The notes: generated from the sequence alone by a model not told the origin. A stretch of DNA of 31,583 nt from a virus (IMGVR_UViG_3300002140_000210:1-31583); one strand, 5' to 3'; counted from the first letter of the stretch, positions 1 through 31,583 are shown. Numbers and translations: made by a program.

Positions 1-53
1 GTTATATTCACAAATAATTAACCGAGAGCTTCGGCCTCACAAAACTAAATGAT

Positions 54-476
54 ATGAGTACATTAAAATTATTGGAAAGGCACCTAAGTCCTTTCGACAT
101 TCTTTTTAAGAACCACTTCAATGTTGGCGATCAATTTGCACCAGCATTAAATTCCAAACAACCACATCCACTAAATATCTTCTATGATGATATAGGACTT
201 CATTTTGAAGTTGCCTGTACTGGGCTAACTAAAAAAGACGTCATTATTGATATCGAGGGAGATATTCTAAAAATCACTTATAACAAACCCCAGGATGAAG
301 CATTCCATGAAGGTATGATTTATAATGGATTATCTAAAAAGTCATTTGATTTAAGATATAAGATTGCACCTAAATTTGATTTATCACAAACAGATGCATC
401 CCTAACAGATGGGTTATTAAAGATTTTTATACCACTAGCTGAAGAAGCTAATTCAAAATCAATTAAAATTAAATAA
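54..476 (+). CDS. Small heat-shock protein, Hsp20/alpha-crystallin family
   Basis: A 140-residue protein with an alpha-crystallin domain over roughly residues 38-135. The family's A-x-x-x-(D/N)-G-x-L signature is visible near the C-terminus as ASLTDGLLKIFIPL, and the protein ends in an I-x-I-like tail (SIKIK) that usually packs between oligomer subunits. Length is normal for a small heat-shock protein. The family holds unfolding proteins in a soluble state without ATP and hands them to other chaperones. Hsp20 genes are known in T4-like phages. Here it lies just ahead of groES and groEL, which suggests a chaperone module for folding phage proteins. The first in-frame ATG was taken; a short inverted repeat (CCGA/TCGG) lies about 20 bases before it. 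Confidence 0.9.
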   Translation: MSTLKLLERHLSPFDILFKNHFNVGDQFAPALNSKQPHPLNIFYDDIGLHFEVACTGLTKKDVIIDIEGDILKITYNKPQDEAFHEGMIYNGLSKKSFDLRYKIAPKFDLSQTDASLTDGLLKIFIPLAEEANSKSIKIK

Positions 477-493
477 AAGTTATTGCAAAAAAG

Positions 494-524
494 CGTGTCC
501 TAGCGCAATATTATTCGTATATTA
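494..524 (+). promoter_or_regulatory. Candidate promoter of the groES-groEL unit
   Basis: The window's recurring TTCGTATATTA box has its -7 element at 518-524, 24 bases before the ATG at 548. The upstream TTTG element is weak: only CGTG sits at the usual 20-base spacing. An inverted repeat (TATTGC at 481-486, GCAATA at 505-510) spans the spacer and could be an operator or a weak terminator for the upstream gene. Confidence 0.5.
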
Positions 525-547
525 CGGTCTAATAAAAAGTTATAAAT

Positions 548-925
548 ATGCCAGAAACCAAAGTACCTAAGAAAAGGAAATCCATTCAAACTATTCGAGA
601 CCCCAGACTAGAACCGTTTTTTATCACAAAAGACGAGTATAGTTACACCATCAAGCAAGTAGTAACTTCAGATTCTTCTCACTTTAGAAGTAAAGGTAAG
701 AGTAAAACTTATGAGAAATCACTATACTATGTTTCAAGTATGGCCCAAGCATTAAACAAAATCTCCAAATTAAAATGTGATATGGATGATTATAATAGTT
801 TAGATGATTACATAAAAGAATACAAAGAAGTAGCTGACCAAATTCAGTCATACACTGATGAATATAATAAAATTCACCAACAATTAATTTATAAAAAAAA
901 CAAAAGCAAAAACAATGAAAATTAA
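548..925 (+). CDS. Hypothetical phage protein with C-terminal coiled coil
   Basis: A 125-residue basic protein that I cannot assign firmly. The middle (about residues 18-72) has the pattern DPRLEPFFITKDEYSYTI, then a lysine-rich turn and YYVSSMAQALNKI. This is reminiscent of small phage proteins of unknown function that begin a domain with D-P-x-L and end it with Y-x-S-L-x-x-A-L. Residues 75-115 are charged and helical, probably a coiled coil. Its end overlaps groES by 11 bases, so translation is probably coupled. It is the first gene after the promoter of the chaperonin unit and may be made with GroES and GroEL, but nothing shows a chaperone role. Confidence 0.75.
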   Translation: MPETKVPKKRKSIQTIRDPRLEPFFITKDEYSYTIKQVVTSDSSHFRSKGKSKTYEKSLYYVSSMAQALNKISKLKCDMDDYNSLDDYIKEYKEVADQIQSYTDEYNKIHQQLIYKKNKSKNNEN

Positions 926-1238
926 AGCAATTTATAATGCATGTATTGTAAAGCCTATAGAGGCTGAAGAAACTGTATATGGGAATATTATAGTTCCAGA
1001 TATGGGGAAGGATACAAACACCTTTGGAGAAGTTATCTCAGTAGGTCCTGGTAATTTTTCTTTTTCTGGAATACGAATTCCAACTCAATTAAAAGTAGGA
1101 GATAAAGTAGTATTACCTACACAAGGTTTTACAAAATTACCATATAATGGAGAAGAATATTATATAGGTCCTGAAAACCAAGTATTAGCAGTAATTGAAT
1201 CCGAGGAAGATTTAACAGAACAAGAAAATAAAAATTAA
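915..1238 (+). CDS. groES: GroES-type co-chaperonin
   Basis: A 107-residue Cpn10 homologue. It shows the beta-barrel pattern of the family: KAIYNACIVKPIEAEE at the start, GEVISVGPG, and then LKVGDKVVLP with EEYYIGPENQVLAVIE at the end. The mobile loop between residues 20 and 37 keeps a hydrophobic GNIIVP segment where cellular GroES has GGIVL, so it should still dock on a GroEL apical domain. It is closer to cellular GroES than to the diverged T4 gp31. It lies one base before groEL. Cpn10 caps the GroEL cavity; a phage version probably serves a phage-specific substrate such as the capsid protein, which is inference. Confidence 0.93.
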   Translation: MKIKAIYNACIVKPIEAEETVYGNIIVPDMGKDTNTFGEVISVGPGNFSFSGIRIPTQLKVGDKVVLPTQGFTKLPYNGEEYYIGPENQVLAVIESEEDLTEQENKN

Positions 1239-1239
1239 T

Positions 1240-2862
1240 ATGGAGAATCAAATTCACTTTGGTAAAGATGCCAGAACAAAATTAAAAGTAGGAATTGATA
1301 AATTAGCGGATGCTGTAGTATCAACCCTAGGACCTAACGGTCGAAATGTAGTTATATTTAAAGGAATAAACGAAGCCCCACAATCTACAAAAGATGGTGT
1401 AACTGTAGCTAACTCATTTGTTTTAGATGATCCTAGTGAAGAATTAGGTGTTTTACTTATTAAACAAGCAGCAGTTAAAACAGCCGAAAAAGTAGGTGAT
1501 GGGACTACCACCTCTACCTTACTGGCTCGAGAAATGATTAATCAAGGACTTTCGGCATTAGATAGTGGTGAAAATGCTGTACAAATTAAAAGAGACATTG
1601 ATTCAGCAGTTAAACAAGTAATTGAAAACCTAAGATCATCAATATCTGAAGACATTTCAGGTGATGAACAATTAGAACAAGTAGCCAGTATATCTTCAAA
1701 CAATGATACAGAAACTGGAAAATTAATTGCCCAAGCTATTGATAAAGTAGGTTTAGAGGGTGTAGTACATATTGAAGAATCTAGAACTGGTGAAACATTT
1801 TTAGAAACAGTAGAAGGTATGCAATTTGATAGAGGTTATAAATCTCCATACTTTGTAACAGACAATAATACAATGTCATCTACATTAGATAATCCTGCAA
1901 TTTTAATTTTAGACCAAAGACTAAATACAGTAAAAGAATTATTACCAATTTTAGAAGCAGTATCAGCTCAAGGTAAATCCCTTTTAATTATTGCTGAAGA
2001 TATTGATAATGAAGCTTTAGCTACTCTTATTGTAAATAAAATGAGAGGAACAGTTAATGTATGTGCTGTTAAATCTCCAGATTTTGGAGAAAGACGTAAA
2101 CTAGTCCTTGAAGATATTGCAATCACTACAGGTGGTGTTGTATTTAGTAAAGATAAAGGAATGAAACTTGATAAATTTAGTTGGGATTGGTTCGGTGAAG
2201 CTAGAAAAGTAACAGTAACTAAAGACCAAACAACAATTGTAGATGGTAAAGGAACAGTTGAGTCTATCGAAACTCGTATTGAAGAATTAACTCAACAAAT
2301 TGATAAATCTACTACTCCATTTGAAAAAGAGCAATTACAAAATAGATTAGCTAAATTTGTAGGTGGTGTTGCTATTATTCACGTTGGTGGTAATACGGAA
2401 ACTGAAATGAGGGAGAAAAAAGATCGTGTTGATGATGCATTGCATGCTACCAAAGCAGCTATTGAAGAAGGTATTGTTCCTGGAGGTGGAAAAGCTCTAT
2501 TAGCTGCACGCGAAGGTATAGATGTAAATACTAGAGGGGGGAAAATTGTTTATGAAGCATGTGGGTCTCCATTCCAACAAATTCTAAAAAATGCAGGAAT
2601 AGATAAAACAGATTCATATATTTTAGCTCGTGATATCATTAAAAATAATACTATATGGGAGTCATATAATCTTAAAACATGCCAAATTGAAAACTTTAAA
2701 GATGTCGGAATTATTGATCCAACCAAAGTCACAAGATTAGCACTAGAAAACGCAGCATCTGTTGCTGGGACTGTATTACTAACAGAATGTACTTTAACTC
2801 AAGATAAAAAATCTCAAAATGAGAGAATGAGACAAGCACAGGAAGGACCAGGTGCTTTTTAA
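1240..2862 (+). CDS. groEL: GroEL-type chaperonin
   Basis: A full-length 540-residue Cpn60. Nucleotide-binding motifs are intact: [18 protein letters not shown] with the hydrolysis-type aspartate, [11 protein letters not shown], and the late [20 protein letters not shown] block. Equatorial, intermediate and apical domains appear in normal order. The C-terminus is EGPGAF and lacks the GGM repeats of many cellular GroELs. The gene follows groES by one base, and a hairpin terminator lies seven bases after the stop. Phage GroELs are rare but known, mostly in large phages. Because it comes with its own GroES and Hsp20, this phage likely needs little from the host folding system. A minus-strand reading frame inside it is only a codon shadow. 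Confidence 0.96.
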
Positions 2863-2869
2863 AAACAAC

Positions 2870-2904
2870 TTAATAGGGGAAACTTGTTTTCCCCATTAAT
2901 TTTT
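2870..2904 (+). terminator. Intrinsic terminator after groEL
   Basis: TTAAT, a one-base bulge, GGGGAAA, a five-base loop, TTTCCCC and ATTAA form a 12-pair stem. It is followed directly by TTTTT at 2900-2904. The element ends the chaperonin unit and physically overlaps the promoter of the next gene. Confidence 0.85.
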
Positions 2905-2914
2905 CGTATATTAT
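2883..2914 (+). promoter_or_regulatory. Bacteroidota-type promoter embedded in terminator
   Basis: CTTG at 2883-2886, a 20-base spacer, then TATATTAT at 2907-2914 preceded by TTCG. This is the same layout as the other promoters in the window. The CTTG falls in the loop of the groEL terminator, and only a few bases separate the -7 box from the ATG at 2919. Confidence 0.6.
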
Positions 2915-2918
2915 ACAC

Positions 2919-3191
2919 ATGGAAAAACAAAAAACACAAATCGAAGAAACTAATATTTTAATCGCAAGGCGAGTACCACCTGGAGACAAATGGAGGTTAG
3001 TTGCAAATGAACCAAATGGTACATTGCATAAAACATTAACAGATACATTAGAAGCTTATATGACTAAAACCGGATTCAGAGGAGAATACAGATTAGCACC
3101 TCTAAAGGGGGAATTATATGCCATTAATGCTGAAGAAGTTAAAGTAACTATACCAGAAGAGCAAAAATTTAGCATTTATGGTGAGTACTGA
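2919..3191 (+). CDS. Hypothetical protein ahead of clamp loader
   Basis: A 90-residue protein of no recognised family. The middle contains GDKWRLVANEPNG and a segment that looks helical (HKTLTDTLEAYMTKTGF), followed by a beta-like end. No membrane segment or cysteine motif is present. It is the first gene after the terminator/promoter junction and overlaps the clamp-loader gene by 14 bases, so it is probably co-translated with it. The ATG is only about five bases from the promoter's -7 box, so the transcript may be nearly leaderless. Confidence 0.75.
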   Translation: MEKQKTQIEETNILIARRVPPGDKWRLVANEPNGTLHKTLTDTLEAYMTKTGFRGEYRLAPLKGELYAINAEEVKVTIPEEQKFSIYGEY

Positions 3192-4104
3192 GAATAGTTT
3201 ATTGAACGAAAAATATCGCCCCACAACACTTGATACGTTTGTGGGTAATGAGAATATTAAAAATTCATTAAAAAAATATTTAGACCAGAATGATATTTTA
3301 AATCTCATTTTCTACGGTCCTAGTGGAACAGGAAAAACTACATTGGCCAAAATCATTGTAGGGAATCTTGAATGTGATTACATTTACATTAATGCATCTG
3401 ATGAGAGGGGTATTGAAACTATTAGAGATAAAGTACAGGGATTCGCAAGTACAATTTCATTTGAGCCTATTAAGGTTGTTATTTTAGATGAAGCTGATTT
3501 TTTAACAATACAAGCACAAGCTTCACTTCGTAACATTATTGAGACATTTTCACGTACAACTCGTTTTATTATGACTTGTAATTTCGTAGAACGTATCATT
3601 GACCCTTTACAATCAAGATGTCAAGTACTTAAAATTATACCTCCATCTAAACAAGATGTAGCTAGACATTTATCTTGGATTTTAGAACAGGAAAAAATTA
3701 GATACGAAATGCAGGACCTAGTCCCATTAGTTAATCAATACTACCCTGATATGCGTAAATGTATCAATACTATACAGTTATCTACTATAGATAATGATTT
3801 AAGGTTAGATAAATCAATATTAGTATCATCTAATTATATAGATCAAGTGATAAACACCCTATCAGAACGTGATTTAAAACCCAACTATAGGTTCACAGCA
3901 ATCCGACAAATAATAGCAGATGCTAATGTTAGTGACTTTGATGAGTTATTTAAATCTCTATACTCTAGAGCAAGTGAGTTTTTACCTGGTAAAGAGGGTA
4001 CAGCTTCTATTATAATCAATGAACACCAATATAAAGCAAATTTTCGTATTGATAAAGAAATAAATACAATGTCATTAATCCAAAATTTAATAAATAATAA
4101 ATAA
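3178..4104 (+). CDS. 44: Sliding-clamp loader large subunit, T4 gp44-like AAA+ ATPase
   Basis: A 308-residue AAA+ protein of the RFC-small/gp44 group. It has NEKYRPTTLDTFVG at the start, Walker A GPSGTGKT at residues 47-54, Walker B VILDEAD ending near 107, a sensor-1 TCN near 134 and the SRC arginine-finger motif at 146-148. The length matches T4 gp44 (319 residues). In T4 four gp44 subunits and one gp62 use ATP to open the clamp and place it on primer-template DNA. The gp62-like partner lies one gene downstream. The chosen start overlaps the previous gene, and the N-terminus matches the family without extension. Confidence 0.93.
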   Translation: MVSTENSLLNEKYRPTTLDTFVGNENIKNSLKKYLDQNDILNLIFYGPSGTGKTTLAKIIVGNLECDYIYINASDERGIETIRDKVQGFASTISFEPIKVVILDEADFLTIQAQASLRNIIETFSRTTRFIMTCNFVERIIDPLQSRCQVLKIIPPSKQDVARHLSWILEQEKIRYEMQDLVPLVNQYYPDMRKCINTIQLSTIDNDLRLDKSILVSSNYIDQVINTLSERDLKPNYRFTAIRQIIADANVSDFDELFKSLYSRASEFLPGKEGTASIIINEHQYKANFRIDKEINTMSLIQNLINNK

Positions 4105-4106
4105 TT

Positions 4107-4352
4107 ATGCAAGACCCACAATTACACCAACCCCAAATTGATTTGAATAGTACTACTGGAATTACTAACTCAGAAGGTAAAAGTTTATTTCAATCAGGAA
4201 TTATTTTAAGAAAAATCTCTAAATTTATAGCAGGTACAGAAAATGATGCTATTATGCCTATTCCTGTTTTCTTCGACCCTACAAATAATAAAATTTTAGG
4301 AGAAGGCCTCCCATTGGAACTTAGAGAAGAACTTAAAGATGAACTTTGCTAA
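4107..4352 (+). CDS. Hypothetical protein between clamp-loader genes
   Basis: An 81-residue protein of unknown family. Notable segments are SGIILRKISKFIAG, then PIPVFFDPTNNKILGEGLPLELREEL, which suggests a small beta-sheet with a C-terminal helix. It starts two bases after the gp44-like gene and its stop abuts the start of the gp62-like gene. In T4 genes 44 and 62 are adjacent, so this protein is an insertion in the classic order. Its place suggests a tie to replication or expression coupling, but no motif supports a function. Confidence 0.75.
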   Translation: MQDPQLHQPQIDLNSTTGITNSEGKSLFQSGIILRKISKFIAGTENDAIMPIPVFFDPTNNKILGEGLPLELREELKDELC

Positions 4353-4766
4353 ATGAATAGTATCTTTGATTGGATTAAATGTATTAATAATACTAAACCC
4401 CCAGTTGAGTCTTTTACAGACAAAGACTGGGAAGTTTGGAATAGCTATATGATACACCGCTTCCTTAGCATGAATCCGGATTATTTAGAGATTGTTAATT
4501 ATGTTCAAGATCTACCCCCACAAGAAAAGAAAAAGATATATTCAATTTATAAAGAATTTATACCTAAAAATAATAAATGGAGTAAATATATTAAATCTAA
4601 AACTAAGGAACCAAACAAGGAACTAATAGAACATTTGCGAGACCATCTTAAATGTTCAAGTAGAGAAGCAAAAGAATCCATAGGTTTGTTGGATGCCACA
4701 CAAATTAGTCGTATATTATCGAATAGAGGATTAAACACAAAAGAAATAAAACCATTATTAAAATGA
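4353..4766 (+). CDS. 62: Clamp loader small subunit, T4 gp62-like
   Basis: A 137-residue protein with the diverged gp62 pattern: FDWIKCINNTKPP, then WNSYMIHRFLSMNPDYLEIVN, a YSIYKEFIP segment, and a basic NNKWSKYIKSK stretch. The C-terminal third is a helical bundle. T4 gp62 is 187 residues, so this is a compact version like those in other T4-like phages. In the family gp62 is the non-ATPase fifth subunit of the clamp loader, bridging gp44 and the clamp. Its position two genes after gp44 supports the call, since sequence alone is weak for this family. The stop overlaps the next start by four bases. Confidence 0.8.
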   Translation: MNSIFDWIKCINNTKPPVESFTDKDWEVWNSYMIHRFLSMNPDYLEIVNYVQDLPPQEKKKIYSIYKEFIPKNNKWSKYIKSKTKEPNKELIEHLRDHLKCSSREAKESIGLLDATQISRILSNRGLNTKEIKPLLK

Positions 4767-4990
4767 CAACACTACTTTACAAAATGTTATTATCTTCAGC
4801 TGAAGCCGACAGAGCAAAATCCATGTTATCCTTAGACTTACTAGGGCATAAAGCCGTTGGGATTGGGGACCATTCCACAGAGGATTTTTATAAAAATGCT
4901 GAAGAGGCACTTAGAATGTTAATTGATGCTGAGGAAAGGATATTAATATTAAAAAATCAATTTTTTAAACTAACACAAATCAATGGGTGA
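4763..4990 (+). CDS. Hypothetical helical protein
   Basis: A 75-residue protein with no recognised family. After a short N-terminus (MTTLLYKMLLSSAEADRAK) it is mostly amphipathic helix, with AEEALRMLIDAEERILILKNQFFKL at the C-terminal end suggesting a coiled coil or protein-binding helix. It overlaps the gp62-like gene upstream and the DUF1599-like gene downstream, so it sits in a tightly coupled replication operon. No catalytic or metal-binding residues stand out. Confidence 0.7.
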   Translation: MTTLLYKMLLSSAEADRAKSMLSLDLLGHKAVGIGDHSTEDFYKNAEEALRMLIDAEERILILKNQFFKLTQING

Positions 4991-5420
4991 TTCAATAAGT
5001 AAATACGAAGAAATGAGCGATAGAGAAATTATGGATGCTAAAAATCCTAAGAAAATTCAAGAATACATTGATGATGAAGTTAATCAAACAATAACTATTT
5101 TTGAAGAAGAATACCCAGATCTATCTAATGAGTTTATTAAAATCCAAGCCGAAATGTATGCAATGTTTGCAGCTAAACATCTTGATTATGGGTTAAATAA
5201 CATTGCTTTAGGCGGAGATATCGTTAATAATAGCAATGATAAACAATTCTCACTAACTGGGTTATGTATTAGATTAACCGATAAAATTTCACGTTTAAAA
5301 AATCTATTAGTTAATGGTAGGTCATTTGTTAAAGGTGAAGGTATGGAAGATACATTTATTGATATAGCCAATTATGGAATAATCGGTCTTTTGGTTGGTC
5401 GAAATAAGTGGCGTAAATAA
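4983..5420 (+). CDS. Nucleotide modification associated domain 1 (DUF1599-like) protein
   Basis: A 145-residue protein whose last two thirds match the DUF1599/Nmad1 pattern: KHLDYGLNNIALGG, then GLCIRLTDKISRLKNLL, VKGEGMEDTFIDIANYGIIGLL and a final RNKW. Members occur in phages and bacteria, often beside DNA-hypermodification genes. The biochemical role is not settled; the repeated D/E and R/K positions are consistent with nucleotide binding. The N-terminal 40 residues are an acidic helical extension. The gene overlaps the previous one by eight bases. No other base-modification enzyme was seen nearby, so a role in hypermodification is only a possibility. Confidence 0.8.
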   Translation: MGDSISKYEEMSDREIMDAKNPKKIQEYIDDEVNQTITIFEEEYPDLSNEFIKIQAEMYAMFAAKHLDYGLNNIALGGDIVNNSNDKQFSLTGLCIRLTDKISRLKNLLVNGRSFVKGEGMEDTFIDIANYGIIGLLVGRNKWRK

Positions 5421-5435
5421 AATAATGTTGTGACC

Positions 5436-5462
5436 TTTGTTGTTACTCTTACTCTTTATAAT
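5436..5462 (+). promoter_or_regulatory. Possible promoter before the 49-residue gene
   Basis: TTTG at 5436-5439, a 17-base pyrimidine-rich spacer, and TATAAT at 5457-5462, 11 bases before the ATG at 5474. It departs from the TTCGTATATTTA form used elsewhere in the window, so confidence is low. Confidence 0.3.
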
Positions 5463-5473
5463 ATGTATAACTG

Positions 5474-5623
5474 ATGGGAAGAATTAAAAAGTATTTGACT
5501 AAAGAAGAAAAGCAATTAGCTCAAAAACTTGCTTCCAAAAAGTATTACTGGAAAAATAAAGAACAAGAAGATGAAAAAGCAAAACAAAGATATAAAAACA
5601 ACAAAAATTTATCTAATAACTAA
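5474..5623 (+). CDS. Small basic protein overlapping the GIY-YIG gene
   Basis: A 49-residue, very lysine-rich protein. The core SKKYYWKNKEQEDEKAKQRY resembles the short basic K-x-Y-Y-x-K-N-K-E segments that often precede or accompany phage homing endonucleases. It overlaps the GIY-YIG gene by 53 bases in another frame. It may be a real DNA-binding accessory protein, or the leftover 5' part of a gene interrupted when the homing endonuclease arrived. The separation from the upstream gene and an A/T-rich leader favour it being expressed. Confidence 0.5.
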   Translation: MGRIKKYLTKEEKQLAQKLASKKYYWKNKEQEDEKAKQRYKNNKNLSNN

Positions 5624-6149
5624 CATTACTGATAATCCTTATGAGGTTTATATAGGTAAAACTAAAGATATTAAAGGTAGAATTAGAAATCATAAAATTA
5701 AATATCATAAAAATATCCAAGTAAATGTAATTGATGAATGTAAAATGGAAAATTGGAAAGAAATAGAACAATACTGGATTTCACAATTTCAATCTTGGGG
5801 ATTTAAGTTAGATAATAAGAATAAAGGAGGTGGTGGTGCTACTAGTTTTACCCAAACTCAAAAAAATAATATTAGTAAAGCTAAAAAAGGGATTAAATTT
5901 ACCGCTGAACATATTAAAAAATTAAGTAAAGCTAAAAAAGGAATTTGTTATAATAAAACAGGCCGTGCTAGAAATAAGGTTCATAAAAAAGTATTACAGT
6001 ATACTTTAGATGGGGAATTTATTAAAAAATGGGATGGTGGAGCAAATGAAGCAAATTTAGCTATAAATGGAGTAAGGTTAGGAAGTATAGGTGATTGTTG
6101 TAGAGGCAAATGTAAAACTGCCTATGGTTATAAATGGAAATATGAGTAA
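5571..6149 (+). CDS. GIY-YIG homing endonuclease with NUMOD DNA-binding modules
   Basis: A 192-residue free-standing homing endonuclease. Residues 12-40 form the catalytic core (KIYLIT..., then VYIGKT, R37), with a likely catalytic glutamate in WKEIEQYWI near 64-66. Two NUMOD3-like repeats (NISKAKKG and KLSKAKKG) lie at about 100-125. A NUMOD1-like helix-turn-helix follows at 138-191 (VLQYTLDGEFIKKW... KTAYGYKWKY). The ATG at 5571 is preferred over an upstream TTG because it starts just ahead of the nuclease fold. Such enzymes cut intron-less or gene-less alleles and spread by repair. Its end overlaps the start of the downstream nuclease gene by eight bases. Confidence 0.9.
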   Translation: MKKQNKDIKTTKIYLITNITDNPYEVYIGKTKDIKGRIRNHKIKYHKNIQVNVIDECKMENWKEIEQYWISQFQSWGFKLDNKNKGGGGATSFTQTQKNNISKAKKGIKFTAEHIKKLSKAKKGICYNKTGRARNKVHKKVLQYTLDGEFIKKWDGGANEANLAINGVRLGSIGDCCRGKCKTAYGYKWKYE

Positions 6150-7113
6150 AAAAATACCTAAAATAATAAAAGAAATACGTAATAATCCTCCTACAGAGGT
6201 GAATTATACTTATCAAAAAAACATCTCGTATTCACAGATGTCAATTTTTAGGAATTGCCCCCATCGTTGGAAACTCCAATATAAGGATAAAATTAAACGT
6301 TTTACCTCATCTATTCATACTGTTTTTGGAACAGCCATCCACGAAGTAATACAACATTATCTGGATGTAATGTATGAAAAATCAGCAGCACATGCTGATA
6401 GAGAAATTAATATGGAAGACACATTCCAGGAAAAATTTATTGCTGAGTATCAAAAGCAATATAAATCAAATAAATCAGAACACTTTTCATCATCTACTGA
6501 GATGCGGGAATTTTTTGAAGATGGGGTTGGTATTTTAAATTGGTTTAAGAAAAAACGTAGTTCATATTTTAGTAAACGTGGTTACCATTTAGTAGGTTGT
6601 GAAATACCAATCGTTGTAGCACCAAATAAAATGTATAGTAACGTATTATACATGGGGTATCTAGACATTGTCATGTATCATGAACCAACAGATACATTTA
6701 AGATAATCGATATCAAAACTAGCACTAGAGGCTGGAGAGATCAAGATAAAAAGAATGAAGATAAACAATTCCAATTATTATTATATAAACAATTCTTTGC
6801 TGAACAGTATAATATACCAATTGATAAAATTGAAATTGAATTTTTTATCTTAAAACGAAAAGTATTAGATTGGGATGATGAAAAATTAATGTCACCCCAC
6901 CAAGCTTATAGAGTACAAACATTCACCCCACCGAGTGGTAAAATAAAATTAGGTAGAGCGAAAAATGCTATTAATAGTTTTATAAACGAATGCTTCAATT
7001 CTAGTGGCCAAATAAAGGATATAGATTACCCAAAATCTCCATCTAAATGGAATTGTAGCTTCTGCCCTTACAAAGTAGATAAAGAACATTGTGGGGAAGG
7101 AATAATCTACTAA
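6142..7113 (+). CDS. PD-(D/E)XK nuclease, RecB/Cas4-like with probable Fe-S cluster
   Basis: A 323-residue nuclease. The N-terminus YSQMSIFRNCPHRWKLQY is typical of RecB/Cas4-like folds, followed by FGTAIHEVIQHYL with H67. The catalytic centre is visible as GYLDIV (D175), IIDIKT (D190 and K192) and the later KQFQLLLYKQFF helix (Q209). Cysteines 39, 305, 308 and 317 are placed as in AddB/Cas4 enzymes that hold a 4Fe-4S cluster around the nuclease domain. The family trims single- or double-stranded DNA ends; in phages it serves recombination or host DNA breakdown. No helicase motifs are present. The start at 6142 follows an ATGA-type overlap and avoids a 17-codon upstream extension that reads through the homing endonuclease end. 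Confidence 0.88.
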   Translation: MSKKIPKIIKEIRNNPPTEVNYTYQKNISYSQMSIFRNCPHRWKLQYKDKIKRFTSSIHTVFGTAIHEVIQHYLDVMYEKSAAHADREINMEDTFQEKFIAEYQKQYKSNKSEHFSSSTEMREFFEDGVGILNWFKKKRSSYFSKRGYHLVGCEIPIVVAPNKMYSNVLYMGYLDIVMYHEPTDTFKIIDIKTSTRGWRDQDKKNEDKQFQLLLYKQFFAEQYNIPIDKIEIEFFILKRKVLDWDDEKLMSPHQAYRVQTFTPPSGKIKLGRAKNAINSFINECFNSSGQIKDIDYPKSPSKWNCSFCPYKVDKEHCGEGIIY

Positions 7114-7124
7114 TATAATTATAT
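7113..7124 (+). promoter_or_regulatory. 12-bp palindrome upstream of RHH gene
   Basis: The perfect palindrome ATATAATTATAT lies 35 bases before the ribbon-helix-helix gene. Arc/CopG-type proteins bind short palindromes and often repress their own promoter, so this could be an operator. AT-richness makes chance palindromes common. Confidence 0.3.
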
Positions 7125-7159
7125 ATGTATACCAATAAACGTTATTAAAAATAAATATT

Positions 7160-7351
7160 ATGTCAAATCTAAAAAACCCAATGACACTAACGAGTGTTAA
7201 AGTTCAAAGTGATTTATTTGAAAATTTTAAAATTGAATGTGTAAAACGAAAATTTAGTTTCCAAAAGCTTGCCGACCGAGCTATTTTTTTGTATCTTACA
7301 GATGAAGATTTTAGACGACAAGTAACAAACCAATCTAATATTGAACTATAA
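7160..7351 (+). CDS. Ribbon-helix-helix (Arc/CopG-like) DNA-binding protein
   Basis: A 63-residue protein with the ribbon-helix-helix layout: a short beta strand (TSVKVQ, residues 11-16), helix A (SDLFENFKIECVKR) and helix B (SFQKLADRAIFLYL). A short charged tail follows. The family forms dimers whose paired strands enter the DNA major groove. It sits alone between the nuclease gene and the glycan island, with a palindrome upstream, so it may control one of these or itself. The stop codon runs directly into an 11-A tract that leads into the first glycosyltransferase gene. Confidence 0.65.
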   Translation: MSNLKNPMTLTSVKVQSDLFENFKIECVKRKFSFQKLADRAIFLYLTDEDFRRQVTNQSNIEL

Positions 7352-7361
7352 AAAAAAAAAG

Positions 7362-8816
7362 ATGAATAAAAGTTTTGAATATTTACCTAAAGATAAGCGA
7401 AAAAAAATAATGCTTGTTTGTGATGATATTAGAGTACACTCAGGTGTAGCTACTGTTGCTAAGGAAATTGTTATAGCTACCTCCCACCATTTTAATTGGG
7501 TTAATGTAGCAGGAGCAATTAACCACCCACAAAAAGGACAAAGATTAGATATAAGTGCGGATACTTCAAACCACTCAGGTATTGAAGACGCATCAACCTT
7601 TTTATATTGTGTTGATGGGTATGGAGACACACAGGAAATCCAAAATATATTTAATTTAGAAAAACCAGATGCTATAATGTTGATCACAGATCCAAGATAT
7701 TTTATACATATCTTTAATATGGAAGATCAACTAAGAAAATTAGCACCCATAGCTTATCTTAATATATGGGATGATTACCCAGCACCTAGATATAACCAAC
7801 CTTATTATGAGGCGTGTGATTTATTAATGGGTATCTCTAAACAAACTGTTAATATCAATAAATTAGTATTAGCAGATGTGGATACAAGTAAAAAAGTATT
7901 TAGATATGTACCTCATGGTTTAGATTCTACTCATTATTTCCCCATTACTAAGGATCATGAATTGTATAATGAAATGATGGCTTTTAGAAAAAGTAAAATT
8001 TCACTCGATAATGAAGTAAATTTTATATTATTCTTTAATTCAAGAAATATTCGCAGAAAACAAATCCCAGATGCTATGGTAGCTTTTAGAGCATTTTTAG
8101 ATTCACTACCTGAGGAAGAAGCATTAAAATGTAGATTTATACTTCATACTGAAATTGTTACAGATCATGGAACTGATTTAAATAAAGTTGCAGAGTATCT
8201 TTTTGGGGAAAAATATGAAAAGTGTATTATCTTTTCAACCCAAAAACTTGACAGAAAAGGTTTAAATTTCCTTTATAATATAGCAGATGCTCAAGTATTA
8301 TTAACATCTAATGAAGGTTGGGGGTTAACAATAACAGAAGCAATATTAGCAGGTACACCTATTATAGCTAACGTAACAGGAGGAATGCAGGATCAAATGA
8401 GATTTGAAGATGAAAATGGTAAATGGTTTGAACCAAGTGCTGATGTTCCTTCTAATCATAGAGGTACATATAAAAAACATGGTGAGTGGGCTTTCCCAGT
8501 ATACCCAACTTCAAGATCAATACAAGGATCACCTCCAACACCTTATATCTATGATGATAGATGTGCTTGGGAAGATGCTGCTGATAGATATAAAGAAATT
8601 TATAATTTAAGTCGTGAAGAACGTAAAGCTAGGGGATTAAAGGGTAGAGAATGGGCTTTGAGTGATGAAGCAGGATTTACAGCTAAACATCAAGCAAATA
8701 GAGTAATGGAAGCATTTGATGCCCTATTTAAAGTATGGCAACCACGAAAGGATTATGAAATAATCAATGCTACTGAACAAAAAGGAAAATTTTTAAATCA
8801 TAAATTAGTATACTAA
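7362..8816 (+). CDS. Glycosyltransferase, GT-B fold (GT4-like)
   Basis: A 484-residue glycosyltransferase with two Rossmann-like halves. The N-terminal half starts KKIMLVCDDIRVHSGVATVAKEI, matching acceptor-side motifs. The C-terminal half has FFNSRNIRRKQ near 224-234, LDRKGLNFLYNIADAQVLLTSNEGWG and the E-x7-E donor-binding motif with E318 and E326, then GTPIIANVTGG. The family moves a sugar from a nucleotide-sugar, keeping its anomeric configuration. The ATG at 7362 is chosen over a TTG seven codons upstream. It opens the glycan island and is followed by a second GT-B gene that overlaps its stop (TAATG). Confidence 0.88.
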   Translation: MNKSFEYLPKDKRKKIMLVCDDIRVHSGVATVAKEIVIATSHHFNWVNVAGAINHPQKGQRLDISADTSNHSGIEDASTFLYCVDGYGDTQEIQNIFNLEKPDAIMLITDPRYFIHIFNMEDQLRKLAPIAYLNIWDDYPAPRYNQPYYEACDLLMGISKQTVNINKLVLADVDTSKKVFRYVPHGLDSTHYFPITKDHELYNEMMAFRKSKISLDNEVNFILFFNSRNIRRKQIPDAMVAFRAFLDSLPEEEALKCRFILHTEIVTDHGTDLNKVAEYLFGEKYEKCIIFSTQKLDRKGLNFLYNIADAQVLLTSNEGWGLTITEAILAGTPIIANVTGGMQDQMRFEDENGKWFEPSADVPSNHRGTYKKHGEWAFPVYPTSRSIQGSPPTPYIYDDRCAWEDAADRYKEIYNLSREERKARGLKGREWALSDEAGFTAKHQANRVMEAFDALFKVWQPRKDYEIINATEQKGKFLNHKLVY

Positions 8817-10090
8817 TGAATAAACCAAGTTTTGTAATAAGTTGCCCATTTGACACTTATAGTGGATATGGAGCACGTTCCAGAGATGTAATTAAAGCCA
8901 TTATTGAATTAGATCAATATGATGTTAAACTTTTACCTCAAAGATGGGGTGATACTCCTACTAACTTTTGCCAAGACCATGAAGAATGGAAATTCCTTTG
9001 GAATCATTCAATCCAACAAATAACTACAAAACCAGATATTTGGATGCAAATTACCATTCCAAACGAATTTAGTCCTGTAGGTAAATATAATATTGGGTGC
9101 ACCGCTGGAATTGAAAGTACAGGATGTGATCCAGGATGGGTTGAGGGTTTAAATAGAATGGATATGAATTGGGTTTCATCTGAACATAGTAAAGGAGTAT
9201 TCCAATCAGTTAATTTTGAAAGGAAACACCCACAAACAAACCAGTCAATGGGTTTTACTAAATTAGAAAAACCTATTTATACTATATTTGAAGGTGTAAA
9301 TCTAGATGTTTATAAGTATTTACCTAATAAAGACGAAATTAGTTTAGATTTGAGTTCAATTAAAGAATCATTTTGTTTCTTATTTGTAGGTCATTGGATG
9401 CAAGGAGATTATGGACACGATAGGAAAAATGTAGGAGCAACAATTAAGTATTTCTTTGATGCTTTTAAAAACACCCCAAACCCCCCAGCATTGATTCTAA
9501 AGGCATCCACTGGAAGAAATAGTTATATAGGAAGAGAAGCTCTTTTAGATAAGATTAATGTAATTAAAAAGTCTTATAATAAATCCGAGAAACTCCCAAA
9601 TGTATATCTTTTAAATGGTAATCTCCCGGATACCCAAATGAATGAATTATATAATCATCCTAAAGTAAAAGCAATGGTTTCATTAACCAAAGGGGAGGGA
9701 TATGGTAGACCCCTATCTGAATTTTGTTTATCTAAAAAACCATTAATAGTTTCAGGTTGGTCAGGACATATGGATTTTATAGATTACAACAATTGTATAG
9801 TACTACCAGGAAACCTAGAAAAAATCCACCATTCGGCCGCTAATAAATGGTTATTACCTGAAACCCAATGGTTTCAAGTAGGTTCTAAAAATGCAATTGA
9901 TGCTTTTAAAGATGTAAAAAATAAATATAAAAATTATGTAGTTGGTGGTAAAAAACAAGGTTTTAAAATTAAGTCTGAATTTAATTTTGATTCAATGAAA
10001 CAATTAATAAGTGAAACTCTTAAAATTGTACCTGAATTCCCTCAAGAAATTAAACTAAACCTCCCAGGTTTACAAACCCCAAAATTATAA
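8816..10090 (+). CDS. Glycosyltransferase, GT-B fold (GT4-like)
   Basis: A 424-residue glycosyltransferase. The start FVISCPFDTYSGYGARSRDV is the glycine-rich acceptor-side loop. A VGHWMQGDYGHDRKNV loop replaces the usual G-R-x-x-x-K-N phosphate-binding segment, and the donor motif E-x7-E is present with E294 and E302 (EGYGRPLSE). It is not a duplicate of the preceding gene, since outside the fold motifs they differ strongly. Start overlaps the upstream stop. The adjacent pair may add successive sugars to one chain, which is inference from position only. Confidence 0.87.
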   Translation: MNKPSFVISCPFDTYSGYGARSRDVIKAIIELDQYDVKLLPQRWGDTPTNFCQDHEEWKFLWNHSIQQITTKPDIWMQITIPNEFSPVGKYNIGCTAGIESTGCDPGWVEGLNRMDMNWVSSEHSKGVFQSVNFERKHPQTNQSMGFTKLEKPIYTIFEGVNLDVYKYLPNKDEISLDLSSIKESFCFLFVGHWMQGDYGHDRKNVGATIKYFFDAFKNTPNPPALILKASTGRNSYIGREALLDKINVIKKSYNKSEKLPNVYLLNGNLPDTQMNELYNHPKVKAMVSLTKGEGYGRPLSEFCLSKKPLIVSGWSGHMDFIDYNNCIVLPGNLEKIHHSAANKWLLPETQWFQVGSKNAIDAFKDVKNKYKNYVVGGKKQGFKIKSEFNFDSMKQLISETLKIVPEFPQEIKLNLPGLQTPKL

Positions 10091-10093
10091 AAT

Positions 10094-10531
10094 ATGCAAT
10101 ACGACGAAATTATACAGTGCCCTAAATCAGGTGGCGACCTATGTTATAAAATAGAAGTAAGTAAAGATATTACCAACTTCTACAGCTTATCTTGTGGGTA
10201 TTGGACTAATACCCTAATGAAACCTAATACAGATTTTTACAAAGAACAATTTGAATTACTCCCTGAGATTTATAAAGATTTAGCTTGGACTGATGAAGAA
10301 ACCGGATTAGTATGGTTACCAAATAGTGTTAATGTTGAAGGTGGGATGGTGTTTGCTGAAGGTACTAGTAAAAACTCGTGGAAATGGGCGGCCGTAAAGT
10401 CTTCTGAATTAAGTGAGGAAGACCAAGTAAAATATAAATCAAAAACAAAACCTGATATGACTACTATAACTCGTTTTGAAGAACGTGATTATATGGATGC
10501 TCTTTCGTATATTGGGGTATTACCAGAATAA
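10094..10531 (+). CDS. Hypothetical protein in glycan island
   Basis: A 145-residue protein of no family I can name. The N-terminus has CPKSGGDLCYKIEV, followed by FYSLSCGYWTN, so three cysteines lie in the first 40 residues. A tryptophan-rich centre follows (DLAWTDEETGLVWLPNSVN, NSWKWAAVKSSEL). The pattern of a small cysteine-bearing head and a beta-rich body recalls uncharacterised phage proteins of this size. It lies three or four bases from glycosyltransferase genes on both sides and must be co-transcribed with them, yet it has no glycosyltransferase motif. It could be an acceptor, an adaptor or unrelated. Confidence 0.75.
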   Translation: MQYDEIIQCPKSGGDLCYKIEVSKDITNFYSLSCGYWTNTLMKPNTDFYKEQFELLPEIYKDLAWTDEETGLVWLPNSVNVEGGMVFAEGTSKNSWKWAAVKSSELSEEDQVKYKSKTKPDMTTITRFEERDYMDALSYIGVLPE

Positions 10532-10534
10532 ACT

Positions 10535-11164
10535 ATGAAAATAAGTTATGCCATAACAGTATGTGATGAGTTTCTTGAAATACAGAGACTCCTCACATTA
10601 CTTTTAAATGATAAAAGACAACAAGATGAAATTGTAGTACTGGTTGATTTAACCAAAAATTCGGCAACATCCGAACTATTAGGATACTTACATAAACTAA
10701 GTTATAATGATAAAATCACTTTAGTTGAAGATCGATTTAATAATCATTTTGCGGATTGGAAAAATAGGTTAACTAGAGCATGTAAAGGAGATTATATATT
10801 TCAAATAGACGCAGATGAATATCCCCATGATTTACTTATAGAACAACTTCCTAATATTCTAGAAACTAACCCTAGTAATGAAGTTTATTTAGTACCTAGA
10901 GTTAATACAGTAGAAGGATTAACACCAGAACATATAGGTAGATGGAGATGGAATGTAGATGAAGAAGATAGGGTTAATTGGCCCGATTATCAGTGGAGAA
11001 TTTGGAAAAACAAACCAGAAATTAAATGGGAAAATAAAGTACATGAGGTTTTAAAGGGACATAAAACATATGCCCTTCTCCCAGCTATGCCTGAATTAGC
11101 TTTATATCACCCTAAAGATATTAAACGTCAAGAAAAACAAAATAATTATTATAACACATTATGA
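10535..11164 (+). CDS. Glycosyltransferase family 2, GT-A fold
   Basis: A 209-residue GT-A enzyme. The core begins KISYAITVCDEFLEIQRLL, and the metal-binding D-x-D is visible as IDADE (D92, D94). The C-terminal half carries WPDYQWRIWKNKPEIKWENKVHEVL, a segment shared by GT2 proteins in which a tryptophan and an HE pair help bind the acceptor. Length is short for GT2, with no membrane segments, so it is soluble. It is coupled to the next glycosyltransferase by an ATGA overlap. Confidence 0.85.
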   Translation: MKISYAITVCDEFLEIQRLLTLLLNDKRQQDEIVVLVDLTKNSATSELLGYLHKLSYNDKITLVEDRFNNHFADWKNRLTRACKGDYIFQIDADEYPHDLLIEQLPNILETNPSNEVYLVPRVNTVEGLTPEHIGRWRWNVDEEDRVNWPDYQWRIWKNKPEIKWENKVHEVLKGHKTYALLPAMPELALYHPKDIKRQEKQNNYYNTL

Positions 11165-11958
11165 TTAGTATAATTATACCAACATATCGAAATCCAGAAT
11201 ACTTAGATATATGTTTAAAGTCATGTATTGAACAACAACACAACAAAAACCAAATTATAGTTGCTGTAGATGGTTTTATAGAAGAAAGTCAGTCGGTTTT
11301 AGATAAATATAAAGATAGTATTAGTATTTTAGACTTAGGTGAAAATCAAGGTATGCAAATGGCGCTTAATTTAGGCGTAATGAATGCTACTAATGAAAAA
11401 ATATTTATTGTAAATGATGATAATGTTTTTTGTAAAGATTTTGATTTAGAGATTGAATCGGGTTTTGATGAAAAAACAGTAATGACTTTAAACCAAATAG
11501 AACCTACAGGTCCAGGTATATTTAACTTCCCAGTGAAAGATTTTGGTCGTACACCTAAAGAATTTAAATATGATGAGTTTATTAAGTATGAGGATTCAAT
11601 TAAAAAAGATGAATTAACAACTGAAGGGGGTATATTCCCATTTGCTATGTATAAAAAATACTATATGGCTGTTGGTGGGTTCGATACAATGTACCAATCT
11701 CCATTTATTTGTGATTGGGATTTCTTTTTAAAATTAGATTTAATTGGTTTAAGTTTTATTAGAACACTCGGAGCACATTTATACCATTTTGGCAGCTCAG
11801 CTACTAAAAATGGTAAAGAGGGTGATAGATTTAAAGCATCAGAAAACCCAGCAGCCCAAACCTTTATGTACAAATGGGGTATTCCACCACAATTATTTAA
11901 GAATAACTCACACAACCCCAAACACGGTATAACTATAAAAGGAATTAAATTCAATTAA
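11161..11958 (+). CDS. Glycosyltransferase family 2, GT-A fold
   Basis: A 265-residue GT2 protein beginning MISIIIPTYRNPEYLDICLKS, the classic GT2 opening. IVAVDG follows, then the D-x-D-like FIVNDDN at residues 83-88. Later segments include GGFDTMYQSPFICDWDFFLKL, where the ED/WD pair matches the catalytic-base region of GT2 enzymes. The C-terminal tail SATKNGKEGDRFKASENPA, and the MYKWG that follows, occur in many phage and bacterial GT2 proteins with this end. A minus-strand frame inside it is a shadow. Sugar specificity cannot be read. Confidence 0.87.
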   Translation: MISIIIPTYRNPEYLDICLKSCIEQQHNKNQIIVAVDGFIEESQSVLDKYKDSISILDLGENQGMQMALNLGVMNATNEKIFIVNDDNVFCKDFDLEIESGFDEKTVMTLNQIEPTGPGIFNFPVKDFGRTPKEFKYDEFIKYEDSIKKDELTTEGGIFPFAMYKKYYMAVGGFDTMYQSPFICDWDFFLKLDLIGLSFIRTLGAHLYHFGSSATKNGKEGDRFKASENPAAQTFMYKWGIPPQLFKNNSHNPKHGITIKGIKFN

Positions 11959-11963
11959 AAATT

Positions 11964-12566
11964 ATGATACACGATTTAGAACAAAAAGTTAACCAAATTT
12001 ACACAGTACCATCCGATATTAACCAACATATTCCCGTTATTGTACAATTAGCACAAGAATGTGACCATATAACTGAAATGGGGGTTAGAACCGTAGTTTC
12101 AACTTGGGCTTGGTTAGCAGGAGCACCTAAAGATGGGTTAATTTCATATGACCTTTATAACCCTAAATATTGGTTAGGGGAAAATAACGACCCTATTAAA
12201 GATGTAGCAGACACAGCAGAAGCTTATGGTATCAAATTTAAGTTTGTAGAAGCAGATGTATGTGAAATTGAAATTGAAGAAACTGACTTATTATTTATTG
12301 ATACTTGGCATGTTTATGACCAATTAAAAGAAGAATTAAGAATACATGCTAATAAAGCAAGAAAATATATTTGTTTTCACGATACAACTAGTTTTGCCCA
12401 CCACGCTGAATCAAATTCATCCGACCACAAATGGGTAGGTAAATTAACTGAAGATAAAGGTTTATGGGACGCGGTCACAGAATTCCTTGATGAAAATTCA
12501 GATACGTGGGAGTTACAGAAAAGATACGAACATAATAATGGATTTACAATTATAAAACGTAAATGA
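11964..12566 (+). CDS. Class I SAM-methyltransferase-like protein (CmcI/Methyltransf_24 type)
   Basis: A 200-residue Rossmann-type protein. ITEMGVRTVVSTWAWLAG stands where the SAM-binding E-x-G loop lies, followed by GLISYDLYNP with an acidic strand end. LLFIDTWHVYDQLKEEL matches the family's L-x-F-I-D-x-x-H-x-Y motif, and YICFHDTTSF is the later H-D motif. This pattern is shared with cephalosporin-hydroxylase-like and Methyltransf_24 proteins often found in glycan clusters. The first loop is less glycine-rich than usual (MGVRT), so SAM binding is likely but not certain. It may methylate a sugar made by the island; the stop overlaps the next start. Confidence 0.75.
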   Translation: MIHDLEQKVNQIYTVPSDINQHIPVIVQLAQECDHITEMGVRTVVSTWAWLAGAPKDGLISYDLYNPKYWLGENNDPIKDVADTAEAYGIKFKFVEADVCEIEIEETDLLFIDTWHVYDQLKEELRIHANKARKYICFHDTTSFAHHAESNSSDHKWVGKLTEDKGLWDAVTEFLDENSDTWELQKRYEHNNGFTIIKRK

Positions 12567-13252
12567 GAATAATATACAGAATTAGCGATAGTGGTTACAG
12601 TAAAGTAAAACCTGACTATATCACTAATGAAAATTGTTTAGCAAATGCTACAAAAGTTCTTGAGGGGGCTATTTTTCATGTTATAGCAGATAATACTTCA
12701 CCCGAGACTAATGATATGATACAAAAATATATCACAAAAGATGGTGTAGAATATGTAAGTAAAGGTAATGGGGCAGAAACATTTAATTTAGCGTTAGATA
12801 AGGCCTTGACCTATAATGATGATGAAATTATTTATTTTCTAGAAAATGATTATTTACACAAACCAAATTCATTAAAAATATTAAAAGAAGCATTTGAATT
12901 AGGAGCATCATTCGTTTCATTATACGATCATCCAGATAAATACATAGGACCAGAACAAGGTGGTAACCCATATTGTGAAGGTGGGGCGGAAGATACTAGG
13001 GTATACAAGACAGATTCCGTACATTGGAAGATAACGAATAGTACAACTATGACATTCGCTGCTAAAGTTAGTACATTAAGAGAAAATGAAGATATATTTA
13101 GAAAACACACATCAGGGACACATCCAAATGATTTTCAAATGTTTTTAGAATTAAGACAATTAAATGAACTATTAATAACACCAATACCAGGTTATTCAAC
13201 TCATGGAGAAACAGCCTGGTTATCACCTTTTACACAGTGGGAAAAAATATGA
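12563..13252 (+). CDS. GT-A-type glycosyltransferase-like protein
   Basis: A 229-residue protein. It opens MRIIYRISDSGYSKVKPDYI, and its strand YFLENDYLHKPN at residues 91-102 has END in place of D-x-D. GNGAETFNLALDKAL provides the nucleotide-binding helix usual in GT-A folds. Two later histidines occur in STHGETAWLSPF. Proteins of this type occur in phage and bacterial glycan clusters but are diverged from standard GT2, so the donor cannot be guessed. It overlaps the methyltransferase-like gene upstream and the epimerase gene downstream by four bases each. Confidence 0.72.
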   Translation: MRIIYRISDSGYSKVKPDYITNENCLANATKVLEGAIFHVIADNTSPETNDMIQKYITKDGVEYVSKGNGAETFNLALDKALTYNDDEIIYFLENDYLHKPNSLKILKEAFELGASFVSLYDHPDKYIGPEQGGNPYCEGGAEDTRVYKTDSVHWKITNSTTMTFAAKVSTLRENEDIFRKHTSGTHPNDFQMFLELRQLNELLITPIPGYSTHGETAWLSPFTQWEKI

Positions 13253-14247
13253 GCAAAAAAGTATTAATTACAGGAGTTGCGGGTTTACTAGGTAGTAGAT
13301 TAGCAGATTGGATTATTGAAAATAAACCTGAATATAAAGTTGTAGGTATAGACGATTTAAGTGGGGGGTTTAAAGAAAATATCAACCCTAAGGTTGATTT
13401 TTGGCAAATGAATTTAATAGACCACCCTATTGAAAATTGTTTTGAAGTAAATAAATTCGATTACGTTTTCCACTTCGCTGCTTATGCTGCCGAAGGATTA
13501 TCGCCTTTTATACGTAGTTTCAACTATGATAACAACTTAAAGGCCACAGCCCGCATAGTCAATGAATGCATCAAGACCGACGTTAAAAGATTGGTATTTA
13601 CGTCAACTTTAGCGGTATATGGTCATGGTAATGGGGGTATATTTGATGAAACACAACAACAAGCCCCAATTGATCCATATGGAGTAGCTAAGTATGCATG
13701 TGAAATGGATATTAAAATTGCTAATGAACAACACGGTTTAGATTATTGTATTATTAGACCTCATAACGTTTATGGTATTAAACAAAATATATGGGATAAA
13801 TACAGAAATGTACTAGGTATTTGGATGTACCAACATTTGAATGGAGAACCTATGACAATATTTGGAGATGGTGAACAAACCCGAGGTTTTAGTTTTATAG
13901 ATGATTCATTAGAACCTTTATGGAATGCTGCTGTAAAACCGGAGGCAAGTCAAGAAATTATTAATTTAGGGGGTATTGAAGAACATTCAATCAAAGAAGC
14001 AGCTGAAATATTAAAACAGATAATGGGTGCAGGTGACATTATCCATTTAGAAGGAAGACATGAAGTTAAACACTCAATCCCAACATACCAAAAATCAGTT
14101 GATATTTTAGGATTTAAACATAATACTACATTAACTGTGGGATTAATAGAAATGTGGAAATGGGCTAAAGAACAACCTATGAGAGAACGTTTTGTATGGG
14201 AAAATTATGAATTAGAAAAAGGGATTTATTCATTTTGGAAAAAGTAA
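13249..14247 (+). CDS. NAD-dependent sugar-nucleotide epimerase/dehydratase
   Basis: A 332-residue short-chain dehydrogenase of the extended (GalE-like) class. The NAD-binding G-x-x-G-x-x-G is GVAGLLG at residues 9-15, with IDDLSGG after the second strand. The catalytic triad region is FTSTLAVYG (S119/T120) and DPYGVAK (Y144, K148). RPHNVYGIKQ and GDGEQTRGFSFIDD are the substrate-side motifs of NDP-sugar epimerases. It should interconvert or dehydrate an NDP-sugar to feed the island's transferases. The ATG at 13249 in an ATGA overlap is preferred to a GTG four codons upstream. Which sugar it acts on cannot be read. Confidence 0.9.
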   Translation: MSKKVLITGVAGLLGSRLADWIIENKPEYKVVGIDDLSGGFKENINPKVDFWQMNLIDHPIENCFEVNKFDYVFHFAAYAAEGLSPFIRSFNYDNNLKATARIVNECIKTDVKRLVFTSTLAVYGHGNGGIFDETQQQAPIDPYGVAKYACEMDIKIANEQHGLDYCIIRPHNVYGIKQNIWDKYRNVLGIWMYQHLNGEPMTIFGDGEQTRGFSFIDDSLEPLWNAAVKPEASQEIINLGGIEEHSIKEAAEILKQIMGAGDIIHLEGRHEVKHSIPTYQKSVDILGFKHNTTLTVGLIEMWKWAKEQPMRERFVWENYELEKGIYSFWKK

Positions 14248-14248
14248 T

Positions 14249-15070
14249 ATGGAAATAGGAGTTATAGGACAAGGTTTTGTAGGTAATGCATTATATCAAA
14301 AATTTAAGAATTACTACAACATAAAAACATATGATTTAGATAAATCAAAATGTAATTCAACTGAACAGGAAGTATTTGATTGTGAAATAGTATTTGTATG
14401 TTTACCAACCCCCATGTCTAAAGACGGGAGTTGTTTTACAGGTATAGTTAAACCAACATTAGCGGCCTTGAATGCTAATAATAAGACTAAAATTGTAATA
14501 ATTAAATCTACTATACCGCCGGGAACAACTGAAAAGTTTAATAATAATTACGGTAATATTAGTATTGTATTTAATCCTGAATTTTTAACTGAGGCCAATG
14601 CCGTTCAAGATTATGAAAATCAAAATAGAATTATATTAGGGGGTAATAAACAATCAACTTCTATATTAAAACCTATATTTAAAAAAGTATTCCCTAAAGC
14701 AGATGTTATCCAAACAGATTCAACTCAAGCTGAAATGGTTAAGTATTTAACTAATAACTTCCTATCAGTTAAAGTAGCATTTGCCAATGAGATGTATGAC
14801 TTATGTTCTACATTAAATATCGATTATGATAAAGTAATTGAATATGCTACATATGATGAAAGATTAGGAAAAAGCCATTGGAGTGTCCCAGGACCAGATG
14901 GTGATTTTGGGTTTGGGGGTCATTGCTTCCCAAAAGATTTAGCAGCAATACTAAGTGTAACTAGAGAACATGATACTATTAATAATGTATTAAAAGCGGC
15001 TCAAGATACTAATTATAGCGTTAGAAGAAATAGAGATTGGGAAAAAATGGAGGGAAGAGCTGTTGTATAA
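14249..15070 (+). CDS. UDP-glucose/GDP-mannose dehydrogenase-like, lacking the C-terminal domain
   Basis: A 273-residue protein with the NAD-binding domain first: IGVIGQGFVGNAL with GQGFVG at 7-12, VFVCLPTPM, and IIKSTIPPGTTE. The central domain follows, including EMVKYLTNNFLSVKVAFANE with K165 and N169. The active-site cysteine C226 is present in GFGGHCFPKD. The family is normally about 390-450 residues with a third, UDP-binding domain; that domain is absent and the gene simply ends. The stop is followed by a promoter, not by a frameshifted remainder. It may be a small-form enzyme or may act on a different substrate. Confidence 0.85.
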   Translation: MEIGVIGQGFVGNALYQKFKNYYNIKTYDLDKSKCNSTEQEVFDCEIVFVCLPTPMSKDGSCFTGIVKPTLAALNANNKTKIVIIKSTIPPGTTEKFNNNYGNISIVFNPEFLTEANAVQDYENQNRIILGGNKQSTSILKPIFKKVFPKADVIQTDSTQAEMVKYLTNNFLSVKVAFANEMYDLCSTLNIDYDKVIEYATYDERLGKSHWSVPGPDGDFGFGGHCFPKDLAAILSVTREHDTINNVLKAAQDTNYSVRRNRDWEKMEGRAVV

Positions 15071-15072
15071 AA

Positions 15073-15104
15073 CTTGGTTCCCCCAATAGTTATTCGTATA
15101 TTTA
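15073..15104 (+). promoter_or_regulatory. Bacteroidota-type promoter
   Basis: CTTG at 15073-15076, a 20-base spacer, then TTCG and TATATTTA ending at 15104. It follows the glycan island's last stop by two bases and precedes the ATG at 15133 by 28 bases, so it starts the next unit. Confidence 0.7.
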
Positions 15105-15132
15105 CCCAATAAATAAATACACATATACATAA

Positions 15133-15459
15133 ATGGAATATAAAATGATACCCTGCAAAATTTGCGAGGGAAAAATGCCTGAATTAAGACTAACAACCTA
15201 TGGTTATAATTTTTGTGTTACCTGTTCTGAAACAGGTGATAGGGTTAAACCTAAACAAGGTGTAGCTGTTATGATGGGAGAAGGTGACCATACTTGGATT
15301 GAAACTATTATTATGGATGACATCCAGTATAAAAACTACCAAAATCAAGAAAAAGCAGTAAAAAATCTAGGAAAATCTAATAAGGCTGAAATGTTAAATA
15401 TGGATAAGGATGAAAGAATACTTTATGGTCCTATTTCAATTATTGATCCTAAAGAATAA
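15133..15459 (+). CDS. Small zinc-ribbon protein
   Basis: A 108-residue protein with two C-x-x-C pairs, C8/C11 (PCKIC) and C28/C31 (FCVTC), forming a likely zinc ribbon at the N-terminus. The rest has an acidic MMGEGDHTWIETIIMDDIQY segment and a helical tail. The four-cysteine spacing resembles DksA/TraR-type fingers, but the coiled-coil part of those proteins is absent. A second ATG four codons in (15145) is also possible. It is the first gene after the promoter and is followed by an HNH-like gene after three bases. Confidence 0.7.
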   Translation: MEYKMIPCKICEGKMPELRLTTYGYNFCVTCSETGDRVKPKQGVAVMMGEGDHTWIETIIMDDIQYKNYQNQEKAVKNLGKSNKAEMLNMDKDERILYGPISIIDPKE

Positions 15460-15462
15460 TAA

Positions 15463-16077
15463 ATGCCAAAAGCAAAACCATTATCTAAACCACAAATACA
15501 AGCCGCCCAAGCTAAGACATTGTCAAATATGAGCGCGGCTCGTTATCTTCATGTTTCTTACCAACATTATAAGAGATATGCTAAAATGTATAACATATTT
15601 GAATCTCATAAAAACCAATCAGGGGTAGGTATTCCTAAATTTTTAAGAGGGCCTAAAAAAATGCCTCATATGTTAGAGATAATCGAAGGTAGAATATCTG
15701 CGGCTTCATTTGACCCCAATAAACTTAAGTATGCTTTAATAGAACAAGGATACCTACCCGAAGAATGTACTGTATGTAAATTTAATGAACGCAGAGTACT
15801 GGATTATAAGATGCCATTACTTTTACATTTTAAAGACAAAAATAGTAACAACTATGGGTTAGATAATGTTCAATTATTATGTTATAATCATTATTTTTTA
15901 CAAGTTGGTGACATATTTAATAAAAACGATGAAAAACAAATTGAATCCCAAACAGAACATTTTGGAACTACTGAAAGGATTGAATTCGAAGTAGATGATT
16001 ACCATTTACAACGTTTAAGAGAATTAGGATTGGATGATGATATAGATGATACTAACCAATACATTAGTAGAATATAA
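15463..16077 (+). CDS. HNH-type endonuclease-like protein with N-terminal helix-turn-helix
   Basis: A 204-residue protein. Residues 8-45 look like a helix-turn-helix (SAARYLHVSYQHYKRYAKMYNI). Residues 102-145 look like the treble-clef HNH domain: C102-x2-C105, LLLHFKDKNSNN carrying H122, D125 and N129/N130, and LENVQ-like LDNVQLLC at C140. The last zinc ligand pair is C-Y-N-H (C140, H143) where most relatives have C-x-x-C-H, so the metal site may be altered or use histidine. It could be a free-standing homing nuclease or a phage regulator. The next small gene overlaps its stop. Confidence 0.7.
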   Translation: MPKAKPLSKPQIQAAQAKTLSNMSAARYLHVSYQHYKRYAKMYNIFESHKNQSGVGIPKFLRGPKKMPHMLEIIEGRISAASFDPNKLKYALIEQGYLPEECTVCKFNERRVLDYKMPLLLHFKDKNSNNYGLDNVQLLCYNHYFLQVGDIFNKNDEKQIESQTEHFGTTERIEFEVDDYHLQRLRELGLDDDIDDTNQYISRI

Positions 16078-16232
16078 TGAAACATAAAAATCATAATAAA
16101 ATAGTTAAAGATTACGATAAACAAAAAAGTAATCATTTATCTCGTTTAGCGAGTAAAATTATTAAAAATGATGAAAAACAACAACAATTAAAAGCAAAAC
16201 CAATTAAGGGTGATTTTTTAGATAATTTCTAA
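16077..16232 (+). CDS. Small basic hypothetical protein
   Basis: A 51-residue protein with 14 lysines. It begins MKHKNHNKIVKDYDKQKSNH and ends KPIKGDFLDNF. Its start overlaps the preceding stop by one base (TAATG), the arrangement used by many genes here, which supports translation. The sequence looks like a short charged helix with an extended tail and no cysteine or membrane segment. No family is recognised. Its basic charge would suit nucleic-acid binding, but that is a guess. Confidence 0.55.
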   Translation: MKHKNHNKIVKDYDKQKSNHLSRLASKIIKNDEKQQQLKAKPIKGDFLDNF

Positions 16233-16266
16233 TATATAACTAATTATAAACATAAAACCAAAACAT

Positions 16267-16569
16267 ATGAAATTTAAACATAGTTGGGAATTAAACACAA
16301 CAGATGAATTAGATGAAATCTTTAATGGTGGGAAAAAGGAATTATCTGATATTATTGTAGATGTAGCATTGGAAAATGTTAAAACTAAAAGAAAAGTAAT
16401 CCCGGTTATTACAATTTATACTCAAGATACTGATATGACATACGATATAGTAATTGAGCGTGAAGATATGACTGAAACCTTGGAGGTTAATTTAGATACA
16501 ATGGAAGATTATGAAGATTATGAGCGTTGCTTTAAAATTCAAGAGGCCCTAGTTTATCTTAAAAAATAA
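16267..16569 (+). CDS. Hypothetical acidic protein
   Basis: A 100-residue protein with a beta-rich centre (VALENVKTKRKVIPVITIYTQ, YDIVIERED) and a very acidic C-terminus (DTMEDYEDYERCF) ending in a short helix. No motif is recognised. It has an A-rich leader and is separated by 34 bases from the upstream small gene and 18 from the glucosaminidase gene. Function unknown. Confidence 0.7.
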   Translation: MKFKHSWELNTTDELDEIFNGGKKELSDIIVDVALENVKTKRKVIPVITIYTQDTDMTYDIVIEREDMTETLEVNLDTMEDYEDYERCFKIQEALVYLKK

Positions 16570-16587
16570 AAATAAAAAATAAAAGTT

Positions 16588-17154
16588 ATGATATACAAAT
16601 ACGATAAAAACCAATTATTATTTAAAAAAAATTGGAAAGGTGTAAGATATTTAGTAGGGGTAGTTATTATTCTACTATTATCCTCTTTTATTAGTGGTAG
16701 ATATTTAAAATTCGAATCATTAGAGACATTTGAAAAGGAATTAATTGTTTTAAATATTCAAGCTGAAAAAAATAAATTTACTAAGGAGAAATTTGTTAGT
16801 GAGCTCAAGCGTTTAAATATTAAACATCCCCACATTGTAATGGCCCAATCTATTATTGAAACAGGACATTGGGGGAGTAAAGTATTTAAAGAAAACCATA
16901 ATCTATTTGGGATGAAACAAGCTAATGTTCGTATTAATACAGCATTGGGTACTCAAAATAACCACGCATATTATGAAACTTGGATGGAAAGTATCTATGA
17001 TTACGCATTCTATCAATGTAGATACTTAGGTGGAATTAAAACAGAAGATGAATATTATGCTTATTTGGATAAAAGTTACGCTGAAAATGAAGATTATGTT
17101 AAAATTATTAAATCAGTTGTAGAGAAAGAACAACTAAAATATTTTTTTCAATAA
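16588..17154 (+). CDS. Membrane-anchored glucosaminidase (GH73-like) lysin
   Basis: A 188-residue protein with one N-terminal hydrophobic segment (about residues 20-36, YLVGVVIILLLSSFISG) and no clear cleavage site, so a signal anchor with the enzyme facing the periplasm. The GH73/glucosaminidase motif is clear: IVMAQSIIETGHWGSKVFKE with the likely catalytic E91, then NHNLFGMK, and later YYETWMESIYDYAFY. The family cuts the GlcNAc-MurNAc bond of peptidoglycan from the GlcNAc side. It is the obvious lysis candidate of the window, and the anchor suggests holin-independent export as in SAR endolysins. No holin was recognised beside it. Confidence 0.85.
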   Translation: MIYKYDKNQLLFKKNWKGVRYLVGVVIILLLSSFISGRYLKFESLETFEKELIVLNIQAEKNKFTKEKFVSELKRLNIKHPHIVMAQSIIETGHWGSKVFKENHNLFGMKQANVRINTALGTQNNHAYYETWMESIYDYAFYQCRYLGGIKTEDEYYAYLDKSYAENEDYVKIIKSVVEKEQLKYFFQ

Positions 17155-17177
17155 TTATAAGAAAAAAATAAATTTAA

Positions 17178-17318
17178 ATGGCAAAAACAATATCTTCATC
17201 AAAACAATTTACACCACAGGGTGCAACTAAAAGAAAAGGAGTACATGCTAAAAGTAAAACTTCTAAAAATGTAAATAGTAAAAACTACGTTAAATCTTAC
17301 GGAGGTCAAGGTAGGTAA
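17178..17318 (+). CDS. Small conserved-looking basic phage protein
   Basis: A 46-residue, strongly basic protein that starts MAKTISSSKQFTPQG and ends NYVKSYGGQGR. The lysine/serine-rich middle (KRKGVHAKSKTSKN) suggests an extended nucleic-acid-binding peptide. I recall similar short proteins in Bacteroidota phages, but no family name. It follows the glucosaminidase gene by 23 bases with an A-rich leader. Confidence 0.6.
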   Translation: MAKTISSSKQFTPQGATKRKGVHAKSKTSKNVNSKNYVKSYGGQGR

Positions 17319-17349
17319 ATTAAACATTGGTAAAATTTATACATAAAAA

Positions 17350-17381
17350 TTAGGTTACCGCAATAGGAGGTTGTATATTTA
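17350..17381 (+). promoter_or_regulatory. Bacteroidota-type promoter
   Basis: TTAG at 17350-17353, a 20-base spacer beginning GTTACC, then TATATTTA at 17374-17381 preceded by TTG. The GTTACC after the -33 box matches the triplicated module downstream. It lies 24 bases before the ATG at 17406. Confidence 0.6.
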
Positions 17382-17405
17382 TGGTATAATAATAAAATAA
17401 AGGTT

Positions 17406-17858
17406 ATGTTATACGAATTTCGAAATTATAATAAACATGGTAACATTAGAACAAGAATAATACCTTGGCCTAATGGTAAAGCCTTTGGAATTAATCCAAG
17501 TGGTTTTGGTGGTTATATTGGTGTTGGGATATTCAAATATGAATACCGAGAACCCTTAATTCCACCCCATTTATGTATAATTAATGGTCAAAAATATATT
17601 ATGCCAATTTGGAAACCAGTTTTAATGGAGACTGAGTTAAATGATATAAAATGGATTAAACCAAAACCCAAAAAGGTGGAAAATAAACAAGAACCCGTAA
17701 TAGAAATTAACAAAAGTAGTAGCAGTGATGCAACTTACACTACTAAGTATTACCCAACTTCAGGTAAATACCATTGTGATTGTCCAGGTACTTGGAGAAC
17801 AGGTGGTAATTGTAAGCACGTTAAGGATTTAAGAATTAAAATTGAAAAGAATGTGTAA
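17406..17858 (+). CDS. SWIM zinc-finger protein
   Basis: A 150-residue protein whose C-terminus has the SWIM signature C-x-C-xn-C-x-H: YHCDCPGTW (C124, C126) and GGNCKHV (C136, H138). The N-terminal 85 residues are a separate beta-rich part with WPNGKAFGINPSGFGGYIG and three IW/WI segments; no family is recognised for it. SWIM fingers bind DNA or protein, and in phages they stand beside nucleases and helicases. Here the next gene, overlapping by eight bases, encodes an HNH nuclease, which fits a nucleic-acid role. The start uses the recurring AAAGGTTATG context. Confidence 0.8.
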   Translation: MLYEFRNYNKHGNIRTRIIPWPNGKAFGINPSGFGGYIGVGIFKYEYREPLIPPHLCIINGQKYIMPIWKPVLMETELNDIKWIKPKPKKVENKQEPVIEINKSSSSDATYTTKYYPTSGKYHCDCPGTWRTGGNCKHVKDLRIKIEKNV

Positions 17859-18234
17859 ATGTAAAGTTACTTGGTGTAATAGTGAAACGGAGTTTTATAA
17901 TAAATCACAAAAACGATCATTCTGCCCCACTCATTATGAGTATAAAAAATATGCGGCTAATGCTGCTAGTAGACCTTGGTTAATGTATAAGGTTGAAAAA
18001 ATATTAGATGATAAATTACAATGTGAATGTTGTGGTTATGATGCTAAAATATTTCACCCTAATAGACCAACAAATGAATTAGCTGGGTTGTTTGATATTG
18101 ACCATATCAACTCAGATTTAAAACATACACCCGAAGGTGAGCAACCTTCAAACTATCAATTACTATGTAAACAATGTCATATATTAAAGTCATATGATGA
18201 AGGTGATTATATTTCAAAAAATAACCGCCGATAG
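17851..18234 (+). CDS. HNH endonuclease with extra N-terminal zinc finger
   Basis: A 127-residue protein. The HNH domain runs from about 57 to 115: C58-x2-C61, FDIDHINSDLK with D84 and H85, N101 in PSNYQLL, and C106-x2-C109-H110. All metal and catalytic positions of the fold are present. The first 30 residues carry a separate C4/C9/C25/H28 set (FCPTH) that may be a second finger. The ATG at 17851 overlaps the SWIM gene end and is preferred to a TTG three codons earlier. The family nicks or cuts DNA; free-standing phage copies are often homing enzymes or packaging-linked nucleases. No terminase gene is near, so homing is more likely. Confidence 0.85.
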   Translation: MCKCKVTWCNSETEFYNKSQKRSFCPTHYEYKKYAANAASRPWLMYKVEKILDDKLQCECCGYDAKIFHPNRPTNELAGLFDIDHINSDLKHTPEGEQPSNYQLLCKQCHILKSYDEGDYISKNNRR

Positions 18235-18235
18235 A

Positions 18236-18267
18236 TTTGGAGAAGCGAGAAAGCGTTCGTATATTTA
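18236..18267 (+). promoter_or_regulatory. Bacteroidota-type promoter
   Basis: TTTG at 18236-18239, a 20-base spacer, and TATATTTA at 18260-18267 preceded by TTCG. It starts directly after the HNH gene's stop and lies 23 bases before the ATG at 18291. It is one of the best matches in the window to the TTTG/TAnnTTTG consensus. Confidence 0.75.
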
Positions 18268-18290
18268 CGGTATAAGAAAAAATAAAAGTT

Positions 18291-18530
18291 ATGGAAAAAT
18301 TAACACAAAATCTAACACCAAAAGAAGTGTACGATTATTACATCAATCAACCTTCAACACAAGAAACATTTACATTATTCTATACTAGAAAGTATAAGGA
18401 TGGTATTGAAATGAAAGGTCAAAAGTTTGAATCGAAAGATGAAACTTATTGCATCTCTCTTATAGAGTCTATAATGGATTCCGAAGATTTTTTAGGATGG
18501 CCATTTGGTGATAAGAAACTCAACAATTAA
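18291..18530 (+). CDS. Hypothetical protein
   Basis: A 79-residue protein of unknown family. It has a helical start (LTPKEVYDYYINQPS) and a beta pair (TFTLFYTRKYKDGIEMKGQKF). The C-terminus is acidic with DFLGWPFGDKK. It is first in its transcript, just downstream of a strong promoter, which is typical of early host-takeover genes, but no motif supports that role. Its last 10 bases are the start of a 25-bp direct repeat. Confidence 0.7.
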   Translation: MEKLTQNLTPKEVYDYYINQPSTQETFTLFYTRKYKDGIEMKGQKFESKDETYCISLIESIMDSEDFLGWPFGDKKLNN

Positions 18531-18545
18531 AGCACCATTATCAAA
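18521..18545 (+). repeat. 25-bp direct repeat, copy 1
   Basis: This copy begins CAACAATTAAAGCACC and ends ATTATCAAA. It is identical to the copy at 18788-18812 over all 25 bases. It overlaps the last codons and the stop of the gene ending at 18530. Confidence 0.85.
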
Positions 18546-18576
18546 CTAGTTTATATTTATTATAAAAACAATAATT

Positions 18577-18780
18577 ATGAAAAAATCAGAATTACAACAA
18601 ACTATTAGAGAAGAAGTTAAAAAAACTCTTAACGAAGGTCCTAACATGGATATGGTAAATAGGAGTCTTGACTTGCTTGATAAAGCAGCAGATATGGCTA
18701 TTAAAAATCCAACAGGTGACGTGACTCAGTTAGCTAAGATTATTAAAATGCATACGAAGATTGTTAGAGGTAACATATAA
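18577..18780 (+). CDS. Small helical phage protein, flanked by direct repeats
   Basis: A 67-residue, mainly helical protein. The opening MKKSELQQTIREEVKKTLNEG is a motif I know from many marine phage proteins that begin with a short basic/acidic helix (K-x-x-E-L-x-x-x-I-R-E-E). The rest, DLLDKAADMAIKNPTGDVTQLAKII, is a second helix pair. Function in the family is unknown. The gene lies between two perfect 25-bp direct repeats, as if gained as a cassette or duplicated with its flank. Its leader has the common AATAATTATG context, and a weak TATATTTA-like box (TTTATATTTA) lies about 20 bases upstream. Confidence 0.75.
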   Translation: MKKSELQQTIREEVKKTLNEGPNMDMVNRSLDLLDKAADMAIKNPTGDVTQLAKIIKMHTKIVRGNI

Positions 18781-18787
18781 TCACACC

Positions 18788-18812
18788 CAACAATTAAAGC
18801 ACCATTATCAAA
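18788..18812 (+). repeat. 25-bp direct repeat, copy 2
   Basis: Identical in all 25 bases to 18521-18545. It lies between the small helical gene (stop at 18780) and the gene at 18823. The repeat unit including the gene is 267 bases. Confidence 0.85.
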
Positions 18813-18822
18813 TTAAAATATT

Positions 18823-19086
18823 ATGGAAATAAACGATGGGCACTATTTAGAATTAATGGAAGAACAAGGTATATTATTAGAAGAAGCATCATTTAAGTTT
18901 TCACAGGATCCTAATTGTTTATCGGATGGAGATGAATTTTTAGAAATAGAAGCACAAAGTTCATTAGGTATTGACAGAGACAATGATTGTTTCTTTGTAT
19001 TAAAGACAGAAAAATGGTCAGTAGATGGAATAGAAGATTTAGAAAAGTTATTTGATAGAATTAGAAAAGTAGTAATAAAAAAATAA
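18823..19086 (+). CDS. Hypothetical acidic protein
   Basis: An 87-residue acidic protein. Segments are HYLELMEEQGILLEEASFKF, a middle with SSLGIDRDNDCFFVLKTEKWSVDG, and a C-terminal helix DLEKLFDRIRKVVIKK. Alternating helix and strand suggest a small alpha/beta domain. No family is recognised. It follows the second 25-bp repeat by ten bases and precedes the next gene by five. A minus-strand frame across it is a shadow. Confidence 0.7.
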   Translation: MEINDGHYLELMEEQGILLEEASFKFSQDPNCLSDGDEFLEIEAQSSLGIDRDNDCFFVLKTEKWSVDGIEDLEKLFDRIRKVVIKK

Positions 19087-19091
19087 GAGTT

Positions 19092-19514
19092 ATGGCAGAA
19101 CATAGAGGAAGACCATCACAGGTAGAAGCAGTTGTATGGCAAAATTACACCCAAGAATTTTTCTCGGTTCCTTCAAAACCCGAAATAGGCAGTAAATCAG
19201 TTTGGCATTATGATAGAGCTAAATTTGCTAATGGGCCTTGGAAAACCGAACATTGGGAAGCTAAAGGTGAAAAACAACCTAAATTCAAACCTGAAAAAAG
19301 TAAGGCATATGGTAAACAACCTGTAGTATTAGTTTATAAAACATCAGATCGTTCTAATGCTAAAATTAAAATGAAAGTTTGGAATAATGAAAATATTGAT
19401 TACATTATTACTACCCCAAAATTAGTAGGTATACCTGAAAAAGCAGTTATACTAGAATTAGCTGTAGGTAATAGTGCAATTGAGAGATACAAGGAAAAAT
19501 ATAATTTAAATTAA
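19092..19514 (+). CDS. Hypothetical beta-rich protein
   Basis: A 140-residue protein of unknown family. The first half is tryptophan-rich (VVWQNYTQEFFSVPS, SVWHYDRAKFANGPWKTEHWEAKG). The second half is beta-rich (QPVVLVYKTSDRSNAKIKMKVWNN) and ends with a helix (AVGNSAIERYKEKYNLN). No catalytic motif or membrane segment is present. Its expression context is the common A-rich leader with GTTATG. A structural role is conceivable from its composition but is not shown. Confidence 0.7.
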   Translation: MAEHRGRPSQVEAVVWQNYTQEFFSVPSKPEIGSKSVWHYDRAKFANGPWKTEHWEAKGEKQPKFKPEKSKAYGKQPVVLVYKTSDRSNAKIKMKVWNNENIDYIITTPKLVGIPEKAVILELAVGNSAIERYKEKYNLN

Positions 19515-19554
19515 TTTTTATATATTTATAATAAACATTTAAAGAACAATAATT

Positions 19555-19857
19555 ATGATTATATTTTTAATTCTTATTCCACTAGTAATAATAATATCAG
19601 CTGTTTATTATTTTGAATTTTATAAAAAAGGCAAAATTAACGACAGAGATGGAGATTATATCCCGGATGAAATAGAGGATACAATTGAAGATGTTAAAAA
19701 ATACACTAAAGAATTTAAACGTAGAGCTAAAAACGTTGTTAATGAATCTAAAGATGTAGTAGATGCCATCAAAGAAGTAATAACTGAATCTAAAGATGTA
19801 GTTAAAGCCGTTAAAGGAAAACCAACACAAAGAAGAAATAATAAAAATAAAAAGTAA
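19555..19857 (+). CDS. Membrane-anchored protein with calcium-binding-type DxDGD loop
   Basis: A 100-residue protein. Residues 1-19 are a strong hydrophobic anchor (MIIFLILIPLVIIISAVYY). It is followed by a loop DRDGDYIPDEIED starting at D30, which matches the D-x-D-x-D-G/thrombospondin-type-3 calcium loop found in Bacteroidota surface proteins. The rest is a basic amphipathic helix with two related units (NESKDVVDAIKEV and TESKDVVKAVKG) and a KR-rich tail. A single-pass inner-membrane protein is likely. The long helix might line the membrane or reach DNA; a spanin or envelope role is possible but unproven. It overlaps the next start. Confidence 0.75.
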   Translation: MIIFLILIPLVIIISAVYYFEFYKKGKINDRDGDYIPDEIEDTIEDVKKYTKEFKRRAKNVVNESKDVVDAIKEVITESKDVVKAVKGKPTQRRNNKNKK

Positions 19858-20774
19858 TGAGTAAATATAACTTAACAGACATTTTCGAACAATATCAAAT
19901 AGGTTCAGGTTGGACTAGTAATTTTGATTATGATGGAATGTTAAAAGCAGGATTGCAAACAGGTGTTGATACTAACATTGATACCCTAAAGAAATTGTTT
20001 GATGATTTTGAAGATGTAAACTATCATAGAGAAGCAGCTCATTTATATAATGCTATTGAAGCAATGGAAGAAGGTGCTATTAAAGAAGCAAGTATGTTCT
20101 TTGGAGATTTTCATGCTGAAATCAAGGCAACAATGGGAGGTAGTTTTAATCCCTCAGATAATGAACCAACACTAGGTAAATTTATGGCTTCTAAAATGGA
20201 AGAAGGTGATAAAAAAGATAAAATTGCTCGTATCAAATCAAGTGTTTTAAAAGAAGCAAGAGTTGATCGTGATGTAGAAGAACGTATTGAAGGTTTATTA
20301 AATCGAGAATTAAAAAGAAAATTTTTATTTGCGTTTGAAGACTTATATGATGATTTAATTGAAGAAGACCCATTCCATGTTGAAGATGTAATTAATCATT
20401 TAAGTAATGAAATGTTTAAACGCCTTAAAAGTTTTCAAGATACCGGTGATAAATTAGCAGGTCTAGAAGAAGATACAGCTATGTCAGGTGCAATTGCTGA
20501 TGAAGAAGAAGCAGGTGCTATAGGAACACATTTAGCAGAAGAGGAAGGCAAAGTATCAATGAAAGATGTTGTTTTAGCAATTATTAAAGATACCAATGCA
20601 ACAAACCCAGAAGTTCAAATGTATATTGATTCTTTAACAAATGACATAAAATTAAACGGTAAAGAAGCATACGAAGACTATGAAGTAGATGATTATATTG
20701 AAGATTTTAGAGAATATATTAATAATAAATCATTACAAGAACACTTCGGTCGTTTTATGAAAGATTACCAATAA
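19857..20774 (+). CDS. Large acidic helical protein of unknown function
   Basis: A 305-residue acidic protein with no recognised catalytic motif. It begins MSKYNLTDIFEQYQIGSGW and is largely helical (HREAAHLYNAIEAMEEGAIKEA). A run of charged linkers follows, with an acidic centre GLEEDTAMSGAIADEEEAG and an alternating acid/aromatic end (EDYEVDDYIEDFREYI). Length and acidity resemble unknown virion or scaffold-type proteins of marine phages that begin with NLTDIF- or NLTDIY-like segments, but I cannot name a family. It is the last gene before the terminator at 20841. Confidence 0.75.
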   Translation: MSKYNLTDIFEQYQIGSGWTSNFDYDGMLKAGLQTGVDTNIDTLKKLFDDFEDVNYHREAAHLYNAIEAMEEGAIKEASMFFGDFHAEIKATMGGSFNPSDNEPTLGKFMASKMEEGDKKDKIARIKSSVLKEARVDRDVEERIEGLLNRELKRKFLFAFEDLYDDLIEEDPFHVEDVINHLSNEMFKRLKSFQDTGDKLAGLEEDTAMSGAIADEEEAGAIGTHLAEEEGKVSMKDVVLAIIKDTNATNPEVQMYIDSLTNDIKLNGKEAYEDYEVDDYIEDFREYINNKSLQEHFGRFMKDYQ

Positions 20775-20784
20775 AATAAACAGT

Positions 20785-20825
20785 ACTTACTACGCTACCC
20801 ATTAGAACAGCGTCCCAGAGTAAGT
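20785..20825 (+). ncRNA. Structured 3' RNA element before terminator
   Basis: ACTTACT (20785-20791) pairs with AGTAAGT (20819-20825), and inside it ACGCT (20792-20796) pairs with AGCGT (20809-20813). The result is a 12-pair hairpin with a one-sided five-base bulge and a 12-base loop. It lies between the stop at 20774 and the terminator hairpin at 20841. It may protect the transcript's 3' end or be part of a small 3'-derived RNA. Confidence 0.4.
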
Positions 20826-20840
20826 CTTTTGCATAAAATA

Positions 20841-20863
20841 GGGCGCATTAGCGCCCTTTTTTT
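20841..20863 (+). terminator. Strong intrinsic terminator
   Basis: GGGCGC, a four-base loop ATTA, GCGCCC, then seven Ts. It is the most GC-rich hairpin in the window and ends the plus-strand unit. Read from the minus strand it lies directly behind the gene at 20862-21041, followed by an A/T-rich stretch, so it may work in both directions for the convergent genes. Confidence 0.93.
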
Positions 20864-21041
20864 ATTTGCAACATCTAATGTGTTTTTTCCACATTGTCTG
20901 TGCTTCATCATTCGTAATTATTCCTAAATCAAGTTGTAACTTGATATAATCGTAAATTTTCTGTTTTTGCTCTCTTGTGAAATCATGAGCCAATGTTAAG
21001 CTACTTACCATTAACATCACTCCTATTACTATTTTCTTCAT
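20862..21041 (-). CDS. Small exported protein with signal peptide
   Basis: A 59-residue protein on the minus strand, the only minus-strand gene I can support. It opens MKKIVIGVMLMVSSLTLA, a textbook Sec signal peptide with a likely cut after A18 in LTLA-HD. The mature part is about 41 residues: HDFTREQKQKIYDYIKLQLD, then LGIITNDEAQTMWKK, ending HIRCCK with paired cysteines. It looks like a small helical periplasmic peptide. It is convergent with the upstream unit and shares its terminator, and divergent from the gene at 21148. Such lone reversed genes in phages are often late-acquired 'moron' genes. No family is recognised. Confidence 0.7.
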   Translation of the reverse strand: MKKIVIGVMLMVSSLTLAHDFTREQKQKIYDYIKLQLDLGIITNDEAQTMWKKHIRCCK

Positions 21042-21083
21042 ATTATAAGTATTTAATGTTCGGTTATAACTATGTTACATAAA

Positions 21084-21110
21084 CGTCATATTAACGTCAT
21101 CGATATGACG
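21084..21110. promoter_or_regulatory. CGTCAT operator-like repeats in divergent intergenic region
   Basis: CGTCAT occurs at 21084-21089 and 21095-21100, 11 bases apart, and its inverse ATGACG at 21105-21110. The last two form CGTCAT-CGAT-ATGACG. The cluster lies between the minus-strand exported peptide gene and the plus-strand promoter at 21122, one helical turn apart, as expected of a regulator binding both sides. Confidence 0.45.
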
Positions 21111-21121
21111 CCTTTAATTTG

Positions 21122-21129
21122 TATATTAC
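21122..21129 (+). promoter_or_regulatory. Candidate promoter -7 box
   Basis: TTTG followed by TATATTAC at 21122-21129, 18 bases before the ATG at 21148. No TTTG lies at the standard 20-base spacing, so this promoter may depend on a factor at the adjacent CGTCAT repeats. Confidence 0.4.
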
Positions 21130-21147
21130 ACCCATAAAAATACAAAT

Positions 21148-21378
21148 ATGGTATTCCCAAGAGGCAAATATAAAGGGCAATTAATATCTGAAGTACAACA
21201 ATATGACCCCGGTTATATTAGGTGGTGTAAAGAAAATACACCTTGGATATTAAAGCAACCTAAAGTAAAAACCAACGCGGCTGAACAAGAGTTTATGAGC
21301 GAATGGCAAGAACAATCTAAACTTAATGCTTACTTAAGAGACAACCCTGCAACATTAGAGGAAGCCTTCGGTGATTAG
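21148..21378 (+). CDS. DUF3820/ExoX C-terminal-like small protein
   Basis: A 76-residue protein. The first half has the FPRGKYKGQLISEV, DPGYIRWCKENTPW pattern of the small domain (DUF3820-like) found at the C-terminus of exodeoxyribonuclease X and in other bacterial and phage proteins. The G-K-Y-K-G and D-P-x-Y-I-x-W elements are conserved in that family. The nuclease domain itself is absent, and the second half is a plain helix (AAEQEFMSEWQEQSK). The domain's own role is not known, though its company suggests nucleic-acid binding. The gene is divergent from the exported peptide gene. Confidence 0.7.
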   Translation: MVFPRGKYKGQLISEVQQYDPGYIRWCKENTPWILKQPKVKTNAAEQEFMSEWQEQSKLNAYLRDNPATLEEAFGD

Positions 21379-21380
21379 AT

Positions 21381-21411
21381 TTTGATACCCGGAGGAGAGT
21401 TCGTATATTTA
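21381..21411 (+). promoter_or_regulatory. Bacteroidota-type promoter
   Basis: TTTG at 21381-21384, a 19-base spacer containing TACCCGGAGGA, then TATATTTA at 21404-21411 preceded by TTCG. It begins three bases after the previous stop and is 30 bases before the ATG at 21442. It shares the ACCCG part of the triplicated module but not its hairpin. Confidence 0.65.
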
Positions 21412-21441
21412 GGTATATTAATAATTAAAACAATTAAGGTT

Positions 21442-21834
21442 ATGAAAATTTATAAACTGTACTTAGTTCAATATTATTATTTAGGTAAAAGATATTATAA
21501 ATGTGGTCTTACTACCAAAACGAATGTAATGGATAGATTTAAATATGAGATTCAAAAACACAATTTACAAAAATTTAGAGTTATCAAATCAGGATATTTA
21601 AAGGGTTTAATAGAAGATGATACTAAAGAAAACGAATTGTTTAATCTAATTATGGATAAATTCCCTGAAAATAACTACATAAAAAATGGTAAAAGATATT
21701 TCCATAATGAGTGGTTTAAAGAACAAATTAATGGTATTACTGAGGTTAGAAAATATAATCAAAATGAAGTTGATGTTGCTAAAAACTTTATAATAGAAAA
21801 TACTACAATTAAACATGAAGACTTATGGCGATAA
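21442..21834 (+). CDS. GIY-YIG-like (T5orf172/Mug113-type) protein
   Basis: A 130-residue protein with a plausible GIY-YIG fold: KLYLVQYYYLGKRYYKCGLTTK gives the two opening strands (K-L-Y, then Y-K-x-G-x-T). A DRF follows with the family arginine position, and ENELF carries a glutamate in the expected later helix. The C-terminal GKRYFHNEWFK is typical of the Mug113/T5orf172 branch. I infer a nuclease-like domain; activity is uncertain because the YIG is KCG here. The start at 21442 with AAGGTTATG is chosen because an earlier in-frame TTG lies upstream of the promoter's -7 box. Confidence 0.55.
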   Translation: MKIYKLYLVQYYYLGKRYYKCGLTTKTNVMDRFKYEIQKHNLQKFRVIKSGYLKGLIEDDTKENELFNLIMDKFPENNYIKNGKRYFHNEWFKEQINGITEVRKYNQNEVDVAKNFIIENTTIKHEDLWR

Positions 21835-21835
21835 A

Positions 21836-21888
21836 TTTGGCTACCCGGGATATCTTTCGTATATTTACGTGTTCGAATGGTTCGAGCG
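21836..21888 (+). promoter_or_regulatory. Triplicated promoter/leader-hairpin module, copy 1
   Basis: TTTG at 21836, CTACCCGG, and TTCGTATATTTACG at 21856-21869 make the promoter. It is followed directly by the leader hairpin GTTCGAA-TGG-TTCGAGC at 21871-21887. The same arrangement occurs at 24450 and 27648. It drives the gene starting at 21908. Confidence 0.75.
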
Positions 21889-21907
21889 ATTAAAAACAAT
21901 AAAGGTT

Positions 21908-22102
21908 ATGGTTGGAGTACAAAAATACACTTGTGGAGCAGGAGATGGGATGTTTGATGATGATAATGGGAGTTGGGTAGAAGTAAAAGAATATAACAGG
22001 TTAAAAGAATATGTAGAAGAGTTATATGAATTGGCTTACAATAATTGTAGGGGATTAGCTCATGATGAATTAAATGAAATTATAGTTAAATACGAAAAAT
22101 AA
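21908..22102 (+). CDS. Hypothetical protein downstream of module copy 1
   Basis: A 64-residue protein starting MVGVQKYTCGAGDGMFDDD. The N-terminal part is glycine- and aspartate-rich and is followed by a helix (EYNRLKEYVEELYELAYNNC) and an acidic end. The reading frame stays open upstream to an ATG at 21815, but that would run through the promoter and hairpin; the AAAGGTTATG context at 21908 fits the other genes. No family is recognised. The next gene starts after five bases. Confidence 0.65.
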   Translation: MVGVQKYTCGAGDGMFDDDNGSWVEVKEYNRLKEYVEELYELAYNNCRGLAHDELNEIIVKYEK

Positions 22103-22107
22103 AGGTT

Positions 22108-22374
22108 ATGAAAACATTCGAAGATATTACTTGGAGCAAACATCAAATTGGTATTAATGCAATTCAAGGGCTATTAATGCTAGATAATGGTATAGAATTA
22201 TCCATTGTAGCAGGTAAAGGGATGTACAGTACACCCCGTGAAGATTTGGGTTCACCTGATTTATATTCATCATTTGAAGTTACAATATTTGATCAAAATG
22301 GTGATATGGTTGATGATGTGTTAGGATGGAAATCCAAAGAGGATATTAATATCTTAATCCAAATCCATTCATAA
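22108..22374 (+). CDS. Hypothetical protein
   Basis: An 88-residue protein with alternating beta strands: GINAIQGLLMLDNGIELSIVAG, SSFEVTIFDQNGDMV and a final helix. The pattern D-N-G-x-E-L-S-I-V-A-G-x-G-x-Y-S-x-P-R suggests a small beta-sheet domain seen in phage unknowns. No catalytic residues stand out. The start uses AAAGGTTATG, and its stop TAA is itself part of the next gene's AAGGTTATG leader. Confidence 0.7.
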   Translation: MKTFEDITWSKHQIGINAIQGLLMLDNGIELSIVAGKGMYSTPREDLGSPDLYSSFEVTIFDQNGDMVDDVLGWKSKEDINILIQIHS

Positions 22375-22379
22375 AGGTT

Positions 22380-22619
22380 ATGAGTAATAAAGATAAGAGA
22401 TACGTTGTACAAATGGATATGTACGTGTATGCAGAAAATGATTATATGGCTAGAAAGCGTGCTAATGACTTAAAACTATCAATAGAAAGATTACGCCATT
22501 CAAGTGGAGTTGGGGTAAGTGAAATTGGTGAACAACCATTTGCTAGTCTTGTTTACCGTAAATTAGATGACCCTTCATTTACACCTAAAGATATGTCTAA
22601 CAACTCATTACCGTTTTAA
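22380..22619 (+). CDS. Hypothetical protein
   Basis: A 79-residue protein. KRYVVQMDMYVYAENDYMARKRANDLKLSIE gives a strand-helix unit in which Y-x-Y-A-x-x-D-x-x-A-x-x-x-A recalls small phage proteins with a ferredoxin-like fold. The remainder is glycine-rich (SSGVGVSEIGEQPFASLVYRK). No function is assigned. Leader and stop of the upstream gene are fused, so the two are co-expressed. Confidence 0.7.
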   Translation: MSNKDKRYVVQMDMYVYAENDYMARKRANDLKLSIERLRHSSGVGVSEIGEQPFASLVYRKLDDPSFTPKDMSNNSLPF

Positions 22620-22620
22620 T

Positions 22621-22761
22621 ATGAAAGCAGGAGATTGGATATTATATAACAATAAACGTAAAAAATGCTTTGGTATTCATTTTAATGGTAATATTTTAAT
22701 AAAAATGAATGGTAATTTAGTTCAAGTCCCTAAAGAAAAAACAACAGCTAATCATGGGTAA
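22621..22761 (+). CDS. Small hypothetical protein
   Basis: A 46-residue protein starting one base after the upstream stop. MKAGDWILYNNKRKKCFGIH followed by FNGNILIKMNGNLVQVP is a run of short strands, like a small SH3-like barrel. A longer frame begins at 22567 inside the previous gene; the ATG at 22621 is preferred because it directly follows the stop. It overlaps the next gene by eight bases. No family recognised. Confidence 0.6.
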   Translation: MKAGDWILYNNKRKKCFGIHFNGNILIKMNGNLVQVPKEKTTANHG

Positions 22762-23176
22762 ATTTTTAAAACATAAAATAAAACGATTGGGTCAAAATCT
22801 TTGGATTTGGTCTAAAAGAAAATTCGATGCTTCTGAACATGGTATATATGATTTAACACCACCACAGAAAAAAGCCATAGCAATATGCATTCATCTAATT
22901 AATAATCCTAATTCAGAACTATTAAGGACCACTACTTCAGAAAAAAGATATGTTAAATATATGGGATACTTTTTAGTAATAACATACGATAGTATACACA
23001 TAATTAATCATGTTTACTCATATGATGTACCTTTAAAAGGTAGAAAATTTAATAATATTAAAAACTTATTTGATAAAAGATTAGATGCTGATAGATTACA
23101 AATGGAATTAGAAATAGGGGACAATATTAAACATTCATTAAATATTGTATTGGAAAATTTAAAACAAACATTTTAA
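22754..23176 (+). CDS. Hypothetical protein upstream of DNA ligase
   Basis: A 140-residue protein. The basic opening MGKFLKHKIKRLGQNLWIWSKRKF could touch nucleic acid. It is followed by LTPPQKKAIAICIHLINNPNSELL and a beta segment YVKYMGYFLVITYDSIHIINH. The C-terminal half is helical. The family is unknown. It ends three bases before the ligase gene, so a shared transcript is likely, but that does not prove a shared role. Confidence 0.7.
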   Translation: MGKFLKHKIKRLGQNLWIWSKRKFDASEHGIYDLTPPQKKAIAICIHLINNPNSELLRTTTSEKRYVKYMGYFLVITYDSIHIINHVYSYDVPLKGRKFNNIKNLFDKRLDADRLQMELEIGDNIKHSLNIVLENLKQTF

Positions 23177-23179
23177 TAT

Positions 23180-24433
23180 ATGAAAGAATTAACTGAGTTT
23201 ATCGAATTAATGCGTGCTACAAGTAGTGCTACTAAAAAAATAGATATTATAAAAAATAGTTCAACATTCATCCACCAAATCCTAGAATACACCTATAACC
23301 CATTTAAACAGTATCATGTTACTAGTAAAACTTGTATTAAAAATAAATTTAAAATAACTAAAGCCAATTATGGTTTATTTGAGTTACTAGATATACTAAC
23401 TAGTAGAAAATCAACAGGACATGAGGCCATAGGTTTAATAAATAGTTTTGCTGAGTTTCAATTCGATCCTTGGATTTATAAAATTATAGATAAAGATTTA
23501 GGTATTAGGGTAGGTGATTCAATAATTAACAAAGCAGTACCAGGTCTTATACCTACATTTAAAGTTGCATTAGCCAAAGAATATGAGGGTAAATGTGATT
23601 GGAGTGAAGGTTGGTATGCGTCTCGAAAATTAGATGGTGTTCGTTGTTTAGCTGTAGTTGATTTTGAAGGTAGATGTACGCTTTACTCTAGAATGGGTAA
23701 AGAATTTACTACACTAAATAAAGTTAAATCTTCAATCGAAGATACTGGTATTACTAATACAGTTTTTGATGGTGAAATTTGTTTACTAGATGAAAATGGT
23801 AATGAAGATTTTCAAAGTGTAATGAAAGAACTTAAACGTAAAAACCATCAAATTAAAAATCCTGTATTCATGTTGTTTGACATGATTCAAAAAAATGACT
23901 TCGATAACAATAAATCAACCGAGATTCTATCAGATAGATTAGCTAAATTAAAGGCATTTACCTACACTTCAAACGAAAAAATATTACGTAAATTAATGCA
24001 ACATAAAATAACAGATGATAACCATTTCGAACGGTGGAATAAATTATCAAGTGATAATAATTGGGAGGGATTTATGTTGCGTAAGGATACGAGTTATGAG
24101 GGTAAACGTAGTAAAAATTTACTTAAAGTTAAGGAATTTTTCGATGCTGAATACGTTGTAGTTGATTTTGATATAGATGACCATGAAGTAGTTAGAGAGG
24201 GTAGATCCGAAACGATTAAAATGTTAGCTCAAGTATGGATTGAACATAAGGGCCATAGAGTTAAAGTGGGTAGTGGATTTACCCAGGAACAAAGATTACA
24301 ATATATGGGTGGGAGTATTGTAGGTAAAATAATTACAGTCCAATATTTTGAGGAAACTAAAAATGACAAAGGTGGTATTAGTTTACGATTCCCTACTATG
24401 AAACACGTTCACGGGGATAAAAGAGAAATGTAA
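23180..24433 (+). CDS. ATP-dependent DNA ligase
   Basis: A 417-residue ligase. An N-terminal helical DNA-binding region with KDLGIRVGDSIINKAVP precedes the adenylation domain. The nucleotidyl lysine is K150 in the motif SRKLDGVR, and FDGEICLLD gives motif III with E199. VFMLFDMIQ is motif IIIa, EGFMLRKD motif IV and LLKVKEF motif V. The OB-fold part follows (HRVKVGSGF). All key motifs of nucleotidyltransferase ligases are intact. The size is near that of T4 gp30 (487 residues). It seals nicks in phage DNA during replication and repair. It starts three bases after the preceding gene and is followed by module copy 2. Confidence 0.95.
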   Translation: MKELTEFIELMRATSSATKKIDIIKNSSTFIHQILEYTYNPFKQYHVTSKTCIKNKFKITKANYGLFELLDILTSRKSTGHEAIGLINSFAEFQFDPWIYKIIDKDLGIRVGDSIINKAVPGLIPTFKVALAKEYEGKCDWSEGWYASRKLDGVRCLAVVDFEGRCTLYSRMGKEFTTLNKVKSSIEDTGITNTVFDGEICLLDENGNEDFQSVMKELKRKNHQIKNPVFMLFDMIQKNDFDNNKSTEILSDRLAKLKAFTYTSNEKILRKLMQHKITDDNHFERWNKLSSDNNWEGFMLRKDTSYEGKRSKNLLKVKEFFDAEYVVVDFDIDDHEVVREGRSETIKMLAQVWIEHKGHRVKVGSGFTQEQRLQYMGGSIVGKIITVQYFEETKNDKGGISLRFPTMKHVHGDKREM

Positions 24434-24449
24434 TACTTATGCGTAAAAA

Positions 24450-24502
24450 TTTGGTTACCCGGGGGAAGGTTCGTATATTTACGTGTTCGAATGGTTCGAG
24501 CA
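24450..24502 (+). promoter_or_regulatory. Triplicated promoter/leader-hairpin module, copy 2
   Basis: TTTG at 24450-24453, GTTACCCG, and TATATTTA at 24474-24481 after a 20-base spacer. The hairpin GTTCGAA-TGG-TTCGAGC is at 24485-24501. An extra T-A pair closes the stem here where copy 1 has a T-G pair. It drives the gene starting at 24527. Confidence 0.78.
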
Positions 24503-24526
24503 ATTAAAAATTAAAAAATAAAGGTT

Positions 24527-25273
24527 ATGTTAGAAACACAAGAAGTTATGCAATTAGATTTATTTGAAGGAAAAATATTAACAACTGAACAGACGTTAGA
24601 AATTCAAAAATTCATTGAAAGATGTGATAAAGAGGTTGTTAAAAAACAAGAAGAAAATATTAGAATCCAATTATTACTTGATGAAGCCGGTTTTAGAAAA
24701 GGTATTGATTATGTAAATGATTTTAAAATATTTGAAAGAACTTATAATCATGAGTTTGGGTATGGTTACAATAAAACACAATGGGAAGCTGAGGTTAATG
24801 TAATGGCAAGTAGTGGTGGTTGTAATATTTTATATGATACTCTTCGAAATGGTGAATTAGTAATGAGTAAAAGTGGTGTTTATAGAGAGGATGATAAATT
24901 ACAATGTACTAGTATTACATCACAATATAGATATTACAAGGCAAGTTCATTATTAACTAAACTTAAAGAACATAATAATTCTGAATTAGACAAGCTTAAA
25001 TCCAACGATAAAAAACAAAACATACTAGAATACACAGTTGAGAAATATAAAAAATTATTTCCTAATGCTGAAGTTACAATAGGTTCTGATTATGATAGAA
25101 GTAGAAATTATTACACTGAATTTAAAACAGTAATAATTAATTTCACATCAGGTAGTTATGTTATTTATAAATTAGGTTATGAGCAAGATAGAGAATATTT
25201 ACATAAAAAATTTGATAAGATAGTTGATACATTAAAAGGGATAGATTTATTGAATCACTTTAACAATCAATAA
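24527..25273 (+). CDS. Unknown protein with a QLDLF clamp-binding motif
   Basis: A 248-residue protein of unknown family. At residues 9-13, in a flexible N-terminus, stands QLDLF, the canonical peptide by which bacterial proteins bind the beta sliding clamp. The remainder has a helical segment (ILTTEQTLEIQKFIERCDKEV) and two related beta-rich stretches around YNKTQWEAEVNV and RNYYTEFKTVIINFTSGSYVIY. No nuclease or polymerase motif is seen. It follows module copy 2 after a leader of about 45 bases. If the motif is real, the protein is recruited to host or phage clamps, and may redirect or inhibit replication. Confidence 0.75.
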   Translation: MLETQEVMQLDLFEGKILTTEQTLEIQKFIERCDKEVVKKQEENIRIQLLLDEAGFRKGIDYVNDFKIFERTYNHEFGYGYNKTQWEAEVNVMASSGGCNILYDTLRNGELVMSKSGVYREDDKLQCTSITSQYRYYKASSLLTKLKEHNNSELDKLKSNDKKQNILEYTVEKYKKLFPNAEVTIGSDYDRSRNYYTEFKTVIINFTSGSYVIYKLGYEQDREYLHKKFDKIVDTLKGIDLLNHFNNQ

Positions 25274-25274
25274 T

Positions 25275-25661
25275 ATGAAAGATAGAATAGAAATAGACGG
25301 AGTATGGTACACTAGAGAAGACAGTACCTCCCCAAAAGTAAAACCTCAACTAGAACCCTCAATATCATTTGAAGGTTTAGTATTTGAATCTGACCTTTAT
25401 TGTTTTGAAGCTACTAGAATAAGAGATGATGCCGGTGAATTTTACCATAAAGATTGTACTATTAAATTTACTGATAAATCCATTAAGATTATTGATGGGG
25501 AAGGAAGTAGGGATGAGTCTTGGGACAATACAGAGTGGATGAATGAGTTTTTAAATAATAACCCTGAAGCCCTAGAGGAAGCCGTGAAATCATTGTGTTC
25601 TCAAGGATTAGTAGAATTAAAAGAAGTATTAAATGAATTAGCTGTAAAAGGGTGGATATGA
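25275..25661 (+). CDS. Hypothetical protein
   Basis: A 128-residue acidic protein. IDGVWYTREDS opens it, then FEGLVFESDLYCFEATRIRDDAG, a beta segment and a C-terminal helical half (NNPEALEEAVKSLCSQGLVELKEVLNEL). The pattern suggests a beta domain and a helical hairpin. No motif is recognised. It starts one base after the upstream stop and overlaps the next start (ATGA). Confidence 0.7.
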   Translation: MKDRIEIDGVWYTREDSTSPKVKPQLEPSISFEGLVFESDLYCFEATRIRDDAGEFYHKDCTIKFTDKSIKIIDGEGSRDESWDNTEWMNEFLNNNPEALEEAVKSLCSQGLVELKEVLNELAVKGWI

Positions 25662-25888
25662 GTTGGAATCATAGGGTAATGAAACATAAAGATGGTGATG
25701 ATGATTTTTTTACTATCCATGAAGTATATTATGATAAAAAAGGTAAGATAAATGGATATACTTCTAATGGTACATCGGTGTGTGGTAATTCACTACAGGA
25801 ACTTAGAGAAGGTTTGGAACGCATGTTAAAATCATTAGATAAAGAAATATTAGATTATGATAATGAAGGCGAAAAAATAAAAGAGTAA
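25658..25888 (+). CDS. Small conserved-type phage protein (MSWNHRVM family)
   Basis: A 76-residue protein opening MSWNHRVMKHKDGDDDFFTIHEVYYDKKG. I recall many phage and bacterial small proteins with S-W/Y-N-x-R-V, I-H-E-V-Y-Y-D and a final L-x-x-x-L-D-K-x-x-L-D-Y, as here in MLKSLDKEILDYD; their function is unknown. The ATG at 25658 in an ATGA overlap is preferred to a GTG two codons earlier. After it comes a 153-base stretch without an intact gene, holding only a decayed frame. Confidence 0.75.
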   Translation: MSWNHRVMKHKDGDDDFFTIHEVYYDKKGKINGYTSNGTSVCGNSLQELREGLERMLKSLDKEILDYDNEGEKIKE

Positions 25889-25894
25889 TTATAA

Positions 25895-26005
25895 TCATTT
25901 ACTTGGCAAACAACTCTAGTAACAGAAATAATTGAACAAAGAGAAGATTATATTAAATTTAATACTGAAAACTCTTCTTATGAATTGTTTGGATTATCAA
26001 AATAG
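25895..26005 (+). pseudogene. Start-less open frame, possible gene remnant
   Basis: A 36-codon open frame (SFTWQTTLVTEIIEQR, then EDYIKFNTENSSYELFGLSK) ends in TAG at 26003-26005. A stop directly precedes it and it has no ATG, GTG or TTG start. Its composition is protein-like, so it may be the last part of a lost gene. Chance cannot be excluded at this length. Confidence 0.3.
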
Positions 26006-26041
26006 ATTTCATATATTAAAACATAAATAAAAATAAAAGTC

Positions 26042-26470
26042 ATGAATGTATCTCAAGCATTAAAGAAAAAAAACAAATTAGCTATTGAGCTAAAGAAGCA
26101 ATACGCAATTGCTCAAAAGTTTAACTCACAAGAAGCTGGTAACCCAAGACGTTACTCAGTACAGGATGCCTTAGATAAGGCAGCTGAAATCACAGCTGAG
26201 TTAATTGATTTGAAAACTAGAATCCACTTGGCAAACGCGCCTGTGTATTCTAAAATATTCCGTATGGCGGAATTAAAAGGAAGAATCAAGGAATTAAAAA
26301 AAGTACCTACAGATGAAGGTAAGCATGAGGGTAGATATGGTTCACCAGCATCAGAAAAAGAAGTAGAAATCAATATCGCTCAATTGGATGGATTTGTGGC
26401 GACATTAGAAGCATCAATCGAAGAAATTCAAGCAGAATTAGACGTGCATAACGCTACGACTACAATATAA
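26042..26470 (+). CDS. Coiled-coil protein, DIP1984-like
   Basis: A 142-residue helical protein. SQALKKKNKLAIELKKQYAIAQKF is the first helix, then a conserved turn SQEAGNPRRYSVQDALDKAAEITAELIDLKTRIHLANAPVY. A second helical block ends INIAQLDGFVATLEASIEEIQAELDVHNATT. The two-helix layout with R-I-x-x-A-N in the middle recalls DIP1984-type proteins, whose function is unknown. Codons such as GCG, CGT and CTG-type choices are more frequent than in neighbours, so it may have been gained recently or be highly expressed. The leader is AATAAAAGTCATG. Confidence 0.65.
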   Translation: MNVSQALKKKNKLAIELKKQYAIAQKFNSQEAGNPRRYSVQDALDKAAEITAELIDLKTRIHLANAPVYSKIFRMAELKGRIKELKKVPTDEGKHEGRYGSPASEKEVEINIAQLDGFVATLEASIEEIQAELDVHNATTTI

Positions 26471-26472
26471 TT

Positions 26473-26671
26473 TAAGGGTAAGGGAGTGATGATAAGATGA
26501 TACTCGATGATTCTTTACAACTTTACTGAGAGCCAAACAGGGTGATAAGTGATATCGAATATGAAAATCAAGAATCAACAATTCAACACATCAACAATCG
26601 CGCACGTTCAATAAATTCAACATTCTTTGAAACCGGGATCTAGAATATTGTTTTAGATTTACTCCCCCTTA
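26473..26671 (+). ncRNA. Candidate structured non-coding element, closed by a long-range stem
   Basis: The gene-free stretch 26471-26693 is bracketed by complementary ends. TAAGG and GGGAGT (26473-26487, with a four-base bulge) pair with ACTCCC and CCTTA (26661-26671). Inside are three GATGAT units (26488, 26496, 26506) and four TCAACA units (26575, 26583, 26591, 26617), three of them exactly eight bases apart. A local hairpin ATCTA/TAGAT lies near the 3' end. All frames on both strands are broken by stops. It fits no tmRNA, RNase P, tRNA or group I intron signature that I know. Confidence 0.45.
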
Positions 26672-26693
26672 TATTAACTTTAAAATAAAAATT

Positions 26694-26924
26694 ATGATTT
26701 GGATTTTATTATTATACGTTTTACCATTAACTATTGGTGTACTAGGAGCATACCTTATGGTAAAAAGAGATGGAGGACCAGTAATAGAGTTTTTAAAAAT
26801 ACTTCCTTTTCTGCTAATTCCTATGCTTAATATAATAGCTGTAGTGGCATGTGTATTCTTTGAAATAGAAGAATGGATTAAAAATAATAAATCATTCCAA
26901 GATTTTTTAAATAAAAGATTATGA
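26694..26924 (+). CDS. Small inner-membrane protein
   Basis: A 76-residue protein with two hydrophobic segments, about residues 2-22 (IWILLLYVLPLTIGVLGAYLM) and 34-56 (ILPFLLIPMLNIIAVVACVFF). They are joined by a short charged turn (KRDGGP). The C-terminal 20 residues are charged and probably cytoplasmic. Two-segment small membrane proteins in phages include holins and superinfection factors. It is not beside the glucosaminidase gene, so a holin role is possible but not supported by position. It overlaps the phosphoesterase gene by four bases. Confidence 0.75.
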   Translation: MIWILLLYVLPLTIGVLGAYLMVKRDGGPVIEFLKILPFLLIPMLNIIAVVACVFFEIEEWIKNNKSFQDFLNKRL

Positions 26925-27637
26925 AAATAACATTTATTTCAGATACACATACAAGACATGGATTAATTCCAATGGAAGACCTACCAGGTGGAGATCTATT
27001 GATACATGCCGGGGATATAATGAACTCGGGATATAATAAAAATGATATTCATGATTTTTGTACTTGGTTTCATTCACTTGATCAGTATGAAGATAAGGTA
27101 TTTATAGCAGGTAACCATGATTGGATGTTTCAAAACCATCCCTTAGAAGCTAATACAATTGTTAATAATTATGGTAGTATAACTTATCTTCAAGATGATG
27201 ATTTTGTAATATATGGTGATGGTCCAAACGGAGATATGCCTGAAAATAATTTTCGCATATACGGTTCACCTTGGCAACCTTGGTTTTATGATTGGGCATT
27301 TAACTTACCAAGAAATGGGATTGAATTAGCAGGTAAGTGGGAAGCTATTCCAGACAATATAGATATTCTTATTACACATGGCCCAGCTTATGGGTTTGTT
27401 GATACTGTAAAAGGGAGGAGGAATGATCACTTGGGATGCGAACTATTAGCTGAAAGAATACAGGTAATAAAACCAAAAATCCATGTATGCGGCCACATTC
27501 ACTCCGGATATGGAGTCCATACAGTTGATGGAGTACATTATATAAACGCTTCGGTATTGGATGAGAGTTACAAATATACCCAAAAACCAATCAACGTAGA
27601 ATGGGATAAAGAAAGTAATATATTATTTTACAAATAA
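26921..27637 (+). CDS. Calcineurin-like metallophosphoesterase
   Basis: A 238-residue phosphoesterase with the full two-metal motif set: ISDTH (D8, H10), HAGDI (D32), AGNHDW (N65, H66, D67), LITHGP and the late CGHIHSGYG. The length and the GHIHSGYG end match the MPPED-type branch. Family members hydrolyse cyclic or linear phosphodiesters and 2',3'-cyclic nucleotides. In a phage it might remove signalling nucleotides or process DNA or RNA ends; cyclic-nucleotide anti-phage defence would be a plausible target, but that is inference. It is coupled to the small membrane protein gene upstream and followed by module copy 3. Confidence 0.9.
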   Translation: MKITFISDTHTRHGLIPMEDLPGGDLLIHAGDIMNSGYNKNDIHDFCTWFHSLDQYEDKVFIAGNHDWMFQNHPLEANTIVNNYGSITYLQDDDFVIYGDGPNGDMPENNFRIYGSPWQPWFYDWAFNLPRNGIELAGKWEAIPDNIDILITHGPAYGFVDTVKGRRNDHLGCELLAERIQVIKPKIHVCGHIHSGYGVHTVDGVHYINASVLDESYKYTQKPINVEWDKESNILFYK

Positions 27638-27647
27638 TGCGCGAAAG

Positions 27648-27700
27648 ATTGGGTTACCCGAAGGAAAGTTCGTATCTTCACGTGTTCGAATGGTTCGAGA
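27648..27700 (+). promoter_or_regulatory. Triplicated promoter/leader-hairpin module, copy 3
   Basis: ATTG at 27648-27651, GGTTACCCG, a TTCG and TATCTTCA (27673-27680), then GTTCGAA-TGG-TTCGAGA at 27684-27700. Two bases of the -7 box differ from the other copies, and the outermost stem pair is lost. It precedes the ATG at 27728. Confidence 0.68.
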
Positions 27701-27727
27701 GATTAAAATTATTTAAAAATAAAATAA

Positions 27728-27955
27728 ATGAAAGCACAAAGACAGATTTTACATAATTGCTTGTCTCAAGCAAAAAGTTTTTATAAATTGGGTGATAATG
27801 AACAAGCCCGGGATTGGTGTGATAGAGGAATTGTATTCGTTGCTAATAAGAAAATGAATGGGTTTGGGGGAGAGGATATAATTGAGGGAGTTAAAGTAGA
27901 TTTATGGTTAGAAAGATTTTGGATGTATTTAGAAAATAAAAATTTATTACTATAA
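27728..27955 (+). CDS. Hypothetical helical protein (TPR-like)
   Basis: A 75-residue helical protein. QILHNCLSQAKSFYKLGDNEQARDWCDRGIVFV looks like one tetratricopeptide-type helix pair (A-x-x-x-Y-x-x-G-x-x-x-x-A). It is followed by a glycine-rich turn NGFGGEDIIEG and a final helix WLERFWMYLENK. A single TPR-like unit suggests protein binding, but the match is weak. It is first behind module copy 3. The minus-strand frame across it is a shadow. Confidence 0.7.
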   Translation: MKAQRQILHNCLSQAKSFYKLGDNEQARDWCDRGIVFVANKKMNGFGGEDIIEGVKVDLWLERFWMYLENKNLLL

Positions 27956-27957
27956 TT

Positions 27958-28170
27958 ATGGGATTTAGATTTGATAGTGAACAAAACGGAAAGTGGTGGG
28001 AATTTATGTTAGGTTGGAAATGGCCTCACCAAGGATTTACAATTGGTTATGATTTAGTTGAACCCCACGAACAACCTGATGAAAATGAAATGATATATTA
28101 TACATTTTTATTATATTTAGGACCACTTTCAATAATATATAACTGGGGAAATCACAACTATGATGAGTAA
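27958..28170 (+). CDS. Hypothetical aromatic-rich protein
   Basis: A 70-residue protein rich in tryptophan and tyrosine (NGKWWEFMLGWKWPHQGFTIGYD, then MIYYTFLLYLGPLSIIYNWG). The second stretch is hydrophobic and may dip into a membrane, though it is short and interrupted by a proline. No family is recognised. It begins two bases after the upstream stop and overlaps the next tiny gene by eight bases. Confidence 0.65.
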   Translation: MGFRFDSEQNGKWWEFMLGWKWPHQGFTIGYDLVEPHEQPDENEMIYYTFLLYLGPLSIIYNWGNHNYDE

Positions 28171-28225
28171 GTTAGAAGAAATAACTACAAGAAGATTAAT
28201 AAATGAAATAAGTAACACATTATGA
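28163..28225 (+). CDS. Tiny open frame, 20 residues
   Basis: MSKLEEITTRRLINEISNTL is a possible leader-size peptide. It overlaps the previous stop and the next start (ATGA) in exactly the way real genes here are coupled. An extra ATG stands directly before it. It may only serve translational coupling, and expression is uncertain. Confidence 0.35.
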   Translation: MSKLEEITTRRLINEISNTL

Positions 28226-28386
28226 GTATTATAGAAGATTTATTATATAAAGCTTACTCCAGAGGTAAAAGAGAAATAATGCTCAAAGAAGTAAGTAAAA
28301 TTAGGAATGCTAACCCCCATATGAGTTTGAGTACAGTATACGAAACCGCATACGATAATATAAAAGATGAGTTTAAAGAAAATTAA
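28222..28386 (+). CDS. Small hypothetical protein
   Basis: A 54-residue protein. MSIIEDLLYKAYSRGKREIM and LKEVSKIRNANPHMSLSTVYETAY form helices that resemble a small helical DNA- or protein-binding domain. It starts in an ATGA overlap with the tiny frame upstream, supporting translation. No family is recognised. Eighteen bases of A-rich leader separate it from the cytidylyltransferase gene. Confidence 0.55.
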   Translation: MSIIEDLLYKAYSRGKREIMLKEVSKIRNANPHMSLSTVYETAYDNIKDEFKEN

Positions 28387-28404
28387 AAAACAAATTAGGG
28401 TAAT

Positions 28405-28815
28405 ATGGGAAGTATTAAAGGAGTTATAGCAGGTAATTTTGATGTGTTACACCCTGGTTATATATCAATGTTTAAAGAAATGCAAAAACATTGTAGTGTA
28501 TTAGTGGTGATGTTACATACTGACCCTTCTAAAGAACGTCCCCATAAATTAAAACCTATACTTACAGTCGAAGAACGTACTGAAATGTTATTATCTTTAA
28601 GATATGTTGATGATGTTGTTAGGTATACTTACGAAGAACAATTGTTAGATTTGTTAAAATACGGTAAATTCGACGTTAGATTTTTAGGCGATGACTATAT
28701 TGATAAACCTTTTACTGGCGATAAATTACCGATTAAAATATATTATCTCGATAGAAACCATGGTTGGTCGACAACCAAATATAAACAATTAATTTCAAAT
28801 TCACTAAATGAATAA
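28405..28815 (+). CDS. Cytidylyltransferase-like nucleotidyltransferase (TagD-type)
   Basis: A 136-residue nucleotidyltransferase. The GNFDVLHPGY motif at residues 10-19 matches the family G-x-F-D-x-x-H-x-G-H, with tyrosine in place of the last histidine. WSTTKYK at 121-127 matches the R-T-x-G-I-S-T-T-x-x-x-x region. Length fits glycerol-3-phosphate cytidylyltransferase. The family joins CTP (or ATP) to a phosphorylated small molecule, giving CDP-glycerol or an NDP-sugar. The changed histidine may slow the reaction or shift the substrate. It stands at the head of the second glycan cluster and overlaps the following glycosyltransferase gene by eight bases. Confidence 0.82.
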   Translation: MGSIKGVIAGNFDVLHPGYISMFKEMQKHCSVLVVMLHTDPSKERPHKLKPILTVEERTEMLLSLRYVDDVVRYTYEEQLLDLLKYGKFDVRFLGDDYIDKPFTGDKLPIKIYYLDRNHGWSTTKYKQLISNSLNE

Positions 28816-29590
28816 TAAACCAATTCCGGTATTAGGTGTTTTAATTTTAAATGGTGCCCATTGGTTAAAACGTCAAATTGAATCAATTGATTACCCTATT
28901 GAAAATTATTTAATAATAAATAACAATGGTAGAGGTGAATTAGATAAAGAATTAAATAATCTAATAAGCAAACCCCACCCATTTATTAAAAATTTCAAAT
29001 TAACTACTATGCCTTTTAATGCAGGTGTAGCTGGAGGTTGGAATATGATTATTAAATCTTTTATGAATTCACCATATTGGATTATTTCTAATCATGATGT
29101 TAGTTTCGAACCTGGATTCTTGGAGGAAATGAATACAGCAGCACAAAATGAGGATACACAAATAGTATTTGGGAATGCTGGTGATTTTGATTTAGGGTCA
29201 TTTGATTTATTCCTAATAAAAGACACATTAATACAAAGTCATGGATTATTTGATGAAAACTTCTACCCGGCGTATTGTGAAGATGCTGATTATATTATGA
29301 GATTACATAACAACCCAGTTAAGGGTGTATATGGGTTAACTAAAAAATATTATCATGGAGGTAGTTTTGATTATTATGAAACGGGTTCTAATACTAGAAA
29401 GGATGACCCTAAATTAACAGCGAAATTAGAAGGTGTAAATCTTAAGAATTATGAATATATGACTCAAAAGTGGGGACCCGGATGGAGAAATATGGATCCT
29501 TATAAACACCCCTTTAATATTGAGGGTTTATCCTCAAGAATAACATCTTTTAATTTGAAATTTTGTAGAGATAAACATTTAGGATTTTAA
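28808..29590 (+). CDS. Glycosyltransferase family 2-like, GT-A fold
   Basis: A 260-residue GT-A protein. VLILNGAHWLKRQIESI opens the fold, followed by the NNNGRGEL loop, then NAGVAGGWNMII, the standard nucleotide-binding helix. ISNHDVSFEPG has N-H-D (95-97) in the metal position instead of D-x-D. YPAYCEDADYIMRL supplies the E-D acceptor motif. The end WGPGWRNMDPYKHPFN is shared by several phage glycosyltransferases. It probably uses the product of the overlapping cytidylyltransferase or another NDP-sugar. Confidence 0.85.
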   Translation: MNNKPIPVLGVLILNGAHWLKRQIESIDYPIENYLIINNNGRGELDKELNNLISKPHPFIKNFKLTTMPFNAGVAGGWNMIIKSFMNSPYWIISNHDVSFEPGFLEEMNTAAQNEDTQIVFGNAGDFDLGSFDLFLIKDTLIQSHGLFDENFYPAYCEDADYIMRLHNNPVKGVYGLTKKYYHGGSFDYYETGSNTRKDDPKLTAKLEGVNLKNYEYMTQKWGPGWRNMDPYKHPFNIEGLSSRITSFNLKFCRDKHLGF

Positions 29591-29608
29591 TTAAAATTAA
29601 GTATAATT

Positions 29609-29734
29609 ATGGAAGAATTTAAAGACAAAAAAGAAGTTGTAGCTAAAATACTTCAACTAAAGGGTAAATCAAAACCAAGCGAAGAGGACAAATTATTAAT
29701 ACAAAAGTTACAACAAAAATTAGATGGATTATAA
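29609..29734 (+). CDS. Small charged helical protein
   Basis: A 41-residue protein, MEEFKDKKEVVAKILQLKGK followed by SKPSEEDKLLIQKLQQKLDGL, with a heptad-like leucine pattern suggesting a short coiled coil. It has an AATTATG leader and overlaps the next gene by 11 bases. No family recognised. Confidence 0.55.
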   Translation: MEEFKDKKEVVAKILQLKGKSKPSEEDKLLIQKLQQKLDGL

Positions 29735-29933
29735 CATTATTTATAAAAATAATAATGCCTACAAAATTGTAGATGAAATACCAATCCACAATTTCCTTAA
29801 TAGTGACAATTCAATAAATCAAAAAGTGTTAGGGTTATATGTAAACAAATTAAATTGTGATCATGTATTACAAAAAGAAAGTAAGTTTTTAATCTGCCAA
29901 ACTATCCAAGACGCAATAATCGTAGAAGAATGA
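29724..29933 (+). CDS. Hypothetical protein
   Basis: A 69-residue protein with IIYKNNNAYKIVDEIPIHNF, a polar linker, and a C-terminal beta/helix end (KFLICQTIQDAIIVEE). No motif is recognised. It overlaps a small gene upstream and a glycosyltransferase gene downstream by four bases, so it belongs to the glycan transcript. Confidence 0.6.
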   Translation: MDYNIIYKNNNAYKIVDEIPIHNFLNSDNSINQKVLGLYVNKLNCDHVLQKESKFLICQTIQDAIIVEE

Positions 29934-30688
29934 TAAGTTATATTATACCAACCTTATGGAAATCGGACAATATAAATAAATTAATCTCCAGTTTTAATTC
30001 AATAACAGACCCAAAGGCTGAATTAATTATTATAGATAATGCTAATTCCTTATTTACCTACAACCAGGATAATAGAGTAAAAATATATAAGATGGAACAG
30101 AATTTATTTGTTAATCCATCTTGGCAAATGGGTTACCATTATTCTACTAATGATAGGGTTTGTATCATAAATGATGATATTATTTTTAATGTTGAACGTT
30201 TTCATAATTTTATTTTAGATAATGATGTTCAAGCGGTTTGTATGACTAATTGGAATAAAATTGATAAAGACAAAGATAAATGGCAATCAATCCCTATTAA
30301 TTCACCAAATGCTAGACCCGCGGGCGCAGGTCAATTAATGATGGTTAAAACTTCAAATTGGCCTACTTTACCCTATGAATTAAAATTATGGCATGGTGAT
30401 GATATTATTTATTATTATAATACATTGATAAAAAACACTGAATTTACATATATTGAGGGAATGTCAGTAACTGGGGAGCAAAGCGTAACAGTTAATAGTG
30501 ATGACATCCCTCTAAAAATGAAGGAAACATTTACTCAAGATACCTTGGAGTATTATAAAATTATGCGTATATTGGGGTTAGAATGTAGTACATTATTTCC
30601 TATGGGCTTAAAATTAGCCTGGAGATTAGATGATTTTGAAATGAAGTTAGAATATGAAAAACGATTAAATAAAATTATAAATGGCTAA
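29930..30688 (+). CDS. Glycosyltransferase family 2-like, GT-A fold
   Basis: A 252-residue protein. MISYIIPTLWKSDNINKLI and ELIIIDNANS form the first GT-A strands, and VCIINDDIIF carries N-D-D at 81-83 where D-x-D is expected. GAGQLMMVKTSNW and LKLWHGDDIIYY match the later acceptor-side motif with the D-D pair. The C-terminal 60 residues are a helical extension (LEYYKIMRILGL). It differs from the other GT-A enzymes in the window, so it is not a recent copy. Overlaps both neighbours. Confidence 0.8.
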   Translation: MISYIIPTLWKSDNINKLISSFNSITDPKAELIIIDNANSLFTYNQDNRVKIYKMEQNLFVNPSWQMGYHYSTNDRVCIINDDIIFNVERFHNFILDNDVQAVCMTNWNKIDKDKDKWQSIPINSPNARPAGAGQLMMVKTSNWPTLPYELKLWHGDDIIYYYNTLIKNTEFTYIEGMSVTGEQSVTVNSDDIPLKMKETFTQDTLEYYKIMRILGLECSTLFPMGLKLAWRLDDFEMKLEYEKRLNKIING

Positions 30689-31025
30689 AACATGCGCTTG
30701 GTGTCATAAAGAAACCCGTTTACCCAAAGTATTTGCGGCCCAAAGCCCATTATTAGAATGGATGGAGGAAAAAATAAATACATATTGTGAAGCAGAAGGT
30801 CTTGATAGAGAAGAAATATGGGGTGAAAATAGTGATTGGAATGATATAGAATTAAGTGAATCATTTGAAATCGAATTACTTACATATGATGAATTAACTG
30901 TTACAGTAGGTAGAAGACATATATGTAGAGATTGTTTATTAGAAGATGATAAAATCTATAAAAAATACTACCTTAATGGGGTTTTTAATAAAGATAACCT
31001 AGAGGGTGATTTAGAAATAAATTAA
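30681..31025 (+). CDS. Zinc-binding protein with split C-x-x-C pairs
   Basis: A 114-residue protein. CAWC at residues 5-8 and CRDC near residue 80-86 (HICRDCLLEDD) could bind one zinc ion across a 70-residue acidic insert (WMEEKINTYCEAEGLDREEIWG). The split layout resembles a treble-clef or zinc-ribbon knob with an inserted helical part. No nuclease motif is seen between them. It is placed between glycosyltransferase genes and overlaps the upstream one by eight bases. Function unknown. Confidence 0.7.
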   Translation: MAKTCAWCHKETRLPKVFAAQSPLLEWMEEKINTYCEAEGLDREEIWGENSDWNDIELSESFEIELLTYDELTVTVGRRHICRDCLLEDDKIYKKYYLNGVFNKDNLEGDLEIN

Positions 31026-31038
31026 ACATATAAAAATA

Positions 31039-31583
31039 ATGAAAATAGATTTTGCTTACGTTATAAACTTAAATACACCCGATTCACAAGTAAGGAAGAA
31101 ATTAGATGATTTAAAGTTTCCATATAATATTAATTATTATATATACCCGGCTGTTAATGGGTGGAATATTTTATTAAATAAACCTCCTAAACCTCCCTAT
31201 AAGTTTAAATTAGCGGATTGGTGGAAAACCTCTGACTATGGTAATAAAAATTTTTATAATAGAGATGTAACCCCGGGTGAAGCTGGTTGTATGTTATCTC
31301 ATTATGATTGTATCTATAGTGGTTATAGAGATGGATTTAAAAACATTCTTATACTTGAAGAGGATTTCTACTCATTAGGTAAATTTCCAACCCAAGAAGA
31401 GATGGATAGTATACCCGTTGATGCTAGTATAATCTATTTAGACCGGTCTCAATTATGGGGTGATGATAAAGAAAAACGAATTAATAAACATATTACAGAA
31501 GTAGGTTATACTTACAACAACCACGCTTACATAGTAACCAGAAAAGGTATGAAGGAGATAATAGAATCATCTATATTAGATAA
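31039..31583 (+). CDS. Glycosyltransferase family 25-like, partial (runs off window)
   Basis: The first 181 codons of a gene that continues past the end. It opens MKIDFAYVINLNTPDSQVRKKL, and has the GT25 landmarks TPGEAGCMLSHYDCI (GEAGCMLSHY at 80-89) and NILILEEDF (about 102-110), where the second E-D pair binds the metal. YLDRSQLWGD and NNHAYIVTRKGM follow in the usual order. GT25 enzymes of LPS clusters transfer galactose or glucose onto lipooligosaccharide, and related ones hydroxylysine. Here it probably modifies a surface glycan or a virion protein. Confidence 0.82.
   Translation, partial: MKIDFAYVINLNTPDSQVRKKLDDLKFPYNINYYIYPAVNGWNILLNKPPKPPYKFKLADWWKTSDYGNKNFYNRDVTPGEAGCMLSHYDCIYSGYRDGFKNILILEEDFYSLGKFPTQEEMDSIPVDASIIYLDRSQLWGDDKEKRINKHITEVGYTYNNHAYIVTRKGMKEIIESSILD

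Follow-up and report, generated by a model that had tools for sequence, protein, structure and literature searches.

What does a phage gain by placing the same short hairpin directly behind the promoters of several unrelated genes? The question is raised by a viral-record fragment with a GC content of 30% (IMGVR_UViG_3300002140_000210:1-31583; here called the window, which is the whole stretch of 31.6 kb that was analysed), in which a promoter followed by such a hairpin occurs three times. Nearly all long open reading frames of the window are on the + strand, and its products include an Hsp20-like protein, GroEL, a T4-type clamp loader, glycosyltransferases, a nucleotide-sugar epimerase, a UDP-glucose dehydrogenase and an ATP-dependent DNA ligase.

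A search of cultured phages with the window gave no near match. Two contigs with the same promoters as the window encode a T4-type major capsid protein; it aligns over its full length with the one of Flavobacterium phage vB_FspM_immuto at 56% identity. The window's run of chaperonin and glycosyltransferase genes recurs in immuto. Because of this capsid identity and the shared gene run, the window is identified, from its sequence, as a fragment of an uncultured T4-like, immuto-like phage whose nearest cultured relative is immuto. The hosts are probably flavobacteria, likely marine ones. In one contig (IMGVR_UViG_3300030380_006811), a search over its record reports two TAA codons within the matched major capsid frame.

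Three promoter and hairpin modules in the window

Each module comprises a Bacteroidota-type promoter (-33 TTG, -7 TATATTTA) followed by GTTCGAATGGTTCGAG at the predicted transcription start. In register, the copies lie at 21836-21888, 24450-24502 and 27649-27701. The original prediction had set the third one base too early (27648-27700), and was right that nearly the same 53 bases recur, with pairwise identities of 46/53, 41/53 and 45/53. The 17-mer ACGTGTTCGAATGGTTC has three occurrences in the window, whereas none of 200 random controls of the same dinucleotide make-up contained any 17-mer three times. The modules and the related promoters of the window are as follows.

2884..2914, + strand: related promoter without hairpin
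15074..15104, + strand: promoter of the same type without hairpin
18236..18267, + strand: promoter of the same type without hairpin
21380..21411, + strand: promoter of the same type without hairpin; its leader GGTATATTAATAATTAAAACAATTAAGGTTATG resembles the immuto leader
21836..21867, + strand: promoter 1, -33 box TTTGG at 21836-21840 and -7 box TATATTTA at 21860-21867; fits the sigma-ABfr consensus (PMC7366714, PMC6847099)
21871..21887, + strand: predicted 5′-terminal hairpin 1, GTTCGAA-TGG-TTCGAGC; RNAfold -7.0 kcal/mol; predicted +1 at about 21872 from the F. johnsoniae T-12 numbering
21908..22102, + strand: first gene of unit 1, 64 aa, no family match; start codon 20 nt past the hairpin
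24450..24481, + strand: promoter 2, TTTGG at 24450-24454 and TATATTTA at 24474-24481
24485..24501, + strand: predicted 5′-terminal hairpin 2, GTTCGAA-TGG-TTCGAGC; RNAfold -7.7 kcal/mol
24527..25273, + strand: first gene of unit 2, 248 aa, no family match; orthologues have other hairpins or none
27649..27680, + strand: promoter 3, TTGGG at 27649-27653 and TATCTTCA at 27673-27680
27684..27700, + strand: predicted 5′-terminal hairpin 3, GTTCGAA-TGG-TTCGAGA, with an outer G.A mismatch; RNAfold -3.1 kcal/mol
27728..27955, + strand: first gene of unit 3, 75 aa, no family match

In each module the -33 box starts 2-17 bases after the upstream stop codon, and the first start codon of the unit follows the hairpin by 20-28 nt; unit 1 extends to the DNA ligase gene (23180-24433). 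The first genes of the three units are mutually unrelated, as had been predicted, and a family search with them gave no match. For the gene at 27728 one homologue was found, and the 200 bases before that homologue do not contain the module.

The promoters resemble those of the presumptive host group. The Bacteroidota sigma-ABfr consensus is TTTG / TAnnTTTG (PMC7366714, PMC6847099), and TTTGG with TATATTTA at the same spacing is present in copies 1 and 2, with TTGGG and TATCTTCA in copy 3; the last G of the sigma-ABfr -7 box is A in the window promoters. Both boxes and their spacing are thus shared, but the phage promoters additionally have an extended -7 box (TTCGTATATTTAC in copies 1 and 2, TTCGTATCTTCAC in copy 3) and, in many copies, an inverted repeat at or beside the -33 box. 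We infer that they are read by the Bacteroidota-type RNA polymerase of the host with its corresponding sigma factor. If the -7 element is numbered as in F. johnsoniae (T-12 A-11 T-8 T-7 T-6 G-5; PMC6847099), the predicted +1 falls at most about 2 nt from the first base of the stem. A separate feature of these leaders is their end: AAAGGTTATG is present exactly in 147 of 377 promoter leaders, and the feature is seen in the window at 21901-21910 and 24520-24529; with its G at -3 it fits neither the F. johnsoniae A-3 rule nor a normally spaced Shine-Dalgarno sequence.

The stem had been described as kept while its outer pair changes from T-G to T-A. Such a change is present just outside the 17-mer (T21870-G21888 in copy 1, T24484-A24502 in copy 2), but it is one-sided. 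The stem itself is kept in copies 1 and 2; in copy 3 the next pair is lost, the outer G-C having become a G27684.A27700 mismatch that leaves six pairs. For both reasons, the window alone contains no compensatory change.

Spread, pairing and exchange of the hairpins

A search of related phages for the module, as the original prediction had proposed, found the exact pattern in 39 copies in 34 other viral contigs. Among bacterial genomes it was present in one contig only, which is binned in a MAG, and the cultured phages searched contained no copy. Related loci totalling about 1.3 Mb contain the core of this hairpin (class A, stem GTTCGAATGGTTCGAGC) only behind such a promoter; of ten cores listed as elsewhere, five follow a box of the TTCGTACATT variant and five are reverse-strand readings of palindromic copies.

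In other contigs the same promoter is followed, at the same place, by at least six other hairpins. Their stems are GTTGAGCGATTAAGCACAAC (class B1), GTTGATAATTAAGTCAAC and relatives (B2-B6), GTTGTTAATAATTAGCAAC (C), ATTGGAAATGGTTCCAAT (D), GTTGGTAAGAAAACCAAC (E) and ATAAGTGAGACACGAAGTTTCATTTAT (G), and in some orthologues a class J hairpin lies about 10 nt inside the leader. The class-A stem is nearly invariant over many phages and unrelated genes, with loop variants TGG, TGT, AGG and TGA. The arms of class B vary freely and its loops are limited to AATTAA, AATGAA, GATTAA and AGTTAA (common form RNNNAA). Some contigs repeat one class (the window, L023, L026), and 20 stretches mix classes within one contig. 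Another leader class was seen in contig L044, where promoters are followed by CAACGTGTTGAATAAGGCGAGTTGCC-like leaders with a hairpin further inside.

Of 291 promoters, 83 have a scoring stem whose first base lies 4-5 nt past TATNTT, compared with 0-6 at sites at least 12 nt further on and 5-8 in shuffles. A hairpin with dG <= -5 starts at offset 3-8 in 138 of 377 promoters (at offset 3-6 in 131), and most promoters have no strong hairpin. This offset corresponds to about -3 to +3 of the predicted transcript by the F. johnsoniae numbering. The distance from the end of the hairpin to the next ATG is 12-37 nt, with a median of 18. Some loci had been selected by their class-A sequence, and the collections are fragmentary; the results on compensation and swapping below come from arm-free and protein-selected sets. 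In a sample not chosen by hairpin, from which redundancy filtering had removed most class-A copies, a first fold count gave 24 of 150 promoters at dG <= -3 against 10.5 in shuffles, a contrast that is clear only for the stronger stems.

Pairing was examined in an arm-free scan, with the -7 box and the class-B loop as its sole fixed parts. It returned 25 distinct sequences, five of which, apparently coding and unpaired, were put aside by eye. In the remaining 20, all 140 stem cells (140/140) are paired, and slid registers reach at most 51%. Changes on both sides affect three of the seven pairs and 19 cells (shuffled mean 5.6; 0/500), with a covariation score of 0.554 against 0.233; related sequences share changes, so these counts are of non-independent events. 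The stem cells that are not Watson-Crick comprise 53 G.U and 0 A.C, and it is therefore the sense RNA that folds rather than the DNA or the antisense strand. Covariation within class A alone is weak, consisting mainly of one-sided G.U/A-U changes, because this class is nearly invariant.

Hairpins were also compared at one gene. Orthologue loci of a 76-aa gene were fetched by protein sequence regardless of promoter, and 48 entered a tree. A leader hairpin is present in 42 of the 48 (39 at the 5′ end and three of class J further in), and these hairpins belong to seven sequence classes. The protein tree requires at least 18 changes of class against four of presence, on a short protein with a weakly supported tree. 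Between L202 and L203, the upstream gene, promoter and downstream gene are nearly identical, and the whole hairpin is replaced (CATGTTGAGCAGTTAAGCACAACAT to CCTGTTGATAATTAAGTCAACGGG). The window gene at 24527 has 26 relatives; class A is confined to the window, and these relatives have either GTTGATGCAGTTAAGCATCAC-type or class J stems, or no stem at all. As read from these alignments, selection is acting on the RNA hairpin and not on a particular sequence. That evolution exchanges the letters wholesale and keeps the hairpin suggests a physical cap that guards the message.

These comparisons bear on three earlier proposals. Control at the RNA level through a 5′-terminal hairpin is borne out by the predicted 5′-end position, the compensatory changes between relatives and the sense-only G.U pairs; conservation is thus not confined to the -7 and -33 boxes. 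A regulon with one shared signal does not agree with unrelated hairpins on orthologues and the 20 contig stretches that mix classes. The idea of a mobile regulatory cassette survives in part, as hairpins are exchanged in one short piece (L202/L203), but the class-A core is never found away from its promoter.

Possible roles of the 5′ hairpin

The most likely reading is a generic 5′-terminal stem-loop that slows mRNA decay, which we consider somewhat probable. The promoter, right behind the stop codon of the upstream gene, would be read by the host polymerase, and the first transcribed bases would fold at once into a stem-loop at the 5′ end. The stem would deny 5′-end-dependent nucleases a single-stranded end, so that the mRNA would last longer, in the manner of the ompA 5′ stem-loop, and the A/U-rich start region would stay open for the ribosome. 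What selection keeps would then be a 5′-terminal stem 12-37 nt ahead of the start codon, whatever its letters. Stem-loops at the 5′ end protect mRNAs and must not be too near the start site (PMC7509114). With the stabilisers of E. coli ompA and B. subtilis (PMC7509114) the phage leaders share a stem-loop at or within a few nt of the 5′ end (predicted for the phage), an unpaired stretch between it and the start site, and the unimportance of sequence. The phage leader is much smaller, about 40 nt in all, and promoter-built; its hairpin stands before many unrelated genes, is class-swapped at one gene, and its stabilising effect is a prediction. The conservation of structure over sequence and a stem few nt from the predicted 5′ end agree with such a stabiliser. 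Against it, a purely mechanical role would not require a class-A stem as uniform in sequence as the one seen, class J (about 10 nt inside the leader) would protect the 5′ end less well, and strong hairpins are missing from most promoters and from the immuto promoters inspected.

The near invariance of class A and the restricted class-B loops make a binding partner possible. The hairpins might be class-specific sites for one or more phage or host RNA-binding proteins acting as translational or decay regulators, so that genes sharing a class would form a post-transcriptional regulon. The uniform class-A stem over many phages and unrelated genes and the repeated class in some contigs favour this reading. 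It is nevertheless unlikely, given that orthologues of one gene have up to seven classes or none, that the class-A loop and the class-B arms vary, and that classes are often mixed in one contig, which argues against one binding protein. A more speculative version, and a rather less likely one, regards the classes as 'address labels' that can be exchanged: a separate phage or host RNA-binding factor would read each class, and the 5′ hairpin of about 25 nt would be swapped via recombination between promoter copies. If so, one promoter type would serve several post-transcriptional programmes, and phages could re-wire genes.

A direct role in translation is doubtful. A 5′ stem beside the 30S footprint could keep the A/U-rich start region single-stranded or position the ribosome, in agreement with the narrow distance between hairpin and ATG and with the finding that initiation in F. 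johnsoniae drops when structure lies close to the start (PMC6847099). However, hairpin-less leaders are A/U-rich and unstructured anyway, and some orthologues do without a hairpin. The hairpin does not act as a terminator, since no U-run follows it (TTTT within 8 nt behind the hairpin in 0/138), nor does it block the start site directly, as it ends 12-37 nt before the start codon.

Antitermination of the lambda nut or HK022 put kind, in which nascent 5′ RNA would allow read-through of the terminator-like hairpins overlapping the next promoters, is highly improbable. Short promoter-proximal RNA hairpins are common to both systems, and terminator-like inverted repeats do lie at the next promoters. 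Nut boxB and put would lead one to expect one conserved hairpin per phage heading long units; by contrast, stems and loops differ within one phage, and hairpin-led units are shorter, with a median distance to the next promoter of 445 nt against 1543 nt in loci partly chosen by hairpin. No boxA-like conserved element stood out in the leaders read by eye. Least credible is a DNA operator binding a repressor or activator at the start point, for although TTCGAA is palindromic, lies over the start point and is well conserved in class A, the arms are fully replaced at the same gene with pairing kept, a palindrome conserved irrespective of strand was not found, and a DNA site would not favour deviations of the G.U kind only (53 vs 0 A.C).

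Other identities were considered and rejected. GTTCGAA resembles a tRNA T arm, and ARAGORN finds no tRNA-like element; a scan of the window against Rfam also came up empty, with nothing near the three sites up to E <= 10. An ATG is possible in the class-A loop (AATGG) but is absent from the AGG and ATATTT variants, so there is no conserved leader peptide. In the literature searched, no description of such a phage element was found.

To our knowledge, little is known of mRNA decay signals in flavobacteria. The swapped hairpins amount to a natural experiment on the purpose of 5′ mRNA hairpins, with the same gene in close relatives preceded by unrelated hairpins of like shape, and would yield compact 5′ expression parts for these bacteria.

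Inverted repeats at the -33 box and the leaders of immuto

A second structure was observed at the promoters themselves. In 68 of 291 promoters, compared with 2-4 in shuffles, a strong inverted repeat has the TTG of the -33 box in its loop (e.g., CGGGAAGC-TTG-GCTTCCCG and GCGCGTATTC-ATTT-GGATACGCGC). Carriers include L019, L029, L035, L036, L069, L207 and many others, with arms that differ greatly and pair; in the window's own copies the repeat is weak. A T-run follows in 10 of the 68, reaching T5-T9 in some. In the TTG-loop type there are 38 G.U and 18 A.C, which leaves the strand unsettled because all G.U fall at one pair and nearly all A.C at another. The repeat appears to be a fusion in which the upstream gene's 3′ hairpin or terminator has merged with the promoter that follows. 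Bacteroidota phages may protect their messages at both ends, with a 5′ hairpin and a 3′ hairpin fused with the next promoter, which is a testable proposal.

Immuto shares with these phages the -7 box TATATTTAGGTATC, the AATAATTAA leader and terminator-like hairpins overlapping promoters, but has no strong 5′ hairpin at the promoters inspected. Its 66-77 kb region (L157, 16274-26990) contains a run of small genes, many of them preceded by leaders that are almost the same (TATATTTAGGTATCAATAATTAAAACA); several also have terminator-like hairpins that lie between the promoter boxes or overlap them. The region offers a cultured model of the hairpin-less form.
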